From Methanomassiliicoccales archaeon (GTDB taxonomy: Archaea; Thermoplasmatota; Thermoplasmata; Methanomassiliicoccales; UBA472): a DNA stretch of 64,000 nucleotides. Below, in pieces: positions 1-64,000 of the stretch. Numbering within the stretch: the stretch's first letter is position 1; each line of letters begins with the position of its first letter. The translations under genes were made by a program, and so were the position numbers. The notes under the pieces were generated by a model. The model worked only from the letters and a program-made list of their open reading frames with translations, was not told where the DNA came from and ran no database searches. The DNA is taken from positions 1 through 64,000 of the forward strand of contig DATKZX010000008.1 in assembly GCA_035527755.1 (NCBI GenBank). The letters are read 5' to 3'.

Positions 1-1
1 C

Positions 2-2863
2 TGGAAGCTAGCGACCGGATTAATGGTCCTGATACTCTTGGCCTCACCCCTATTGGTGATGTTGGCCCCGGGCGTCAGCGCCGCTACCGGGAACAAATTA
101 TCGATCAACGTGTTTGATGATGACGGCCCAATAAATGGAGCCACCGCCTCCCTTACGGAAGTGCACAAGCAGGTCACCCCATACTCTGACAGCTCCGACA
201 GCGCCGGTCTGCTCGAGTTCACCCCTGCTCCTGGATACTACAGGCTCAGGATATCCGCCACCGATCATTACGATTACATCTATAGCGAGATCATCCGCTT
301 CGACGGGCTCACCAACGTGAACCTGGGCATAGCGAACATGGACTCCATGGCGACCGCCGATAAAACCGTGCAGTTCAACGTGACCGCCGCGGCGACCGCG
401 GTCGTCGGAGCATCCGTCACCGTGAAGGAGACCAACACAGGGGTCACCCAGGTCGTTGCCTCCGGTAGCACAGATGTCTCTGGTCTGCTGAACGTGACCC
501 TGCACTCCGGTACCTACACTGTCGTGGTCAAGAAAGCCTACTTCGTCACTGAGGTAGTAGCCTTGACCGTTGCAGGTAACATGGTGCAGAACGTGACCCT
601 GGACGCATCAGTGTCCTACAGCGGGACCGTCACCGTGGCCGGTTCTCCAGCCACCAGTGTGATCGCTTATTTGGTGGACAATGACGACCCTCTATCCGCT
701 CCGGACGTGAAGGTCATCACTGCCACCGTCAACTCCAACTACTTCCGCTTTGACGCCTACCCCGGGGACTTTACCCTACTGGTAGACGCCAGCGGAGCCC
801 TGACGAAAATAACCGATGTCACCATCAGCGGCAACAGCATGGTATCGGTCGTCCTCAACGCGCAGAATCTGCAGAGCGTGGAGAACGCCTTCGCCTTCGC
901 CGCCGACGATTGGAACTCAGCGGTAATGACCAAGACCATGAACGTTGACTATGACTACACCATACCCGGTCTGGACTACGCCTATCTACCCTCCGCAAGG
1001 ATGCAGATCGACCTGGCCCTCGGTGACGGTGACGGCATGGTAAATGCCACTGAACTAGCAGCGTTCGAAGCCGAGATGACCACCTATGGCCCTGTGGATG
1101 TTACCACTGAGGGCATGATGACGGTGTCCGCCAAGGTATTCGTATCCGAGGACGCGGTCATCATTGACACAACCGATCTATCCGGCCCGATCAACAGTAC
1201 CTCCAGCTTCCAAATGAAGATGGTGGCCAATTACGCTGCGACCGGCATAACCAATGCTCTGAGCAGCTACGAGGCCAAGATATTCACCAGCGCGAACACC
1301 GCCTCGATGGGATACAGCTACAAGCTGGCCTTCCCCAGCGGCACTGACAAGTACGAGATGGTGAAGAACGTCACCAGCCCGACCAGCATCAGTGTCTCCG
1401 GATATACTGAGGTCACCGCTCTGGCGGCCTCTATTTCCGGCTACGCCACTTTGACGGTCCAGAAGTCTGTGGCCCCGACGGCCAATGCCGCCGTGGTCAC
1501 CGGCGTGGACGCATATAAGGTGATGAACGGGTCCGCACTGCTGCACTACGTCGTGGCCGCGAACGTCAATGTCACCTTCACCGCTACCGGCTCCAATGAC
1601 CCCAACGGCAACCCGTTGAGCTACACCTGGAACTTCGGCGACGGCAACAGCACCACCGTGACCACCGTCACTGCGGTTCACGTCTACACCAACGCCGAGC
1701 AGTATGCCGTCAACCTGACCGTGACCGACAAGTCCGGCCTGAACGCCTACAAGGAGTTCACGGTCAAGGTCGATGGCGTCGCACCCGTGGTCATGACGAC
1801 CGAGAACGGTACTGCGGTCGGCAACGCTCTGACCGTAGACCAGAACAAGGCCGTTAAGCTCACCAGTGTGGATTCCTACGATCGCTTGAACTCCTCCACC
1901 GAGGCCGGTCTTATAGCCAGCTACAAGTGGGCGTTCGGCGACGGCAACAGCACCACCGTATTGATGGGCGAGAACCAGACCGTCAGTCACATCTGGACCC
2001 AGTCTGGAACCTACAGCATGTATCTGAACGTGACCGACGTGACCAACCACACCTCCAGCAAGATGGTCACCGTCACCGTGAACGACTCTGTAGCTCCTAC
2101 CGTCAAGTTCTCCGTGAAGCTGAACGACACCGTGGTCACCAGTGCCAAGGAGAACCAGACCCTGGTCTTCGATTCCTCGGCATCCTCTGACCACAGCGGG
2201 ATAGCCAGCTATCTGTGGGACTTCGGCGACGGAACCACCAGCAACCTGTCAACCCCGAGTCACTCCTTCAGCAGCATCAAGACCTTCGCGGTCAAGTTGA
2301 CGCTGATCGACAACGCCGGGAACCAGGCCAACACGACCTTCAACCTGAAGATCGAGTCTTCAGCCCGCCCGGACCTCCGGGTAGGCTCTGTGACCTTCGA
2401 TCCCACGACCTTCACCGAGGGTGAGGCTGGCTTCATATACATCAACGTAACCAACGTTGGTACCGCCAGGGCCGAGGGATTGTTCGCCGAGCTGTGGAAG
2501 ATCAACCTGGACGGCAGCAGGACCGGGCTCAGCGATATCGGTGTGCTTCTGGTGAATGACACCGAGGTCACCTATCTCGAGCCAGGCGAAAGCGGTGTCA
2601 TCCGCATGCAGGTCAGCCTCGGGTCAAAGGGTGACTACACCCTGCAGGTGAACGTCACTGCCAACAACGAGGTCGCCTCCAAGTTGAGCGACAACTCCGC
2701 CACTGTCTCCCTGACGGTCAACGAGGCCGGATGGAAGGCGTGGTTGTTGTATGGTGGGATATTCGCCGTGGTCATCGTGGTCATTGTTCTCTTCTTCTTC
2801 CGGAAGAAGCTGCCCATGATGCCCGGTAAGAAGCCTACTACCCCGCCGGCCAAGAAGAAATAA
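2..2863 (+). CDS. PKD/CARDB-domain cell-surface protein (5' end outside window)
   Basis: The frame is open to the window edge (WKLATGL precedes the first ATG at 23), so the true start is probably upstream and the visible N-terminus is the end of a signal peptide ending ALAPGVSA-like. Counting from the ATG at 23, beta-rich carboxypeptidase-regulatory-like repeats are followed by three PKD domains marked by NFGDGNS, AFGDGNS and DFGDGTT, then a CARDB-like domain beginning ARPDLRVGSV. One membrane segment (WLLYGGIFAVVIVVIVLFF) and a short Lys/Pro-rich cytoplasmic tail close the protein. Many N-x-S/T sequons are consistent with archaeal N-glycosylation. The inferred role is a membrane-anchored surface or adhesion protein; no enzymatic motif is seen. 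Confidence 0.85.
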   Translation, partial: WKLATGLMVLILLASPLLVMLAPGVSAATGNKLSINVFDDDGPINGATASLTEVHKQVTPYSDSSDSAGLLEFTPAPGYYRLRISATDHYDYIYSEIIRFDGLTNVNLGIANMDSMATADKTVQFNVTAAATAVVGASVTVKETNTGVTQVVASGSTDVSGLLNVTLHSGTYTVVVKKAYFVTEVVALTVAGNMVQNVTLDASVSYSGTVTVAGSPATSVIAYLVDNDDPLSAPDVKVITATVNSNYFRFDAYPGDFTLLVDASGALTKITDVTISGNSMVSVVLNAQNLQSVENAFAFAADDWNSAVMTKTMNVDYDYTIPGLDYAYLPSARMQIDLALGDGDGMVNATELAAFEAEMTTYGPVDVTTEGMMTVSAKVFVSEDAVIIDTTDLSGPINSTSSFQMKMVANYAATGITNALSSYEAKIFTSANTASMGYSYKLAFPSGTDKYEMVKNVTSPTSISVSGYTEVTALAASISGYATLTVQKSVAPTANAAVVTGVDAYKVMNGSALLHYVVAANVNVTFTATGSNDPNGNPLSYTWNFGDGNSTTVTTVTAVHVYTNAEQYAVNLTVTDKSGLNAYKEFTVKVDGVAPVVMTTENGTAVGNALTVDQNKAVKLTSVDSYDRLNSSTEAGLIASYKWAFGDGNSTTVLMGENQTVSHIWTQSGTYSMYLNVTDVTNHTSSKMVTVTVNDSVAPTVKFSVKLNDTVVTSAKENQTLVFDSSASSDHSGIASYLWDFGDGTTSNLSTPSHSFSSIKTFAVKLTLIDNAGNQANTTFNLKIESSARPDLRVGSVTFDPTTFTEGEAGFIYINVTNVGTARAEGLFAELWKINLDGSRTGLSDIGVLLVNDTEVTYLEPGESGVIRMQVSLGSKGDYTLQVNVTANNEVASKLSDNSATVSLTVNEAGWKAWLLYGGIFAVVIVVIVLFFFRKKLPMMPGKKPTTPPAKKK

Positions 2864-2882
2864 GCCGCAAACCCTTTAACCA

Positions 2883-2899
2883 TCTTCTTTCTTTTTTTA
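2883..2899 (+). terminator. T-rich termination stretch after the PKD gene
   Basis: A pyrimidine/T tract with a run of seven T follows the PKD-gene stop by about 20 bases, typical of archaeal intrinsic termination. It lies just before the lplA ATG, so it could equally sit in the lplA promoter region; CTTTAACC at 2875-2882 resembles a weak TATA box. Confidence 0.4.
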
Positions 2900-2903
2900 T
2901 TCA

Positions 2904-3638
2904 ATGCTCAGGCTCATTGACTCCGGCACCTGTCATCCACTTTATTCTGTCGCATTGGAGGAAGCTATAATGGAATCGTGTGCCAAGGGGCTCATGCCTC
3001 CCACGCTGCACTTTTATGTAAGAGATCGACCGACCGTCTCCCTGGGCTACTTCGAAAGGGTGGCAGAGACAGTGGACATGGACGTGCTTTTACAGGAGGA
3101 CATCTTTTTGGTCAGACGAATGTCTGGGGGGAGCACCATATTCACCGATCAGGGACAGTTGATATTCTCCCTTACGGTTGATCAGAGTTCGCTTCCTCGC
3201 CCGGACCAGGCCTATGCCCTCGCCTGCTCCGTTCTAGTGTCCGCCTTGAAAAGTTTAGGCGTAGAGGCGGAGCACAAACCACCAAATGACGTCCTTATTC
3301 AAGGAAGGAAGGTATCGGGCAGTGCCCAGACCCGAAAGCATGGCATGCTCCTGATACACGGCACGATGCTGGTGGATACGGATTTGGGCCTCATGCTCAA
3401 GGTCCTTCGTCCCCACGGGGATAAGGGGTCAAAGACCCGCTACGAGGTGACCTGTCTGTCCAAGGAGATGGGACGACCTGTGGGGATGGATGAGGTCAAG
3501 CAAGCCCTTATACAGGCCTTTGCAAACGGTATCGATCAAAGGATCGTCCCGATCCCGGTCAACGAGCGTGAGAACGGGCGGGTCAAGGATCTGATCGAAG
3601 AAAAATATGGAAAGGAGGAGTTCATCCTCCAGTTCTAA
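2904..3638 (+). CDS. lplA: Lipoate-protein ligase A family protein
   Basis: The family activates lipoate (or a related acid such as octanoate or biotin) with ATP and transfers it to a lysine of carrier proteins. The 244-residue protein has the biotin/lipoate ligase fold signature: RRMSGGSTIFTDQGQLIFS matches RR.SGGGAVYHD.G...FS, and NDVLIQGRKVSGSAQTRKHG carries the catalytic Lys of the K-[VI]-[SG]-G-[SG]-A motif. The C-terminus (VKDLIEEKYGKEEF) resembles the small accessory domain found split off as LplB in Thermoplasma. It sits alone on the plus strand, convergent with the GNAT gene one base downstream. The nearby TATA-like CTTTAACC would give a leaderless ATG. No lipoylated target protein is visible in the window. 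Confidence 0.85.
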   Translation: MLRLIDSGTCHPLYSVALEEAIMESCAKGLMPPTLHFYVRDRPTVSLGYFERVAETVDMDVLLQEDIFLVRRMSGGSTIFTDQGQLIFSLTVDQSSLPRPDQAYALACSVLVSALKSLGVEAEHKPPNDVLIQGRKVSGSAQTRKHGMLLIHGTMLVDTDLGLMLKVLRPHGDKGSKTRYEVTCLSKEMGRPVGMDEVKQALIQAFANGIDQRIVPIPVNERENGRVKDLIEEKYGKEEFILQF

Positions 3639-4130
3639 CTACTGGAAGTTTTCCAGGTCCAGGAAGGCGAACTTCCTGCCGTCCATGAAAAAGCCCACCT
3701 TCTTGTGCAGCATCACGGCGTTCTTGCTGTCAGGCATAATAACGCTCTGAACGGCCTTCGCGCCTTTCTTTTTGGAGTCCAACGCCGCTTTCCGCAGCAG
3801 TTTCAGCCCGACCCCCTTGCGCCGGTGGTCCGGGTGTACGCCCACGTTCTCGATCCAAAGCACCTTCTCTATGTTGTTGACGTATTGGATCATCTGTGAG
3901 AAGAGGAATCCGATCACTTGCCCCTTCTCCATGGCCACGTAGCTCATGCCGCTTTCCCTGTAGAACTCGAAAGAATCTTTGGCCGAGGCACCCAGTTGTT
4001 CCATCAGTTCTGATGGTAGATCATCCCAACTCTTCTGCAAGGAGCTCTCCATGTAATCCCTGATACAGAACAGTTCTAAGGTCCTCACGTGCGACCTGTC
4101 CTCTTCCTTGATCTTCCTTATCTCTGCCAT
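3639..4130 (-). CDS. GNAT-family N-acetyltransferase (RimI-like)
   Basis: This 163-residue protein has the GNAT acetyl-CoA signature: ENVGVHPDHRRKGVGLKLL contains the V-x-P-x-[HY]-[RQ]-x-[RK]-G-[VIL]-G motif A, followed by a LHKKVGF motif B near the C-terminus. The family transfers acetyl from acetyl-CoA to an amine, often a protein N-terminus, but the substrate cannot be read from the sequence. Its ATG shares one base with the argS stop (TAATG at 4128-4132), so the two are translationally coupled, with argS first. Confidence 0.82.
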   Translation of the reverse strand: MAEIRKIKEEDRSHVRTLELFCIRDYMESSLQKSWDDLPSELMEQLGASAKDSFEFYRESGMSYVAMEKGQVIGFLFSQMIQYVNNIEKVLWIENVGVHPDHRRKGVGLKLLRKAALDSKKKGAKAVQSVIMPDSKNAVMLHKKVGFFMDGRKFAFLDLENFQ

Positions 4131-5842
4131 TACATCTCCTCCGGAGCAGCTATCCCCATGGTGATCAGGGCATTATGCAAAGCCCAGCGCGTTGCCTCTA
4201 CCAAGCAGAGCCGGGCATCCTGATGTTCGGACCTCAACACCTGCACCGCCCCGTAGAACTGGTTAAGGGCCGAGGCTAGCTCATGACCATAGGTCGGGAG
4301 CATATTGATGCGTCGCTTCTCCCCTGCCTGCATGACCACTTCCGGGAACTGTGCCAGTGTCCATATGAGCTTACGCTCGAATGGGTCCGATAGTACCGAA
4401 AGGTCGGCCTGTTTATTATATTCTCCTATCTTCCTTAGAATGCTGCAGCAACGGGCATGGGCGTACTGCACGAAGGGAGCACTGTTGCCCTCAAAGTTCA
4501 ACGCCTCCTCCCATTTGAATATGAGCTGCTTCTCTGCCTGAACTCGGATTATGTTGAAGCGGACCGCGCTCACACCGATGTCCTTGGCGATCTGCTTCTT
4601 CTTATCGTCGTCCAGGTCCGGGCGCCTGCTGCATACTTCATTATAGGCACGCTCCACCGCCTCGTCCAGCAGGTCATCCAGGTAGACCACCAGACCTTTC
4701 CTGGTGGACATTCGCCCCTCTGGAAGGGAGACGAAGGAATAGTATATGCATTCCGGTGCTCGCTCCGAGCCAAGTATCTGCAATGCCGAGGCAAGCTGTT
4801 TCTGGCCCAGCTTCTGATCCTCACCGAGTATGTTCAGCAACTGATCCGCTCGGTTGAACTTGTCCAAATGGTATGCCAAGTCTCTGGTGGTGTACAGTGT
4901 TGTCCCGTCCTTGCGGGTGAAGAAGAAGCGTGTATCGCGTCCATGCACCCCGAAGTCCTCCAGATTGAGGTAGTCGGCACCATCCTCGACCATGGCGTAA
5001 TCCGAGGCCTTCAACCTCTCCACCACATCCCGGGCGCTACCATCTAGGATGTACTGTGATTCGTAAGTGTAATGGTCCAGAGTGACGTTGACGCTGCTCA
5101 GGCTCTCCCGGATGCCGTCAAGCATCTGGTCCACGGTTCGCCGTACGTTCATGATGGTATCTGGATCACCAGCCTCAAAGCGCTGGGTCATCTGTGATAT
5201 CTCCGTCGCCACCTCGGACGACGATTCCATGAGCTTGTTTGCGACCTGGTAATAGCCCACTAACTTGTAGTCCATCTTCTCCCGGTCAGCCGGTGGCACG
5301 TCCTTCTCTGTGAGATGCGCCAAGGCCCATGTCAGCAACACCACCTGCTTCCCCACATCGTTCACGTAGTACTCGGTGGTGACATGATGTCCGCACATGC
5401 GGAGGCATCTCGCCAAGGTGTCTCCGATCAGGGGATTGCGCGCCCTGCCGACGTGAATGGGGCCAGTTGGATTCACTGAGGTGTGCTCCAGCAATATCTG
5501 TCCAGGACGAGGATCGCTCCGTCCGAAATTCTCTCGATGGTCCAACGCTTCATGGATCACTAAATGGCCAAGCAATGACTCGTTCACCCGGAAGTTCAGG
5601 TATCCTCGGTCCTCCCACACCTTGCCGATGTGTTCGTCTGGCGATAATGATGCGCAGAGATCCTTGGCAATGACCTGGGGCGCCTTGCGCAATGACTTGG
5701 CGAACTGGAAGCACGGTAGGGCGAGATCGGCCATCTCAGGGTCCGGTCGTTCCAACGTGAAATCCTCGGTGAACCCCAACGATGCCAGTTCTTTAGACAG
5801 ACGTTCCTTGATACACGATTCGAAATGACCTAGGGCATCCAT
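4130..5842 (-). CDS. argS: Arginyl-tRNA synthetase
   Basis: Class I synthetase charging tRNA-Arg with arginine. The 570-residue protein shows an N-terminal Arg-tRNA-synthetase additional domain, the HIGH-type signature in SVNPTGPIHVGRARNPLIGD (normally HVGH; here HVGR), a KMSKS-type loop in EGRMSTRKGLVVYLDDLLDE, and a C-terminal DALR anticodon-binding domain ending ALHNALITMGIAAPEEM. Size is normal for the family. It lies directly between prf1 (stop codon abuts the ATG) and the GNAT gene (one-base overlap), making a prf1-argS-GNAT operon on the minus strand. Confidence 0.97.
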   Translation of the reverse strand: MDALGHFESCIKERLSKELASLGFTEDFTLERPDPEMADLALPCFQFAKSLRKAPQVIAKDLCASLSPDEHIGKVWEDRGYLNFRVNESLLGHLVIHEALDHRENFGRSDPRPGQILLEHTSVNPTGPIHVGRARNPLIGDTLARCLRMCGHHVTTEYYVNDVGKQVVLLTWALAHLTEKDVPPADREKMDYKLVGYYQVANKLMESSSEVATEISQMTQRFEAGDPDTIMNVRRTVDQMLDGIRESLSSVNVTLDHYTYESQYILDGSARDVVERLKASDYAMVEDGADYLNLEDFGVHGRDTRFFFTRKDGTTLYTTRDLAYHLDKFNRADQLLNILGEDQKLGQKQLASALQILGSERAPECIYYSFVSLPEGRMSTRKGLVVYLDDLLDEAVERAYNEVCSRRPDLDDDKKKQIAKDIGVSAVRFNIIRVQAEKQLIFKWEEALNFEGNSAPFVQYAHARCCSILRKIGEYNKQADLSVLSDPFERKLIWTLAQFPEVVMQAGEKRRINMLPTYGHELASALNQFYGAVQVLRSEHQDARLCLVEATRWALHNALITMGIAAPEEM

Positions 5843-7090
5843 TTAAGCACCTATGCTAAATCTTAGGAGTCCGACGATGCCACCGAATGCCTTCAAGAGC
5901 ATATCCCCTTCTTCGGATTCGGGGGAGATCAGTTCCACCTTGGTGCCCATAAGGCCCGCATTGTCGAACATGTCATCGACCAGATCAATATCCTTGACCA
6001 CATTGCCCACGCCATCGCACTTGGGACAGGGCACGCTGCTACCTTCCGGGCTCTTATCGAAGCTCTTCTCCACAGTACCGCAGGCGGGGCATTCGATGGT
6101 GATGCGTCTCTTTCTCAGTCCCTCGGACAATAACAGTGTGTCCACCGCCCCGATCATTATGGCGTTGCGCACATGGTCCTCACCATAGACCGCCAGGCTA
6201 TCATCGGTCTTGCGGACTTCTTCCAGAAACTTATGGAAGAAACGCTTCTCCCGCATGAGATCAAGGTCGTAAAGCTTGTCCTTGGCCTTGTCTACCAGCT
6301 CTTTCAAGCCGTATTCGTCAGTGTAACCGATATCGAACGAATCGATCACTTTTTTAGCGAGCTCATGGTGCAGATACCCTTCCTTGACGAAGAACTCCTT
6401 ACTGGGGCCAGGTCCTCCGACCAGGATCCCCTCCAGTCCCTCAAGGTTCAGCATGGAGTCGGCCATGATGTCGGCGACCTTCTTGTAATACTCATTGGCC
6501 GCGATCTCGATGAGCCTTTCGAAACGCTGGGCCGACTGACCTCCCATCCGATGCTTGCTGGGTACCAAGGAGGGTAGGTTGCGGATGACGGTGATGGTCC
6601 TCCCCCTCAGCAAGCCCACAGTGGCTTCGCTACGGTCTATCACCACAAGGCCGTACACCTTCTTTTCCAGAAGCATGTCCTTCAGTGGTTCTAGATGAAA
6701 GTCGGAATCACATCGGTAGAGGAAGGTGGTGATCGGTTCTGGCGGTTCAAGCACGTACTGGACCATCTTTGTTTGATCACCCGAGGCGGAGATCTCCCCT
6801 ACGAAGAAAATAACGCCGTTGGCCGGGGGATGCTTGAAGTATTTCAGTCTAGCCAATATGGATTGGATAGCTCCCTGCACGTTCTTGCGCGTGCTCGCCG
6901 ACTTAATGTTGGATGACTGAGAGAACTCCTCGCGGAGATAAGCTGCAACGTCAAAGATCTGTTTGCCGGGCGGCACATAGACTGAAATGAGCTCTGTACC
7001 CCGTCCTTTCAGGTCCATGATCTCTTCCAGAGCCCTCTTGAAATCGTATTTTTGTCGATCCGAGAGGATCTCGCCCGTTATTCCTTCCAT
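5843..7090 (-). CDS. prf1: Peptide chain release factor aRF1
   Basis: Archaeal class I release factor that reads all stop codons and triggers peptidyl-tRNA hydrolysis. The 415-residue protein has NIKS at residues 61-64 for stop recognition and GGQ at 183-185 for catalysis in the peptidyl-transferase centre. A C-terminal domain contains a four-cysteine mini zinc site (CPACGTVE...CPKCDG). It is the first gene of a minus-strand operon with argS. Many genes in the window end in TAA or TGA and some, such as pyrH and serS, in TAG, which is of interest if the host uses pyrrolysine. Confidence 0.97.
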   Translation of the reverse strand: MEGITGEILSDRQKYDFKRALEEIMDLKGRGTELISVYVPPGKQIFDVAAYLREEFSQSSNIKSASTRKNVQGAIQSILARLKYFKHPPANGVIFFVGEISASGDQTKMVQYVLEPPEPITTFLYRCDSDFHLEPLKDMLLEKKVYGLVVIDRSEATVGLLRGRTITVIRNLPSLVPSKHRMGGQSAQRFERLIEIAANEYYKKVADIMADSMLNLEGLEGILVGGPGPSKEFFVKEGYLHHELAKKVIDSFDIGYTDEYGLKELVDKAKDKLYDLDLMREKRFFHKFLEEVRKTDDSLAVYGEDHVRNAIMIGAVDTLLLSEGLRKRRITIECPACGTVEKSFDKSPEGSSVPCPKCDGVGNVVKDIDLVDDMFDNAGLMGTKVELISPESEEGDMLLKAFGGIVGLLRFSIGA

Positions 7091-7153
7091 TAACTGAAAC
7101 CTATCCTTTTTTTAGGTGAAAACGATTCCTGACTTATATCTGTTGGTATACTA

Positions 7154-7837
7154 ATGGACAAGGTAGTGGTCTCCCTCGGCGGCTCCGTGATCGTGCCAGA
7201 TGATAAGGACGACGTCTTTTTGAAGCGCTTAGCGAAGATGGTGAGCGATCTATGCGATAACTATCAAATTTACCTGGTCTGCGGAGGCGGCAAGGTCGCT
7301 CGATACTACATCCGCCTAGGACGCTCCCTTGATCTTTCCGAGGATCAACTGGACGATATGGGTATAATGACCACTCGTTTGAACGCCAAGTTGGTGTCCT
7401 TCGCATTGGGAGAGATGGCGGTCATCAAGATCCCCGAGGACATCATCGAAGCCCATAATCTGGAACGCAAAGGAAAGGTCGTGGTCATGGGAGGCACCGT
7501 CCCCGGACACACCACAGACGCTGTCTCATCAATGCTGGCTAAGGAGGTGGGAGCGGTACGGATCATTAACGGGACCTCGGTCGACGCCGCATACACCGCC
7601 GATCCAAAGAAGGACCCCAATGCTGAACGCCTCTCGTCGATAACCCATCAACATCTGTACGAACTGGTCAATATGGGGCTGCACGGTGCCGGCCCATCCA
7701 ACGTCTTTGATAAGCTGGGCGCGCAGATCGCCCGGGACAATCACATTGATATCTATATTGTCAATGGACGCGATATGGAAGAGATGCGATCGGCCATCGA
7801 GGGAAAGTCCATCAAAGGGACGGTGGTTTCAGATTAG
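7154..7837 (+). CDS. pyrH: UMP kinase, archaeal type
   Basis: Phosphorylates UMP to UDP in pyrimidine nucleotide synthesis. At 227 residues it is the short archaeal member of the amino-acid-kinase fold. It has the N-terminal GGSVIVPDD loop, the glycine-rich VCGGGKVARYY, the GGTVPGHTTDA segment that lines the UMP pocket, and NGTSVDAAYTADPKKDPNA, which contains the DP-x-x-DP-x-A motif shared with amino-acid kinases. It ends in TAG at 7835-7837. A membrane/zinc-ribbon gene follows in another frame and may overlap its 3' end. A distant pathway partner in the window is pyrC. Confidence 0.95.
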   Translation: MDKVVVSLGGSVIVPDDKDDVFLKRLAKMVSDLCDNYQIYLVCGGGKVARYYIRLGRSLDLSEDQLDDMGIMTTRLNAKLVSFALGEMAVIKIPEDIIEAHNLERKGKVVVMGGTVPGHTTDAVSSMLAKEVGAVRIINGTSVDAAYTADPKKDPNAERLSSITHQHLYELVNMGLHGAGPSNVFDKLGAQIARDNHIDIYIVNGRDMEEMRSAIEGKSIKGTVVSD

Positions 7838-8612
7838 CATCTTTGGAAAGAAGCAGCCGGACAAGAAGAAACAGCAGGCCAAAAAAAAGAAGCAGCCGGT
7901 TTCTAAAAAAGAGTTGGTCAAGGCGGCAGATATCTCTCCCAAGAAGGTCCAGTCGAAACCATCTTCAAAGCTTACCCAGGTGCAGCATGACGCCCTATTT
8001 ACCGGAGGCGCCTTCACCATATTAGGTGGTCTTTTGATCGCATTGTCCGCCATGCTTCCATGGATCGATATGCAGGGCAGCCCCGTGTTCATGCTGGATC
8101 TACTGGATATCGATATCCTTTACATCACCGCTCTATGCGTCCCGGTCCTGGGAGCACTGTTAATGGTTTTTTCCATCATCTCCTTGATCTACTTCTACCG
8201 GCCATCCAAAGGGAGGAGCAAGGTCCTCTTGATGCAAGTGATGGCGGCCGTCGCCGTATCCTTGTTGATAATCCTTGTGATATTGCTATTGCAGAAGGAA
8301 TACCAAGGACAGGATGTAAAATACGGTACCGGGGCTTTCCTGAACGTCATCGGGGCTATATTGGTCATGTCAGGATCTGTGATCAGCACGACGGTATCCC
8401 AAAAAACGGTAAAGCCAGCATCAGGATTCCAGGGGCTGACCCAACGCAGCATGCGTCCCATCGGTCAAAAGGAGTGGAAACCACCGGAGACATCCGTCAA
8501 GCTGCCTCGATGTCCATCCTGCAATGAGGAGATGCAGCCCGGGTGGAAGGCTTGCCCATCGTGCGGTTATGCCCTGATTTCCGAGAACGGGAACGAGTGG
8601 GATCAACTTTGA
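7764..8612 (+). CDS. Membrane protein with Lys-rich N-terminus and C-terminal zinc ribbon
   Basis: The function is not recognised. A strongly basic stretch (KKQPDKKKQQAKKKKQP) is followed by four probable membrane segments, the first around GGAFTILGGLLIALSAMLPW and the last around AFLNVIGAILVMSGSVIS. The C-terminal zinc ribbon is CPSCNEEMQPGWKACPSCGY. The start is uncertain: the in-frame ATG at 7764 lies inside pyrH, while conservation-like sequence begins only near 7833, where a GGTGGT ribosome-binding-like site precedes an ATT overlapping the pyrH TAG. TTG at 7914 is a third option. It converges with dtdA, overlapping ten bases. Zinc ribbons of this kind are common in archaeal membrane sensors. 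Confidence 0.7.
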   Translation: MDAIWKRCDRPSRESPSKGRWFQISIFGKKQPDKKKQQAKKKKQPVSKKELVKAADISPKKVQSKPSSKLTQVQHDALFTGGAFTILGGLLIALSAMLPWIDMQGSPVFMLDLLDIDILYITALCVPVLGALLMVFSIISLIYFYRPSKGRSKVLLMQVMAAVAVSLLIILVILLLQKEYQGQDVKYGTGAFLNVIGAILVMSGSVISTTVSQKTVKPASGFQGLTQRSMRPIGQKEWKPPETSVKLPRCPSCNEEMQPGWKACPSCGYALISENGNEWDQL

Positions 8613-9439
8613 ACGTCCTCCAGATTCTCGCTCTCCAGCACTCTGAAGCCCGCTCCCTCGATCAGGTCCTTGATGCGACGAGCCTCCGGTCGAGAGAACG
8701 ATTTCTTGTGCACATAGGCGATGTCAGTTCCGCTGGCCTTCATTGCCAAGGCGATAGAGGACAAGATGTGTTCGTCACCCCCTGCTTCCAGGACGTGCTT
8801 TGCCACCATGTGCCCGAAGTTCAACTTCTTCGTTAGTGTGACCTCGGTGAACCTGGGGGCGTAATGCCCTCCGCCGACCCCGATGACAACAGGGCCATCG
8901 ATCGCCCGCCAGTTCAAAATAGCTTCCGCCAGAGCCGTGGCGGCGCCCAGATGCCCCCATTTGCTCTCATCGCTGCCTATCTCGACATAGGTAGTAGGGA
9001 CCTCGAGATATGGTCCGTGGTGGGTGACCTCATAGGATATCTGGAAAGGGAGTTCCTTTCCCCTGATGGCCAGTTCTCGGAGTATTCCGCTGAGGAACGC
9101 CGGGGACGACGGCACCAGGGTCCTCTCCCTCCCCCCATGGTCCGCCTTTCCGAAGTTGCCTATGGGGTGCATGGTCAATGTAGGCGTTCCCGAAGCGGCG
9201 CGATGCTTTGATAGGAAGACCACCTCGTTCACGGTCACCCCGGTCGCTTCATTCACCAGCCGATCGACATGATCCAGATCAAGGTGCAGGGTATCGCTTG
9301 TCACTAGGTACAGATCATTCAGCAGATAGCAGGGCCGTCCTTGGAACCGACCCTCCTCCTTCCAATCAGCGATCTCCAGCAAACGGTCGCGCAGATTAAC
9401 GCTGGCAACATCGGGCGTTGAGCACACTAGAAGTCGCAT
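8603..9439 (-). CDS. dtdA: D-aminoacyl-tRNA deacylase, archaeal DTD2 type
   Basis: Hydrolyses D-aminoacyl-tRNA (and, per published work on DTD2, aldehyde-modified aminoacyl-tRNA), recycling tRNA in the cytoplasm. Family hallmarks are visible: VFLSKHRAASGTPTLTMHPIGN, a histidine-rich YEVTHHGPYLEVPTTYVEIGS and VGVGGGHYAPRFTE. The ATG at 9439 (MRLLVCSTPDVAS) fits the family N-terminus better than the ATG eight codons upstream at 9463. It sits within a translation-rich neighbourhood but is not in an operon: the flanking genes are on the plus strand. Confidence 0.93.
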   Translation of the reverse strand: MRLLVCSTPDVASVNLRDRLLEIADWKEEGRFQGRPCYLLNDLYLVTSDTLHLDLDHVDRLVNEATGVTVNEVVFLSKHRAASGTPTLTMHPIGNFGKADHGGRERTLVPSSPAFLSGILRELAIRGKELPFQISYEVTHHGPYLEVPTTYVEIGSDESKWGHLGAATALAEAILNWRAIDGPVVIGVGGGHYAPRFTEVTLTKKLNFGHMVAKHVLEAGGDEHILSSIALAMKASGTDIAYVHKKSFSRPEARRIKDLIEGAGFRVLESENLEDVQS

Positions 9440-9586
9440 GACCGGCCAATTCCCTCGGAGCATATTACCGTTATGGAAGTTAATCCCATCATTTCAGGGT
9501 GTTCAGCGTATTTTTATGATTATCAATTATGCTACATGTAACCGCATTGGGTATAAGGCGACCGGTCATTGAACGATTGGATTGAA

Positions 9587-10858
9587 ATGGCGACGCCAAT
9601 CACGGTCGGGGAAAGGATAGTGCTTCATCTAGCTCAATATTCTAAGAATCAGAACGATTTCGATGTACCGTTCGAGGTGAGTCAAGATGGCATCGGTGAG
9701 GCCTTACGGATATCCAGGGCGCACGCCGCCATAGAGCTGAAGAAGCTGAAGGAGGCGGAAACCGTGGCGGAGAGAATATCCCACATCAAGGCCGGAACGG
9801 TCAAGCGCAAGGTGTACTTCCTCACCCAATCAGGTGAGGATAGGGCTAGGAACCTCAAGGATTTCGCCACTCGCCAGGGAATAGAGATCATGCCCTTGCT
9901 AGATCTCAAGAAATGCAAGGGGGAAGAGCTCTGGACCCAGCTCAATCCTGAACTGAAAGCATTAATGGCTAAATCGGTGGTCTTTCGCAAACCGTTCAAA
10001 CGCTCGGCCTTACCGGCGGCCAATATAAGCCTGCTGCCCGAGAATAAGGAGGGTATGGTGGACATCCCGGCGTCACTGCGAAGTTCCATACCAGCTTTGT
10101 TGGATAAGACATCATTACGGGCGGCGCACAGTTTTGCTGCCGATTATTGGTTATCGGAGGAAGATTTCATAGAGCGATTGCATCACCTTCTGGAGGCGAG
10201 CCGGTGCATGGAGGCGCAAATGCTACTGGCAAACAGGGGATGGCAAATGGCCCGCTCTGCTGGACCGGAGCTGCTGGAATCGCTCAAAAGTATGGACGAT
10301 ATCCTACCCAGATACGCTCGTGAGGTACGCCGCATAAGGGGTGAATCGGCCAGAAGGAACCAGGACCTGACCTACGGCCATATGGTGGCTGAGGAAATGT
10401 TCCTGACCGGTGATCCAGAGGAGATCCATAACGCCTTGGTGTTAAAAGGCAGATTGCTTTTGGCCGAAGGAAAGGCTCAGGAGGCATTGGAGATCCTGAA
10501 GCAGGCCGGAGAACAAACACCGTCACCATTGGTTGATTGCGATATCGCTATCTGCCTGGGGAAACTAGGACAGAATGGTGAGGCCCTACGTCTGCTGGAA
10601 TCGGTGAATCGGCGAGGAGGGGTCAACGATCCCGACCTGCTGGAGGAGGTATACACCCGCAAGGGCGAGGCACTGGTTTTCCTCGATCGCAAGGAGGAAG
10701 CATTGGCCAACTACAGCAAGGCACTAGGTCTTGCAAGGTCCGGCGACAAGCGGAACATCTACAAGGCCATGGCGGCCTGCTATGACGCTTTGGAAATGAG
10801 GGAAAAGGCCCGGGAGTACTCTAAAAAGGCCTCCATTAAAAGATCGGGCTCTGTCTGA
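9587..10858 (+). CDS. Winged-helix and TPR-repeat protein, probable regulator
   Basis: The N-terminal ~90 residues look like a MarR/ArsR-type winged helix: ITVGERIVLHLAQYSK, then GIGEALRISRAHAAIELKKLKEA as recognition helix, then KRKVYFLTQSGEDRA as wing. A linker containing LPAANISLLPENKEG leads to an all-helical C-terminal half with TPR-like repeats (HNALVLKGRLLLAEGKAQEA, EVYTRKGEALVFLDRKEEA, AMAACYDALEMREKA). The function is inferred to be a DNA-binding sensor or scaffold. ATG 9587 is preferred over TTG 9569 because a GTATAAGG box at about 9551 would place transcription start close to it. It converges with pheS, overlapping 23 bases. Confidence 0.75.
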   Translation: MATPITVGERIVLHLAQYSKNQNDFDVPFEVSQDGIGEALRISRAHAAIELKKLKEAETVAERISHIKAGTVKRKVYFLTQSGEDRARNLKDFATRQGIEIMPLLDLKKCKGEELWTQLNPELKALMAKSVVFRKPFKRSALPAANISLLPENKEGMVDIPASLRSSIPALLDKTSLRAAHSFAADYWLSEEDFIERLHHLLEASRCMEAQMLLANRGWQMARSAGPELLESLKSMDDILPRYAREVRRIRGESARRNQDLTYGHMVAEEMFLTGDPEEIHNALVLKGRLLLAEGKAQEALEILKQAGEQTPSPLVDCDIAICLGKLGQNGEALRLLESVNRRGGVNDPDLLEEVYTRKGEALVFLDRKEEALANYSKALGLARSGDKRNIYKAMAACYDALEMREKAREYSKKASIKRSGSV

Positions 10859-12389
10859 GGAGGTCCAGGTCGGTCACGTACAGCTCCCGGATGTCCTTGA
10901 GGTTCCATTTCAACATAGCTAGTCTTTCGAATCCCAAACCCCATGCCAGTACGGGATGTTTTATCCCCAGGGGACCGGTGACCTCTGGTCTGAAAACGCC
11001 CGCACCTCCCAGTTCCATCCAGGAGCCATTGAAGTAAATGTCCACCTCCAATGACGGCTCGGTATATGGAAACGGTCCTGGCCGCACTCTGACCTTGTCG
11101 AAGCCCATGCGGTGGTAGAATTCCTTGAGCATGCTGACCAGCATATCGAAGCTGGCACCTTCTTCCATGATGATGCCTTCGATCTGCACGAACTCCGGCA
11201 GATGGGTCATATCAATGCTCTCATTACGGAATATGCGAGATATGGAGAAGACCTTCAACGGGGGATCGGGGTTCTTGGAAAGGTAGCGGATCGTGTTGAC
11301 GGTGGTGTGCGTTCTGAGCAGGGCCCTTTCGGCCTCCTCTCTGGACCAGGCGTAACGCCATCCCATTGATCCAGTATCGCCGCCATTCTCGTGCACCGCC
11401 TTGACCTTCCGTACAATCTCCTCGTCCTCCAAAGGAAGTCGGCAGGGGTTCTTCAGGTAGAAGGTGTCCTGCAGGTCGCGGGCCGGATGGTCCTGGGGGG
11501 TGAATAGCGCGTCCATGTTCCAGAACGCCGGCTGAACGTACTCGTCATCGATCTCGGTGAATCCCATCTGAATGAATATACGGCGCACCTCATCGGCCAC
11601 TCTGGTAAGGGGATGCTTCTTGGCTGGATATTGGCTAGGGGCGAACGTCCTGATATCATAGTGGCGGAAATCCACATCCTTCCATTTTCCGGTCTGAAGC
11701 AGCTCAGGGGTGAGCTGGGCAACTTCCTCGGTCAGCTGTACTCCCAATGACAATATCTCGGTACCGAGCTTGCTTAGACGCAGAGTGCGGGACACTAACA
11801 GCTTCTCCTGTAGTACGCCCTTGCGCGCCTTGAGGAGGTCCAGCGCCTTCGGGTCCACCTCTCCTTCATCGAGATCCCTGACGCCCAACTGCCGAAGCAG
11901 TGATTCGTCCAACATCTCTTTGTCCTGAAAGCCCTCCCCTTCTGGGGTAAGGTGCAACATCGGCTCCGGACCCGATTTATCCAATCTGGCGAGCTTTTTC
12001 TTCATAAGCCAGCCGATGGCCATGGAAGATTCGACCTTCCCCATGACGGATTCGAGCTCCTTTACTCCCATGCTCCCTTTATTTTGAGAGATGGCGATCA
12101 ATGCCCTCCTTTCAGGCACGCCCTTCTCCACCAAGGAGCGGTCCTTCAGGCAATAGGTCTTGCGGGCGCTCTCCTCGATCTCCAGGGCGCCCTTTGATTG
12201 CAACCAGGAGGCGGCGTTCATGACCTCCACCAGCTGCTGGAACCCTCCCTCCTCGAAGACCTTGTCCGGTGGTGCCCTGCCATTAAGTCTCTGCAGGGTC
12301 ACCAGCACGTTCTTCTCGGAATAGCTGAGACCTTCCAACACATCGGTGGCCTTCATGTTCTGGGGGATTTTGTCCTCGATATAAGTCAT
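10836..12389 (-). CDS. pheS: Phenylalanyl-tRNA synthetase alpha subunit
   Basis: Catalytic subunit of the alpha2-beta2 enzyme that charges tRNA-Phe. The 517-residue archaeal-length protein starts with winged-helix DNA/tRNA-binding-like modules (SYSEKNVLVTLQRLNGRAP, ERRALIAISQNKGSMGVKEL). The class II core follows, with motif 2 FRNESIDMTHLPEFVQIEG and motif 3 GVFRPEVTGPLGIKHPVLAWGLGFERLAML. pheT is not in the window. Its ATG overlaps the trmO stop as ATGA, so the minus-strand order trpS-trmO-pheS is a compact coupled operon. Confidence 0.97.
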   Translation of the reverse strand: MTYIEDKIPQNMKATDVLEGLSYSEKNVLVTLQRLNGRAPPDKVFEEGGFQQLVEVMNAASWLQSKGALEIEESARKTYCLKDRSLVEKGVPERRALIAISQNKGSMGVKELESVMGKVESSMAIGWLMKKKLARLDKSGPEPMLHLTPEGEGFQDKEMLDESLLRQLGVRDLDEGEVDPKALDLLKARKGVLQEKLLVSRTLRLSKLGTEILSLGVQLTEEVAQLTPELLQTGKWKDVDFRHYDIRTFAPSQYPAKKHPLTRVADEVRRIFIQMGFTEIDDEYVQPAFWNMDALFTPQDHPARDLQDTFYLKNPCRLPLEDEEIVRKVKAVHENGGDTGSMGWRYAWSREEAERALLRTHTTVNTIRYLSKNPDPPLKVFSISRIFRNESIDMTHLPEFVQIEGIIMEEGASFDMLVSMLKEFYHRMGFDKVRVRPGPFPYTEPSLEVDIYFNGSWMELGGAGVFRPEVTGPLGIKHPVLAWGLGFERLAMLKWNLKDIRELYVTDLDLLRQSPIF

Positions 12390-12799
12390 TTATGTACTCG
12401 GTGCACGAACTGTCGCTTCACGGTTTTCCGGCATTCAGCAGGGTCCCAGGAAAATCCCTTGCTCATCACTCCTTTAATGTCCAGGATGGGGCTGTCCAGG
12501 AAAGCGTCCAGTCCTTCGACCTTAAGGCGATCCCCCTTACGCTCCAGCAATCGTACCCGCGTGAGGCCTATATGGTTAGGGCGGCGCGGACTGCGGGTAC
12601 CGAAGACCCCGGTCAGAGGAATTTCCGCATCCCCGCGAGGATGCACGTGCAGATCGAACCCCTGGCTATGGTCGAAGACGAAGAGCACGTCCAGTTTCTT
12701 CAACAGTTCTATGCGGTACAGCCCTTCGACATACTCCGGTAGGACCTCTATCACTGAGATATCGTCCTCCACTGAAACGACCTTCCCTATCGGCGTCAA
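12386..12799 (-). CDS. trmO: TrmO-family tRNA methyltransferase (UPF0066)
   Basis: The family N-methylates t6A37 of tRNA-Thr using S-adenosylmethionine through a small beta-barrel fold. The sequence has the diagnostic VFGTRSPRRPNHIGLTRVRLL (family consensus FATRSP.RPNPIGLS.V.L) and GLDAFLDSPILDIKGVM. The chosen start is a TTG at 12799 that overlaps the trpS TGA as TTGA. In-frame ATG 12937 would extend the protein 46 residues into trpS with low-complexity sequence not expected for the family. The resulting 137 residues equal the bare domain. Placement between trpS and pheS, with a four-base overlap on each side, supports a tRNA-related role. Confidence 0.85.
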   Translation of the reverse strand: MTPIGKVVSVEDDISVIEVLPEYVEGLYRIELLKKLDVLFVFDHSQGFDLHVHPRGDAEIPLTGVFGTRSPRRPNHIGLTRVRLLERKGDRLKVEGLDAFLDSPILDIKGVMSKGFSWDPAECRKTVKRQFVHRVHK

Positions 12800-13917
12800 C
12801 AGGTAGGGGGGAGCATGAACTCGTGGAGACGCTCCTTGGCCTCCTCCCTCTTCCTCTGATGTTCCTCCAGGAACTCGTTTATCCGCTGGGTCAGCAGTTG
12901 CTTGCACTCTCCGCAAAGTATCTCTCCCTTCCGGCATCTTTCCGACAGATCGTCCAAAGCTCTGTCGTCCTTTTCAAAGAGGAAGTACTGGTACTTGAAG
13001 ACCGAACAGACCTCCGGTCGGCCGCCAAGCTTGCGTTGCTCATCCACTGAGGTTTGTCCCCCAGTGAAGGCGTTGCCTATCTTCTTCTTCACCTCCTTGG
13101 GCTTGTCCGTGGTGAATATGGTGGTCAGTGGCTGTGAGGAGGACATCTTGTCGTTACCGGTCAGACCGGGGAACATCTTATTGTGAATGAGGGCCGGCTT
13201 ATGATATCCCAGCAGCGGAGCCACGTCCCTGGCCACTCTGAAATGAGCATCTTGGTCTATGCCACAAGGAATGAGGCAAGGGGTGTTCTTTCCGTACAGG
13301 GCATCCTCGATGAAGCAGGGCGCCGCCTGCATGCTGGTGTAGAATATGCTGCCGATGTTGTTACTGTTGTCGAAACCGAACACCGCCTTGGCAGTGGAGA
13401 ATGTGACACGTTTCGCCACCTTCAAAGCCAACGGGTATAGCAACTTGATCTGCTCGGTGTCAATGACTATCTTGGTCTTTTCCGGGTCGAAACCAAGGGC
13501 GATGAAGTCCAAGGCGTTATCATAGGCCGCCCGGCGCGTATCTTCCAAACTCAGATTCTCATTAAAGAGGTACTTCTCATCGTCGGTCATCTGGAAGTAC
13601 AAATTGACATGGAAGAGGTCCTGCAGATACTTGGTGAACATCCAGGGCATGAGGTGGCCAAGGTGAGTGCCCCCGGAAGGACCGCGGCCGGTGTAAAGGA
13701 AGAACTTCTGCCCCTTGTCGTATAGGTCCAGCAACCATCCCAGGTCCCTTTGTGAATAGACCACGCCGCGGCGCAGCATGGGGTGCAGTTCGCCGTAACC
13801 AGACAAACGGTCCAGCATTTCGCGGTCGATCTTCTTGGTCCCGAAACGGGTGATGAGCTGATCGTAGTCGATCTCCCCCGTGACCTCCCAGGGTGTGACC
13901 TTGAAATCGTCGTTCAT
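12796..13917 (-). CDS. trpS: Tryptophanyl-tRNA synthetase
   Basis: Class I synthetase for tRNA-Trp, 373 residues, archaeal/eukaryal type. GPSGGTHLGHLMPW carries the HIGH motif, NDKMSSSQPLTTIF the KMSKS loop, and PCGIDQDAHFRVARDVAP the specificity segment. ATG 13917 gives the normal family length. First gene of trpS-trmO-pheS. Its substrate tRNA-Trp is also in the window at 56662. Confidence 0.97.
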   Translation of the reverse strand: MNDDFKVTPWEVTGEIDYDQLITRFGTKKIDREMLDRLSGYGELHPMLRRGVVYSQRDLGWLLDLYDKGQKFFLYTGRGPSGGTHLGHLMPWMFTKYLQDLFHVNLYFQMTDDEKYLFNENLSLEDTRRAAYDNALDFIALGFDPEKTKIVIDTEQIKLLYPLALKVAKRVTFSTAKAVFGFDNSNNIGSIFYTSMQAAPCFIEDALYGKNTPCLIPCGIDQDAHFRVARDVAPLLGYHKPALIHNKMFPGLTGNDKMSSSQPLTTIFTTDKPKEVKKKIGNAFTGGQTSVDEQRKLGGRPEVCSVFKYQYFLFEKDDRALDDLSERCRKGEILCGECKQLLTQRINEFLEEHQRKREEAKERLHEFMLPPTC

Positions 13918-13958
13918 CTTCGTTCAGCCCGCTGGAACGGCATACTGGTTCAAAAGGA

Positions 13959-14642
13959 TTATTGAAGCTTAACCGCTGGACCATTACCTCTAGCCAGATG
14001 CAGTGCCCTGGCCAGGAACCTTTCCAGGTTGGCTGTTCCGCAGGGCCGGTTCTCGTGCCTCAGCCCCAGGTCCTCGGCGAACTGGCGGGATAATGCTTCG
14101 TAATGCTCCGCATCGCCCACATCCGTATCGACGTATACACACCTCTCGTAGTTCTCGAAGAGCATGTCTAGAAAGTACTTCGGCTCGTATCCCTGGTCTA
14201 TGAGCATATCTAGATGTAGCTCCTTGATCGCTCCCTCCACCCCTCTCAAGGCCCACCCAGGCGTATTGAACCAGGTGCCTCCGCACAAACGCTTCTGGTG
14301 CTCGTACTCCACTGGCCCCAGGATGGCGGCGATACAATCATCTCCCTCCAACATGACCGTTGGCACCTTCAAAAGACCAGTTATTCCGGACAGTGATTGA
14401 CAGACAGCATATCCCAAGAACACGGCGTCGACCTGACCTTGCAGAGCGTTGACCTTTTCCTGGACCTTGACCCTCAGATCATCGGCGTTTATGTGCAGGG
14501 CGAACTCTAGGTATTCTCTGTGGACCACCTCGTCCCAACCCTCTGTCAGCTTCTCAAGTTCAGGTTTAAGGATCTCGCAGGCAATGATGGCCAAACGCCC
14601 CTTCTTGGCTGGAATGCTCTCGGTCATGGTATCATCCGTCAT
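13959..14642 (-). CDS. DUF1638-family protein
   Basis: The family is recognised by an N-terminal LAIIACEILKPELEKL segment, a central DAVFLGYAVCQSLSGI and VPTVMLEGDDCIAAILGP (family theme: a YG-x-C-type loop then a short acidic-Cys signature). DUF1638 proteins are frequent in methanogens and are often near methyltransferase/corrinoid genes, but their biochemistry is not established to my knowledge. Two cysteines (in YAVCQ and DDCIA) could bind metal or a cofactor. It overlaps the upstream 131-residue gene by 11 bases. The Fur-cbi locus is divergent from this pair about 110 bases away. Confidence 0.75.
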   Translation of the reverse strand: MTDDTMTESIPAKKGRLAIIACEILKPELEKLTEGWDEVVHREYLEFALHINADDLRVKVQEKVNALQGQVDAVFLGYAVCQSLSGITGLLKVPTVMLEGDDCIAAILGPVEYEHQKRLCGGTWFNTPGWALRGVEGAIKELHLDMLIDQGYEPKYFLDMLFENYERCVYVDTDVGDAEHYEALSRQFAEDLGLRHENRPCGTANLERFLARALHLARGNGPAVKLQ

Positions 14643-15027
14643 TCACATGTATGGGAAGGGCGAACAGGCGCCGGAGATATGCCAATGCGGTCCCCCAATC
14701 GTCGCAATCGATGATGGAATCGGATATGGGATTATCATCGTCCAACGTCCACATGTGCTCCGGAGCTGGAGAGTCGAATCGAATTAGCATGATGCGATAG
14801 CCCCCCTTCCTCTTCGAATCGTTCTTGGGACTAGACACTACAGAAGCCCCATAGTTATTTGGAAATCGATAGATGTTATGGAACCGATCGCCCTCCATGC
14901 ACCCGCAGGGACAATTTGCGTTAAGATCGATCACGTATTCATCGAACTCCAAGAAGCTCCCTCGTTCGTTACTTAAGCCTTTCCCACATGTTCCGACCAA
15001 AGGGCGCATCGGGACGGGCTTGACCAA
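14632..15027 (-). CDS. Hypothetical protein co-transcribed with the DUF1638 gene
   Basis: Not recognised. The 131-residue soluble protein has a small cysteine cluster NANCPCGCMEG that could ligate metal, a CDDW motif and an acidic C-terminus. It overlaps the DUF1638 gene by 11 bases, suggesting coupled expression. Possible starts are at 15027 or the internal ATG at 15009 (MRPLVGTC). Its 5' end is divergent from the Fur-family gene, so a shared metal-responsive intergenic region is possible. Confidence 0.55.
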   Translation of the reverse strand: MVKPVPMRPLVGTCGKGLSNERGSFLEFDEYVIDLNANCPCGCMEGDRFHNIYRFPNNYGASVVSSPKNDSKRKGGYRIMLIRFDSPAPEHMWTLDDDNPISDSIIDCDDWGTALAYLRRLFALPIHVNDG

Positions 15028-15071
15028 ATAACGCGCATCAAGCTGATATCTTTTCCGTGATAAAGCGAATC

Positions 15072-15105
15072 ATTTAATAATCCGATTTAGTAGTAATGAT
15101 TACTA
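15072..15105 (+). promoter_or_regulatory. TATA box and 7-1-7 palindromic operator of the fur-cbi operon
   Basis: TTTAATAA at 15073-15080 is a good archaeal TATA box. It is followed at 15091-15105 by a perfect inverted repeat TAGTAAT-G-ATTACTA, the 7-1-7 architecture characteristic of Fur-family operators. The repeat covers the expected transcription start, about 25 bases after the TATA centre, and ends two bases before the ATG at 15108. Bound repressor would block RNA polymerase. This fits autoregulation of the following Fur-family gene and of cbiMNQO. Confidence 0.7.
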
Positions 15106-15107
15106 TT

Positions 15108-15494
15108 ATGAACTCATATCCGACCAGATGGACAAGGCAGATGAAGGTCACCGTGGACATTGTTTATGATAGCGAGGGACCGCTCATGGCGGACCAGATC
15201 TATGAACTGGCCCGAGAGAAACTTCCCCGCATCAGCCTGGGCACGGTATATCGAAACCTCAACCGATTGGTGGCCATAGGATTGATATCCGAGACCAATG
15301 TCGGATCGATGCAATGCTTCTTTGCCCATCCCTATTCCAACACCCATCTGGAATGTCGGATCTGTGGCCGTTTACAAAGTGTGCCGTACGACCTATCCTT
15401 GACCCAAATTGCCAAGGATACCGGGCTGACATTGGACGGATATGAACTGCGTCTCAAGGGCGTATGCCAGGAGTGTGCCGATAAATGCACATAA
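15108..15494 (+). CDS. Fur-family metalloregulator (candidate cobalt/nickel repressor)
   Basis: A winged helix (MADQIYELAREKLPRISLGTVYRNLNRLVAIGLI is the Fur DNA-binding core) is followed by a dimerisation domain with HLECRICG and CQECADKC, two CxxC-type structural zinc sites, and histidines in FAHPYSNTH for a sensory metal site. At 128 residues it is short for the family. ATG 15108 is preferred because the earlier in-frame ATG at 15096 lies inside the palindromic operator. The stop overlaps the cbiM start by ten bases, so it is the first gene of the cobalt-transporter operon. Metal specificity (Co, Ni, other) is inferred from this context only. Confidence 0.88.
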   Translation: MNSYPTRWTRQMKVTVDIVYDSEGPLMADQIYELAREKLPRISLGTVYRNLNRLVAIGLISETNVGSMQCFFAHPYSNTHLECRICGRLQSVPYDLSLTQIAKDTGLTLDGYELRLKGVCQECADKCT

Positions 15495-16147
15495 TGGAAG
15501 GGTACCTGGACCCATGGTGGTGTCTTTTTTGGACCATGCTATCCGCTCCTTTCCTGGTTTATGGTTTCTATACGATCCGCCGTCTCATCAGGGAGGACCC
15601 AGCGCAGAAAACGTTGTTAGCTTTGTCCGGGGCCTTCATATTCGTGCTTTCATCCTTCAAGCTACCGTCGGTCACTGGCTCCTCCTCTCATCCTACCGGA
15701 ACTGGGTTTTCCACCATGTTCTTCGGCGTTGGTGTGACCTCGGTCATGTCCTTCATCGTACTGATCTTCCAGGCTTTGCTTCTGGCGCACGGGGGGATCA
15801 CCACCATGGGGGCGAACGTGTTCTCCATGGGCGTGGCCGGCCCGTTCGTGGCTTACATGGCCTTCAAAACAATGAGCAAGGCTGGAATTCGCACTCCTAT
15901 CACTGTTTTCATCACCGTGTTCTTGGCCGGTATCATGACCTACGTGACCACCGCCGTACAGCTGGCTTTGGCCTACGGCACATTCTCCGAGTCATTGGTC
16001 AGTTTTCTTTCGGTCTTCGCCGTAACCCAGATCCCCCTAGGGATCGTTGAGGGCATACTATTCACAATCTTCGTGGATTATCTGCAGAGAGCGAGACCTG
16101 ACCTGACGGACAGGGTGTTCCCCAGGAGGGTGACCGATGAATCATAG
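15485..16147 (+). CDS. cbiM: Cobalt ECF transporter membrane subunit CbiM
   Basis: Substrate-binding membrane component of an energy-coupling-factor transporter for Co2+ (or Ni2+). The protein begins MHIMEGYLDPWW, the conserved N-terminus in which Met1 and His2 coordinate the metal; this fixes the ATG at 15485 although it overlaps the fur-like stop. Six to seven membrane segments follow, with SSSHPTGTGF and LLAHGGITTMGANVFSMG, both characteristic of CbiM/NikM. 220 residues is a normal length. Forms an operon with cbiN, cbiQ and cbiO. Confidence 0.95.
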   Translation: MHIMEGYLDPWWCLFWTMLSAPFLVYGFYTIRRLIREDPAQKTLLALSGAFIFVLSSFKLPSVTGSSSHPTGTGFSTMFFGVGVTSVMSFIVLIFQALLLAHGGITTMGANVFSMGVAGPFVAYMAFKTMSKAGIRTPITVFITVFLAGIMTYVTTAVQLALAYGTFSESLVSFLSVFAVTQIPLGIVEGILFTIFVDYLQRARPDLTDRVFPRRVTDES

Positions 16148-16430
16148 GCACTATTACATTCTGGGTTTTACCGTCATGGCCGTGATCCTGGTGTCGGCGG
16201 TGCTTCTCAATCCCAATTCGGATTTCTCGGGCACTGACGATAGTGGTGGGGATATCATCTCCGATACGGATCCGGACTATCAGCCCTGGTTCAACAGTCT
16301 ATGGGAACCCTCTGGGGAGCTGGCGACGCTTCTATTCACTTTGCAGGCAGCCATCGGCGCCCTTGTGATCGGTTATTTCCTGGGGAGCAACAAGGCCCGT
16401 AAAGGAATAGGCCGTTCACAGGAGAAGTGA
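16137..16430 (+). CDS. cbiN: Cobalt transporter accessory subunit CbiN
   Basis: Small two-helix protein that assists metal loading of CbiM. The 97-residue product has an N-terminal helix (YYILGFTVMAVILVSAVLL), an acidic extracellular loop (DDSGGDIISDTDPDYQPWF) and a C-terminal helix (LLFTLQAAIGALVIGYFLG), the CbiN layout. It overlaps cbiM by 11 bases and has a GGTGA ribosome-binding site six bases before the ATG. Confidence 0.9.
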   Translation: MNHRHYYILGFTVMAVILVSAVLLNPNSDFSGTDDSGGDIISDTDPDYQPWFNSLWEPSGELATLLFTLQAAIGALVIGYFLGSNKARKGIGRSQEK

Positions 16431-16431
16431 A

Positions 16432-17217
16432 ATGTTCGAACTGGACGAGCTTGCTTATCGTTCTTCCGCCTTGAAATGGTCGCCGACCGGTAAGTTCCTA
16501 TTTGTTCTGACGTTGCTCATCTCCTCATTGCTGGCCAAGTCCATGCTCGTTCCGATGATGGTCTTGGTGGTGGGGGTGCTGTTGCTTGGATACTCCATGC
16601 GCTTCCGGTTCCCAAAGATCATCGGTATCATAATTCTGGAAACTTTGGGGATGATCGTTCTAGGCGGAGTGGTCATCGCTGCGGTGACCCCCGGGCTAAC
16701 CATCTGGAGCGTCGACCTGGGTCTATTCGTTCTTTCCTTCTCGGATACCGGGGTCAGTACCGCATCCCTAGTGACGCTGCGGGCCTTGGCCGGCATAAGC
16801 GTCATGCTCTTTTTCGCTACATCCACTCCCATCCCGCACTTCGCAGATATGCTGGTGCGTTTCAGGGTACCGAAGGAGTTCACCGAACTGATGGTACTGG
16901 TCTATCGCTACTCCTTTATGCTGTTAGATGAGGCGGGTAGGATGCACCTCGCGGCCCAATGCCGACTGGGCTTTCTCGGACGTCTGAACAGCGTGAAGAC
17001 ATATGCCAAGATGATGACCGGTATGTTCATTCGGTCCATCGAAACCGCCGAGAGGTCCAATCAGGGCATGCAGTGCCGCAACTATCAGGGCAGCATAGGG
17101 ATGCTTAGGGAGCCGAAAGGTATGAGCTACGCCTGGGTCGCCATCTGTGTGATGAGCTTCCTCCTCCTACTGCAATTGAACGATGTCTGTGTCCGATCTG
17201 GCATTCTTATGGGGTGA
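16432..17217 (+). CDS. cbiQ: Cobalt ECF transporter T-component CbiQ
   Basis: Integral membrane subunit that couples ATP hydrolysis in CbiO to CbiM. At 261 residues it has about five membrane segments. Its cytoplasmic coupling helices carry the T-component signature in QCRLGFLGRLNSVKTY and MQCRNYQG, where the Ala-Arg-Gly-type motifs normally lie. One base separates it from cbiN, and GGAG precedes its ATG. Confidence 0.93.
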   Translation: MFELDELAYRSSALKWSPTGKFLFVLTLLISSLLAKSMLVPMMVLVVGVLLLGYSMRFRFPKIIGIIILETLGMIVLGGVVIAAVTPGLTIWSVDLGLFVLSFSDTGVSTASLVTLRALAGISVMLFFATSTPIPHFADMLVRFRVPKEFTELMVLVYRYSFMLLDEAGRMHLAAQCRLGFLGRLNSVKTYAKMMTGMFIRSIETAERSNQGMQCRNYQGSIGMLREPKGMSYAWVAICVMSFLLLLQLNDVCVRSGILMG

Positions 17218-17221
17218 AAGA

Positions 17222-18364
17222 TTGGACGGCCCACTTCTGGAATGTCAGAACATATGCTTCGAATATCCCGGGCGGGGGATGGCCCTTCGGGACATCAGCC
17301 TGACGATCGAAGAGGGAAGGAAGACGGCCATACTGGGACCCAACGGTGCCGGTAAATCCACATTGTTCCTGCACTTCAATGGGGTTTTCAAACCCAAGAG
17401 CGGTCAAATGTTGTACCAGGGATCACCGCTGGTATATCGTAACAAGGAACTGAGCCAGCTACGCAAGGAGGTGGCGGTGATACTGCAGAATCCGGACGAT
17501 CAGATATTTTCCGCCACCGTCGAGGAGGATGTGGCCTTTGGTCCATTGAACCTGGGACTCCCTCGGGATGAGGTCGAGGCCAGAGTGGACGAGGCCCTGT
17601 CATTGGTAGACCTAACGCACAATAGGGAACGACCCTCCCAGCAATTGTCCTTTGGCCAGAGGAAGCGACTAGCTCTGGCAGGCGCTTTGGCCATGAGGCC
17701 CAAGGTCCTCATCATGGACGAGCCCACCGCCGGTCTGGACCCCCACATGGTCCAGGAGGTATTGGAATTGACCGAGGAGTTGCATATGAAAGGGATAACG
17801 CTCATCATGTCGACCCATGAGATGGAGGTGGCCTATTCCTGGGCGGACGATTTCAAAGTGGTCCACCAAGGTCGTCTCCTTTACTCCGGACCAGCGGAGG
17901 AGCTTTTCGCCAACCGAACCTTGCTGGAGCTTTTAGGCTTTCAGGCCCCGTCGGTCTACCGAATGAACGAGGAGATGCACCGTTCCGGCCTGATGGAACG
18001 GGAACCGGTGCCCAGGGATATGACGGAAATGAGGCTGAAGATGTGCCGCATGAACCGGAGACAGGTAGGTGATCTACATATTCGTGAAGTGGACCAGGAA
18101 CACGTGCCGGCGGTACGGGATGTTCACGAAATGCTATCCAATGGCAAGGCCGTGGGGTACTACGGTTCCAAGGCAAAGCACCTACTGGCCATGACCCTGC
18201 CCACCGACGTTCGGCTCCCCGGGCTCACCGCATGTTTGGATAAGATGATCGACGGCAGGGAAGCGGTCCTTTTCGCGGAAAAAGATCTGATTCCGGCGAT
18301 TATGCATCATATTAATAATTTAGCCCACCGGTATCATGTCAAAATCACTGTTGTACAGGAATAA
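17222..18364 (+). CDS. cbiO: Cobalt ECF transporter ATPase CbiO with C-terminal extension
   Basis: ABC ATPase powering cobalt uptake. It has Walker A LGPNGAGKST, Q-loop LQNPDDQIFSATVEEDVAFG, signature LSFGQRKRLALAGALA, Walker B VLIMDEPTAGLDP and the switch histidine in MSTHEME. After the ~260-residue ABC domain, a further ~115 residues start near LKMCRMNRRQVGDLHI and end MHHINNLAHRYHVKITVVQE. I do not recognise this part; it is longer than typical CbiO. Start: TTG 17222 has a GGGTGA ribosome-binding site, while ATG 17183 lies inside cbiQ. Confidence 0.92.
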   Translation: MDGPLLECQNICFEYPGRGMALRDISLTIEEGRKTAILGPNGAGKSTLFLHFNGVFKPKSGQMLYQGSPLVYRNKELSQLRKEVAVILQNPDDQIFSATVEEDVAFGPLNLGLPRDEVEARVDEALSLVDLTHNRERPSQQLSFGQRKRLALAGALAMRPKVLIMDEPTAGLDPHMVQEVLELTEELHMKGITLIMSTHEMEVAYSWADDFKVVHQGRLLYSGPAEELFANRTLLELLGFQAPSVYRMNEEMHRSGLMEREPVPRDMTEMRLKMCRMNRRQVGDLHIREVDQEHVPAVRDVHEMLSNGKAVGYYGSKAKHLLAMTLPTDVRLPGLTACLDKMIDGREAVLFAEKDLIPAIMHHINNLAHRYHVKITVVQE

Positions 18365-18471
18365 TTGAACATGTGCCAGTGTCCTATCTAAGATGAAGAT
18401 ATTAACGATTGTATTATAAACGCTCGAGGAATTTCGAATGTATATCGTTTAAATTGTCTGAAGGGATGAAA

Positions 18472-20493
18472 ATGGACCTAGGACTGGGAATTGATACCGG
18501 AGGCACGTACACTGACACAGCATTGGTCGACCTGGTCGATGGCAGAGTGATAGCCAAGGCCAAGGCATTGACCACCAGGAACGATCTGAGCATCGGCATT
18601 TCCGGCTCGATAAAGAACCTAGGCCCAATACCGGTCAAAGACATCCGACTGGTCTCTTTATCCTCCACATTGGCAACGAATTCTGTAGTGGAGGGCAAGG
18701 GTTGCCGGGTGGCTCTGATAATCGCCGGAGAGGAGTATAAACAAAGCATCCCTATAGAGCACGTCGTCCAGGTTCAGGGAGGGCACACCATTCGTGGGAA
18801 GGCCAACTGCGATATCGACCTGGTCGCAGCCATGGATTTTGTGAAGGGCATAGCAAACCAGGTGGACGCCATCGCGATCTCCACCTTTTTCAGCGTACGA
18901 AATCCTGAGCACGAGATCGCTTTAAAGGACATGATATCCAGCAACTGGGGCATCCCGGTGGTCTGCGGTCATGAGCTTTCCACTCAGCTGGGCTTCCATG
19001 AGAGGACTCTGACAGCGGTCCTGAACGCCAAGTTGATACCGATAATGACCGACCTCATCCAATCGGTCATTAAGGTGCTGAAAGAGAACTCCATATCAGC
19101 CCCTTTGATGATCGTCAAAGGCGATGGATCGCTAATGAGTGAAAAACTGGGAAAGGAGCGCCCGGTGGAGACCATATTATCCGGTCCGGCAGCCAGCCTG
19201 ATCGGGGCGAAGAATCTGACCGGTGAGGAAGAGGCGGTGGTGGTCGACATAGGAGGGACGACCACCGACATTGGCGTGCTGCGCGGGGGGAAACCCCGTT
19301 TGGATCCCGAAGGGGCAATAATAGGAGGGTGGCGCACCCGTGTCAAGGCCGCGGACATATCCACGTCCGGTATCGGTGGAGACAGCCGGGTGGTCGTGGT
19401 CAACGGCCACATATTACTGGGGGCGCTTAGGGTCATGCCGCTATGCATAGCATCCGTTCAATACCCTCGAATACTCGAGAGCCTGAAGAAGGTCAAGGGG
19501 CTCAAGCCAACCCCCCAGGCCACTCACATCGCCCTGGAGAACATACTGCAGGCCGATGAGTTCTTCATATTCTCCCGCTCGGTCAAGGGATACGATCTCT
19601 CCCAGAACGAGGAGTTCCTGGTGGAGAGCATCAAGGATGAGCCGAAGACCTTGATGGAGTTATCCGAAGCCACTGGTGTGCATCCCTACAGTTTTAATGT
19701 TCGCAAGCTTGAGGAACTGGGCATCATCACTCGCATTGGCTTTACCCCCACAGACGCCCTGCACGCCTCCGGGGAGTATGTCGAATACGATGCGGAAGCG
19801 TCGACCCTGGCCGCTGATTATCGGGCCGAACTATGTGGCGTGGACATCAAGGAGTTCTGCGCAACGGTAAAAGAGGCGGTCATCCAAAAGATAACCAAGG
19901 AGATAATCTTCCGCCTGGTCTACGAGGACTGCGGTAAGATGGCCCATTGCGATGTCTGCAACGTACTATTTGATAAGATGACCACCCAGCGTCCAGGCAT
20001 CGATTTCTCTGCTGACATCAGAGTGCACAAGAAGATAATAGGCATCGGGGCGCCCATCGCCGCCTATCTCCCGTCCGTGGCGCAGAGATTGCACACCGAA
20101 CTGCTCATGCCTGTGAACTCGGACGTGGGGAACGCCGTCGGGGCCATCACCAGCAGTATAATGGAGTCGGTAGAGGTGCTGATCAAGCCCAAGCCTGGGC
20201 TGGGAGTGATGGAGGACCCACCCTGCACCATGCACTCCATGGATGAGATGAGGGAGTTCGAGACGATCAGCGAGGCCACCAACTATGCCAGGTCCTGGGG
20301 GGAGAGCAAGGTACGACAGAGGTCCGTAATGGCCGGGGCCGACGAGATCGAGGTCATAGTGGAGAACGAACGGATAATGGGTCAGATCGGAAAATCATGG
20401 GGTGAAGGCTTGCTTTTGGAGATCCACATGAAAGTAACGGCAGTGGGCAAACCCCGCATGTACTTCGAGGTGGAGCATGAGCGAACAGATTGA
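18472..20493 (+). CDS. Hydantoinase/oxoprolinase HyuA-family (ASKHA) protein
   Basis: An ATPase of the acetate/sugar kinase-Hsc70-actin fold as in HyuA: the phosphate-1 loop is GIDTGGTYTDTALVD at the N-terminus and the phosphate-2 loop is VVVDIGGTTTDIGVL near residue 260, with SGIGGDSRV after it. Around residues 405-455 an inserted helical segment (TLMELSEATGVHPYSFNVRKLEELG) resembles a winged helix. True hydantoinases/oxoprolinases hydrolyse cyclic amides; here the neighbours are DGC cysteine proteins and, convergently, a CobW GTPase with a corrinoid methyltransferase, so activation of a metal or corrinoid centre is an alternative. ATG 18472 is chosen after TATA ATTATAAA at 18412. The downstream DGC gene overlaps by 17 bases. 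Confidence 0.75.
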   Translation: MDLGLGIDTGGTYTDTALVDLVDGRVIAKAKALTTRNDLSIGISGSIKNLGPIPVKDIRLVSLSSTLATNSVVEGKGCRVALIIAGEEYKQSIPIEHVVQVQGGHTIRGKANCDIDLVAAMDFVKGIANQVDAIAISTFFSVRNPEHEIALKDMISSNWGIPVVCGHELSTQLGFHERTLTAVLNAKLIPIMTDLIQSVIKVLKENSISAPLMIVKGDGSLMSEKLGKERPVETILSGPAASLIGAKNLTGEEEAVVVDIGGTTTDIGVLRGGKPRLDPEGAIIGGWRTRVKAADISTSGIGGDSRVVVVNGHILLGALRVMPLCIASVQYPRILESLKKVKGLKPTPQATHIALENILQADEFFIFSRSVKGYDLSQNEEFLVESIKDEPKTLMELSEATGVHPYSFNVRKLEELGIITRIGFTPTDALHASGEYVEYDAEASTLAADYRAELCGVDIKEFCATVKEAVIQKITKEIIFRLVYEDCGKMAHCDVCNVLFDKMTTQRPGIDFSADIRVHKKIIGIGAPIAAYLPSVAQRLHTELLMPVNSDVGNAVGAITSSIMESVEVLIKPKPGLGVMEDPPCTMHSMDEMREFETISEATNYARSWGESKVRQRSVMAGADEIEVIVENERIMGQIGKSWGEGLLLEIHMKVTAVGKPRMYFEVEHERTD

Positions 20494-20824
20494 TGTGGCC
20501 ATATGCAGCGGGTACAGTCCTGGTGCTAGGGTGCTGAGGGCGGCGGTGAGGGAGCTGACCAGGGAAGAAAATATTAGGGTGGTGACAGTCGCTCCCGCCC
20601 TGGCTGAATTGCCGAAAGCTATGGAAGAGATGCGATCGCTTCAATTCCGTAAGGTACTGTTGGTGGACGGTTGCGAGGGAGGGTGCGGTCTTCTGGTGTT
20701 AAATCGATTTGAAGTGCTGCCCTCTTCCATTATCATGATCGACAAGCATTTCAACGTCACTCGCAAAGGCATCGATGAAACGAAAGAACGCATCCGCCAG
20801 ACGCTGAAGGAGATGCGAGGATGA
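20477..20824 (+). CDS. DGC-type putative zinc-binding protein 1
   Basis: The 115-residue protein resembles the DGC family (named for its Asp-Gly-Cys motif, cysteine-rich and putatively zinc-binding). It starts with a VAICSGYSPGARVLRAAV loop and carries the DGC signature in VLLVDGCEGGCGLLVL. No catalytic activity is known. A GAGGTGGA ribosome-binding site lies in the 3' end of the HyuA-family gene, which overlaps by 17 bases. The next DGC gene overlaps as ATGA, so the three genes are translationally coupled. It could pair with its sister protein as a heterodimer. Confidence 0.65.
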   Translation: MSEQIDVAICSGYSPGARVLRAAVRELTREENIRVVTVAPALAELPKAMEEMRSLQFRKVLLVDGCEGGCGLLVLNRFEVLPSSIIMIDKHFNVTRKGIDETKERIRQTLKEMRG

Positions 20825-21198
20825 GAAAAGGAGTGGTCGTATGCGGAGCCAACGGGGAAAGAGGGTACCTGCTGGAGAAAGTGACCGAGGCGTTCGCCAA
20901 AGACAACATGAGCAAGGTCATTCAGTTCTCGGTCTGCACTGTCGGACTTAGTCCAATAATGTTGGAGATGGGCGGGGTGGACATGTCTTCACTGGTGACG
21001 GTCAACGGCTGCCGCAACCGTTGCTGCGACCGGATGATGGAAAAGAACGGGTTGGGGATCGGAAGTTCCATTACGATCGACGATCACGTGGCACGGGGGT
21101 TATCTCCATGCCAGTTCACAACGTCCTTTGATTTCCCGGAGCCATCGGAAGAGGAAGTGAAGGCCGTGGTCAAGGCCATGGAAGAAGCGATCCGCTGA
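20821..21198 (+). CDS. DGC-type putative zinc-binding protein 2
   Basis: The 125-residue relative of the preceding protein has an N-terminal VVVCGANGERGYLLEKV loop and a cysteine cluster VNGCRNRCCDRMM in the place where the sister has DGCEGGC. Cys in FSVCTVG and SPCQFT add further candidate ligands. ATGA overlap with the preceding gene. It converges with the minus-strand zinc-ribbon gene with no gap (stop at 21198, next stop at 21199). Function unknown. Confidence 0.65.
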   Translation: MRKGVVVCGANGERGYLLEKVTEAFAKDNMSKVIQFSVCTVGLSPIMLEMGGVDMSSLVTVNGCRNRCCDRMMEKNGLGIGSSITIDDHVARGLSPCQFTTSFDFPEPSEEEVKAVVKAMEEAIR

Positions 21199-21510
21199 TC
21201 ACCGGCTCTTCTTCCAACCCTGTTCCTGGTAGTAGCTGCTGACAACCGATGAGATATGATCCGAGATCTCTCGTTCCCTCATCTTTCCATTAACATGCGG
21301 CGTTTCCCGTATGTAGAACTCATGATCGCACTTGCCACAACGCACCTTGGGACAGGAGTTCATTACCTCTGGGCAGCCGCGGCAGGCGAAGGTACGTGCG
21401 TAGGTTATGGAGAATTCAAATCCACAGTTAGGGCATTTGAACTTGCGAATGGAATCCACGCTGTTCCGGGAGATGCCCTTCGCTTTCATAGATTGATAGT
21501 AGGTTTCCAT
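21199..21510 (-). CDS. Zinc-ribbon protein downstream of the CobW-type GTPase
   Basis: The ~103-residue soluble protein has two zinc knuckles, CPNCGFEF and CGKCDHEF, plus a CRGCPEVMNSCPKVRC cluster between them, seven or more cysteines in all. ATG 21510 follows a perfect GGAGGT ribosome-binding site six bases upstream, better than TTG 21516. It is the last gene of cobW-21513-zinc ribbon, all overlapping or abutting. A metal-acceptor or electron-transfer role is only inference. Confidence 0.6.
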   Translation of the reverse strand: METYYQSMKAKGISRNSVDSIRKFKCPNCGFEFSITYARTFACRGCPEVMNSCPKVRCGKCDHEFYIRETPHVNGKMREREISDHISSVVSSYYQEQGWKKSR

Positions 21511-21512
21511 GG

Positions 21513-21986
21513 TCAACCTCCGTGGTGCTCCACGCTCTTTTCCGTCTCATAATAGTCCTTGATCACATGGAAGGTAATCTCTCGAGACTTGGACAGACCA
21601 TCCAGGACGCCCATGGTCAGCTCGCGGACCTCGGGGTCCCAAATTCCATGCACTATGACATGCACGATCACATCCGCGTTCTCGACGATATCGCTCTTCA
21701 GTTGTCTGGTGATGTTCACCTGCATCTTCTGGTGTATCAGGGAGAATCCTACGTTGGAACCCTCATCCACCATCATGAACGCTTTAACATGCCCGATCAG
21801 GTCCGCTCCGTGATGAAGGCAGGCATCGGTCACCTGGATGAGCAACTCCTCCACAAAGGAGATGGCCTTGTTCGCCGGCGCACCTTTCCCGAAATTCATT
21901 TGCATGTGAAGGGAGAACTTACCCAGCTCATCCACGGCACGATGCATTTCCAAATGCAGGTCGTCATCTTCATCAAGTTCGGTCAT
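21513..21986 (-). CDS. Hypothetical protein coupled to the CobW-type GTPase
   Basis: Not recognised. The 157-residue protein starts with an acidic stretch (TELDEDDDLHLEMHRAVDEL) and has many histidines (HLEMH, DACLHHGADLIGH, VIVHVIVHG, VEHHGG) that could bind metal ions. Its ATG overlaps the GTPase stop as TGATG, so the pair is coupled. A metal-delivery partner of the GTPase is plausible from context; no catalytic motif supports more. Confidence 0.55.
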   Translation of the reverse strand: MTELDEDDDLHLEMHRAVDELGKFSLHMQMNFGKGAPANKAISFVEELLIQVTDACLHHGADLIGHVKAFMMVDEGSNVGFSLIHQKMQVNITRQLKSDIVENADVIVHVIVHGIWDPEVRELTMGVLDGLSKSREITFHVIKDYYETEKSVEHHGG

Positions 21987-22657
21987 CAGGCGCCCCCTCC
22001 ATAATTCTTCTTCAGCAATTCCTTCTCACACGATTCATCATAACGGGGGGAGGTCCTGGTCTCTATCAAAGTGGCCACTTCCTTGACACCCTGGTTGTTG
22101 CGACCGGATCCGAACATGATCTCAGCGTTGGGGTTGATGGCTTTGGCTAACTGCACCGATAGGTCGATCTTTTCCTTGGTGGCACTGTCCACTTTATTGA
22201 TGAAGATCACGTCGGCCTCACGGATCTGGGTCTCGACCAGGCGGCGCACCGCATGCATGAGCTCCTCGATCCTCAGCGAGTCGACCAGGGTGATGACCGG
22301 GGCGTGGACGATGACGTCGTCCATCTCCTCCTCGGAGTACTCGGCCGCCCGTTTAAGCCCCCAGGGTATGGCCACTCCCGACGGCTCGACGATGACGATG
22401 TCCGGTTTGAACGTGTTGTAGAGGATCGCGATGGTGTTGGCGAAGTTACCAGCTATCTGACAGCATATGCATCCGCCGGAGATCTCCTTGGCCTTCAGTC
22501 CGTACATCTCGATGAACTTAGCATCGACGTTTATCTCTCCCACGTCATTGACAATGATGGCGATTTTATGGCCACGGTCCACCAGGATCTTGGCCAATTC
22601 AATGAGGAACGTGGTCTTTCCACTTCCAAGAAAACCTGCAACCTGAGCGATCTTCAT
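21986..22657 (-). CDS. CobW/COG0523-family G3E GTPase (metal chaperone)
   Basis: The P-loop is VAGFLGSGKTTFLIELA and the family metal-binding motif is GGCICCQ (CxCC). VEPSGVAIP and the guanine-specificity NKVD complete the G domain. At 223 residues it lacks the usual CobW C-terminal domain and so resembles short HypB/UreG/CobW hybrids. Members hydrolyse GTP to insert Zn, Co or Ni into targets. It heads the minus-strand group and lies about 100 bases downstream of the corrinoid methyltransferase, whose zinc or cobalt centres are plausible clients (inference). Confidence 0.85.
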   Translation of the reverse strand: MKIAQVAGFLGSGKTTFLIELAKILVDRGHKIAIIVNDVGEINVDAKFIEMYGLKAKEISGGCICCQIAGNFANTIAILYNTFKPDIVIVEPSGVAIPWGLKRAAEYSEEEMDDVIVHAPVITLVDSLRIEELMHAVRRLVETQIREADVIFINKVDSATKEKIDLSVQLAKAINPNAEIMFGSGRNNQGVKEVATLIETRTSPRYDESCEKELLKKNYGGGA

Positions 22658-22715
22658 GAGTTCACCAGTATCTCCGGAAATCAGATTCCAACTATGAATA
22701 TGTTGTTAAAATATT

Positions 22716-22742
22716 TGGAAAAGAAAAAGGAAAAAATTTAGA
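22716..22742 (-). terminator. T-rich terminator after the methyltransferase gene
   Basis: Read on the minus strand, the 3' flank of the methyltransferase has T-runs of six, five and four (plus-strand A-rich tract 22716-22742). This suits termination of the corrinoid protein/methyltransferase transcript before the GTPase operon, whose own promoter would lie about 22670-22710. Confidence 0.5.
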
Positions 22743-22757
22743 TGATGGCCGAAGCCA

Positions 22758-23858
22758 TCAGTTGCTGGTTACCTGACCATACTGTTTGACGGTGTCCACG
22801 ACCTCCTTGATGTTCTCAAGGCGGGTGGTGACAGACGGCGGTACCTCGCATCCGGAGGCGACGCAGTACCTGGATTTCAGGCCACGGGCGCACAGGGCGG
22901 TCTTGACCTCCTGCACCAGGTTCATGGTGGTCTTCTGCATCTTCTCTTGGCTCCACCTGACGAAACCTTGGGGGTCGATCTGACCGGCCACTAGGCAGTT
23001 GTCAGCGTAACCCTTCTCGATGGTCTCCTTCGGTGACGGAGAACCGGGTATCAGCGGGTAGTATGCCATGGAATAGATGGCCGGCTTCATCTTATTGATC
23101 TGAGTGTCCAGATGGGGCAGGTCTGCGCAATTGTGGACGCAGAAGGCCATTCCCTCCTTGGCGGTCATCTCATTGAGCGAGCCCGCGTACTTTTGCTGGC
23201 CCTCGAACTCATCATATTCCTTGTCACCCAGGCAAGAGTAGCTGCCCCAGAGATAATCCCACACCAGTCCAGCTGGTTTGGCCTTTGCCATTCCCTGGAT
23301 CATCAGCTTGTCGTACTCGGTGATGGTGGCCAGGGCCTTGTGGACAGCGCTCGGGTTGTTGTACATGTCCATGAAGACCTTCTCCGCGCTCGCCGCCTGG
23401 GTCAGGACCAGTAATGGTCCTTCCAAGAAACCTGCGGTTATGGTCTCGTTCTTCAACGCGTCGACGAAGAGCTTGGTGCCTTCGATCAGAACGCTGGACC
23501 TTCCCTTGGTGACGTCGGGGACAACAAGTTTCTCGTAGTCCTCGGGTCCCTTGATCACCGGGTCGTCCACGAACGGTGTGTTCTGCTCGTCCATCCTCAC
23601 GCCCGATCCAAGGTCTCCGGCCATCACCGACAGGTCCATCAGACCTATGGTGAAATCGAAGTCGAAGTACTTCTGCCCGGTGATGAATCCCTGAGCGAAC
23701 TTCTTGGGGTCCGAGCACCAGTCCCTGTATAGCATCTTTCCGTCCCCGACCGTCCTGCGGCAGACACCGCAGGCGATGGGATACACAGGCAGCCTGTCCA
23801 CCGGTTGGTTGGTCAGCGCCGCCACGCACCGTTCCTGATGATTCATTGTGTCAGCCAT
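22758..23858 (-). CDS. UroD-fold corrinoid methyltransferase (MtaA/MtbA/CmuA/OdmB-like)
   Basis: Zinc methyltransferase of the uroporphyrinogen-decarboxylase fold, 366 residues. The opening NHQERCVAALTNQPVDRLPVYP is typical of MtaA/MtbA. The zinc motif H-x-C...C appears as FCVHNCADLPHLD and ASGCEVPP near the C-terminus. Members either move methyl from methyl-corrinoid protein to coenzyme M (MtaA/MtbA) or from a substrate to the corrinoid (CmuA, OdmB/MtvB). Pairing with a dedicated corrinoid protein immediately upstream (stop abuts ATG) leaves both possibilities open. No in-frame TAG is present, so pyrrolysine is not involved here. Confidence 0.85.
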   Translation of the reverse strand: MADTMNHQERCVAALTNQPVDRLPVYPIACGVCRRTVGDGKMLYRDWCSDPKKFAQGFITGQKYFDFDFTIGLMDLSVMAGDLGSGVRMDEQNTPFVDDPVIKGPEDYEKLVVPDVTKGRSSVLIEGTKLFVDALKNETITAGFLEGPLLVLTQAASAEKVFMDMYNNPSAVHKALATITEYDKLMIQGMAKAKPAGLVWDYLWGSYSCLGDKEYDEFEGQQKYAGSLNEMTAKEGMAFCVHNCADLPHLDTQINKMKPAIYSMAYYPLIPGSPSPKETIEKGYADNCLVAGQIDPQGFVRWSQEKMQKTTMNLVQEVKTALCARGLKSRYCVASGCEVPPSVTTRLENIKEVVDTVKQYGQVTSN

Positions 23859-24497
23859 TTACATCGCCCCTTTGACCTTCTTTACAGCTTCCTGAGCATT
23901 GATGGCATGCATGTCTGCACCGATATCGTCGGCGAACGGTTGGGAAGTGGGTGCGCCACCAATGATGATCTTTACGTTCATGCGGTCCCCGCTCTCGATC
24001 AATCCGTCGACGACCGACTTCATGCCGTCCATGGTCGGGGTCATCAAGGTGCTCATAGCCAGTATGCTAGCTCCATCCTTCTTTACCGAGTTGACGAAGT
24101 TCTCGATCGGCACATCCCTGCCGTAATCATGCATGTCTAGCCCGGCCGCGGTCAACATGGTCTTCACGATGTTCTTACCGATGTCGTGCACGTCACCCTC
24201 GACGACCCCAATGACTCCAACCACCCTTTTGGCGGTTCCATCCTTTGGAATATGGGGTAGCAAAATGTCCAATCCGCCGTACAATGACGCCGCAGCCAGT
24301 AGTACTTGGGGTAGGAAGAATTCGTGCTTGGCGTACTTGTCACCAACTATGGTCATCCCCTTGACCAATCCATTATCTATGGCGTCCAAGGCCTTAACTC
24401 CGCTGTCCAATGCCTCCTTGGCGAATTTTATCGAATCAGCCTTGTTACCAGTGATAACCGCGTTCTCCAATGCTGCCAGAATTTCCTGTCCTTGCAT
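23859..24497 (-). CDS. Methyltransferase corrinoid protein (MtaC/MtbC/MtmC-like)
   Basis: Carries methyl groups on cobalt of a bound corrinoid. The N-terminal helical cap (about residues 1-85) is the B12-binding-2 domain. The Rossmann B12-binding domain has the axial-histidine motif GDVHDIGKNIV (D-x-H-x-x-G), then SILAMSTLMT and IIIGGAPTSQPFADDIGAD for the nucleotide tail. 212 residues is the usual length. The gene is the first of a two-gene operon with the UroD-type methyltransferase and has a strong TATA box and an upstream inverted repeat. Confidence 0.93.
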   Translation of the reverse strand: MQGQEILAALENAVITGNKADSIKFAKEALDSGVKALDAIDNGLVKGMTIVGDKYAKHEFFLPQVLLAAASLYGGLDILLPHIPKDGTAKRVVGVIGVVEGDVHDIGKNIVKTMLTAAGLDMHDYGRDVPIENFVNSVKKDGASILAMSTLMTPTMDGMKSVVDGLIESGDRMNVKIIIGGAPTSQPFADDIGADMHAINAQEAVKKVKGAM

Positions 24498-24554
24498 TTG
24501 TTACACACCTCTCCAATACCATTCAGTTTTGGTAAAAATCAAAACGTCGTTGGT

Positions 24555-24590
24555 GTTATAAACTATTGTTATGGATGGATTATCCATCCA
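24555..24590 (-). promoter_or_regulatory. Promoter and inverted repeat upstream of the corrinoid-protein operon
   Basis: On the minus strand TTTATAAC (plus 24556-24563) is a strong TATA box about 60 bases before the ATG. Immediately upstream of it is a perfect inverted repeat TGGATGG-ATTAT-CCATCCA at 24572-24590. A position just upstream of TATA/BRE suits an activator or a repressor that hinders TFB. The rest of 24498-24809 is AT-rich without an open frame I would call. Confidence 0.55.
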
Positions 24591-24809
24591 GGTATATTAA
24601 CACGTAATACAAATTAGCCAGCATATTTCAAAAGTGGTCTGGGTGGTTATTTGTTTCATAAAATAAGATGTAGGTAACAATCATTAAATACTATATTCGA
24701 AAACAAAATCTAATAGATGTTTTTCGTACCCATATCCGATTCGATCAGTAAATTTTGAGCGGATATGTGAAACGATGTTCTCATAAAAAGATCACATTAG
24801 CTCAGACGC

Positions 24810-25090
24810 CTAGATCATTTTTCTTGAATGGGCCTTCAAGGACTCGATGCCCCCTTCCAGGACAACGATATCATGAAAACCCATTCTAATAAGCTGGTCA
24901 TAGGCCGATCGCTCCGCTTGCCGATCTTGCAGTATATGAGCAGAGGAGTATCGCGGTCCAGCTGATCGAGCTTGTTTCGGATGTCGACCACTGGCACGTT
25001 CTTGGCCCCATCGATCCTCTCGGCATTAAATTCATCAGGATCGCGTACGTCCAATAGCAAATATTCCCCGGTCTCGACCTTTTCCAACAA
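24810..25090 (-). pseudogene. Rhodanese-like domain gene with frameshift
   Basis: The first part reads LLLDVRDPDEFNAERIDGAKNVPVVDI...LLIYCKIGKRSD, a rhodanese domain including the active-site Cys loop. Near 24905 the frame is lost. A shift of one base restores the family ending AYDQLIRMGFHDIVVLEGGIESLKAH and a stop at 24810. Missing one G in a GGG/GG run would explain it, so either a real inactivating deletion or an assembly error. Upstream the frame stays open to 25183 (SDGKIVIVPADLF) but without ATG; TTG 25090 is the first usual start codon. Rhodaneses move sulfane sulfur. Confidence 0.7.
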
Positions 25091-25235
25091 TATTATGAAC
25101 AGGTCGGCCGGAACAATGACGATCTTACCGTCCGACCGTTGCCGTATGGAGTAATACTTTGACGGAAGAGTAGATGAAGTTGATCATTCCGTCGAGTAAC
25201 GATTATCTAGACCCCGCTACGTATCATGGCTCGAT

Positions 25236-26684
25236 ATGACGATTGAGCAGGGGCTGGTCAAGGGGATCGAATCCATCGTTGGGAAGGAGAACTGCTCGAC
25301 GAGGGCGGCGGACCTCTATACCTACGGTTTTGATTCTTCCATCCACCACCACAACCCGGACATCGTGGTGCGTCCTAAGAGCACGTCCGAGGTCTCGGAA
25401 CTGATCAAGATCGCCGCAAGGGAGGGTATTCCAGTGGTCCCCCGTGGAGGAGGGACCGGCCTTTGCGGAGCGGCGGTGCCCATCATGGGTGGCATGGTCA
25501 TGGACCTCACCCGCATGAACGAGATCAAGAAGGTACGGGTGAACGATCTCTATTGCGTGGCGCAGGCCGGCGTGGTCTACGATAGATTGAACGAGGCGCT
25601 GGCACCATACAAGTTCTTCTTCCCCCCGACCCCAGGCAGCGGGGAGGCCTGCACCATCGGCGGCATGGTGGCCACGAACGCTTCGGGCATGAGGGCGGTG
25701 AAGTACGGGGCGACCAGGGATTACGTTCTCGGCTTGGAGGTCGTCCTTGCCGACGGTTCGGTCATACACGTGGGTACCAACACCATCAAGAACTCCTCCG
25801 GTTACCAATTGGAGAGGCTGTTCGTCGGAAGTGAAGGCACTCTGGGGGTGATCACCGAGGTCACTCTGAGAGTGGCCCCGAAACCGAAGAAGGCGGCCAT
25901 GGTGCTGGCGGCCTTCGATCGTTTGGAGGACGCCGGAACCTGTGTCTCCAACCTCATATCCCTGCCATTGATACCTTCGGCCACCGAGCTGATGGACGAT
26001 ATCTGCATAAGGGCGGTCAATAAGGCAGTGAAGGCCGGACTCCCAGACGTCCAGGCGATCTGCATGATCGAAGTGGATGGAGAGCCGGAGACGGTTGCCA
26101 AGGAGCTCAAGATCGTGGAGGAAGTGGCCCGCAGTAGCGGCGCCATCACGGTGCACACATCGGACGATAAAAAACAGATGGCCCAATGGACCAGCGCCCG
26201 CAAGTCGGTCATGTCCGCGCTGAGCCGCTTGGGCGATGAATTGGTATCCGTTTCCTTGGCCGATGACATGGCCGTGCCCATCTCCCGCATACCGGAGGCG
26301 GTCGTGGCCTTTCACCGCATCGCCGAGGAGAACCAGGTCATCGTGGGGACGTATGGGCATGCCGCCGATGGCAACCTGCACACCAAGATGCTCTTGAACC
26401 CCTGTTCCGAGGACGATTGGATCAGGGGCGAGAAGGCCGTCGGGCAGATATTCGACACGGTGATCGCCCTGGGCGGAACGGTCACTGGTGAGCACGGCGT
26501 GGGAATGTCCAAGGCCCCCTATATGATGAAGGAGAGGCCGGACGCCTGGGGGACCATGCTGCTACTGAAGAAGGCCATGGACCCTCAGAACATCCTCAAT
26601 CCAGGGAAGATTATGCAGTGGGAGGGTGGGATCATCCGTGATCTCCGTTATCCTTGCCGGGACCTGTGCGACCTCAACCGATGA
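25236..26684 (+). CDS. GlcD-like FAD-binding oxidoreductase (glycolate/D-lactate dehydrogenase family)
   Basis: VAO-type flavoprotein. The PP-loop VVPRGGGTGLCGAAVP and GGMVATNASGMRAVKYGATRDYVLGLEVVLADG form the FAD-binding domain (residues ~40-220). The C-terminal cap domain carries YGHAADGNLHTKM and GEHGVGMSKAPYM, with LNPGKIM as the usual family end. About 20 extra residues follow and overlap the convergent M50 gene by 11 bases. Likely substrate: a 2-hydroxy acid such as D-lactate or glycolate. No GlcE/GlcF Fe-S partner is adjacent, so the electron acceptor is unknown. Confidence 0.88.
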   Translation: MTIEQGLVKGIESIVGKENCSTRAADLYTYGFDSSIHHHNPDIVVRPKSTSEVSELIKIAAREGIPVVPRGGGTGLCGAAVPIMGGMVMDLTRMNEIKKVRVNDLYCVAQAGVVYDRLNEALAPYKFFFPPTPGSGEACTIGGMVATNASGMRAVKYGATRDYVLGLEVVLADGSVIHVGTNTIKNSSGYQLERLFVGSEGTLGVITEVTLRVAPKPKKAAMVLAAFDRLEDAGTCVSNLISLPLIPSATELMDDICIRAVNKAVKAGLPDVQAICMIEVDGEPETVAKELKIVEEVARSSGAITVHTSDDKKQMAQWTSARKSVMSALSRLGDELVSVSLADDMAVPISRIPEAVVAFHRIAEENQVIVGTYGHAADGNLHTKMLLNPCSEDDWIRGEKAVGQIFDTVIALGGTVTGEHGVGMSKAPYMMKERPDAWGTMLLLKKAMDPQNILNPGKIMQWEGGIIRDLRYPCRDLCDLNR

Positions 26685-27333
26685 AGCCCCCCCAGGATGC
26701 CAATAATAGGGAGCCCGCCAAGCCGATCGTTACGACCCATACCATCGGGTTCCAGTTCAGTACCTTCTTACCATCTAACGGTCCGAACGGTAGGAGGTTG
26801 AAGACCGCCAGGAACAGGGACAGCAAGCCGATGAGCTTGAACGCATAGCTCCATGGGTCCATGTCCGGGAAAACGAGCCACAACAGAATGAACACCGAGC
26901 CGAAGACCACGTTGGTGACAGGTCCAGCCACAGAGATCAATCCGTTCTGCTTCTTGGTTATCCTGCCTTGAATGTAAACCGCCCCTGGAGCGGCGAAAAG
27001 GAAGCCCATGAACGAAAATACCAATGCCATGAGCAATCCTGTGGGATACATGCGGTATTCGGCCCAGGCACCGTATCTTTGAGCCACGAACTTGTGAGCC
27101 AGTTCGTGCAATAGAAAACCGGTCACCGAGACAACGGCTGAAACCCCTATGGCGAACAAATAGATCTGCGGGGTGTAGCCTCCAATATCGCCTAGCACTC
27201 CTCCCAGGAGCGCAATGGTAAAGGCTGCGGTCAAGACCGCTACGCTGATCAGGATCTGAGTGATCTCCACCCGGCCGAAATGTATCCGGCCGAAGTTTTG
27301 GGGGATGATAAGGTTCCCGTATTCGTCGTACAT
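26674..27333 (-). CDS. Site-2-protease-like M50 membrane metalloprotease
   Basis: A polytopic membrane protein of 219 residues with zinc motif HELAH at residues 76-80 in a membrane segment and the second motif in FNLLPFGPLDG (family N-x-x-P-x-x-x-x-DG). About six hydrophobic segments; no PDZ or CBS domain, so it is the compact archaeal form. The family cleaves membrane-embedded regulators within the bilayer. It is in a stretch with two other membrane/peptidase-like genes (PrsW-like, transglutaminase-like), but these are on the other strand. Confidence 0.85.
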   Translation of the reverse strand: MYDEYGNLIIPQNFGRIHFGRVEITQILISVAVLTAAFTIALLGGVLGDIGGYTPQIYLFAIGVSAVVSVTGFLLHELAHKFVAQRYGAWAEYRMYPTGLLMALVFSFMGFLFAAPGAVYIQGRITKKQNGLISVAGPVTNVVFGSVFILLWLVFPDMDPWSYAFKLIGLLSLFLAVFNLLPFGPLDGKKVLNWNPMVWVVTIGLAGSLLLASWGGFIG

Positions 27334-27433
27334 CTCGGCCCGTTCACTGTACGCACTCGTAAATAAACGTTATCCGTCGACACCGTACCGAGCAGGAAGG
27401 TTGAAGTATGTAGGCGAAGGATAGGTTGGGGAA

Positions 27434-29353
27434 ATGAAACGGTACCAGCACGGAAAAGTACGGTTCAAATGGTGCGACTCTTGCGGCACACTGATATTGG
27501 ACGAGCTATGTGGCATATGCGGCCGTCCAGGGCGTGACTTCGAGGTCTCGGCCCCAGGGGACATCCGTCCCTGTTTCGGAAAAGGGGTAGACACAGTGGC
27601 CGCCCTGTTCATCAAGCACTTCGGGACCTCCGGGATGCTGCGTACCAGGAACGTCTTCCTCAACAAGATAGCTGGTGAGGACCGCGCGGACGAGATCGTG
27701 TTGGACGGCCGGGTCATAGCCGTCATGCGTTTCGAGCTGATCAAGAACGACTTCTCCCTGGAACTGAAGGCCGAGGGCGCGGCTCTGCTGGCCAAAGCAG
27801 CGCGTAAGGGCCTGGTCAGAGCTCATCGGCCACCGGGACATCTGAAGGGAAAGAAGCTGAACGGTGCGGACATCATCGATAAGCTCGGGGAATTCCAGGC
27901 GGGCGACCCGGTCGTGGTGGTCATGGGCAACACCGTGGCCGCCGGGGAGGCCCGGGTCAATTCCGATATGATCAAGGAGGGGGAGAAGGTCATCCACCTG
28001 AAGGGTGTGGGCAAAGGGGATATACCGTTCCCATTGATCCCCGCCTCCTGGGAAGATTTCGTCAGGGCCAACCAAAATCACTTCAAGGCTTTGGAATCAA
28101 GTGCCGTGAGCGACCTTCGTTCTTTCGCCAACAACAGCAAATTACCTCTTACTCTTTCATTCTCCGGGGGGAAGGACTCATTGGCATGCTATGGCCTGGC
28201 CAAAAAGGCGCTGGGCCGGTTCGACATGATCTTCGTGGACACTGGACTGGAGTTCCCGGAGACCGTCGATTATGTGCGCAACTTCGCCCACGAACGCGGT
28301 GAACGCTTGAAAGTGGCCAAGGCCGGAAAGGCCTTCTGGGAGCAGGTTGGCGCCTTCGGCCCTCCGGCCAAGGACTTCCGTTGGTGCTGCAAGGTTTGCA
28401 AGCTTGGCCCACTGACCTCCCTGATCGAGAATAACTACAGTCAGGGAACGGTAACGGTGGAGGGCAATCGTGCCATAGAATCCTTTGCCAGGGCGGACAT
28501 TGGTTTCGTCGAGCGCAACCCCTTCGTGCCTAACCAAGTGGTACTGAACCCCATCCGGTATTGGCTGGCGGCGGAAGTATGGGGTTACATCTGGATGGAG
28601 GACCTTGAGTATAATCCTCTTTACGAGAACGATTTCGAACGTATCGGCTGCTACCTTTGCGCATCCTGCCTTGGCAGCGAGTGGAAGACCACTGGAGAGC
28701 TACATCCCGACCTTCATTCGGAATGGGAGAAGTCCCTCAACCAGTGGGGCAAACAGGTAGGCGTTTCGGAGGATTTCGTGCGCTACGGCTTCTGGCGCTG
28801 GAAATCACTGCCGCCGAAGATGAGGTTGGTCGCCGAGGAACTGCAGATGAAGGTGCCGCAGATGAGGAGCGATATCATGGAACTTAAGGTATCCAAGGGG
28901 GCCAGTCCCTGCGTGGCCGGGGGCTTCTCCATGGAAGGGGTTCTGACCATCCCGCACAAAAAAGACTTCTCCCAGGTGGTGGAGGTCCTAAAGACCATTG
29001 GTAAGGTGAAGTACTCTCCGGAGTTCGAGGTTGCCATGGTCAAGACCAAGGATGCCACCCTGAAGATATTCGGCGGAGGGCATATTTCGGCCATAGGTCC
29101 CACCAAAGAGGAGGCCAGATATCTATTCCGCGCCGGGGTGGAGGCGTTCCTTCGAGGACAACTGTGCACTTCATGCCGCATATGCGAGCGCAATTGTAAG
29201 TTCGGAGCGATCACCGCCGACGGTCAGTTGAAGGTGGACGAATACAAATGCCGCCAGTGTGGAAAATGTTCCGATGGCTGCGTGGTAGCACATTACTACG
29301 ACAAGCTGGTACTGGCCGGGGCTGGTCGGTCGGCATACGCAGGCGTTAAATAA
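27434..29353 (+). CDS. PAPS-reductase-like / ferredoxin fusion protein with N-terminal zinc ribbon and PUA-like domain
   Basis: Domains in order: a zinc ribbon (CDSCGTLILDELCGICG), a PUA-like RNA-binding region (about residues 90-190, ending VVVMGNTVAAGEARVNS), and a PP-loop ATP pyrophosphatase/PAPS-reductase domain with SFSGGKDSLACYGLAKKALG, DTGLEFPET and FRWCCKVCKLGPL. Next comes a region with CYLCASCLGSEWK, and finally a two-cluster 4Fe-4S ferredoxin (CTSCRICERNCKFG and CRQCGKCSDGC). Similar fusions occur in methanogens. The domain set suggests ATP-dependent sulfur or redox chemistry on RNA or a small thiol rather than assimilatory sulfate reduction; that is inference. 639 residues, alone on the strand with PrsW following 25 bases later. 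Confidence 0.85.
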   Translation: MKRYQHGKVRFKWCDSCGTLILDELCGICGRPGRDFEVSAPGDIRPCFGKGVDTVAALFIKHFGTSGMLRTRNVFLNKIAGEDRADEIVLDGRVIAVMRFELIKNDFSLELKAEGAALLAKAARKGLVRAHRPPGHLKGKKLNGADIIDKLGEFQAGDPVVVVMGNTVAAGEARVNSDMIKEGEKVIHLKGVGKGDIPFPLIPASWEDFVRANQNHFKALESSAVSDLRSFANNSKLPLTLSFSGGKDSLACYGLAKKALGRFDMIFVDTGLEFPETVDYVRNFAHERGERLKVAKAGKAFWEQVGAFGPPAKDFRWCCKVCKLGPLTSLIENNYSQGTVTVEGNRAIESFARADIGFVERNPFVPNQVVLNPIRYWLAAEVWGYIWMEDLEYNPLYENDFERIGCYLCASCLGSEWKTTGELHPDLHSEWEKSLNQWGKQVGVSEDFVRYGFWRWKSLPPKMRLVAEELQMKVPQMRSDIMELKVSKGASPCVAGGFSMEGVLTIPHKKDFSQVVEVLKTIGKVKYSPEFEVAMVKTKDATLKIFGGGHISAIGPTKEEARYLFRAGVEAFLRGQLCTSCRICERNCKFGAITADGQLKVDEYKCRQCGKCSDGCVVAHYYDKLVLAGAGRSAYAGVK

Positions 29354-29378
29354 AAAGAGGACCGTGGGGCGCATTTGA

Positions 29379-30074
29379 ATGGATTGGCAGATGTTGGTGG
29401 CTGCGGCATTGGGAGTAGGACCGGCCCTGGCCCTGATGTTCTGGACCCTTCGGGATTTCACATACCCCAAGGTTGAGCGTCCGTTCTTCGATGACCGCAA
29501 ACTGTTCCTCATGTTGGCGGTAGGCATGGTCTTCGGCGTGCTCATCTACGTCGTTCAATCCTACTTCGATCTAGGTTTCCTGCTCTTCGCCCTTCTGTTC
29601 GCCGTTCTGGAAGAACTAATCAAATTCGTCTTTCTGAACATACCGCGCTTCCAGAGAAAGCTGGACACGTCATTCTACGGTTATTCCCTGGGTCTGGGCA
29701 TCGGCAGCACCATGGCCTTCGGGGCGGTGTTCATCACCCTGCAACAGTCCGACAGCCTGGGACTGGACGGCTGGCTCATAGCGTTCATTCTAGCTATCCA
29801 GTTGGTGCTGTTACATTCGTCCACTGGTGCCATGATCGGCGTGGGTGTCGCCCGTGGAGAGGTGTGGGGCTATTTCGCCCAGGCCGGATTGTTACATATC
29901 GGTGTGAACCTGCTGATGGCGGTACCTCTGAACTATGGTAGCGGACTGTTAGGCTGGGCGGGGCTAATTCTGGCCACTCTGCTGGTGGTATACTACTACC
30001 GTCAAGTGCACCGCAACCTACTTCCAGCAATGGTCAAGGACGGCATGGCACGGATAAAAGGGGCGAAAGGTTGA
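29379..30074 (+). CDS. PrsW-like intramembrane protease family protein
   Basis: 231 residues with about seven membrane segments. The PrsW signature is present: EELIK in LFAVLEELIKFVFLN (EExxK), then LLHSSTGAMIGVGVARG and LLHIGVNLLMAV supplying the membrane histidines. PrsW proteases cut anti-sigma factors in bacteria; the archaeal target is unknown. It follows the PAPS-reductase-like gene by 25 bases and precedes the transglutaminase-like gene by 26. Confidence 0.8.
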   Translation: MDWQMLVAAALGVGPALALMFWTLRDFTYPKVERPFFDDRKLFLMLAVGMVFGVLIYVVQSYFDLGFLLFALLFAVLEELIKFVFLNIPRFQRKLDTSFYGYSLGLGIGSTMAFGAVFITLQQSDSLGLDGWLIAFILAIQLVLLHSSTGAMIGVGVARGEVWGYFAQAGLLHIGVNLLMAVPLNYGSGLLGWAGLILATLLVVYYYRQVHRNLLPAMVKDGMARIKGAKG

Positions 30075-30100
30075 TTTATTCTACGAGGGAATAAACCGTC

Positions 30101-31180
30101 GTGTCTGAATCCCACAGAAAAACGGGCAAAGCACTGCTGGTCTTGGCAGTGGTTCTCATCGTGATATTTCTGTTATTACTTCCTCCGACTCAAGACCTTT
30201 TTCGAAAGTATCTGCTGGATCCGTTCTCTCCTCATTATCCTGAGGAGGTAGAGATGGAATTACGCCGTACCATGATTTTGGACGCCAATGGCGGACATAT
30301 CACCCAATACCGTTTCGATCTGCCTCGTCCGACGAGTATCAGCGATAACGGCACCTATACGCAGCAGGTGACATCGCTCAATATATCACCCCAATACGAC
30401 GAGCTATGGGACAACGGCACTTATCATACCATGGTCTGGGAGGGGGATGACCTCTATGGTCAGATCAACATCGTGGTGACCCAATCAGTGAGACAGACGC
30501 TGCAGAAATGGGACCTTGATGAGGGCACCGTCCTGGACAAGGAAGAAATACCACAGGACCTGCAGGACCGATACCTGCACGAGGAATGGCAGATAATTTA
30601 CAATGATCCGATCATCAGCCAGCTTAGCCATCAGATAGTTGGGGACGAGACCAACGTGTACGTCATCGCCCGCTCCATCTATGACTGGATGGTGGAGAAC
30701 GTGGAATACCCCAACCAGATCATATCCGGGGAGCCGAAGTCATCGTTGCAGACGAACGAGGACAGGAGAGGTGACTGCGATGACCAATCGATATTGTTCT
30801 GCGCCCTGGCAAGGTCGGCCGGAGTGCCGGCATGGTTGCAGCTTGGCGCCCTATACGATCGTTCCACAGGCGAGATGGGCGGACACGGCTGGGTGCAAAT
30901 GTTCATGCCCACGGAGGATGGCGGGGTCAACGTGACCATCGACATAGTCAACAAGGACTTCCTTGTCTGGATGCCGAACCTGTTCTGCGAGTTCACAGAC
31001 AACGGTGAGCCGGATGGGCTACGGGATTACTATCATCTCATCAGCGTCTTCTATGATCCGAGCACCTACGGCCCAGACGAGATGCCGGAGTTCACAGAGA
31101 GCTGGGAAGTACTGAGCTACCAGGAGAGCGATGAAAAGGTAACGCTGTCCGTGGAGATAATGGCCAAGGTGGAGATCTAA
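30101..31180 (+). CDS. Membrane-anchored transglutaminase-like protein
   Basis: An N-terminal membrane anchor (LLVLAVVLIVIFLLLLPPT) is followed by a large extracellular part. The transglutaminase core shows the catalytic triad context: Cys in RRGDCDDQSILFCALARSAGVPAWLQ, His in GHGWVQMFMP and Asp in VNVTIDIVNKDF. Archaeal members are thought to act as peptidases or cross-linkers at the cell surface. GTG is the start; the gene probably shares a transcript with the PrsW-like gene. The last bases overlap the convergent zinc-ribbon gene by four. Confidence 0.85.
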   Translation: MSESHRKTGKALLVLAVVLIVIFLLLLPPTQDLFRKYLLDPFSPHYPEEVEMELRRTMILDANGGHITQYRFDLPRPTSISDNGTYTQQVTSLNISPQYDELWDNGTYHTMVWEGDDLYGQINIVVTQSVRQTLQKWDLDEGTVLDKEEIPQDLQDRYLHEEWQIIYNDPIISQLSHQIVGDETNVYVIARSIYDWMVENVEYPNQIISGEPKSSLQTNEDRRGDCDDQSILFCALARSAGVPAWLQLGALYDRSTGEMGGHGWVQMFMPTEDGGVNVTIDIVNKDFLVWMPNLFCEFTDNGEPDGLRDYYHLISVFYDPSTYGPDEMPEFTESWEVLSYQESDEKVTLSVEIMAKVEI

Positions 31181-31584
31181 GCCCGTCGATAACGACCGGG
31201 GGAGGATTCGTAGACCAGACCGAGCGAGAGCATTCTGCGTAGCAGCTCATCGGGGCTCATGACCATCCTTCCAGCAAGCTTCTCTTCCAGTTCGGCGAGG
31301 TCGAACTCTTCCAGCTCCCTGATCAATATCTCGATCTGGACGGGGGAGAAAACGGTCCTCTTTGTTTTCTGTTCGATCTCACCATCAAAAGACTTCAGTT
31401 CCCGCCCTTTTCGATTGAGCTCTCCGACCGCTTGAGCGGTGAGGGAGGCGGAAGAGGAACTGAAATGGACCTTCATGCGGCGCACCTGTATCTGGCGACC
31501 GCAATGGGGGCAGGACGAGGAACGATGTTCCAGGTCGACCGCGAAACCCTTGCGACAACGGGGACAGATCACCGCACCGAACAT
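31177..31584 (-). CDS. Zinc-ribbon protein coupled to arginine decarboxylase
   Basis: The 135-residue protein begins MFGAVICPRCRKGFAVDLEH with a second knuckle CPHCGRQI. A basic/helical middle follows, then a helical C-terminus (FSPVQIEILIRELEEFDLAELEEKL...SPDELLRRMLSLGLVYE) resembling a small winged-helix reader. Its ATG overlaps the pdaD stop as TGATG, which decides the start over an earlier in-frame ATG inside pdaD. Probably a nucleic-acid-binding protein; the specific role is unknown. Confidence 0.7.
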   Translation of the reverse strand: MFGAVICPRCRKGFAVDLEHRSSSCPHCGRQIQVRRMKVHFSSSSASLTAQAVGELNRKGRELKSFDGEIEQKTKRTVFSPVQIEILIRELEEFDLAELEEKLAGRMVMSPDELLRRMLSLGLVYESSPGRYRRA

Positions 31585-32054
31585 CAGAACTCGACGAAGA
31601 CCAATGCTCCCAAGCAAGTTCCATAATGGTCCATGGGAATGGAGAGCTCCTCGATGGCATAGTTGATCTTCATCAGCTCTACTCCACGCAGGGCCTGCAT
31701 CTCGCTCATCTTCCACTCCAGCACTTCCCTGAGCGCCTTCTTGGTGCCGTGCATGTGCCCTTCGGCCACATAGCCGCCCTTACCGTCCTTGCGGAAGGCG
31801 TAGGCGATCCCGGCAGAGATCATCTCACCCTCGCCGCCTCTCATCTGTGCCAGCACACAGTGGGTGATGGCGCCCATGGGCAACTCCCGGACCGCGACCT
31901 TCTTGGCCCCGATAGGGAGAACGGACGATACTGAGACAAGGTTCTGTTCTCCTATCTTGGCCTGCATTAGCGCCTGGTCAAAGGCGTTGAGGTCGGAGAC
32001 CTTGCTCATGGCGACTCCCTGGGTGACGAAAAACTTTTTCGGGACTAGGTTCAT
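31584..32054 (-). CDS. pdaD: Pyruvoyl-dependent arginine decarboxylase
   Basis: Decarboxylates arginine to agmatine, the first step of archaeal polyamine synthesis; agmatine is also needed for agmatidine in tRNA-Ile2. The proenzyme self-cleaves between Ser43 and Ser44 in NLVSVSSVLPIGAKKV to give the pyruvoyl group. The catalytic Glu region is GEMISAGIAYAF. 156 residues is the usual length. The convergent/co-directional neighbours give no further polyamine gene here. Confidence 0.95.
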   Translation of the reverse strand: MNLVPKKFFVTQGVAMSKVSDLNAFDQALMQAKIGEQNLVSVSSVLPIGAKKVAVRELPMGAITHCVLAQMRGGEGEMISAGIAYAFRKDGKGGYVAEGHMHGTKKALREVLEWKMSEMQALRGVELMKINYAIEELSIPMDHYGTCLGALVFVEF

Positions 32055-32095
32055 AATTCTGATGTTAAATTATCCCTTGATTTAAGCGTTTTCCC

Positions 32096-33049
32096 TCAAT
32101 CGATCTCGAGAACGCGCAATTCTCTCTCCAGCATCTTAACGTCCTGAGGGTTCAGCGCCTCAGAGACCACCGGAACGATGAGCATAGAACCGGTCGTGGA
32201 AACGTTGTCGTTGAGCAGCTGTAATAGTTTTAGCACTTTCAGAAAAGTGTTCTGGCTGATAAGATATTCAAGGCCGGATAGCAGAACGACAGCCTTGCTG
32301 TTCGCTTCGAAGAAGTTCTTGATCTCGCTATAGATCATGGGAATGTCGGTCGGCTCGCGTGCGTAACGCCTTCCCCTCTCGTACGATAACCACAGCAACG
32401 CCCCTTCGGTGATCCCATAGACCTTCTGCACCTTTTCCGGGAATTCCCGGGCAAGCACCATGCCGATGCATCCCTCTGCGACCTGGTCCTTGTACATCTG
32501 GTAGGCCGAGTCCAAAGTGGCCGACTCCACCAGGTACGAGGTCCCCGGTTCCAGCAGATATTTGCGTTGTCTATCCTCTTCCCTAATGATGATATCCCTT
32601 TTCTCGGTGGGATAGGTGGGTGAGGGCGTGAGCACATGTACGCACTTGGTCGCCCCGTCAGAAATGCAGGACGCTTCGTAAGCGTCATAACGCCGGCGCA
32701 TCAGTGAGGAGATTATCCCGGAGATGTAACCCTTGGTGAAATCGCAGTGGTCTCCGTTGTCCGCCTCCACCGATTCATTGAATGTGATGACTATCTCTGT
32801 CTCGTTGATCATCTCTATGATTAGACGGCTGAGCCCGGTCTCGGTCCACACCTGCTCTATGATGGCCTTGGCCTCCACGATATCGGTGCATTCCAACCCC
32901 AGGGTTCGAACCAGTCCGACACCAGCGCGGAATCCATACCGTTCCATGGTCCGGGCGGAATCCGCCCCGTTGATAAGTTCCAGTTCCTCTCTCAGGTCCT
33001 TGAGGGCGGAACCAGGCATGACGAAGAACGGCCGCATGTCCTTTCCCAT
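32096..33049 (-). CDS. V4R-DUF835 sensor protein paired with a small GTPase
   Basis: The N-terminal half is a V4R (4-vinyl reductase-like, small-molecule binding) domain ending DAYEASCISDGATKCVHVLTP. The C-terminal half is DUF835: YLLEPGTSYLVESATLDSAYQMYKDQV, LWLSYERGR, KAVVLLSGLEYLISQN. DUF835 resembles a RecA/KaiC-like signalling fold. ATG 33049 (MGKDMRPFFVMPG) with GGAGG upstream lies just after the GTPase stop; an earlier ATG would start inside the GTPase gene. Together the pair looks like a signalling unit in which the V4R domain senses a ligand and DUF835 reads the GTPase (inference). Confidence 0.78.
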   Translation of the reverse strand: MGKDMRPFFVMPGSALKDLREELELINGADSARTMERYGFRAGVGLVRTLGLECTDIVEAKAIIEQVWTETGLSRLIIEMINETEIVITFNESVEADNGDHCDFTKGYISGIISSLMRRRYDAYEASCISDGATKCVHVLTPSPTYPTEKRDIIIREEDRQRKYLLEPGTSYLVESATLDSAYQMYKDQVAEGCIGMVLAREFPEKVQKVYGITEGALLWLSYERGRRYAREPTDIPMIYSEIKNFFEANSKAVVLLSGLEYLISQNTFLKVLKLLQLLNDNVSTTGSMLIVPVVSEALNPQDVKMLERELRVLEID

Positions 33050-33050
33050 C

Positions 33051-33557
33051 TTAGCCCTCCATGGCCTTTTGTCCAAGCGCCTGGAACGCCTCTTGCACGC
33101 CCTCCCCGGTCAGGGCGCTGGTCAATAACATCGGGGTCCTGATCTCAGTGGCGAAGTGCTGCAGGTCAAGAGGGTCGATCTTCATCTCCAGATCGCACTT
33201 GTTGCCGACGACGATGATAGGAATGTCTCCGGCCACCTCTTGCAGGTCATCGACCCAATGGCGCAGATGCTCCAAGGTCTCCGGTCTGGTCATGTCGCAG
33301 ACCAGGAAAGCACCGTTCGCTCCGGCATAATAGGTGGTATGCAACGCCTTTTGGGTCTTCTGCCCCAATACGTCCCAGATCATCAGGGTGAGGTTAACGT
33401 CCTCCAGGTCTAGCACCTTTTTGCTGACCTTGGCCCCGAACGTCTGAATATATTGGTCGTCGAAGATATCCAGCACGTACCGTCTTATTAAACTGGTCTT
33501 GCCAACCTCCCCGTCTCCCAGAAGGCAGATCTTTTTTACAAATTGGCGTTTCGCCAT
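33051..33557 (-). CDS. Ras/Rab-like small GTPase
   Basis: Complete G domain of about 168 residues: G1 LLGDGEVGKTSLIRRY, switch I with conserved Thr in YIQTFGAKV, G3 IWDVLGQK (DxxGQ), G4 VVGNKCDL and G5 LTSALTGEGV. It lacks a C-terminal lipidation motif. Prokaryotic Rab-like GTPases (MglA, Rup families) usually work with roadblock-type partners; here the abutting partner is the V4R-DUF835 protein. ATG 33557 (MAKRQFVKK) is taken over 33566. Confidence 0.9.
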   Translation of the reverse strand: MAKRQFVKKICLLGDGEVGKTSLIRRYVLDIFDDQYIQTFGAKVSKKVLDLEDVNLTLMIWDVLGQKTQKALHTTYYAGANGAFLVCDMTRPETLEHLRHWVDDLQEVAGDIPIIVVGNKCDLEMKIDPLDLQHFATEIRTPMLLTSALTGEGVQEAFQALGQKAMEG

Positions 33558-33603
33558 TCTATCCACAGTATGAGGCCAGCGTCTATATATTCGTATCCTG
33601 CGC

Positions 33604-34374
33604 TCAACTATAGATCTGTGAATACTCGGTTGGCTTCTTGGGCTGCTGCACAGATTCCATGGCCTTTTGCATGTCGCTCTCGATCTGCTCCGCCTCTTTC
33701 ACCAATGGTTCAGGGTCCAACTTGATCTCGGGCAGCATATCGCCGACCACATCGAGCAGGTTGGCAGCCCCCCTGGCGTCCGGCACGTCGGTCCTGGCCG
33801 AACCCAGGAGACAGATGACGTCCATCTGATATCTCTCGCCCTCGGAGAGCAGAAGTCCGGAAATGCCAGTGACCATCCCCTCTTTCAATTCCTTGATCTT
33901 GTAGGTCTCCAGCATATCTCTGGTAAGCTTTGTCGTCCCCACTCCCAGGACCTTGATCTCCCCTTCATCGGGGATGTTGATACCTTCCAATGTCAAGATG
34001 GTCGCAATGTTCTTTTTCTTGCACCATCCTAGAATAAGGTCCGAAAGCTCCTTAATTAGATCCGGCCGGGGCATGAACTCGCATGTAATGACCACCAGCT
34101 TCTCGCACTTCTCGCCCTTGTTCTCGCAATCCCGGTGTCCCGCATAGATGCGTACTGGGGGGGATGGTACTCCATCGTGAATGATGGTGAAGGGCGGGAA
34201 ATCCTTGGAAATGATGGTCGCCCGGCGCTCAAGCTTCATGGTACGCACGATGAAGTTCGAGGCGATCGAGCTGACCAACCCTACGCTAGGGAAGCCTACT
34301 ATGGCCATCCCATCTTTCAGGTCGACCTCACCGTATTCGTGGATGAACATCTTACCTTCGTCCATTGGCGTCAC
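33604..34374 (-). CDS. PAC2-family protein (proteasome assembly chaperone-like)
   Basis: A 256-residue COG2047-type member: GMAIVGFPSVGLVSSIASNFIV is the family N-terminus, followed by ISKDFPPFTIIHDGVPSPPVRIY and VVITCEFMPRPDLIKELSDLILGW. In eukaryotes PAC2 assists 20S proteasome assembly, and archaeal homologues are proposed to do the same. The C-terminus is acidic and helical. A TATA-like AGTATTAAG lies about 25 bases upstream of ATG 34374, so the mRNA may be leaderless. Confidence 0.88.
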   Translation of the reverse strand: MTPMDEGKMFIHEYGEVDLKDGMAIVGFPSVGLVSSIASNFIVRTMKLERRATIISKDFPPFTIIHDGVPSPPVRIYAGHRDCENKGEKCEKLVVITCEFMPRPDLIKELSDLILGWCKKKNIATILTLEGINIPDEGEIKVLGVGTTKLTRDMLETYKIKELKEGMVTGISGLLLSEGERYQMDVICLLGSARTDVPDARGAANLLDVVGDMLPEIKLDPEPLVKEAEQIESDMQKAMESVQQPKKPTEYSQIYS

Positions 34375-34460
34375 TGGCTTTTTATTGGGTGCGGGCTACT
34401 TAATACTTGGCGATTTCAGTTTAAAGAAAAACATTATCTCTATCAATTCTATCCTGATTC

Positions 34461-35738
34461 GTGGTCAAAAATGGGCCGATCCTAAATCATACCTCTGCAG
34501 GGATCCCTGTGATCGTCGAGGCCATCCCGCATTCCCGGACCGCCGCACTATCGGTCAACTTCCGTGTTGGGTCCCGTGATGAGAATCGGGACCGGTGCGG
34601 CATAGCACACTTCCTAGAGCACATCATGTTCAAAGGGACAAGGGAAAGGAACGCCAAGCAGTTCTCGGAAATGGTAGAGGGCGCGGGCGGTGAGATGAAC
34701 GCCTACACCACCAAGGAAACGACCTCCTACCACGTGTTCTCATTGGACGAGACCTTTGAGGTCATGAAGGGATTGATGGCAGACATGATGATCGCCCCCC
34801 TCATCGATGAAGAGCACGTTGAGCTGGAGCGTGGCGTTGTGTTGCAGGAGATCAATATGCTGGAGGACGACCCTGAAGATTACTCCCGTGTGCTGCTCGA
34901 CCGATCCATGTGGAAAGGCCATCCTATGGCCAACACCGAGACCGGGTGCCCCGAAAACGTATCAGGGCTGCAAGCGAGGGACGTCCGTGACTTCTTCGAA
35001 GAGCACTATCGCCCACCCAACATATGCGTGGTGGCCTGCGGGAACGTGGTGATCGACGATGTGGTCTCCTGGGTGGAAGATACCTTCGATGCCCTGCCCA
35101 AGGCGATGGTTAGCAATGGACGTACTCCTCCCACCCCGAAGGCATGCACCAAGGTCTTCCCCAGAGAGGGGGACCAGGCCTATGTGGAACTGGGGTTCCC
35201 GGGTCTTTCTGGAAAGCATCATGATCGCAAGGCCCTTTCACTGGCAAGCATCATTCTGGGCGGAGGTACATCCTCCCGCCTTTATCAGACGGTGAGGGAG
35301 GACCAAGGTCTGGTATATCACATCAGCATGTTCCCCCAGGCATACACCGATTGCGGCATAGTCGACACGTTCTTTTCCGCCTCCCTGGATAAGTTGGACC
35401 TGGTGAACTCCACCATCTGCGCCGAGCTGATCCGCTTCAAGAACGAGGGACCGTCAGAAGAGGAGATGAACCGGGCCAAGCGTTGGATAAAAGGAATGCT
35501 GGTGCGTAAATTGGAAGGTACGGACAGCCGCCTCTACTGGCAGGGGGAGCATTTCATGATGAACGGTGAACTGGCCCAGGTGGACCGTTCACTGGCCGAG
35601 TACGAGCAGGTGACCAAAGAGGATGTTGTCCGGGTGAGCAACGAGATATTCCAAAGGAAAAAGATGTGCGTTGCCCTGCTTGCGCCAGAGAAGGAAGGTG
35701 GCAAGGCCGCCATGCGGATGCAGGCTTTGGATTTCTGA
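34461..35738 (+). CDS. M16 (pitrilysin/insulinase) family zinc peptidase
   Basis: 425 residues. The inverted zinc motif HxxEH is at 50-54 (HFLEH) and the third ligand Glu130 lies exactly 76 residues later in ERGVVLQEINM, as in active M16B enzymes. The C-terminal half repeats the fold and contains the R/Y pair region TSSRLYQTVREDQGLVY. GTG 34461 is the start. Members degrade short peptides or process precursor proteins in the cytoplasm. It abuts the convergent hydrogenase-maturation-protease-like gene. Confidence 0.93.
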   Translation: MVKNGPILNHTSAGIPVIVEAIPHSRTAALSVNFRVGSRDENRDRCGIAHFLEHIMFKGTRERNAKQFSEMVEGAGGEMNAYTTKETTSYHVFSLDETFEVMKGLMADMMIAPLIDEEHVELERGVVLQEINMLEDDPEDYSRVLLDRSMWKGHPMANTETGCPENVSGLQARDVRDFFEEHYRPPNICVVACGNVVIDDVVSWVEDTFDALPKAMVSNGRTPPTPKACTKVFPREGDQAYVELGFPGLSGKHHDRKALSLASIILGGGTSSRLYQTVREDQGLVYHISMFPQAYTDCGIVDTFFSASLDKLDLVNSTICAELIRFKNEGPSEEEMNRAKRWIKGMLVRKLEGTDSRLYWQGEHFMMNGELAQVDRSLAEYEQVTKEDVVRVSNEIFQRKKMCVALLAPEKEGGKAAMRMQALDF

Positions 35739-36203
35739 TCACGCGCTGAGGACCTTGAGCACCGCATCCACGGCCTTGGGCACAGCGTCCTGAACCTCTT
35801 CCGTCATGATATCAGTGACCGTCCAAACGTCGTTGACCTCGATGGCCACGAACTGTATGTCCTTGGGCATACGATCGGGGGCCAATCTCCTTCCCAGTTC
35901 GATGGCCATGTGCATATTGACCTCATGGGGGCTGCTGCCATGGACAGCGTTCTTGAAATCTTCCGGCTGCAGCAACATTATCGTACCAGCTGGATACTGC
36001 TCGGTTACGATGGCATCCACAACTACGACCTGCTGATAGTCCATCATTATCTCGATAAAATCAAGGCCGCTGACCGACTGCTGCTCGAAATCCAGATCTG
36101 GCAGGTCCATGGCCATCAAAGCTTCTACGACCTTGAACCCTACTCCATCATCGCATATGATAGGGCTACCGATCCCCAGCACTAAACGAGTAGCTTTCAT
36201 CAT
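35739..36203 (-). CDS. Hydrogenase maturation protease family protein (HycI/HyaD-like)
   Basis: Endopeptidase fold that trims the C-terminus of the NiFe-hydrogenase large subunit after nickel insertion. RLVLGIGSPIICDDGVGFKVVEAL contains the metal-binding Asp/Glu segment, VVVVDAIVTEQYPAGTI the second acidic site, and SPHEVNMHMAIELG the His of the third. 154 residues is normal. No hydrogenase large subunit is in the window; the hdr genes lie nearby, and Hdr-Mvh complexes contain a NiFe hydrogenase. Confidence 0.85.
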   Translation of the reverse strand: MMKATRLVLGIGSPIICDDGVGFKVVEALMAMDLPDLDFEQQSVSGLDFIEIMMDYQQVVVVDAIVTEQYPAGTIMLLQPEDFKNAVHGSSPHEVNMHMAIELGRRLAPDRMPKDIQFVAIEVNDVWTVTDIMTEEVQDAVPKAVDAVLKVLSA

Positions 36204-36293
36204 TTGCCGCGGAGGAAGGGCACCTATTATGAACTTTTGCCCATTCTCTCGCCGAACGACGGATTAATCTAATCTCCGAAGCATTATCGTACC

Positions 36294-37103
36294 GTGACCC
36301 TGGTTCGAGCGTCATTGACAGTGCAGGTTGACGGCAAGCCTCTCACCTACAAGCAGGCCGAGGCCGTGTTGACACTGTTCTTGAAAGGGACGCAGAGGGC
36401 CGCCGCCAGGTATCTGGGCATCTCAGCGCCGGTCCTCAACCGTCACCTGCGGCAGGTGGAGGTCAAGATCGGGTGCCCGATCATGGAATGTGGACCGCGC
36501 GGTACGATACTGAACGAACTTGGGGAGAAAATAGCCCGGGAACAGCTTGCCCTGCAGGGAAAGCGCAAAGAGCGTGAGCATCTGACGGTGGCCTGCACTC
36601 CCCTATCGGAGGAACTACTGCTCCAAGCGCTCAACGCCGCCGATCCCGAGGGTGAGGCCGAACTGGTGATATCCGAGGACCGTCACAACCTGACCGAGTT
36701 CCAGGCCGGAATGCTGGACCTCGTTGTGCTGGACGACCCATTGTACGCTTACGAGATGGAGGATGGGAACTGGGAGGAGCTGGGGAACGACCGTTTGGTG
36801 CATGTTCGTCGCGGGGAAGAGTACGCTCGTTACCGCTTCGGGCCTCAGAGGCTGGGCTACCGCTACCTGGACTCGGCGAACGTGAATTACCGCGTGGTCA
36901 GAACGTTTTCATCCCTGGCCGCTCTCACTCGCAGCAAATATAGCTACTTCGTCAGCGAAAGCCTGATGATCAGGAAGGGGCAGCGCGTAAGTAGCGCTAC
37001 CGACCCATCCCTGCTGTCATACGCTATTCTCTGTCTCTACCGCCCCGGAGTTCCCAAGGTCGAGGAACTGCTCCGAGCGATGCGTCCTGAGGCTCGAAAG
37101 TAG
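36294..37103 (+). CDS. LysR/ModE-like winged-helix transcriptional regulator
   Basis: The N-terminal helix-turn-helix KGTQRAAARYLGISAPVLNRHLRQVEVKIG is LysR/ModE type (self-priming TxxAAARxLxxS pattern). The next 180 residues resemble a LysR-type effector-binding domain (LTVACTPLSEELLLQAL, MLDLVVLDDPLYAYE). It ends 42 bases before the hdrC TATA box, on the same strand, and is divergent from the maturation-protease gene, so it could control hdrCB or itself (inference). GTG start; 269 residues. Confidence 0.8.
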   Translation: MTLVRASLTVQVDGKPLTYKQAEAVLTLFLKGTQRAAARYLGISAPVLNRHLRQVEVKIGCPIMECGPRGTILNELGEKIAREQLALQGKRKEREHLTVACTPLSEELLLQALNAADPEGEAELVISEDRHNLTEFQAGMLDLVVLDDPLYAYEMEDGNWEELGNDRLVHVRRGEEYARYRFGPQRLGYRYLDSANVNYRVVRTFSSLAALTRSKYSYFVSESLMIRKGQRVSSATDPSLLSYAILCLYRPGVPKVEELLRAMRPEARK

Positions 37104-37145
37104 TGTAACCCATTAAGCTAACACTCGTTGCTTTTTTCATTCACT

Positions 37146-37153
37146 TTTATATA
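37146..37153 (+). promoter_or_regulatory. hdrC: Strong TATA box of the hdrCB operon
   Basis: TTTATATA matches the archaeal box A consensus exactly. It lies 37 bases before the hdrC ATG, with AGAGGA as ribosome-binding-like site just before the start, which gives a short leader. It fits a highly expressed energy gene. Confidence 0.65.
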
Positions 37154-37189
37154 CGATATCTCCGCTCCCCTGGGATAGAGGAAACATCC

Positions 37190-37699
37190 ATGTCAAATGT
37201 GAAGATCCCAGACCCGGCCTTCGCCCAGAGCATCATCGATGCCGGCGGCAAGACCTTGGACCTGTGCTACCAGTGCGGCACCTGCACTGGCAGCTGCCCC
37301 TCCGGACGCACCACCGCGTTCCGTACCAGACAGCTGATCAGGAAAGCCCAGCTCGGATTGAAGGACGACATCCTGCCGAGCGAGGACCTGTGGATGTGCA
37401 CCACATGCTATTCATGTGTGGAGCGCTGCCCCCGCGATGTTGAAATCGTGGACATAATCATCCTGTTGAGGAACATGGCCGTGGCCAAAGGATACATGGC
37501 CGAGGACCATAAGAAGGTCGGACGCTCCCTGTTGAAGACCGGAGCAACCGTCCCTATGCCCGACAACATCAAGCAGCTGAGGGTTAGCATGGGCCTATCC
37601 GCCGAACCGCCTACCACTGTCGGAGACGCCAAGGCAATGGCCGATTTCCGCAAGATAATGGAGAAGACTGGATTCGATAAGCTCATCGGAGGTCAATAA
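37190..37699 (+). CDS. hdrC: Heterodisulfide reductase subunit C
   Basis: Iron-sulfur subunit of soluble HdrABC that reduces CoM-S-S-CoB to the thiols. Two 4Fe-4S motifs: CYQCGTCTGSCP near residue 27 and CTTCYSCVERCP near residue 70. 169 residues is close to the usual length. Its stop abuts the hdrB ATG. hdrA is not in the window, so electron bifurcation partners must be encoded elsewhere. Confidence 0.93.
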   Translation: MSNVKIPDPAFAQSIIDAGGKTLDLCYQCGTCTGSCPSGRTTAFRTRQLIRKAQLGLKDDILPSEDLWMCTTCYSCVERCPRDVEIVDIIILLRNMAVAKGYMAEDHKKVGRSLLKTGATVPMPDNIKQLRVSMGLSAEPPTTVGDAKAMADFRKIMEKTGFDKLIGGQ

Positions 37700-38554
37700 A
37701 TGACTAATGACAAGTTCGCACTGTTCCTGGGCTGCGTCGCCCCCCTTAGATACCCTGGTATTGAGAAGGCCACCCGTGAGGTGTTCAAGAACCTCGGTTA
37801 CAACCTGAAGGAAATGACCGGCGCCGGATGCTGCCCCGCCCCTGGTGTCATACGTTCCTTTAACCAGGCCACCTGGCTGGCTCTTGCCGCCCGCAACCTG
37901 GCCATCGCTGAGCAGCAAGGCTGCGATATCCTGACCATCTGCAACGGTTGCTATGGTTCGCTGTTCGACGCCAACCACATGTTGCACGAGGACCCAGAAC
38001 TACTGAAGAAGGTCAACGAGATCCTCAAGGAAGTGGGAATGCACTACGAAGGCAAGGTGCAGGTGCGCCACTTCGCCGAGGTCCTGTTCAATGACCTGGG
38101 CATTGAGAAGGTCAAGCAGAAGATGGTCAACCCATTGAGCATGAACGTGGCCGCCCACTACGGATGCCACTTCACGCGCCCCTCCAAGCTGAAGCACATC
38201 GATGACCCGGAGAGGCCGCGCCTTCTGGACGAGCTCATCGAGTGGACCGGGGCCAAGAGCGTTCCTTACGCCGACAAGAACATGTGCTGCGGCGCTGGCG
38301 GTGGTGTTAGAAGCAGGGATGCCAAGTTCGCCCTGAGCTTCACCGAGACCAAGCTCAAGAACATGAAGGCGGCCAAAGCTGACTTCATCATCGACGTGTG
38401 CCCGTTCTGCCACCTGCAGTTCGACCGCAGTCAGAAGGACCTTCCTGGATACGACATCCCGGTCATCCACCTGGCACAGCTGTACGGTCTGGCCATGGGT
38501 CTTCCCAAGTCCTCCCTAGGACTCGAGGCCCATGAGGTCAAGGTCAACCTGTGA
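37700..38554 (+). CDS. hdrB: Heterodisulfide reductase subunit B
   Basis: Catalytic subunit holding the two noncubane 4Fe-4S clusters. Two CCG domains are visible: GAGCCPAP...TICNGCYGS in the N-terminal half and YGCHFTRP...NMCCGAGGGVR...VCPFCHLQFD in the C-terminal half, the family CX(31-39)CCX(35-36)CXXC pattern. Nothing unusual in length (284 residues). Follows hdrC directly; a small unknown gene follows nine bases after. Confidence 0.94.
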   Translation: MTNDKFALFLGCVAPLRYPGIEKATREVFKNLGYNLKEMTGAGCCPAPGVIRSFNQATWLALAARNLAIAEQQGCDILTICNGCYGSLFDANHMLHEDPELLKKVNEILKEVGMHYEGKVQVRHFAEVLFNDLGIEKVKQKMVNPLSMNVAAHYGCHFTRPSKLKHIDDPERPRLLDELIEWTGAKSVPYADKNMCCGAGGGVRSRDAKFALSFTETKLKNMKAAKADFIIDVCPFCHLQFDRSQKDLPGYDIPVIHLAQLYGLAMGLPKSSLGLEAHEVKVNL

Positions 38555-38563
38555 GGTTTTGAC

Positions 38564-38848
38564 TTGGACCAAGCTCACCTAGTGGGAGTATACACTCCAG
38601 AGGAGATCCCCGACGAGCTAGAAGGCTTCGTCAAGTATCAGGCGGCCCACGATGGGCATCAGATGAAGAAAGGGGAAAGGATCGCGGTGCTCAACGTGGT
38701 GGGCACCTCCTCCTACGTACCTATCTTCCTCAGCGACCTGTGCTGCTATGAAGACCTGGAGGTAAAGCTGTCGCAACAAGGCGTTCAGGCCGATCAGGTG
38801 AGCAAGGTATCCCTGCAGCGGGTCCTGCAGGAGTTGGCTCCTCAATAA
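38564..38848 (+). CDS. Small conserved-looking protein in the hdrCB operon
   Basis: Not recognised. 94 residues, soluble, with a Cys-Cys pair in SDLCCYEDLEVKL. The start is TTG with a GAGGT ribosome-binding site that overlaps the hdrB stop, so expression is coupled to hdrB. Methanogens often carry small DUF genes after hdrBC; whether this is one of those cannot be decided by eye. Confidence 0.65.
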   Translation: MDQAHLVGVYTPEEIPDELEGFVKYQAAHDGHQMKKGERIAVLNVVGTSSYVPIFLSDLCCYEDLEVKLSQQGVQADQVSKVSLQRVLQELAPQ

Positions 38849-38965
38849 ACCCCTTCATTCCTTTTTCCTTTGGTCCAGTGATAGGTAGTGATTCTTTTGA
38901 ACAATAGAAAACTTATTAATAGGGTTACCCGTTTCCGAGACCATCTCACGATTGGAGGCTATTAA

Positions 38966-39706
38966 TTGGCTGCTACAAAAAAAGCGTCTACGAAGGCCGC
39001 CTCAAGGAAGGTCAAGGACCGGTGGAAGGCCAAGGAGTGGTATAAGATATACGCTCCCCGCATGTTCAACCAGGCCCAGCTGGGCGAAACCCCCAGTGCT
39101 GATTCGACCAATCTGATCGGCAGGACCACCGAGGCAACCGTTCACGATATAAACGGCGACTTCTCCAAGATGCATGTCAAGCTTAAGTTCAAAGTTATGG
39201 ACGTCACTGGTTTCGATGTACACACAGTGTTCATCGGTCAAGACCTGACCAGTGATTACATACGTCGGTTGACCCGCAGAAAGCGGACCAAGACCGATCA
39301 TGTAATCGACGTTCGAACTAAGGATGGATACCTGATCAGGGTGAAGCCCATGAGCATCACCGAAAAGCGTATCCAGTCCTCTCAGGAGACCGCCCTCAGG
39401 GCGATCATGGACGAGGAGATGCGGAAGATGGGCGAAGAAAAGACCATCTCCGAGATTGTCAAGGCCATAATCGACGGTGAAATGGCCCGCAGGCTGGGAA
39501 CGGTCTGTAAGGTCATTGTGCCCATCAAGAGGGTCGAGATACGCAAGACCGAGGTATTGGAGATGGGTTCAGAGCCCCAAGACCAGCCGGTCTTCGCCCC
39601 TGAGCCTATCCCCGAGCCCGTCCCTGAACCTATCCCCGAGCCCGACCTTGTGGAAGTGCCTGTGGAAGTGCCTGTGGAAGAGGTCGTAGCCGAGCCAGGG
39701 CAGTAA
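38966..39706 (+). CDS. rps3ae: 30S ribosomal protein S3Ae with Pro-Glu tail
   Basis: Archaeal/eukaryal small-subunit protein (eS1). The core (residues 1-205) has WKAKEWYKIYAPRMFNQAQLGE and VHTVFIGQDLTSDYIRRLTRRK. The C-terminus is an unusual acidic proline repeat (PEPIPEPVPEPIPEP, then VEVPVEVPVEE) encoded by 12-base tandem repeats near 39655. TTG start with a GGAGG site; TATA-like CTTATTAA at 38912. It precedes tRNA-Met by 15 bases. Confidence 0.95.
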   Translation: MAATKKASTKAASRKVKDRWKAKEWYKIYAPRMFNQAQLGETPSADSTNLIGRTTEATVHDINGDFSKMHVKLKFKVMDVTGFDVHTVFIGQDLTSDYIRRLTRRKRTKTDHVIDVRTKDGYLIRVKPMSITEKRIQSSQETALRAIMDEEMRKMGEEKTISEIVKAIIDGEMARRLGTVCKVIVPIKRVEIRKTEVLEMGSEPQDQPVFAPEPIPEPVPEPIPEPDLVEVPVEVPVEEVVAEPGQ

Positions 39707-39721
39707 ACCATTTCCCCGAAT

Positions 39722-39830
39722 GCCGGGGTGGCTCAGCCTGGTGGAGCGTCGGACTCATAGGGATTAGGAGCAAATCAAGACCCTCTCCAGGGAAATCCGA
39801 AGGTCAGGGGTTCGAACCCCCTCCCCGGCA
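39722..39830 (+). tRNA. tRNA-Met(CAT), elongator, with 35-nt intron
   Basis: Acceptor GCCGGGG pairs with CCCCGGC before discriminator A39830; no CCA is encoded. The anticodon stem is TCGGA/TCCGA with loop CTCATAA. A 35-base intron (39760-39794) splits the loop at the canonical position 37/38, leaving a 74-nt mature tRNA. Body sequence is typical of archaeal elongator Met rather than initiator or Ile2. A T-rich tract at 39838-39847 follows as terminator. Confidence 0.9.
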
Positions 39831-39896
39831 CTCCCTCTTATTTTTTATTTCATCTCCATCGCTTAGAATGCAATTATTCAAGTATGACCGACTTTC

Positions 39897-41078
39897 TTGC
39901 TTACTTTCGGTGAGAGACTGAGAGTATTGATTTATACTGGCAAGGGTGGCGTTGGCAAAACTTCGGTCTCTGCGGCTACCGCCCTGCGTTGTGCTAAGCT
40001 GGGGCATCGAACCATAGTCATCAGCACAGATTCGGCTCATTCGCTGGCCGATTCATTGGATATGCCGCTCACTGGTGATATTAAGAACATCTTGCCTAAC
40101 CTGGATGCCATCGAGGTCGATGTCATACACGAGATGGAGACTCGTTGGAAGGAGATCGGGCAGTACCTCTCGGACTTCATGGAGTCGCAAGGTATGGACC
40201 CCATCTCGGCCAAGGAGATGACCGTGTGGCCTGGTATGGAGCTGATGTCCGCCCTGTTCTACATCGAGGAGTTCAAGATCAGCGGGAAGTACGATGTGGT
40301 GGTCATGGATACGGCGCCTACGGCCGAGACGCTGCGCCTATTAAGCTTCCCCGACACCGCCGATTGGTACTTTGACAAGATGTATAAGATGTTCAAGAAC
40401 ACGGTGAAGCTCGCCCGTGCCACCGTGGGTAAGATCATGAGCACCCCGATGCCATCAAATGCCTTCTTGGAAGACCTGGACCATATCAGGGACCGCATGA
40501 AGGAGGTACGCATAATACTGCAGGACTCCCGGATGACATCGGTGCGGCTGGTCGTCAATCCGGAAAAGATGGTGATCAACGAAACCAAGCGTGCCTACAC
40601 CTACCTTTCTCTCTATAACCTGACCGTGGAATGCCTGGTCATCAACCGGTTGCTGCCGGAAGGAATGCGGGACCATTACCCGCAGGCCAAGTACGAAGAG
40701 CAGTCACATTACATGGAGCTCATTGAGGAATCGTTCTCTCCATTGAAAATGCTGAAGGCATACCAATCCACCACCGAGGTTGTGGGGCAAAGGTCCCTGG
40801 AAGTGCTGGCGGAACAGTTGTTCGGGGACATTGATCCCGCCATCGTCTTCACTACCGAGAAGGCCATGGAGATATTCTCCAAGAACGGGGTGGACATGAT
40901 GGCCTTAAAATTGCCCTTCTCCAGTAAGGACGAGGTAGAGTTATATAAAACGAATGATGTCCTAATTGTCAAGGTTGGCTGGTATAAGCGTTCGGTCGCT
41001 TTGCCTTACTCCTTGGTACATAAAGAAGCGCACAAGGCGGAGTTCAAGGACGGCCGGCTGCTCATCAGCTTCAAGTGA
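39897..41078 (+). CDS. ArsA/TRC40(Get3)-family ATPase
   Basis: P-loop ATPase of the SIMIBI class: deviant Walker A IYTGKGGVGKTSVSAAT near residue 15, switch I STDSAHSLADSLD, switch II VVMDTAPTAETLRLL, A-loop LVVNPEKMVINETKRA. In archaea the family targets tail-anchored proteins or acts in arsenite efflux; no arsenical gene is near and no CxxC of ArsA is evident, so the Get3-like role is likelier. TTG start, with GCAATTATTC about 25 bases upstream as possible TATA for a leaderless mRNA. Confidence 0.88.
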   Translation: MLTFGERLRVLIYTGKGGVGKTSVSAATALRCAKLGHRTIVISTDSAHSLADSLDMPLTGDIKNILPNLDAIEVDVIHEMETRWKEIGQYLSDFMESQGMDPISAKEMTVWPGMELMSALFYIEEFKISGKYDVVVMDTAPTAETLRLLSFPDTADWYFDKMYKMFKNTVKLARATVGKIMSTPMPSNAFLEDLDHIRDRMKEVRIILQDSRMTSVRLVVNPEKMVINETKRAYTYLSLYNLTVECLVINRLLPEGMRDHYPQAKYEEQSHYMELIEESFSPLKMLKAYQSTTEVVGQRSLEVLAEQLFGDIDPAIVFTTEKAMEIFSKNGVDMMALKLPFSSKDEVELYKTNDVLIVKVGWYKRSVALPYSLVHKEAHKAEFKDGRLLISFK

Positions 41079-41090
41079 GGAATATACGAT

Positions 41091-41399
41091 ATGACTACCA
41101 AGAACGATCCATCCGAGAGCGAGCCACAGGCAAGGTCCCGCCAATCCAAGAACATGGGCACTGGACCTCTGAAACAGGACACCGTTGTTCATCTTATGAA
41201 GTCCGGAACGGAGTTCCTAATGGCCATGGACACCCTGATGCCACGCAACGCCATGCCTCCAGAGGTCAAGGAGCATTACAACAACATCAAGAAGGAGACC
41301 CTGTTACTGTTCCGTTCCTTCATCGATACCCAGCTGAAAGATATGGAGGGGAAGGCAGATGCTCCCGCCCCTCGCCTGAGAAAGATCGACCTGGACTGA
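41091..41399 (+). CDS. Hypothetical protein after the ArsA-type ATPase
   Basis: Not recognised. 102 residues: a charged, probably disordered N-terminus (KNDPSESEPQARSRQSKN) and a helical middle (DTVVHLMKSGTEFLMAMDTLM, KEHYNNIKKETLLLFRSFID). It lies 12 bases after the ATPase gene and has GAGG before its ATG, so it may act with it. It ends two bases before the convergent CBS gene. Confidence 0.6.
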   Translation: MTTKNDPSESEPQARSRQSKNMGTGPLKQDTVVHLMKSGTEFLMAMDTLMPRNAMPPEVKEHYNNIKKETLLLFRSFIDTQLKDMEGKADAPAPRLRKIDLD

Positions 41400-41400
41400 A

Positions 41401-41964
41401 TCAGGGCTGTTCTTCCCTACAGTCATGGCATAACAGGATGCCGTTCTCCAGCTGAAGGTTGATGGAATAGGACTCGCAGTCCTCACAATACCCAGACATG
41501 CTGCCCGGTTCTTTGATCTCCACTCCTTTTCTGACACCTAGTTTGGCCCATTCTCTTGTAAGTGCGATCAGGGAGGGTGAAAGGCGGAGCATGTCCTTTT
41601 CGGTCAGCATGCCTATGAGCTTGCCCTTGACCACCACAGGCAGTCGGCGCAAGTGCAGGTCAGACATACGCTTGGCGGCCACCGCAACGCTGGAATTCGG
41701 GGACACGGTGATGACCGGGGAGGACATGATCGTCTCGACCTTGATATTGGAAGGCGACTCACCCTCCGCCACCACCTTGTATAAGATATCCCGTTCGGTC
41801 AAAATACCGATCGGCTCCCCTTCCTCCAATATCACTAAGCTACCCACGCCCTCATGGAGCATTAGGAACGCGGCATCTTTCACGGTCATGTCAGGCCGCC
41901 CAGTGCTGGGGCTGCTGGACATGATCTCCTGAACCAGTATATCCCTTACCTCCTCGGCCTGCAT
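41401..41964 (-). CDS. CBS-domain pair protein with C-terminal zinc site
   Basis: Two CBS motifs form a Bateman module: MTVKDAAFLMLHEGVGSLVI...GILTERDIL and ITVSPNSSVAVAAKRMSDLHLRRLPVV...GMLTEKDML. The C-terminal tail has YCEDCESYSI and LLCHDC, a four-cysteine zinc knuckle. CBS pairs bind adenine nucleotides or SAM and regulate linked enzymes; here it is a stand-alone signalling module of 187 residues. Confidence 0.87.
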   Translation of the reverse strand: MQAEEVRDILVQEIMSSSPSTGRPDMTVKDAAFLMLHEGVGSLVILEEGEPIGILTERDILYKVVAEGESPSNIKVETIMSSPVITVSPNSSVAVAAKRMSDLHLRRLPVVVKGKLIGMLTEKDMLRLSPSLIALTREWAKLGVRKGVEIKEPGSMSGYCEDCESYSINLQLENGILLCHDCREEQP

Positions 41965-42090
41965 AATATGTACTTGGAGATACGGTGCTAAATATCTTTC
42001 CTGAAACTGGCCCTGGTACGAGGGGCAAAACGAGGCGCATTATCAATAGTTATAAGTGAAAGGTGAATTCCTTCATAGTCTCAGATCGGT

Positions 42091-42684
42091 ATGAAGGACC
42101 AAGAGGGCATTCTCGCAGTAAAACTAGCCCGGCGAGGGGTTGATGCTGAGACCAGGGACCTGGACATAGACACCTTTGACGTCCCGGACAGTTTCCGCCA
42201 GAAGAGCGGGGCATTTGTCACACTGAAGACCTTCCCGGGAGAGGACCTGAGAGGGTGTATCGGTTATCCCGAACCCAATTATCCTATGGCCGAGGCCATT
42301 CTGAGAGCGGCTCAAGGGGCCTGTCATGATCCACGATTCCCCATTCTTAGAATTGAAGAACTGGACGATATCGTAGTAGAGGTCAGTGTGCTGACGCCCC
42401 CTGAGGAGTTGAAGATCGAGCCCAGGAAGGACATGCCTGAAAACATCGTCATTGGGCGGGACGGTTTGATCGTGGAGAGGGGGCTCAATCGAGGATTGCT
42501 ACTACCCCAGGTCCCGATCGAGTGGAAATGGGATGCCAACACATTTCTGGAGCAGGCTTGCATCAAGGCCGGGCTGACCCCGGACATGTGGCTTGACCGA
42601 CGGACCAAGATACTGGTCTTCCATGCCGAGGTCTTCCACGAGGAGTCGCCATACGGTCAAATACTCCGGTCTCGTACCCAGTGA
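42091..42684 (+). CDS. AMMECR1-family protein
   Basis: 197-residue member: the FVTLKTFPGEDLRGCIGYPEPNYPMAEAI segment holds the family LRGCIG hexapeptide, and RGLLLPQVPIEWKWDANTFLEQACIKAGL is the second hallmark. The family lacks a proven biochemical function in archaea; an active-site-like Cys in the LRGCIG motif is conserved. It is four bases upstream of pyrC and on the same strand. Confidence 0.93.
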   Translation: MKDQEGILAVKLARRGVDAETRDLDIDTFDVPDSFRQKSGAFVTLKTFPGEDLRGCIGYPEPNYPMAEAILRAAQGACHDPRFPILRIEELDDIVVEVSVLTPPEELKIEPRKDMPENIVIGRDGLIVERGLNRGLLLPQVPIEWKWDANTFLEQACIKAGLTPDMWLDRRTKILVFHAEVFHEESPYGQILRSRTQ

Positions 42685-42688
42685 TTGC

Positions 42689-43939
42689 ATGGACGTAGTT
42701 GAGGGCAGGATCTTCTATCAGGGAAGGCTGCAAAAGGCCTGCGTGGGGTATGAGGACGGCCGCATCGTTAGTGTTAAAAAGGCTCTTGAAGGCGAGGAGC
42801 ATTACGATTTCGGGGACCGGCTCATCCTGCCTGGGGCAGTGGACCCACATGTGCACTTCAGGGAGCCAGGACTTACCAATAAGGAGGACTTTCTCTCAGG
42901 CTCCCTTTCCGCTCTGTTCGGAGGGGTCACTTGTGTTTTGGAAATGCCAAACACTGTACCGCCGGTAGTTGACGCGGGATCGCTCAGGGATAAAAGAGAG
43001 CGGATCATCGAACGATCATGGGTTGACTATGGACTGTTCGCCTGTCTATCCCCCGGTAAGGATCTCGAGGGACTTTCCGATTGTCATGCGTTCAAGATGT
43101 TCATGGGCTCATCCACCCAAAGCGTACTGATGCGCGAGGAAATGGATTTGGCCAAGGCGCTGGTATCCGCCGGCAGTACTGATAAGGTCGTCAGCGTGCA
43201 CGCAGAAGAGGACGACATGCTCCTGCAAAAGGACGAAAGGTCCCTCCGCGACCACGAAGAATGCAGGCCCAGGGGGGCGGAGATCAGGGCGATAGAGCGT
43301 CTGTTGACCTACCAGGACCAGGCTCGCATCAATGTCTGCCATGTCAGCTGCCCCGAATCATTGGCTCTACTGAAAGGTAGCCGAATGACCTTCGAGGTCA
43401 CACCTCATCACATGTTATTAGATTCCAGTATGGACCTGGGAGCTTGGGGCAAGGTCAATCCTCCGCTTAGACGGAGGGGAGACCGTGAAGCGTTGTTCAC
43501 TGCTTTCTGTAAGGGGGAGGTCCCTATGCTAGCAACCGATCACGCCCCCCACGCACCTGAAGAGAAGGAACGAGGCTTCGGAGAAGCGCCCTCTGGTATT
43601 CCGGGCGTAGAGACCGGGTTCAGTATGATGTTGGCATTGGTCAAGAGAGGTCATATGTCCTTGGACACTTTGCTCAAGACCGCTTCGATGAACCCAGCCA
43701 AGACGTTCGGTCTGAACAAAGGAGAGATAGCCGAGGGACGGGACGCCGACCTCGTCGTGATCGATCCTAGAGATATAAGGAAAATAAGCGCAAGGGAGCT
43801 GCATAGTAAATGCGGCTGGACCCCTTTCGAAGGAAAGGAAGCGATATTCCCCCAGGCGGTGTTCCTGCGGGGAAGGATGATGCTGAGGGACGGTACGATC
43901 ATGAACGAAAGGCTTGGAAGGGAGGTGTCCCATGTTTAA
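42689..43939 (+). CDS. pyrC: Dihydroorotase (class I)
   Basis: Cyclises N-carbamoyl-aspartate to dihydroorotate in pyrimidine synthesis. The metal-binding DPHVHFREPGLTNKED (HxH) and the carboxylated-Lys region HAFKMFMGSS are present. Further ligands lie in VSVHAEED and NVCHVSC, and ATDHAPHA holds the catalytic Asp. The ATG at 42689 (MDVVEGRIFYQG) matches the family start; an earlier in-frame TTG/ATG lies inside the AMMECR1 gene. Confidence 0.94.
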   Translation: MDVVEGRIFYQGRLQKACVGYEDGRIVSVKKALEGEEHYDFGDRLILPGAVDPHVHFREPGLTNKEDFLSGSLSALFGGVTCVLEMPNTVPPVVDAGSLRDKRERIIERSWVDYGLFACLSPGKDLEGLSDCHAFKMFMGSSTQSVLMREEMDLAKALVSAGSTDKVVSVHAEEDDMLLQKDERSLRDHEECRPRGAEIRAIERLLTYQDQARINVCHVSCPESLALLKGSRMTFEVTPHHMLLDSSMDLGAWGKVNPPLRRRGDREALFTAFCKGEVPMLATDHAPHAPEEKERGFGEAPSGIPGVETGFSMMLALVKRGHMSLDTLLKTASMNPAKTFGLNKGEIAEGRDADLVVIDPRDIRKISARELHSKCGWTPFEGKEAIFPQAVFLRGRMMLRDGTIMNERLGREVSHV

Positions 43940-45062
43940 GGTACCATATTCGTTGGACCTGAGCGAACTGGAAGGACGCCGTTTCATATGTCAGGACCCC
44001 TGTAAGTTGTGCTGCCTATGCCAGCCAGAATGCTTGGGGGACGAGGTCGATTATTTCAAGAAGAACCACCCCGACCGCTTGGTGATGAAGAAGGAGCCTC
44101 ACCGACATTACGCCCTTGCACTGAAAAAGGGACAGGGGTCCTGTTCCTTTCTGGAGCAGGGGAAATGTCAGGTGTACGCGCATCGCCCTCATTTCTGCCG
44201 CCAGTTCCCCTTCCATATACATGTTGGAAGCCGTGTCCAGGTGGAATTGGACCTTAGTTGCCGCGGTGTTTGGCTTGATCAGGGTGAGGAGGCCATCAGC
44301 GAAGGCATTCTGATCGTCCAGCAGAACGACGAGGCCATCCGAAAGGCCCTACGGGAGGCCACGCCAGTCTACCGTGAATTCAATCACAATTGCACCGACG
44401 CGGGTCTGGACATCGATGTGCCCAAGGTACGCTCCCAGATCAACGCTCGCCTGGACGAACTGACCGATCTGCGTTTTATCGCTTCTCTGCTAGAGGGGAG
44501 CGTAGAGGAAGAGGAGCTTTCCATATCCGATCTCAAGGCCAAGCCATTGCTCGAAGGCAGCACCATGAAAGAACTAACCAATTCTGCCCTGGAGATGGTA
44601 ACGGGGTCTCTGGCGGCGGACGAGCTCTTCCAGGCACCGGTCTACTGCGCCCGGGATGGCAGTTGGAATCTGTTCCGGATCGAAGGGCAGACCGTGGAAA
44701 GGCATCTGATGGATGTCGAAGGAGATGTACGCAAAGTAGGAGAGATGCCCATAAATGAGATCAAGCTCCGTCAACCCGAGGGCAAAGACCGCCTTGTACT
44801 GCGTGATTATCTCAAGGTACTCAATAATCGGGATAGTTTCATGGGATATGCGTTCTATCTGATGGACGAATACGATTATGAGGATCCCTGGCCCAACGTA
44901 TATGCTGGGGTGCTATCCACCTCCGTATTGGACCTGCTGTGGCGTTCGGCCCTGATAGCCGCCTTCTTCCCCGGGTCCAAGGACGGGGAGTGGATGCGGG
45001 AAGGCATAATCTTTTACGACATGGACCGACTGGACGCTCCCACCTTGGGGGCATTCATATAA
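43932..45062 (+). CDS. YkgJ-family cysteine-cluster protein with unknown C-terminal domain
   Basis: The N-terminal ~110 residues hold a cysteine cluster of the CxxCC type, CQDPCKLCCLCQPEC, and CSFLEQGKCQVYAHRPHFCRQFPF, matching the zinc/iron-chelating YkgJ family. The remaining ~250 residues, from about LDELTDLRFIASLLEG, are not recognised. GGAGGTG seven bases before ATG 43932 fixes the start. The gene overlaps pyrC by eight bases. Confidence 0.8.
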   Translation: MFKVPYSLDLSELEGRRFICQDPCKLCCLCQPECLGDEVDYFKKNHPDRLVMKKEPHRHYALALKKGQGSCSFLEQGKCQVYAHRPHFCRQFPFHIHVGSRVQVELDLSCRGVWLDQGEEAISEGILIVQQNDEAIRKALREATPVYREFNHNCTDAGLDIDVPKVRSQINARLDELTDLRFIASLLEGSVEEEELSISDLKAKPLLEGSTMKELTNSALEMVTGSLAADELFQAPVYCARDGSWNLFRIEGQTVERHLMDVEGDVRKVGEMPINEIKLRQPEGKDRLVLRDYLKVLNNRDSFMGYAFYLMDEYDYEDPWPNVYAGVLSTSVLDLLWRSALIAAFFPGSKDGEWMREGIIFYDMDRLDAPTLGAFI

Positions 45063-45098
45063 CTGGATGTTCGGAACGAATGTTGGAAACGCAAAAAC

Positions 45099-45135
45099 TT
45101 CATATACTGAACGCTCATTCGACCCACTAGGTGAT
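45099..45135 (+). promoter_or_regulatory. Promoter and ribosome-binding site of lsm-rpl37e-purF
   Basis: TTCATATA at 45099-45106 is a TATA box. AGGTGAT at 45129-45135 is a strong Shine-Dalgarno match seven bases before the lsm ATG. The three genes downstream are spaced by under 20 bases and likely share this promoter. Confidence 0.6.
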
Positions 45136-45142
45136 TTGAGCG

Positions 45143-45358
45143 ATGCAGAAACCTCTGAATGTCCTCAACTCGGCGATCAACAACCAAGTCATCGTCACGT
45201 TGAAGGGCAACCGGGAATACCGCGGGGTCCTTGACGGATACGATCCCCACATGAACCTGGTACTGAAGAACACCGAGGAGCTCATCAACAACGAGGTTGT
45301 ACGCAAGCTCAGTGTCGCTATTGTCCGCGGAGACAACGTAATTTACATTTCACCCTGA
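45143..45358 (+). CDS. Sm-like archaeal protein LSm
   Basis: 71 residues with the Sm1 motif ([28 protein letters not shown]) and the Sm2 motif ([15 protein letters not shown]). It forms heptameric RNA-binding rings. Its place directly upstream of rpl37e is the widely conserved archaeal arrangement. Confidence 0.97.
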
Positions 45359-45367
45359 GGTATTCTT

Positions 45368-45535
45368 ATGACGAAAGGCACGGCAGCACATGGTAAGATG
45401 GGAGACCGTAAGACGCACGTCCCCTGCCGCAGGTGCGGAAAGAGGGCTTACAACATTAGGGCATCATTCTGCGCCTCCTGTGGATATGGCAAGACCGCTA
45501 CCATGAGAACTTATAATTGGGCGAAGACTCATTAA
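45368..45535 (+). CDS. rpl37e: 50S ribosomal protein L37e
   Basis: A 55-residue zinc-binding ribosomal protein, recognised from the start MTKGTAAHGKMGDRKTHVPC. Zinc ligands are in CRRCGKRAYN and FCASCGYGKTA, and it ends YNWAKTH. The gene is short, with its ATG ten bases after the lsm stop. It is conserved beside lsm in archaea. Confidence 0.97.
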   Translation: MTKGTAAHGKMGDRKTHVPCRRCGKRAYNIRASFCASCGYGKTATMRTYNWAKTH

Positions 45536-45551
45536 TTTTCGAGGTAGTCCT

Positions 45552-46961
45552 TTGGAGGATGACCGGCCGAAACATTTCTGTGGCGTAGTGGGCATGGCCC
45601 TGGATGGCGATGCCGTACCCATTCTCAAGAAAGCATTAAGGGTCATCCAACATCGGGGGCAAGAGGCCGCTGGCATCGCTGTTTATAACGGCCGTTCCAT
45701 TTCTTATCACCGTGGCATGGGCTTAGTGCACGAGGTACTGACCGGTCGTGCTTACAGCGCTCTGTCAGGCACAAGTGGCATAGGCCATGTGCGATACTCG
45801 ACGACAGGTTCATCATGCGCCGAGAATTCCCAGCCGATCGTCGTCACCACCATGGCTGGAGATCTAGCACTGGCGCACAATGGGGATCTGGTCAACGCCA
45901 ACTCCATACGCAACCATCTGCAGGCGGCGGGATGGGCCTTCTTGACGTCTACGGACTCAGAGATCATCATACGCATGATGGCCACAGAGCTGTCGGTCAA
46001 TCCAGACCCCATCCGGGCCATAAAGACGGTGATGAGGTCTTTGGAGGGGTCGTACTCTATCACATTGATGCTGGGTAACAGGGTGTTCGGCTTCCGAGAC
46101 CCCCTTGGGTTCCGCCCCCTCTGTGTGGGCAAAATACCAGGTGGCTACGCAATAGCATCTGAAAGTTCCATCTTTGAGATCACTAACGGGGAGTTCATCA
46201 GGGACATCCTCCCGGGGGAGATAGTGGAGATCAGCCCCACATCAATAACGTCCACTCGGACCCCCGCATCACCCCATACTGCCCATTGCATGTTCGAGTG
46301 GGTCTATTTCGCCCGCCCTGACGCGGTCATGGAAGGCAGGGAGGTATACCAGGTGCGTCTGAATATCGGACATATCCTGGCCAAGGAGAAACCGGCAATG
46401 GCCGACGTGGTCGTACCGGTACCGGATTCCGGGCGCGCTCACGCCCTTGGATACGCTGAGGCCTCCGGCATACCCTACGCTGAGGGGTTCATGAAGAACC
46501 GATACATCGAGAGGACCTTCATAATGCCCGACCAATCACAGAGGGACGAGGGCGTTCTGCTCAAGCTGAACCCTATACGCTCCACCATGGAAGGCAAGAA
46601 GGTGGTCATCGTGGATGACTCCATCGTTCGTGGGACGACCATGAGGAGGATCGTGCAGATGACCCGCCGCGCTGGTGCCAAAGAGGTTCATGTGCGCATT
46701 GGTTGCCCTCCGGTCATCGCCCCCTGCTTCTATGGTATCGATATGAAGACCAGGGAGCAGTTCGCCGCCCTCAACCGTACCTCTGAGCAGATAGCCGAGC
46801 TCATCACCGCCGATTCGGTCGGTTATCTCAGCCAGGAAGGACTGGTCAGGGCTCTTGGGATACCAGAGTCGGAACTGTGCATGGCGTGTATCAACGGTCA
46901 GTACCCAACGAAGATCGCTGGTGAAGAAATGCGTTTCCAGAAGACCCTGGAATTTTGCTAA
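45552..46961 (+). CDS. purF: Amidophosphoribosyltransferase
   Basis: Makes phosphoribosylamine from PRPP and glutamine, the first step of purine synthesis. A nine-residue propeptide precedes the catalytic Cys10 (FCGVVGMA). The glutaminase has RGQEAAGIA and HVRYSTTGSS, and the PRPP loop is VVIVDDSIVRGTTMR. C-terminal cysteines (in SELCMACI) may hold an Fe-S cluster as in the Bacillus type. TTG start with GAGGT upstream. Confidence 0.96.
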   Translation: MEDDRPKHFCGVVGMALDGDAVPILKKALRVIQHRGQEAAGIAVYNGRSISYHRGMGLVHEVLTGRAYSALSGTSGIGHVRYSTTGSSCAENSQPIVVTTMAGDLALAHNGDLVNANSIRNHLQAAGWAFLTSTDSEIIIRMMATELSVNPDPIRAIKTVMRSLEGSYSITLMLGNRVFGFRDPLGFRPLCVGKIPGGYAIASESSIFEITNGEFIRDILPGEIVEISPTSITSTRTPASPHTAHCMFEWVYFARPDAVMEGREVYQVRLNIGHILAKEKPAMADVVVPVPDSGRAHALGYAEASGIPYAEGFMKNRYIERTFIMPDQSQRDEGVLLKLNPIRSTMEGKKVVIVDDSIVRGTTMRRIVQMTRRAGAKEVHVRIGCPPVIAPCFYGIDMKTREQFAALNRTSEQIAELITADSVGYLSQEGLVRALGIPESELCMACINGQYPTKIAGEEMRFQKTLEFC

Positions 46962-47033
46962 GGTGTCCTATCATAAAATCAAAACATCTTTATTATATGG
47001 AAATATTATTAATGGTGGAATTAATTTAATCCC

Positions 47034-47417
47034 ATGAAAGGGATGAAGCGCCCTCTGGGCGTTACTATAATCGGCATCTTGCTGTTATTATTAGGGCTAT
47101 TCTGGATATTGGGTGGCACGGCATTGGTGACCCTTACCGGACTGGAGACGGTGGAACTAGCGGTTGGAACGGTCTCCTTGTTGGTCGGACTGTTGTACAT
47201 CGTCCTGGCCTTCGGTTTCTTCAAGGGCTGGGGCTGGGTTTGGATGTTGACCATGGTCGTGCAAATATTAGGTATTCTATGGAGCATCGCCCAATGGGTC
47301 ATCAACGGGGCGGATATGGGCCAGGTGTTAGGCCTGCTTATCGGAATGATCATACCGATCATCATCGTGCTCTACATGAACAGCAGGGATGTCAAATTGT
47401 TCTTTGGAAGGGCTTGA
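47034..47417 (+). CDS. Four-helix membrane protein, unknown function
   Basis: 127 residues, almost wholly four hydrophobic segments starting with GVTIIGILLLLLGLFWILGG and ending LLIGMIIPIIIVLYMNS. A short basic N-terminus (MKGMKRP) suggests N-in topology. No motif of catalysis. It ends with a T-rich tract (47432-47442) before tRNA-Ala. Confidence 0.65.
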   Translation: MKGMKRPLGVTIIGILLLLLGLFWILGGTALVTLTGLETVELAVGTVSLLVGLLYIVLAFGFFKGWGWVWMLTMVVQILGILWSIAQWVINGADMGQVLGLLIGMIIPIIIVLYMNSRDVKLFFGRA

Positions 47418-47476
47418 AACCCCCTTCCCTGCTTTTTTTCCTTTAATGTAGCCAGGGCCAGGTCCATAAGGAAAGG

Positions 47477-47484
47477 TTATATAA
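47477..47484 (+). promoter_or_regulatory. TATA box of tRNA-Ala
   Basis: TTATATAA lies 26 bases before the first base of tRNA-Ala, the right spacing for archaeal transcription start just at the tRNA. Confidence 0.7.
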
Positions 47485-47509
47485 TGAAAATCGCTTTGCC
47501 ATTTCCCAC

Positions 47510-47582
47510 GGGCAGGTAGATCAGCTGGAAGATCGCTACCTTGGCATGGTAGAGGCCGGGGGTTCAAATCCCCCCCTGTCCA
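47510..47582 (+). tRNA. tRNA-Ala(GGC)
   Basis: Acceptor GGGCAGG pairs with CCTGTCC and has the alanine identity wobble pair G3:U70. Anticodon stem CTACC/GGTAG carries loop TTGGCAT (anticodon GGC). T-arm GGGGGTTCAAATCCCCC is intact; A73 at 47582, no encoded CCA. The 3' end is the attachment site of the integrated elements that follow. Confidence 0.93.
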
Positions 47583-47755
47583 TTCATTTCACTGTCTTTT
47601 TCAAAATTGCCCCATTTTTGGGGCAATGTGTTTTGGAAGGTAAAATATCGAGCCATATCATCTGACATATCTATCAGATCCAAGCCAAGATTCATTAAGA
47701 GATTTCTCTTGATAAGATTTCCACTTTAGGAAATTTTAATACTCTAGCCAGTCAA
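47583..47755 (-). pseudogene. Integrase remnant A (N- and C-terminal pieces joined)
   Basis: On the minus strand the C-terminal piece reads GLDLIDMSDDMARYFTFQNT and ends SEMNGQGG at the tRNA end. It is close to the better-preserved copy at 48296-48754. Just upstream are DWLEY, an in-frame TAA, then NFLKWKSYQEKSLNESW, joined directly to LGLD. It therefore looks like an integrase gene with a large internal deletion. Confidence 0.7.
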
Positions 47756-47817
47756 AATTCTGGTCACTTTTCCCCCAGCCAACCTTAGAAAGAAAAAAGA
47801 AAAAGGGAATGAGAGAT

Positions 47818-48075
47818 CTAGTGTTGTTTAATCGCTATATGGACTATACCTTGTTTCACTCCTTGAAGCAATTCTGGAGTTATTCCCACTCCATTATTAC
47901 CGAAGTCCCCCCACTCGGATTCCCTTATGATACAATATACAAATGGAAGCACGTTCTCCTTTGGATTTGGTCGAGCTTCAATTTCTGCGACAACTTCAGA
48001 AACACGCTTCATCATTTCCGCTTTCTGTTCTTTGCTCATAACTCCCTTGATAGTATCAATTGTCACCACCGGCAT
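47818..48075 (-). CDS. Tautomerase-family protein (4-oxalocrotonate tautomerase-like)
   Basis: 85 residues starting MPVVTIDTIKGVMSKEQK, with Pro2 becoming the catalytic N-terminal amine after Met removal. The VSEVVAEIEARPNPKENVLPFVYCIIRE segment and EWGDFGNNG follow the family layout. GGGGAGGTGA seven bases before ATG 48075 decides that start over an upstream in-frame ATG. It is cargo inside the tRNA-Ala island; substrate unknown. Confidence 0.85.
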   Translation of the reverse strand: MPVVTIDTIKGVMSKEQKAEMMKRVSEVVAEIEARPNPKENVLPFVYCIIRESEWGDFGNNGVGITPELLQGVKQGIVHIAIKQH

Positions 48076-48216
48076 CTCGTTTTCACCTCCCCTCATAAAG
48101 AGACATGTACTTTTCGAGATAAGATTCACAATTAAGCAAACCCTTAGGATTTCTAGAAGATACCAACTCTAAATAAATTGTTATAAAGAAAAAGAGAAAA
48201 AGATTTGATCATTCTA

Positions 48217-48330
48217 TTATAACCTCTGCCAAGATTCGTTAACCGGTTTTTCCTGATCCTTTTTCCACTTTAGGAAATTTTGATACTCTAGCCAGTCAGA
48301 AAAGTGGGGGGTGTAATCCCCCCTGACCAT
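48217..48330 (-). CDS. Small ORF homologous to integrase N-terminal pieces
   Basis: A 37-codon reading frame begins with an ATG inside the att core (MVRGDYTPHFSDWLEYQNF) and ends NESWQRL-stop. Copies with stops and shifts lie at 47684-47755 and 50732-50810. It overlaps the end of the integrase C-terminal fragment (48296-48754) in another frame. It may be an integrase N-terminus cut off by decay rather than a real gene. Confidence 0.4.
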   Translation of the reverse strand: MVRGDYTPHFSDWLEYQNFLKWKKDQEKPVNESWQRL

Positions 48331-48754
48331 TCATTTCACTGGCTTTTTCAATATTGCCCCATTTTTGGGGCAAAGTGTTCTGTAAGGCGAAATAACGAGA
48401 CATATCGTCTTTCATTTCTATCGGATCCAAGCCCAGATACTTCATTGTCGCTCTGGTGTCCGAATATTCCAGGATGGTAGCGATCCTTTCAGTTTTAACA
48501 CATGCAAAGTGCATTCCCCTTCCATACGTTCTTCTTAGATCGTGATTAGAGATATAGGATCCTGCTTTTTTCTCTAACTTGAATAAATGCTTGTCAATAG
48601 CGCCCTTCTTGTAAGCGTGTAGTGTTCTTTTTAACTCGTTAGCATAAATCAGTAGGTTATCGATGATTATGCATCCTGGGTTCTTCTGACGCCCTCTGTC
48701 GACCTCTTTAGCCCTTGAATCGGGGATATACTCTCCGATTATATCCCCGGTCAA
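48296..48754 (-). pseudogene. Tyrosine-integrase C-terminal fragment B
   Basis: The 152-codon frame has the catalytic HDLRRTYGRGM (H-x-x-R box) and the tyrosine nucleophile in ATMKYLGLD, with a helical tail MSRYFALQNTLPQKW. The N-terminal domain and the first catalytic arginine are absent; the frame opens only at a TTG, so it is truncated. The 3' end runs through the att core as SEMNGQGGLHPPLF. It probably cannot recombine alone. Confidence 0.8.
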
Positions 48755-48945
48755 TTGATGGCAGGTTTAAGTACGGTATTTACACCCCTTCTACCTCTTA
48801 AGCTATCTCTGTTTTGGTTTTGAAATTAATATATAATAATAAGAAAATAATATTAACACGGAATACCGAAGAACGTGACAATTTCAGAAAGAAAGGGACA
48901 CTTAGTTATATCAGCAGGAATTCTTCGATTATATCGAGTGTTTTA

Positions 48946-49173
48946 ATGAACGAAAAAAGTAAGAAACAAAAAGAAGAAAAAAAGGCGAAGAAAGTTGCGA
49001 AGGAATATCAACGCGAACTTAAAAAATTAGCCGAAGAGGCCGAAGAAATCCAGGAAGCATTAAAGAACACTAGCTGTTCAGAATGCCATACAAAATGCAT
49101 TCTCAAAGATGATCCAATGAAACCGTACTGTCCCAAGTGCGATAAATACGTCACGAAGTTTTACACGAAATAG
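48946..49173 (+). CDS. Small basic coiled-coil/zinc-knuckle protein
   Basis: 75 residues: a Lys/Glu-rich helix (SKKQKEEKKAKKVAKEYQRE) and CSECHTKCIL...YCPKCDKY giving a four-to-five cysteine knuckle. ATG 48946 is chosen; a longer frame from TTG 48814 would include sequence resembling a TATA box (TATATAAT near 48830). Low GC like the rest of the island. Function unknown. Confidence 0.5.
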   Translation: MNEKSKKQKEEKKAKKVAKEYQRELKKLAEEAEEIQEALKNTSCSECHTKCILKDDPMKPYCPKCDKYVTKFYTK

Positions 49174-49331
49174 GGGAGGGGGCGGGTCCTCACCCCTACC
49201 TTATAAAGAAGTAATTCAACAAACCAATTTATTAGAGAAAGCAACAATTATTTTTCTAATATCCAGATAAGGAGTTATTTTAGTTACTTTTATTAGCACA
49301 TCTGGAATATTTGATTTCCCAGTTCGAACTT

Positions 49332-50459
49332 TTAACTATCAATTTTATGTTTAGCAAAATACGATTCTAAAGGATCTTTAAATTTGTACTCCAGTGATTT
49401 CGTGTATCCTCTTTTCTCAAAAATATCATCCTCGCACAATTCATTCAAATGAGCCCGAACCGTTTGTTCTCCTCTACCATCAATCCATGAATATGCATCC
49501 GATGCCTTGAACCAACCATTTGTGTTTTTTCCTTTTATTATCAATCTCTTGCTTAATTCATTCAATCCTGAACTCATCAAATCTTTTGTTTTTAAATATT
49601 CAACAGCATCTGAATAACTGTTCAAAATGCAATCGGACATGTAATCAATTAACTCACTGTATGATTTGCTGTAATCTGTATAAGCCAGAAGTTGATAGTA
49701 CGATTCCTTGTCTTTTAGAACGTTTTCATCTACTTTACAGAGATATGAATTTGGTAATCCATTTTGTTGGAGATATAAATGAAATAAAGATCGCCCTGTC
49801 CTTCCATTACCATCCGAAAAAGGATGTATGCTCTCGAACTCATGGAACATAATGGTGGCGGAAACCACTGGATGATATGCGGTTGAGTAGTTATTAATCC
49901 AGTCGATTAAATAATCCATTTGGCCCTTAATGGCATCTGGTGGTGTTGCATAGAAAACCGCAGTTCCATCATTTTCTTGGATTACACCCTCACTAACTCT
50001 ATAAGAACCGGTCAATCCCGAGTAATTTGTGTTAGATAACAGTTGTCTATGCAATGCTTGAATTTTATTCTCGTCCCAAGGTAGACGATAGTTAGCTGAA
50101 CCAGACAAAACACCCAGGTGATTAATGATCTCTTGAGTTGGCCCGTTTGGTGCTTCTGTTCTTGTTGTTTCTGTCATCGTATCTCTAGTAATTCGTTTTA
50201 CCTCATCCTCTGTTAATGGATTACCTTCTAATTTTGTCGACCAATGGACATTCGATGAATATGAATTAAAAATTATTTCACTGAGATCTTCTGCTTTTAA
50301 AACAAATCTACTCAATTCAAAATCATATTGCTGAATTTGCATTATTCTCTGTTTGAATTCGCTTGGCACTTTGACATCCGGTTTGAAAGGAGTTAGTGGT
50401 CTCCTTGTTATCACGCCCGGAATCGAATAGATGTGAGGATATAATGATTTGATTATCAT
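49332..50459 (-). CDS. Fic-family protein (AMPylase fold)
   Basis: 375 residues: a Fic-N region with an inhibitory-helix-like segment (NVHWSTKLEGNPLTEDEV: S-x-x-x-E-G-N, class II), the catalytic loop IHPFSDGNGRTGRSLFHLYL (HPFx[D/E]GNGRxxR) near residue 215, and a C-terminal winged helix (DAYSWIDGRGEQTVRAHLNELCED). Fic proteins transfer AMP from ATP to hydroxyls of target proteins. AT-rich and inside the integration island, so horizontally acquired; a toxin or regulatory role is possible. No antitoxin gene is adjacent. Confidence 0.9.
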   Translation of the reverse strand: MIIKSLYPHIYSIPGVITRRPLTPFKPDVKVPSEFKQRIMQIQQYDFELSRFVLKAEDLSEIIFNSYSSNVHWSTKLEGNPLTEDEVKRITRDTMTETTRTEAPNGPTQEIINHLGVLSGSANYRLPWDENKIQALHRQLLSNTNYSGLTGSYRVSEGVIQENDGTAVFYATPPDAIKGQMDYLIDWINNYSTAYHPVVSATIMFHEFESIHPFSDGNGRTGRSLFHLYLQQNGLPNSYLCKVDENVLKDKESYYQLLAYTDYSKSYSELIDYMSDCILNSYSDAVEYLKTKDLMSSGLNELSKRLIIKGKNTNGWFKASDAYSWIDGRGEQTVRAHLNELCEDDIFEKRGYTKSLEYKFKDPLESYFAKHKIDS

Positions 50460-50999
50460 AATGAATTAATTAAGTCAATATCGATTATATTAATTATAGC
50501 CAATTTTTCGACGATTAAAATGATTCATTATTACTGTTATACATTGTTTATAGGTATATTGGTAATTTAGAAAAAAATGATTTATTTATAAATGAATATC
50601 ATCAAAAAGAATAATTCTACCACAAAACAACCACTGCATATAGTAAATAATTGGCACATTATTTACCAACATTCGACCATTATAACAGATGATCTGGAAT
50701 TAATAAGTTGAAAAGTTTTGTCGTCTCCTCACAACCTCTGCCAAGATTCGTTAAGTGGTTTATCTTGGAACTTTATCCGATTTTAGAAATTATGGTACTC
50801 TAGCTAGTCATCGGATTGGACAGTAATTCCCCTCCGTCCACTCTAATTAAAACCATTTTGTTCGATGCATACTTCCTACAAAACCTCTTGAATATCGCAT
50901 CTTACTGATGCCAGTTCTTCCTTGCGTTTTCCTTACATCACATGTGATAACGAACCCTTCGGTACGTTGTACCAGTATCACAATTATTTTATGGACAGT
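50460..50999. other. AT-rich gap with integrase remnant C
   Basis: No supportable gene. Minus-strand sequence at 50732-50810 reads DxLEYHNF...KPLNESWQRL with two in-frame stops, the third integrase N-terminal copy. An att-like stretch follows to about 50840. A perfect 12-base palindrome ATCACATGTGAT lies at 50937-50948, downstream of cysK. Confidence 0.6.
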
Positions 51000-51914
51000 C
51001 TATAATGTGAATAGGTTAGTGCTCAGGTATTTTTCGCCCCGATCGGGAAAAATGGTCACAATAACGCCGGACTCTATTTGTTTGGCGATCTCGATGGCAG
51101 CGTACATCGCGGCACCGCTGCTCATACCGACGAAGATCCCCTCCTGTTTAACGATCTGACGGGTCATTTCATAGGCTATTTCTGTCTCGACCATGATGGT
51201 AATGTCGATCTGGCTAGGGTCGTATATCGCCGGGACAATGGCCTCTTCCATATTCTTTAACCCTTGGATGTAGTGTCCTTTTACAGGATGGGCGCTGACT
51301 ATCTTTATTTTTGAATTATGTTCCTTTAACGCTCTGCCCACACCCATTATCGTTCCGGAAGTGCCTAAGGCCGATACAAAATAGTCTACATTGCCCCCAG
51401 TTTGCTTCCAGATCTCATCCCCGGTCGTCTTGTAATGCGCGATCTTGTTGTATTGGTTGGAAAATTGGTCTGGCATGAAATACTTTTCAGGATGTTCCTT
51501 GACCAGTTCCCTTGCTTTTCTAATGGCCCCATCCGTGCCGTATTTCCCCTCACTTAAAGTGACGGTTCCGCCGAACGCCTTGATCATCTGTCGCCTCTCC
51601 ACCGAGACGCTATCGCTCATAACGATCTCTACATCGTAACCTTTGATCGCACCGATCATCGCCAAGGCCACACCGGTGTTTCCCGAGGTTGGTTCGATGA
51701 TAGTTTTACCTTTGGTCAGCTCGCCTTCATCTTCGGCCTGCTGAATCATGCTCAAGGCGATCCTGTCTTTAATACTGCCAGTAGGATTGAATCCCTCTAA
51801 CTTGGCATATATCGTCGTGTTCTTGTTCGGATTCAACTTGTTAATCTTGACCAAAGGGGTGTTGCCGATTGACTGGAGGATATTCTCTTTTAAATCAGTC
51901 GATGGCTGCTTCAT
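51000..51914 (-). CDS. cysK: Cysteine synthase (O-acetylserine sulfhydrylase family)
   Basis: PLP enzyme making cysteine from O-acetylserine (or a related activated serine) and sulfide. The PLP lysine is K49 in KLEGFNPTGSIKDRIALSM; the substrate loop is EPTSGNTGVALAMIGAI and the PLP-phosphate loop SALGTSGTIMGVGRAL. 304 residues, normal. It lies within the AT-rich island but its codon use looks closer to the host. Three GTGATAT half-sites surround its promoter. Confidence 0.93.
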   Translation of the reverse strand: MKQPSTDLKENILQSIGNTPLVKINKLNPNKNTTIYAKLEGFNPTGSIKDRIALSMIQQAEDEGELTKGKTIIEPTSGNTGVALAMIGAIKGYDVEIVMSDSVSVERRQMIKAFGGTVTLSEGKYGTDGAIRKARELVKEHPEKYFMPDQFSNQYNKIAHYKTTGDEIWKQTGGNVDYFVSALGTSGTIMGVGRALKEHNSKIKIVSAHPVKGHYIQGLKNMEEAIVPAIYDPSQIDITIMVETEIAYEMTRQIVKQEGIFVGMSSGAAMYAAIEIAKQIESGVIVTIFPDRGEKYLSTNLFTL

Positions 51915-51986
51915 GTGATATTCTCAAGGTAAAAGGGAAGAACATTTATTATAACTATATCACAGTCAAAAATAGAACAGTGATAT
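51915..51986 (-). promoter_or_regulatory. cysK: cysK promoter with three GTGATAT/ATATCAC half-sites
   Basis: GTGATAT at 51915-51921, its complement ATATCAC at 51957-51963, and GTGATAT at 51980-51986 flank a minus-strand TATA-like TTATAATAAAT near 51944-51954. Such half-sites around a promoter look like an operator, but no regulator is known. Confidence 0.4.
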
Positions 51987-51994
51987 CTCATTGG

Positions 51995-52022
51995 CCATTC
52001 ATTTCACTGTTTTTTCAAAAAT
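51995..52022 (-). repeat. att core copy D with integrase 3' remnant
   Basis: The repeat of the tRNA-Ala att core is followed by TTTTTTCAAAAATG, which on the minus strand encodes KNSEMNGQ, the last residues of the integrase seen in copies A and B. It marks the right border of the island. 52023-52293 holds no gene; it contains a hairpin at 52230. Confidence 0.65.
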
Positions 52023-52229
52023 GTGAAATCTACGATATGACGTTCCTGGGTCGTAACTATGGGACATTCCCTGGTATGATTAAGATGGTCGTGTCCTAGG
52101 TGTATCAAGTTTGTCTTGGAGTTTATTTGCTCTGGATGATTGAAATTTCTTCCATTGGCGATTCAGCACGCGATCTCTTATGATGAGGATTCTTCTTCGA
52201 ATAGGGTGCGGCGATCTCTAAGACCGAAA

Positions 52230-52250
52230 TTCCTCCTCTGAAAGGAGGAA
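52230..52250. other. Eight-bp hairpin with SD and anti-SD-like arms
   Basis: TTCCTCCT-CTGAA-AGGAGGAA is a perfect stem with a five-base loop. One arm equals a Shine-Dalgarno sequence and the other the anti-SD. It lies 3' of the phosphatase gene on the minus strand and may be its terminator or an RNA element; no T-run follows. Confidence 0.35.
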
Positions 52251-52293
52251 CAGGGTCATTCAGAACCTTGCCGACGGGCCGGGGCCTACCTGT

Positions 52294-52665
52294 CTATTTT
52301 GGTCCCAGCATCTCTACCCAGTCCCAATGGAAAACGGTCTGGGGTCTCTTCTCCTTAACGAATTTATAGGCATCTTCGTAAGACATGTCGTACTTCTTGC
52401 TGACATAGACCATGGCCAAGAACGGAGTCCTATCGACCCCCTCTGAACAATGAACCAATACCTTGGCGTTGAGTTCTGTGAGCGCTACGAGCATATCTCC
52501 CGCTTTCAGGACCTTGTTCACGAGCGGTTTTTTATTAGAGCCATAGACAATGTTAAAAAGGGTGCGGGCGTCGATTATCAGATCGATATCCACCTCTTTC
52601 AGCTCTGATATCATAAAAGCAGACCTCCATCCACCCACCGCAACGAAATCGTCTATCCAGTTCAT
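52294..52665 (-). CDS. Dual-specificity/tyrosine phosphatase-like protein
   Basis: 123 residues with the P-loop VLVHCSEGVDRTPFLAMVYV (HCxxGxxR) and an upstream general-acid region DLIIDARTL. The C-terminus reads KFVKEKRPQTVFHWDWVEML, as in compact archaeal DSPs. It probably dephosphorylates protein Tyr/Ser or phosphoinositide-like substrates; the physiological substrate is unknown. Confidence 0.88.
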   Translation of the reverse strand: MNWIDDFVAVGGWRSAFMISELKEVDIDLIIDARTLFNIVYGSNKKPLVNKVLKAGDMLVALTELNAKVLVHCSEGVDRTPFLAMVYVSKKYDMSYEDAYKFVKEKRPQTVFHWDWVEMLGPK

Positions 52666-52872
52666 TTATATCGCCCTCTGGGGTAATTGGTGATGTTCTC
52701 AAATCACCGATCTATGTTATTTTAATAGGAATGGAAGCCTTAATAAATTCGGTTGTAGCCGCAAGCCAATTCGCCCGATTCCATAATGTCAGGTCATCGG
52801 CCCAGGTAAGAGATTCGCGAACGCGCCATCAACGCTTTTATGGATCCTCAAATCGTTTTTTGATGGGCGCGT

Positions 52873-53196
52873 TCAGATATCTATGGATATGTCATCCCCA
52901 CTGATCGACAATGGATAGGTTTTAAGAGGCTTTGCCTTGCCAATGAGGGGTATCTTTACCTGTGATACGACAGCTCCCGTTCTCAGGTCAAATCTGGAAC
53001 CATGTTTGGGGCATTTCACAACAAATCCGTCCAACGTACCCTTCCACAACTGTCCAGCCATGTGCGAACAGGTTCCATCCATGGCATAGAACTTGCCATC
53101 CACGTTGGCGATCAGATAATAATTGCCTTTGATCTCTATGCCCATCATCGTGCCCGAAGATATCTCCTGGGTCTTAGCCACCTTGATATCGCTCAT
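52873..53196 (-). CDS. Rieske [2Fe-2S] ferredoxin-like protein
   Basis: 107 residues with both Rieske ligand motifs, CSHMAGQLWKG (CxH) and CPKHGSRFDLRTG (CxxH). It is the soluble NirD/BphF-type ferredoxin. An electron-carrier role is sure only at the family level; it lies divergent from the amidohydrolase pair about 80 bases away, with no oxygenase gene nearby. Confidence 0.93.
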   Translation of the reverse strand: MSDIKVAKTQEISSGTMMGIEIKGNYYLIANVDGKFYAMDGTCSHMAGQLWKGTLDGFVVKCPKHGSRFDLRTGAVVSQVKIPLIGKAKPLKTYPLSISGDDISIDI

Positions 53197-53280
53197 CGTT
53201 CTCCATTTAACATTCGTCCTTGAGGTTTTATCATTTCCGCCGCAGGCAAATATATTCTATTGACTACTCAGTTCAGAAAG

Positions 53281-54174
53281 ATGATGATAATCGACAGCCA
53301 CGTCCACATATGGTTAAGGGACCATCTCCCAGATGTTATGGTCCGTATGTACCTGGAACCCCTGGCCGCCCTCAAGGAGTTAATGGACTGGGAGGTCGAT
53401 ACAGATCTGGCTTGGCCTGAATACACGGTGGACGCCGAAAAGATACTAGAGACCATGGACGCCGGACCGGTGGATATGGCAGTTGCCCTACCGATAGACT
53501 TCAATTTGGTGGAACCGGCGCGAATCGACATCTTCGAGTACAACACCTGGGCGTTCGAGACCTGCGCCCCTTACCCGGACAGGCTCATCCCATTCATCGG
53601 GGTGGACCCTCAGAGAGGTGAGGCGGCATTGAAGATGTTGGACCATTTCACATCGAAGTACAACGCGCGTGGGGTGAAGCTCTACCCATCTACGGGATGG
53701 TTCCCCAACGAGGAACGTATCAACGCTTTCTATGACAGGGTCGACGACCTCGGTCTGACCATCATAACCCATTCTGGAGCGGCCTGGGGCTCACTGGAGG
53801 AAAAGTTCACCGAACCTAAGTATTGGTCAACGGTGCTGGAAAGATATCCAGATATCAAGATAATCCTAGCTCACCTTGGAGGAAAGTGGCGACCCCAGAC
53901 GTTCGAGCTATGTCAGAAATATCCCAATTGTTACACCGATTGCTCAGCTCTGCAAGGCTGGCTTCCCTCCAATCCCGAAACCGCACTATCTCGGTTGAAG
54001 GAGGTGGGTGAAAAGGTGCCGGACAAGGCGTGCTTCGGTTCGGACTTCCCACTGTTCGAGCTCAGCTACGCCACCTCCTCGTGGGTACATTTTGTAAAAA
54101 CCCAACCCTGGGCGGATGAGAACATCAAGGCCAAGCTGCTGGGGGAGAACATGCAAAAGGTCCTGGGAATATGA
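53281..54174 (+). CDS. Amidohydrolase-family (COG2159) protein 1
   Basis: 297 residues, TIM-barrel metal hydrolase or decarboxylase fold: DSHVHIW metal motif at the start, then FIGVDPQRGEAALKML, THSGAAW, LAHLGGKWRPQ and GSDFPLFELSY. Members include 2-amino-3-carboxymuconate-type decarboxylases and amidohydrolases; the substrate here is unknown. AAATATAT at 53248-53255 places transcription start near 53281, so ATG 53281 is leaderless and a TTG at 53260 is rejected. A close paralogue follows. Confidence 0.87.
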   Translation: MMIIDSHVHIWLRDHLPDVMVRMYLEPLAALKELMDWEVDTDLAWPEYTVDAEKILETMDAGPVDMAVALPIDFNLVEPARIDIFEYNTWAFETCAPYPDRLIPFIGVDPQRGEAALKMLDHFTSKYNARGVKLYPSTGWFPNEERINAFYDRVDDLGLTIITHSGAAWGSLEEKFTEPKYWSTVLERYPDIKIILAHLGGKWRPQTFELCQKYPNCYTDCSALQGWLPSNPETALSRLKEVGEKVPDKACFGSDFPLFELSYATSSWVHFVKTQPWADENIKAKLLGENMQKVLGI

Positions 54175-54244
54175 TGCAGAGTACTACAGGACATGTGTTC
54201 CCCTCAGCAAAGATATAGTATCTGCTCCTCGTTTCTAAGGTACT

Positions 54245-55135
54245 ATGATCATCGACGGTCATGTTCACCTATGGCTTAGGCCAATGTATCCAGATGTTAT
54301 CATCAATGCCTATCTTGAGCCATGGTTGGAACTCGCTGAGTTCATGGACATGACCCGTGACAAGGAGGAGAACTTCCCCACCTCCGAGGTGAGACCTGAA
54401 ACCTTGGTGGAGTATATGGGCCGGGGTAAGGTGGACCGATCGGTCATCCTCCCCCTGGACTTCGGTACCGTAGAGGAGCCAAAGGTTGGCGTGGAGGCGT
54501 ATAACGATTGGGTCTTCAAATGCGCGGAGGATTATCCCGACAAGCTCATCCCCTTCATGGGCATCGATCCGACCCGCGGGGAGCAAGCCCTCAAACTGAT
54601 GCGCAAGTACCATTCCAAGTACGAGCCCAGGGGCATCAAGATATATCCACCGAACGGGTTCTATCCCTACGAAGAGAGGCTGGATCCTTTCTGGAAAGAG
54701 GTCAAGGACATGGGCCTCACGGTGGTCACCCATGCCGGTGCCAGCTGGGGTCCTTTGGACGAGGAGAAGAGCCGGCCGATACATTTCCGGAAGGTCCTGG
54801 AACGATATCCTGAGATAAATGTCATCATCGCCCATCTGGGAGGTAAGTACCGCGCAGACACTTACGAACTGGCGGCGGAGTTCGATAACCTGTATACGGA
54901 CTGTTCCGCGCTACAGGGATGGCTTCCCAGCGAGCCTGGTGTGGTCATCGATCGAATGAAGGAGGCGTTCTCTCACATGGGTGATCGAGTGATCTTCGGA
55001 AGCGATTGGCCATTGTTCGACCTTTCCTATCCTTACGAGTCCTGGTGCTGTTTCGCGAAGGAACAACCTTTCTGCTCCGAGGACCGAAGGGAGAAATTGT
55101 TGGGCGGCACTATGCAAAAGCTGCTCGGTCTATGA
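54245..55135 (+). CDS. Amidohydrolase-family (COG2159) protein 2
   Basis: 296 residues and clearly paralogous to the preceding gene along the whole length (DGHVHLW, FMGIDPTRGEQALKLM, THAGASWG, IAHLGGKYRAD, FGSDWPLFDLSY). The pair differs in the specificity loops, so two related substrates or a heteromer are possible. Its own TATA-like GATATAGT about 30 bases upstream suggests separate transcription. It abuts the convergent nitroreductase. Confidence 0.88.
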   Translation: MIIDGHVHLWLRPMYPDVIINAYLEPWLELAEFMDMTRDKEENFPTSEVRPETLVEYMGRGKVDRSVILPLDFGTVEEPKVGVEAYNDWVFKCAEDYPDKLIPFMGIDPTRGEQALKLMRKYHSKYEPRGIKIYPPNGFYPYEERLDPFWKEVKDMGLTVVTHAGASWGPLDEEKSRPIHFRKVLERYPEINVIIAHLGGKYRADTYELAAEFDNLYTDCSALQGWLPSEPGVVIDRMKEAFSHMGDRVIFGSDWPLFDLSYPYESWCCFAKEQPFCSEDRREKLLGGTMQKLLGL

Positions 55136-55708
55136 TCAAGACCAGTGGTTCCCCCATCGACCGTTGAAAAAGTTCTCTCCCACTGGTTTTCTGGCCGGTC
55201 TCTCCTTTTCTGAGATCAATTGCTTCTCCGAGAGCATGGAAACATCTGTTCCTGGGTATCCACAGTTGACCAGGGTGATAAGTACGTGGTCTTCTGGGAT
55301 GCCCAGTTTCTCTTTTATTGCTAAGGCGTCGAATCCGGCTATCGGGTGAGCGATCAATCCCAGCTCGGTGGCGCGCAGCAGCATCTCTCCCACCGCTATA
55401 CCAGTGCTGAAAAGAAAGTAATCTCGCCTGTCGTTCAGTTTGCAATCGTCGTCCAATCGAGCGCAGATGGCGAAGATGAGCGGGGCCTTCAAAGCCCAGG
55501 AGTTACCCTTTGATAATGAGCTTTTAATGGCTTCCAGGGACACGGGGTCATAGGCCACGATCACTCGCCAAGGTTGATTGTTATTGCATGAGGGGGAAAG
55601 TCGGATGGCCTCCATCAGCTCTGCGATCACATCAACATCAACAGTTCGAACGTCCAAGGCTCTTGTGGCTCTCCTTCTCTGAACCGATTCCTTGACGTTC
55701 ATCGACAT
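55136..55708 (-). CDS. Nitroreductase-family FMN protein
   Basis: About 190 residues: VQRRRATRALD FMN-binding N-terminus, LSPSCNNNQPWRVIVAYD and GIAVGEMLLRATELGLIAHPIAGFD typical of the fold, with CGYPG near the end. Reduces nitro, quinone or flavin substrates with NAD(P)H; not specified further. ATG 55708 (MSMNVKES) is chosen. Convergent with the amidohydrolase (no gap). Confidence 0.87.
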   Translation of the reverse strand: MSMNVKESVQRRRATRALDVRTVDVDVIAELMEAIRLSPSCNNNQPWRVIVAYDPVSLEAIKSSLSKGNSWALKAPLIFAICARLDDDCKLNDRRDYFLFSTGIAVGEMLLRATELGLIAHPIAGFDALAIKEKLGIPEDHVLITLVNCGYPGTDVSMLSEKQLISEKERPARKPVGENFFNGRWGNHWS

Positions 55709-55794
55709 AGTTGAAAAATGAGCGTTCTTCGTTATTATCACTTTCTAGGCCAAGTCCTTAATAATTACTGGGGCAATAATAGCTGGAGATAACA

Positions 55795-56331
55795 ATGGTG
55801 GACCTTAACATAATAGAGGCGGGGCTAGTGGTCGGGGGGCTTGTAGCCATAGCCAGCGCTTGGTATGGGCGGAAGGAGAGCTCCTCCTGGGACGAGGTGC
55901 TCATGTTCCTGGGTTTCATAGTGGGCGCGGCCATGATCGCCATAGGTGTCCTGGCCTGGAGCGCTGGGGAGTATGATTTCTCCACCAGGTTCATCTTGAT
56001 ATTCCTGGGGTTGTCCCTTTTCCTAAGGGCCATTAAGGGGATAAAGCTGGCAGCATTGATCGCCCTGATCGTCGGCGGTGCCGTTGGTTATGGACTTTAT
56101 TGGTTGTCCATGGCATACGAACTGGAGTTCCTCAGCACCACCGTCATATTGGTCATAGCGTTCGTCGTGCTGATCATCGTCTACGTGATCTTCAAGTTCG
56201 CCGAGGACCTGATGGACATGGGCGGGTTCATATTGGGCTTCCGTCCACTGCAGTTCGTAATGGGACTGGCCGCATTGGTTGAGGCCACCCTATTGCTGGC
56301 CAATTACTCCATCTGGTACTTCCTAGGCTGA
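55795..56331 (+). CDS. Integral membrane protein, unknown function
   Basis: 178 residues with five to six hydrophobic segments (IIEAGLVVGGLVAIASAWY, VLMFLGFIVGAAMIAIGVLAW and four more). The central ALIALIVGGAVGYGLYW has Gly-rich packing. No catalytic motif. GGAG lies nine bases before the ATG. Confidence 0.65.
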   Translation: MVDLNIIEAGLVVGGLVAIASAWYGRKESSSWDEVLMFLGFIVGAAMIAIGVLAWSAGEYDFSTRFILIFLGLSLFLRAIKGIKLAALIALIVGGAVGYGLYWLSMAYELEFLSTTVILVIAFVVLIIVYVIFKFAEDLMDMGGFILGFRPLQFVMGLAALVEATLLLANYSIWYFLG

Positions 56332-56381
56332 CCTCCGGCACCATAAACCTTTAAAACGGGGAGTGTTATTGCGGACCGTTC

Positions 56382-56486
<105 letters not shown>

Positions 56487-56542
56487 GTAGAAAAGGTTAT
56501 TAAATACCCATTGAATCAGGGCTCCTAGTCTGGTGGATTCAG

Positions 56543-56650
56543 ATGAAACGAAGTTCACGCGCCTGGAAGAAGAAGGGCAAGCAGCGCTGGAAGTGGCGCA
56601 AGAAGAAAATGAGAAGACGAAAGCGGGCCCAGAAGATGCGCAAGCGCTAA
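56543..56650 (+). CDS. rpl41e: 50S ribosomal protein L41e
   Basis: 35 residues, more than half Arg/Lys, with the pattern MKRSSRAWKKKGKQRWKWRK and ending QKMRKR. This matches archaeal/eukaryal L41e (basic single helix on the large subunit interface). TATA TTATTAAATA at 56497-56506 and GGTGG before the ATG support expression. Such genes are usually missed because of size. Confidence 0.88.
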   Translation: MKRSSRAWKKKGKQRWKWRKKKMRRRKRAQKMRKR

Positions 56651-56661
56651 ATCTGACTTGT

Positions 56662-56833
56662 GGGGGTATGGGGTAACACGGTATCCTCGCGGGCTCCAGT
56701 TAATATGGAGTGATTGCTAACGGGTTTGCTGATCCGGTGATGAATAACTGGAGCGATGACCTGTTAATTCGCGTGGGGTAGCTCCCCACGTAGTGGAAAC
56801 CCGCTGATCTGGGTTCAAATCCCGGTGCCCCCA
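56662..56833 (+). tRNA. tRNA-Trp(CCA) with 99-nt intron
   Basis: Acceptor GGGGGTA/TGCCCCC with A73. Anticodon stem GCGGG/CCCGC, loop CTCCAGA (anticodon CCA). The intron 56700-56798 interrupts the loop at 37/38. The mature tRNA is 73 nt. It follows rpl41e by 11 bases and may share its promoter. Confidence 0.93.
56700..56798 (+). ncRNA. Box C/D guide RNA within the tRNA-Trp intron
   Basis: Box C GTGATTG (56710-56716), box D' CTGA (56729-56732), box C' GTGATGA (56737-56743) and a variant box D ATGA near 56756-56759. The sequence before D' (CGGGTTT) pairs with the exon-2 junction AAACCCG and places the fifth base opposite C39. The sequence before D (ACTGGAG) pairs with CTCCAGT and places the fifth base opposite C34. 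This is the known euryarchaeal arrangement guiding 2'-O-methylation of positions 34 and 39. Confidence 0.75.
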
Positions 56834-57065
56834 CCTAATCCTTTTCGTCTTCAATCATATTCCTGGTCTTAGGACCAGTGAAACCTCATTTTTCTGATCA
56901 TTCGTAGAAATGAATCGAAACTCTCGTCAGAATTTTTTGACAAATGAAATCATAATATCAAAAATCGTAACAATAATTGAAACATTAAATAAGACCGGGA
57001 TAATCCTGGCGCATTCTAAGGTGCACTACATGATCATCGGTTTACGGGCGAGGAGTTGAATTCCG

Positions 57066-58196
57066 ATGATACGATGTCTGTACGTCGACGACGATTCTTT
57101 TCTCCTGGAGGTCGCCAAGGAGTTCCTGGAGATCGAGGGGGATATTAAGGTCGAGGTTGTTTGTTCTGCAAAGGATGCCTTAAAGATGATGTCGGGTAAC
57201 ACTTACGACGCAATTATCTCCGACTATCAGATGCCAGATATGGATGGTATCAACTTCCTCAAACAAGTACGGGGATCAGAAGACGGAGTGCCCTTCATCC
57301 TGTTCACAGGACGCGGTCGAGAGGAAGTGGTCATCGAGGCTCTGAAGAACGGGGCCGATCACTATATCAAGAAAGGCGGGGACCCACTGTCCCAATATGC
57401 CGAATTGGCCAATCTGGTGCGGCAAACAGTGCGCCGAAAGGAGGCCGAAGAGTCCATTCGTTTCAACGCCTCACGTTTCAGGGCGCTCATAGAGAACACC
57501 CGTGACCTGGTGACCATCATAGACTGGTCTGGCTACATCATTTATTCCAGCCCGTCCACTCGGAAGGCCCTCGGATACACCACTGAGGAATTCAAGGGGA
57601 GCAGCATTTTCAGCTACTTGCACCCAGACGACCGTCACATGGAAAATATATTCATGTACAGTGCCCAGAAGGACCAGTGCGGTCTACCTGCAGAGTTTCG
57701 TCTGCGAGCAAAGGATGGTGCATACCGCTGGTTCCAGGGCAGCGCCAGCGGGTATCTGGAGGAGAAGAATATTGGGCAGGTCATACTTTATGCCTGGTTC
57801 ATAGACGAAAGGAAGAGCTTGGAGTTAGAACTTATCGCTAAAGACCAAGCCTACGAGAACCTTATGGAACAGATTGATGAGATGGTGTTCCGATTGGACG
57901 AGATAGGACGTTTCATATCGGTAAACCAGGCAGTTTGCCGTTTCTTTGGAAGGACAAAGGAGGAGCTAATAGGTGTCCACGCTACTGATATCGCTTCCTC
58001 TGGAGGACAGGATGCCATATTCTCCGTCATAAGGGAAAAATTTAGTGGACAGCACGCAAAATCCCGGCACGAGTACTCGGTGATCAACGCTCTAGGGGAG
58101 AAGGCGATGATCGAGGTGACCTCATGGGTGATCATCTCCAAAGGGTTGAAAGGAATATTGGGGGTAGCCGCTCCCATGAATAAGACGACCGAGTGA
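57066..58196 (+). CDS. Receiver-PAS-PAS signalling protein
   Basis: The receiver domain (residues 1-120) has the acidic pocket DDD at 8-10, phospho-acceptor Asp53 in ISDYQMPDMDG and Lys in HYIKKGG. Two PAS domains follow (about 138-250, FRALIENTRDLVTIIDWSG; about 262-370, MEQIDEMVFRLDEIGRFI). There is no kinase, HTH or cyclase output. It would accept a phosphoryl group from an unlinked histidine kinase and signal by protein interaction. GAGGAG precedes the ATG. Confidence 0.9.
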   Translation: MIRCLYVDDDSFLLEVAKEFLEIEGDIKVEVVCSAKDALKMMSGNTYDAIISDYQMPDMDGINFLKQVRGSEDGVPFILFTGRGREEVVIEALKNGADHYIKKGGDPLSQYAELANLVRQTVRRKEAEESIRFNASRFRALIENTRDLVTIIDWSGYIIYSSPSTRKALGYTTEEFKGSSIFSYLHPDDRHMENIFMYSAQKDQCGLPAEFRLRAKDGAYRWFQGSASGYLEEKNIGQVILYAWFIDERKSLELELIAKDQAYENLMEQIDEMVFRLDEIGRFISVNQAVCRFFGRTKEELIGVHATDIASSGGQDAIFSVIREKFSGQHAKSRHEYSVINALGEKAMIEVTSWVIISKGLKGILGVAAPMNKTTE

Positions 58197-58248
58197 TGCA
58201 GGTCCGATCATCAATTAAATATGGATTAATCGATATCGAGCTGTGATC

Positions 58249-59526
58249 ATGCGCAAGGACGATCCATTGTTCGTCTATGTGGTCAATCAGACCATGCATT
58301 GGTTCATTATCGGACTCACCCTGCCGATCATTATCCTGTATATGATCAGCAAGGGCCTGGACCTGTTCCAGGCCGGTCTGGTCCTGTCTGTCTACTCGGG
58401 AACCGTCATTCTCTTGGAACTGCCTACTGGAGGGTTGGGCGACGCCATCGGTCGAAAACGGGTCTACATGTACTCTCTCGCCATGTCCCTCGTATCCGGG
58501 GTGGTGCTGTTATTTGCCAGCGGACTACTTTGGTTCGTTCTAGGTTTTGTTTTCTATGGAGTGGCCCGAGCCCTGTCATCAGGTTCAATGGACGCATGGT
58601 TCGTCGACGAGTTCGGGAAGACGAAACCTGCGGGAGATCTTCAGACGGCCTTGGCCAAGGCCAACATCTTCATTCCACTGGGGATCGGGGCCGGCTCGCT
58701 CATAGGTGGTCTTCTACCCATGTTGACCTCGGACCTCGCAGAGAATGTAAGTTGGATGAACCGTTATTCCGTGAACCTTCTGCTGTTGATCGTTATGGTG
58801 CTGGTGCAGATGGGTCTGACGATCACATTGGTCCGGGAGACGACCTTAAAGGAGGGGGGTAGAAGCCTTTTACAGGGATTCAAAACGCTTCCCCAGGTCC
58901 TGTCCGATGCCCTGGCCTTCGGCATACGGGATCGTTTCACACTGGTGCTGATGATCTCATCCCTCTTCATGGGCTTCGGCCTTCTTTCTGTGGAACTTCT
59001 TTGGCAGCCACAAGTACTCGGTCTCATGGGAGATCCCACTGAAACGTGGATATTCGGGGTCCTGGCCGCAGGATATTTCTTCGCCTCGGCCTTGGGAAAC
59101 ATGGTGGCTACCCGGCTCGTTCCCTGGTTCGGCCGGGACCATCTCCTGTTATTGACCATCGTCCGAGCGGTCTCCGGCGCGACCCTGGTGATCCTGGCCT
59201 GGCAGCAAGGCTTGCTGGAGTTCGCCATAGTATATCTTCTTCTATACCTGATATTCGGTGTAGCTAGCTCTCCCCATGCCGCGGTGTTCAATGCCAGGAT
59301 ACCCAGTGAAAGGAGGTCCACTCTGATGTCCTTCGAGTCCCTGATGCTTCAGAGCGGCGGTATGCTAGGTTCTTTATTCATCGGCACCTGGGCCAAGTTG
59401 GCGGGCATTTCATCCGCCTGGACAGTGGCCGGGTTGATACTACTGCTCTCATCGTTGACTTACGGCTACCTTTATTGGGTCGGTAAAAAAGCAAAGGGCC
59501 GATCGATGCAGTTAATGACGAGATGA
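58249..59526 (+). CDS. MFS transporter
   Basis: About 425 residues and twelve hydrophobic segments. The cytoplasmic loop 2-3 carries GGLGDAIGRKRVYMYSLAM, the MFS G-x-L-x-D-x-x-G-R-[RK] motif. Efflux of a drug-like or small-molecule substrate is most likely. TATA-like ATTAAATA at about 58213-58220 makes a leaderless start at GTG 58243 or ATG 58249; the ATG is given. Confidence 0.9.
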   Translation: MRKDDPLFVYVVNQTMHWFIIGLTLPIIILYMISKGLDLFQAGLVLSVYSGTVILLELPTGGLGDAIGRKRVYMYSLAMSLVSGVVLLFASGLLWFVLGFVFYGVARALSSGSMDAWFVDEFGKTKPAGDLQTALAKANIFIPLGIGAGSLIGGLLPMLTSDLAENVSWMNRYSVNLLLLIVMVLVQMGLTITLVRETTLKEGGRSLLQGFKTLPQVLSDALAFGIRDRFTLVLMISSLFMGFGLLSVELLWQPQVLGLMGDPTETWIFGVLAAGYFFASALGNMVATRLVPWFGRDHLLLLTIVRAVSGATLVILAWQQGLLEFAIVYLLLYLIFGVASSPHAAVFNARIPSERRSTLMSFESLMLQSGGMLGSLFIGTWAKLAGISSAWTVAGLILLLSSLTYGYLYWVGKKAKGRSMQLMTR

Positions 59527-59695
59527 GAGGGACCATTGCCTCCTGGGAAATGCGGAGAACCCTGATTTCCAAGTACGTTTCGATCATTGGTCCAAGTTCA
59601 TCCCATTAGAACGACTTCTTTTACTGGAATGGAAAATGTCTCGGAGAAACCTATTAAATCAATAGTGTTCATGCCACTTTGAAAGGAGAATTCCT

Positions 59696-60040
59696 TTGGG
59701 TAAGAAGAAGGTGTCTAATAACCAGGTGAGGGGTATCTCCCGTAAAAGAATGGATATTCTGGTCACCATGTCGGAGAGGGAGGCATTAGCTGGGAACATG
59801 GTCAGGGCTAAACGCTACATGGAGCTGGCCAGACGCATATCCGGGCGGAACAAAGTGCCCATGCCTCTCCGGGCAATGTACTGTCACCGATGTTTTACGC
59901 CTTTAGTCGCCGGTATCAATTGCCGGGTGCGATTAAGGGAAAAGAAAGTATGCACGCACTGTTTAGAGTGCGATTCGATCAAGCGGATCCCGTACATTCG
60001 GGAGATCAAGGAGAGAAGGACATGCCGCCAAGAACAATAA
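59696..60040 (+). CDS. rnp4: Ribonuclease P protein component 4 (Rpp21)
   Basis: 114 residues. A helical N-terminus (ERMDILVTMSEREA-like) is followed by a zinc ribbon with YCHRCFTPL and CTHCLECDSIKRIPY, giving four cysteine ligands. It pairs with Rpp29 to support RNase P RNA catalysis in tRNA 5' processing. TTG start with AAAGGAG seven bases upstream. Overlaps the YhbY gene by 19 bases in the rnp4-yhbY-serS operon. Confidence 0.95.
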   Translation: MGKKKVSNNQVRGISRKRMDILVTMSEREALAGNMVRAKRYMELARRISGRNKVPMPLRAMYCHRCFTPLVAGINCRVRLREKKVCTHCLECDSIKRIPYIREIKERRTCRQEQ

Positions 60041-60318
60041 GGGAAGTAAAGAGGGTGGGGCATGGGTTGCGACCCACCGTGCACGTAGGCAAGGAAGGGA
60101 TTACCGATACTCTTATCGATGAAATAGTGAAACAGATAAAAGGACGCAAGGTGGTCAAGATCAAGCTCCTCCCCAGTGTGGAGGAGGACCGCAAGGTGGT
60201 GGCCATAGAGCTCGCCGATCGCTCCCATTCGGAGTTGATCGATGTCATCGGCCACACCATCCTATTATGCGACCGTCGCTATCTGCAAGGCAAGGGAGAC
60301 ACCAAGCTTACAGAGTGA
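60022..60318 (+). CDS. YhbY/CRM-domain RNA-binding protein
   Basis: 98 residues, one CRM (CRS1-YhbY) domain: LRPTVHVGKEGITDTLIDEIVKQIKGRKVVKIKLL and GHTILLCDRRYLQG. The GxxG loop is KEGIT-like. The family is associated with ribosome or RNase P assembly. ATG 60022 is chosen (MPPRTIREVKRVGHG); an earlier frame lies in rnp4. Four bases separate it from serS. Confidence 0.9.
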   Translation: MPPRTIREVKRVGHGLRPTVHVGKEGITDTLIDEIVKQIKGRKVVKIKLLPSVEEDRKVVAIELADRSHSELIDVIGHTILLCDRRYLQGKGDTKLTE

Positions 60319-60322
60319 TATT

Positions 60323-61585
60323 ATGTTGGACGCCAACGTTATTAGGGGCGACCCTGAGGCCATCCGAAACATGCTTCGCAGCCGTAACTACGGCGACGAA
60401 GTGCTGGACCGATTCTTGGAGATCGACGCTAGTTGGAGGGTCAAGGTGGAAGAAGGCAATCGCCTCAGGAAGATGAGGAACGAAGCTTCTTTACGCATCT
60501 CCAAGCTCAGCGGGGCGGAGAAGACGGAAGCGGTGATGGAAATGAAGGTAGTCTCCTCTCGCATTAGCGAGCTGGATGCCATCATAGCTGAACTGGAAGA
60601 GCAGAAGAACGAATCCATACTGCTTTTTCCCAACATTCCTCATATCTCAGTACCGATTGGCGACAGTTACGAGAAGAACATCGTGGTGTCCGAGAACGGG
60701 AAGGAAAGAAAATTCGATTTCCCGCTGAAGGACCACATAGCACTAGGCGAGGATCTGGACATTATAGATTTTCAGAGAGGAGTGAAGATCGCTGGTAGCG
60801 GCTTCTTCGTCCTGAAAGGGGACGGAGCTCGCATGGAACGGGCGCTGATCAATTACATGCTGGACCTGCATCACGGGCAAGGATACACCGAGATCTTTCC
60901 TCCGGTGATGGTCAATCGGGCCGCGGTCATCGGAACTGGTCAGTACCCCAAGATGAAGGACGACATGTATTGGTGCGAGAGGGACGATCTTTGGCTAAAC
61001 CCGACCGCCGAGGTCCCGGTCACCAACATGCTGCAGGACGATATTCTGGCAAAGGGTGACCTCCCCATCTATTACACCGCTTATCTGCCCTCTTTCCGCA
61101 GGGAGGCCGGCCGACACGCGGAGATGAAGGGAATGATCCGGGTACATGAGTTCAACAAGGTGGAGTTGGTCAAGTTCGTTCTACCCGATGGTTCCTACCA
61201 AGAACTGGAAAGCCTGGTGAACGACGCACAGGACGTACTGCGCGGATTGGAGCTTCCCTTCCGTACTTTGCTGCTATGCACCGGGGACATGGGTTTCGCT
61301 TCGGCCAAGACCTACGACCTAGAGGCGTACGCTCCAGGGACCGGTAGCTGGTTGGAGGTATCCTCATGCAGTTGCTTCACTGATTTCCAGGCCCGCCGTG
61401 CTCGGATCAAGTACCGGCCGGAACAGCATCTGAAGAGCGAGTTCGTACACACCCTCAACGGTTCCGGACTGGCATTGCCTCGAACCATGGTGTCTATAAT
61501 GGAGAACTATCAGGACCGCGCAGGCCACATACGTATCCCAGATGTGTTAAGGCCTTACATGCAAGGGCAAGAAATAATAGAATAG
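60323..61585 (+). CDS. serS: Seryl-tRNA synthetase
   Basis: Class II enzyme charging tRNA-Ser; the bacterial-like form, not the methanogen-specific rare one. The N-terminal coiled-coil arm (residues 30-100) contacts the long variable arm. Motif 2 is FRREAGRHAEMKGMIRVHEFNKVE and motif 3 GSGLALPRTMVSIMENYQ. ATG 60323 gives 420 residues, the usual length. Last gene of rnp4-yhbY-serS; ends in TAG. Confidence 0.96.
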   Translation: MLDANVIRGDPEAIRNMLRSRNYGDEVLDRFLEIDASWRVKVEEGNRLRKMRNEASLRISKLSGAEKTEAVMEMKVVSSRISELDAIIAELEEQKNESILLFPNIPHISVPIGDSYEKNIVVSENGKERKFDFPLKDHIALGEDLDIIDFQRGVKIAGSGFFVLKGDGARMERALINYMLDLHHGQGYTEIFPPVMVNRAAVIGTGQYPKMKDDMYWCERDDLWLNPTAEVPVTNMLQDDILAKGDLPIYYTAYLPSFRREAGRHAEMKGMIRVHEFNKVELVKFVLPDGSYQELESLVNDAQDVLRGLELPFRTLLLCTGDMGFASAKTYDLEAYAPGTGSWLEVSSCSCFTDFQARRARIKYRPEQHLKSEFVHTLNGSGLALPRTMVSIMENYQDRAGHIRIPDVLRPYMQGQEIIE

Positions 61586-61604
61586 AAGAGTAAACGGTTT
61601 AAAA

Positions 61605-61619
61605 ACGGCTGGTAGCCGT
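61605..61619. terminator. Hairpin terminator between convergent serS and the acidic-protein gene
   Basis: ACGGCT-GGT-AGCCGT is a perfect six-bp stem. On the plus strand CTTACTTTTTC follows; on the other strand TTTTTAAACC follows. It suits bidirectional termination between the two convergent genes, 20 bases after serS. Confidence 0.6.
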
Positions 61620-61620
61620 C

Positions 61621-61887
61621 TTACTTTTTCGCCTTTTTGGGCGCAGCCTTCGCGGGCTTCTCTTCTGCTTCCGCCTCTTCCTCAACCTCTTCGCCCTCTA
61701 CTTCCTCTCCTTCTTCCGTCTCTTCATATCCTAGGAAGTCAAAGAGATCCTCTTCTAGGCCCTTCAACACTTCAACGGCCTCTTCCTGTTCGCCTTCCTC
61801 AAGAAGGTCGATGACCAGGGTTACCTGGTCTAAGAAATCCTCCAGGGTGCAGTCGAGCTCCTCAATTAGATCGTTCAGGCTAACCAT
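61621..61887 (-). CDS. Acidic protein with Lys/Ala-rich tail
   Basis: 88 residues. The N-terminal helical part (SLNDLIEELDCTLEDFLDQV) contains one Cys. It is followed by a long Glu run (residues ~45-70) and the tail KPAKAAPKKAKK. ATG 61887 has GAGGT eight bases before it. The Glu-rich middle and basic tail resemble disordered linkers of ribosome- or chromatin-associated proteins. Not recognised as a family. Confidence 0.6.
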   Translation of the reverse strand: MVSLNDLIEELDCTLEDFLDQVTLVIDLLEEGEQEEAVEVLKGLEEDLFDFLGYEETEEGEEVEGEEVEEEAEAEEKPAKAAPKKAKK

Positions 61888-62058
61888 GTTTATTACCTCA
61901 AAATCCAATATCATTTGCCCCTAGATAAGACATGGGGTATCATACTTAGACAACGGGCGATGCTGGGACCTCCTATCGAACCATAAAATCACACATCCAG
62001 GTACTCTCCCGACGAGTTTTTTCTAGTCCATTCGTCATCATTCCCGGGACATCATCGA

Positions 62059-64000
62059 TCATGTGACCATCTCGTGAACGCTCGCTCTGCATATCCAAAT
62101 GTCAACCATACTTGTCGATGGCACCTGTAACATGGGCAGAGCGTAACCGGGGACTCCGCATATGGCAACTCCTCCTTGCAACCCCCAACCAGCGCTTCTT
62201 TCACCGAACAATACGTTCAAGGAGGCCAGATTCGCCTGGATGGATGTGACGTATTGCACCTCCAAATTCAACCCGGGAACTGAAACAATATCCGGCAGAC
62301 CCACCGAACAGAAAGTGGATATGCCGACCCAGATATCATCATTTGATGGGGGTTCGATACCCACGACCCGAAAGGGGTTCCCGAATCCGTGGATCAAAGA
62401 TGCGGTGGAACGGCCAAGACGTTCCAACATCTCTCCCAAGGTGCCGCAATGCACTGAAAGGTCCATGCGCAGTCCCGTCTTCATCGCCGATGTATAATCG
62501 TTCACGCTCACCTCCACAAACAGGCCCATTTCCACTTCCCTTTCCAATATGTCGGCGGCCAAACGTTCTATGATGTGCAGAACGGTGCTCGATAGCGTAT
62601 CAGCGAGGGTCTCCATGGACGGTTCCCCGGAAGAAAGCTGGGATATCGATTCGGTCACTGCTGAAACGAAAGCCTGTTCAAACGTGGTGAGGTCGAGGCG
62701 TGTGAACGGGTCCTTGCCGTTACTACGACCCTCCGTACCTTCCCGGAACTCCCAGCGGTCGGTACCGTCCTGAGTTCTCTGCCAGGTACGCTCATCGTTC
62801 CAATAGTCCGTGGCGAACGGAGTGCTATCGATCCTTCGTCCGTTTTGGTCCCGAAGGACGATGCTTTCCTCCGCTGGGAAACCGTTGGCTTGATTGTCCA
62901 GGGCCTGACCCTTGAAATAGTATACAAATCGGCCGTGGGGGGCGAGGACCGCATCCCCTATAGACCCCAATGCCTGTGCCCCGTGGGATGTCTGGAGGGT
63001 CCATCCTGCTAGATTGATCATCTCATCGGTCGGGTTGTACAGTTCCACCCATTCTCTCCCGTAGTCCTCCCCCATTGGATTGAGTTCATACTCGTTGATG
63101 ACCGGTGAGTCACACCTTCCATCTAGCATTTTCACATACACTCCCGCATCCACGCTCCCTTTTAATCCTGGTAAGGGAAGCGGTATGTTGGACAGAAGAG
63201 CGCTCACGCCCGGGATGTCCGAAAGTGCAAAGGACAGTTCTTGATAGCTAACGATCTCAGGCATTGTCAGCTCAATACAGGCGCCCCTCACGATACCCCT
63301 GACCTCCACCATGTGACGAAAGACGTCCATGAACGGGTCCAGCACAATATGTACGGACCAATCTTCGGCGTTCAGGGAGGCGTTGCTTAGGAAACCGAAC
63401 CCGAACGATCCTTTGATCAGACGGGAGGTGACGGAAATAGAACATTCCCCCACTCGATAAGAGAGGGAGAAAGAGGCAGGGATGCTAACATCTTGGAAGG
63501 CCATATCCGTGGGATCGGTCCTGATGACCAGGTCGAGCCCGAACAAATTAAGGCGGCATGTCCGTTCACCCAAGAGACCGGCTGCGGCCTCGACCGCATT
63601 GGCCGTTGGACCGAGGACCACAGCGCGGACGAACTGCTGCACCTTTTCAACCAGTTCCTGAAGATAATTTGATAGAGCATCAAGAATTTTTGTCCCCATG
63701 TCCAATAGACGTTTCACCGCGTTCTCGAGAAGGCGATATACCTTTTGCAGCCCAGAGGACACCGCTTCGATCCCGTCCAATAGCGGCCGGAATATCTTTT
63801 CCAAGATCGTGGCAACGTCACCGATGAGCGTGTTGGTATTTTGGTAATGCACACCTAACAATGGTTGCCCGGAAAGGATGGAGATCGTTTGATAAATCGT
63901 CAGAGGGACCTGTCCCTCGAGGGTCAGTGGCATGCTCGCCCCGAGATCACCACCGGGGGATAGTTTGATGCCGACATTGCCTGAGCAAACCAGTCCCCAG
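62059..64000 (-). CDS. Lamin-tail-domain protein (5' end outside window)
   Basis: The frame runs to the window edge (WGLVCSGNVGIKLSPGG precedes the first internal ATG at 63933), so the gene starts beyond 64000. Its visible N-terminal region is helical (ATILEKIFRPLLDGIEAVSSGL). The centre is a beta-rich stretch, followed by a lamin-tail domain at about residues 290-390 from ATG 63933 (VINEYELNPMGEDYGREWVELYNPTDEMINLAGWTL...). A further part of unknown fold closes it. No signal peptide can be assessed. LTD proteins of archaea are mostly secreted or surface nucleic-acid/structure-associated proteins; the role here is unknown. Confidence 0.75.
   Translation of the reverse strand, partial: WGLVCSGNVGIKLSPGGDLGASMPLTLEGQVPLTIYQTISILSGQPLLGVHYQNTNTLIGDVATILEKIFRPLLDGIEAVSSGLQKVYRLLENAVKRLLDMGTKILDALSNYLQELVEKVQQFVRAVVLGPTANAVEAAAGLLGERTCRLNLFGLDLVIRTDPTDMAFQDVSIPASFSLSYRVGECSISVTSRLIKGSFGFGFLSNASLNAEDWSVHIVLDPFMDVFRHMVEVRGIVRGACIELTMPEIVSYQELSFALSDIPGVSALLSNIPLPLPGLKGSVDAGVYVKMLDGRCDSPVINEYELNPMGEDYGREWVELYNPTDEMINLAGWTLQTSHGAQALGSIGDAVLAPHGRFVYYFKGQALDNQANGFPAEESIVLRDQNGRRIDSTPFATDYWNDERTWQRTQDGTDRWEFREGTEGRSNGKDPFTRLDLTTFEQAFVSAVTESISQLSSGEPSMETLADTLSSTVLHIIERLAADILEREVEMGLFVEVSVNDYTSAMKTGLRMDLSVHCGTLGEMLERLGRSTASLIHGFGNPFRVVGIEPPSNDDIWVGISTFCSVGLPDIVSVPGLNLEVQYVTSIQANLASLNVLFGERSAGWGLQGGVAICGVPGYALPMLQVPSTSMVDIWICRASVHEMVT

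Follow-up and report, generated by a model that had tools for sequence, protein, structure and literature searches.

Gene neighbourhood of a corrinoid protein, a UroD-type methyltransferase and HyuA-like, CobW-type and DGC-domain proteins in Methanomassiliicoccales

Genes and junctions at the locus

We analyzed a window of 64,000 nucleotides from a Methanomassiliicoccales archaeon (contig DATKZX010000008.1, positions 1 to 64,000), for which a first-pass annotation had proposed a corrinoid- or metal-maturation module of eight genes. All eight open reading frames (ORFs) were found where they had been placed in a combined ORF and Pfam check. On the plus strand, the gene of a HyuA-like ASKHA ATPase of 673 aa (18472..20493; Methanomassiliicoccales clade A; Pfam Hydantoinase_A 3.7e-31, Hydant_A_N 3.9e-26, and MutL 3.3e-9) is followed by two genes for DGC-type proteins. 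The cysteine-containing DGC1 (20477..20824; 115 aa) passed the Pfam DGC cut-off of 27 bits (6.5e-11, 42.7 bits). DGC2 (20821..21198; 125 aa) lies slightly below this cut-off (2.4e-5, 24.8 bits); its assignment also draws on alignments and an NGCRNRC motif. On the minus strand, the locus encodes CorP, a methyltransferase cognate corrinoid protein with a DxHxxG motif (23859..24497; Pfam B12-binding and B12-binding_2), a UroD-superfamily methyltransferase of a separate clade (22758..23858; Pfam URO-D 2.2e-40), a short CobW-type G3E GTPase of 223 aa with a CICC metal motif and without a C-terminal domain (21986..22657; Pfam cobW 1.9e-38), a protein first described as His-rich and here termed HisR (21513..21986), and the zinc-ribbon protein ZR with paired CxxC knuckles seen in the orthologue alignment (21199..21510). 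Neighboring plus-strand genes at 15485..18364 encode the cobalt transporter components CbiM, CbiN, CbiQ, and CbiO (Pfam/NCBIfam).

The HyuA and DGC genes are coupled by overlaps, as had been claimed, with 17 nt common to HyuA and DGC1 and 4 nt to DGC1 and DGC2, and the CobW and HisR genes share one base (TGATG). A third overlap, between HisR and ZR, reduces to a near-overlap, because the start of ZR is more likely ATG 21510, located 2 nt past the HisR stop with GGAGGT immediately upstream, than TTG 21516, up to which the ORF can be read. The two convergent operons abut with a gap of zero (DGC2 stop 21198, ZR stop 21199). In the Pfam search, ZR and HisR were without match, ZR giving weak zinc-ribbon matches at most, and an Rfam search of the whole window at gathering thresholds found neither a cobalamin riboswitch nor another RNA element near the module. 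The order as a whole also carries a ZR paralogue, and in the present genome its gene and a further UroD gene are about 2 kb apart.

Conservation across Methanomassiliicoccales

The original proposal depended on a conserved neighborhood, and this neighborhood does recur in several families of Methanomassiliicoccales, far in excess of chance. A single obligatory block of eight genes was rejected on the basis of order-wide synteny and ten further loci: the corrinoid module as such was recovered, with a conserved core of the four genes CorP-UroD-ZR-HyuA, contiguous in several families, and the remaining genes varying by lineage. All ten loci outside those used for pattern discovery carried CorP-UroD-ZR, and genomes G042 and G048 contain the whole core set twice, as a unit. 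CorP was located inside the retrieved flanks of 31 of 40 HyuA loci, with about 5% expected. In a survey of the phylum (390 genomes), UroD of the module type was limited to this order, within which it was carried by 36 of 61 genomes, the near-complete G009 being among those without it. Orthologues of UroD and ZR occurred together in 34 of the 61 genomes, UroD alone in 2, ZR alone in none, and neither in 25 (Fisher 4e-15, a nominal value since the genomes are kin). UroD and HyuA also co-occurred (p = 1e-7; 61 genomes), and nine genomes have HyuA without UroD and ZR.

The lineage-variable additions are CobW-HisR and DGC1-DGC2. DGC pairs were seen in two families of the order only, and some genomes of a third family carry CorP-UroD-ZR-HyuA without CobW-HisR or a DGC pair nearby; neither addition is therefore essential to the core in every species. 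The CbiMNQO genes stand next to the module in genus g1 and G017 as well as in a genome of another family, G030, and the transporter is probably linked functionally to the module.

The UroD-CorP pair and other corrinoid genes of the genome

The zinc site of UroD, H242-x-C244 ... C337, is invariant in the orthologue alignment and corresponds to the HxC...C ligand set of the MT2 enzymes MtaA/MtbA. In the phylogenetic tree, the UroD clade is split from MtaA with a support of 100/100, and the protein scored 51.6 and 56.4 bits against the MtaA/CmuA and PRK06252 subfamily models, below the cut-offs of 235.4 and 244. CorP reached 205 bits against TIGR02370 (cut-off 215.3), its DxHxxG motif was present in 40 of 40 homologues, and it has the features of the cognate corrinoid protein of a three-component corrinoid methyltransferase system.

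Searches of the genome for MtaB and MttB found neither, and no MT1 of these known families stands beside CorP, whose neighbor is of the UroD type. The genome encodes only two B12-binding_2 proteins, each inside a HyuA-CobW-HisR-UroD cluster. The second of these clusters adjoins a classical RamA (L032:3065-4714; TIGR04270, 707 bits), so that the reported lack of a classical RamA holds for the window but not for the genome. An MtaA-like enzyme is encoded at L032:7180-8301; it lies above the MtaA/CmuA subfamily cut-offs and reaches 313 of the 400 bits needed for the MtaA equivalog. As in the three-component systems (MtaABC, and MtmBC/MtbBC/MttBC with MtbA and RamA), a TIGR02370-type corrinoid protein adjoins a methyltransferase and RamA is present in the genome, whereas here the methyltransferase belongs to a separate UroD clade rather than to MtaB/MttB, and HyuA, ZR, a split CobW, and the DGC pair are added.

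We consider it fairly probable that the region is a dedicated Methanomassiliicoccales corrinoid-dependent methyltransferase system together with factors for its assembly and repair, CobW/HisR/ZR for zinc loading and HyuA-DGC for the service of CorP. UroD, through the zinc at H242, C244, and C337, would transfer a methyl group from a donor to Co(I) of CorP, and the MtaA-like enzyme encoded elsewhere would pass it from CorP to coenzyme M.

A different division of labor is known from MtsA, a relative of MtaA/MtbA. Like UroD-CorP, the methylthiol:coenzyme M system MtsAB combines a UroD-type methyltransferase having a zinc thiol site with a corrinoid protein, and a UroD of this kind, with a thioether (for example dimethylsulfide or methylmercaptopropionate) as substrate, would catalyze the two half-reactions without a separate coenzyme M methyltransferase. 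The stand-alone pair with its thiol-type zinc site, the lack of MtaB/MttB, and the mtsA/mtsB genes reported from Methanomassiliicoccales (PMC4153887, PMC5011839, PMC10805028) are in line with this explanation. We regard it as unlikely, however, given the MtaA-like enzyme elsewhere in the genome, the position of UroD in its own clade, and its low scores against the MtaA/MtbA/CmuA models; the accessory genes are a further difference from MtsAB.

The HxC...C zinc site also occurs in methionine synthases. A role of the module in biosynthesis, for example of methionine from methyl-corrinoid, would be compatible with this and with the missing direct link to methanogenesis genes, but the patchy distribution of UroD in the order, including its absence from G009, is ill-suited to an essential anabolic step, and the Pfam match is to URO-D; such a role is very unlikely.

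With a dedicated corrinoid-dependent methyltransferase system as the preferred reading, the module is a candidate route of methyl uptake in a methanogen apparently without the usual methanol and trimethylamine methyltransferases. For the question of which methyl compounds many environmental Methanomassiliicoccales use, the module names enzymes to test, because this genome is without MtaB/MttB and its sole two methyltransferase-type corrinoid proteins are both found in such clusters.

CobW, HisR, HyuA, and the DGC proteins

The CICC motif noted in the first-pass annotation was confirmed in the CobW sequence, along with GFLGSGKT and NKVD, and CxCC was present in 27 of 27 CobW homologues; the best NCBIfam match was NF041053 (113 bits, cut-off 180). 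The adjoining HisR turned out to be only mildly His-rich (7.6% His) and appears instead to be the C-terminal half that the short CobW lacks. Its profile matched CobW of Methanosarcinaceae in the C-terminal domain (6.8e-7 among 2129 ORFs; hhalign 95%), and C56, H66, H109, and H113 are invariant. Foldseek matches of the AF2 model (pLDDT 85) to the CobW-family protein YjiA were weak, and the identification of HisR as the predicted C-terminal domain of a CobW GTPase in detached form, which is new here, draws on profile matches and gene pairing rather than on Foldseek alone. Homology thus supports CobW and HisR as putative subunits of one two-subunit CobW GTPase. The fused form is encoded in mtaA-hyuA-mtaBC clusters of Methanosarcinaceae, with ramA added in Methanolobus, and the split and fused forms together provide a Rosetta-stone link to a zinc or cobalt chaperone for methanogenic methyltransferases.

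The linkage of CobW to corrinoid methyltransferases is not new: COG0523 subfamily 13 is encoded near mtaC, ramM, and the zinc-dependent mtaA/mtaB (Haas 2009, PMC2770081). A literature search combining CobW, corrinoid methyltransferase, and methanogen found nothing. Compared by motif and linkage, this subfamily likewise has a CxCC CobW GTPase adjoining a corrinoid methyltransferase system, while here the G domain (223 aa) and the C-terminal domain of the GTPase are two proteins and the partner methyltransferase is UroD-type. Most likely, CobW and HisR would deliver zinc to UroD in a GTP-driven manner, with ZR as a docking or transfer partner. We infer zinc, not cobalt, as the CobW cargo; the adjoining cobalt transporter could argue for cobalt. 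A third CobW-HisR pair in the genome is remote from any corrinoid gene, so the pair is not corrinoid-specific.

HyuA relatives were found in 58 of 61 genomes, and the ATP-binding motifs are invariant in 22 relatives. HyuA has the HyuA domain and ATP site of hydantoinase/oxoprolinase enzymes, and among proteins of solved structure it is nearest to 5-oxoprolinase, N-methylhydantoinase, and acetophenone carboxylase, which would fit a catabolic amidohydrolase, for example one resembling N-methylhydantoinase, that readies a methylated substrate for the methyltransferase. However, 60 of 61 genomes, among them this one, lack the HyuB partner, and a hydantoinase was rejected for this reason. The first-pass annotation had named a constant association of HyuA and DGC proteins with amide-metabolism genes as evidence against its model, and this association was likewise not seen. 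Also, HyuA relatives adjoin MttB, MtaB, and UroD systems, that is, methyltransferases for unrelated substrates, and do so together with RACo/RamA as well, leaving an amidohydrolase highly improbable. From these neighbors, the role of HyuA seems to follow the corrinoid protein, not a single substrate. Comparable HyuA-like proteins, with no function assigned and encoded beside corrinoid methyltransferase genes, are the hydantoinase-like 'HydA' of gene clusters for glycine betaine methyltransferases (PMC9768040) and MA4395/MA4396, whose genes lie downstream of mtaCB2 (PMC11619418); the methyltransferases differ, and the order-wide conservation with ZR, CobW/HisR, and DGC is particular to the present case.

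It had been proposed that HyuA and the DGC proteins act as an ATP-dependent reductive activator of CorP in place of RamA/RACo. HyuA shares with RamA/RACo and GlmL/MutL the ASKHA fold and the tie to a B12 protein, weakly matches the MutL family, and is closely linked to corrinoid proteins, and the invariant cysteines C10, C66, and C70 in the DGC1 alignment could be redox-active. Unlike those activators, HyuA belongs to the HyuA subfamily, is without a ferredoxin-like domain, and gave no Pfam/NCBIfam match to the middle/C-terminal ASKHA and iron-sulfur domains of RACo. It stands side by side with RamA/RACo in several clusters, and in one family retaining HyuA no DGC genes were found next to it. 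Since the genome has a classical RamA outside the window, HyuA is probably not a RamA substitute, and a reductive activator made of HyuA and DGC is rather improbable. The AF2 model of DGC1 (pLDDT 89) has a flavodoxin-like alpha/beta fold; Foldseek gave no firm PDB match, only nonspecific similarity to flavodoxin or receiver folds (E > 0.001 throughout), and a literature search on DGC and corrinoid found nothing relevant.

As a service factor of CorP, HyuA would carry out an ATP-dependent step, most likely cofactor loading or exchange and not RamA-type reductive activation, with the DGC proteins as possible cysteine-based partners. More tentatively, HyuA and ZR, in some families with DGC, might represent a new class of factors for the ATP-dependent maturation or repair of corrinoid proteins, unlike RamA/RACo and common to MttB, MtaB, and UroD systems, and UroD-CorP a new methyl-entry route for methanogenesis in methanogens without MtaB/MttB; this wider proposal is possible rather than probable. 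In archaea and anaerobic bacteria, HyuA is repeatedly encoded next to corrinoid methyltransferases as an ATPase with no assigned role. In a profile-based scan of named genomes, which included two loci from this order, a corrinoid or C1 partner was present at 16 of 80 HyuA loci, and the HyuA copies of Rhizobiales adjoin malate synthase.

Gene layout and genome setting

The genome holding the window, of which the latter is contig 8, has a size of 1.68 Mb, is 99.7% complete and encodes McrA; the organism is a methanogen of the order Methanomassiliicoccales. All eight genes that the first-pass annotation had joined into a candidate corrinoid- or metal-maturation module were found in place with the domains named there. 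They form two tail-to-tail operons, hyuA-dgc1-dgc2 on the plus strand (18472-20493, 20477-20824, 20821-21198) and corP-uroD-cobW-hisR-zr on the minus strand (23859-24497, 22758-23858, 21986-22657, 21513-21986, 21199-21510; HisR, His-rich protein; ZR, zinc ribbon), whose stop codons abut at 21198/21199. Directly upstream of hyuA lie the cobalt transporter genes cbiMNQO, the CbiO ATPase (17183-18364, plus strand) having about 110 extra C-terminal residues past the ABC domain. Next to corP, a rhodanese-like gene (24836-25160, minus strand) is apparently shortened to 84 aa; relatives have a rhodanese-like ORF of 112 aa at the matching place beside corP, and the window copy is possibly frameshifted. 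Two tRNA genes of about 100 nt, probably intron-containing, were detected via Rfam and missed by ARAGORN (39722-39830 and 56382-56480, plus strand). A second corrinoid cluster of this genome (L032, G000:C2:77001-96000), about 10-20 kb from mcrA, comprises MtrA-like, MtrH-like, metallo-hydrolase, RamA, CobW2-HisR2, UroD2, MtaA-like, HyuA2 and CorP2 genes.

Conservation of the module

Window proteins were compared with 40 fetched loci by tblastn. The complete eight-gene set was found in the window's family; in a second family, the eight genes lie on one strand together with extra corrinoid and HyuA copies, and a third has CorP-UroD-(CobW-HisR)-ZR-HyuA without DGC. The eight genes are a core methyltransferase-plus-service module with two variable additions. 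Among 61 genomes searched, HyuA relatives were present in 58 and UroD orthologues in 36, while ZR orthologues occurred in 34 of these 36 and in none of the remaining genomes. Since related genomes are counted as independent, Fisher values for co-occurrence are nominal, and within-genus losses, duplications and changed gene orders are better evidence. UroD, ZR and HyuA orthologues are jointly missing from three species of one genus (G004, G008 and G009, the last 99% complete), and the CorP-UroD-ZR-HyuA set is present twice in G042 and in G048. In a 390-genome sample of the phylum, the UroD clade is confined to this order; all ten later loci drawn from it contain CorP-UroD-ZR, followed by HyuA or CobW-HisR where the short flanks extend far enough.

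HyuA and its link to the corrinoid protein

The ATP-site motifs of HyuA are invariant, and no HyuB, which usually partners hydantoinases as a subunit or domain, was found in 60 of the 61 genomes, the window's included. A corrinoid protein lies inside the fetched flanks at 31 of 40 HyuA loci; with about five such proteins in each genome, the expected share is roughly 5%. In a scan of named genomes, the neighbors of HyuA relatives in Syntrophomonadaceae and Halanaerobiaceae include MttB, corrinoid protein, DUF1638 and pterin-binding methyltransferases; in clusters of Methanolobus, Methanococcoides and Methanimicrococcus they include MtaA, MtaB and MtaC, sometimes accompanied by RamA/RACo. Such neighbors were found at 16 of 80 HyuA loci, the rest having other contexts, e.g. 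malate synthase beside Rhizobiales copies. In the HyuA tree, copies from Methanomassiliicoccales fall into two clades, on a side shared with the Methanosarcinaceae and MttB-linked Bacillota copies. Because of these varied methyltransferase neighbors and the tree grouping, the role of HyuA tracks the corrinoid protein and not a single substrate.

The finding of the first-pass annotation is real, and its corrinoid interpretation holds. Its proposal that HyuA and the DGC proteins replace RamA, a known ATP-dependent reductive activator, is disfavored, since the same genome has a RamA gene next to a second HyuA and RamA/RACo adjoins HyuA at other loci too. A weak MutL-family match of HyuA, with ASKHA partners of B12 enzymes as precedent, suggests cofactor loading or exchange instead. 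At L069 (G011:C31:3000-21000), genes for a PylD-like protein, RamA and an SBF transporter precede that of a HyuA orthologue, which ties HyuA to methylamine metabolism in that genome. One Methanosarcina genome encodes a DGC-like protein close to HyuA (L084:12805-13185), and the HyuA-DGC pairing may therefore not be confined to Methanomassiliicoccales.

Putative metal delivery and possible methyl donor

The window CobW consists of a G-domain of 223 residues and lacks the C-terminal domain that such proteins usually have. The HisR profile matches this domain in Methanosarcinaceae CobW proteins of 373-385 aa (E-values 6.8e-7, 2.5e-6 and 5.6e-4 in 2129 ORFs; hhalign probability 95%), and the AlphaFold model of HisR weakly matches the CobW-family protein YjiA. 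Fused CobW occurs inside mtaA-hyuA-mtaBC-cobW-ramA clusters of Methanolobus, and archaeal COG0523 subfamily 13 co-localizes with mtaA, mtaB, mtaC and ramM, mtaA and mtaB both being zinc-dependent (Haas et al. 2009, PMC2770081). Zinc, as the putative metal, delivered to the methyltransferase would therefore be the most economical role for CobW/HisR, with ZR as a plausible partner. The CobW-corrinoid methyltransferase link is already known, while the literature searched yielded no description of CobW in split form, of a CorP-UroD-ZR-HyuA core across the order or of the HyuA generalization. Of three CobW-HisR copies in the window's genome, two lie beside UroD/HyuA/corrinoid genes; the third (L171:6292-7301, G000:C15), away from corrinoid genes, shows that CobW/HisR is a general two-subunit GTPase unit. 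A ZR paralogue (L165:7981-8298, G000:C6), which nearly every genome of the order has, is separated by about 2 kb from a further UroD-family gene.

CorP is of the standard type among methyltransferase cognate corrinoid proteins. UroD retains the HxC...C zinc site, scores far under the MtaA/MtbA/CmuA models and forms a separate clade. The genome has 11 UroD-family genes and only two B12-binding_2 corrinoid proteins, those of the window and of the second cluster, and MtaB and MttB were not found in it; the module is thus one of the two corrinoid entry points for methyl groups that are visible here. Methylated sulfur compounds are a possible methyl donor, as mtsA-type genes were reported in the order and are expressed in Stordalen Mire (PMC10805028). 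Another UroD-family gene (L170:7599-10462, G000:C7) lies near a cysteine desulfurase/IscU pair and near methylenetetrahydrofolate-reductase-like and pterin-binding methyltransferase-like genes, assigned by eye from their sequences.
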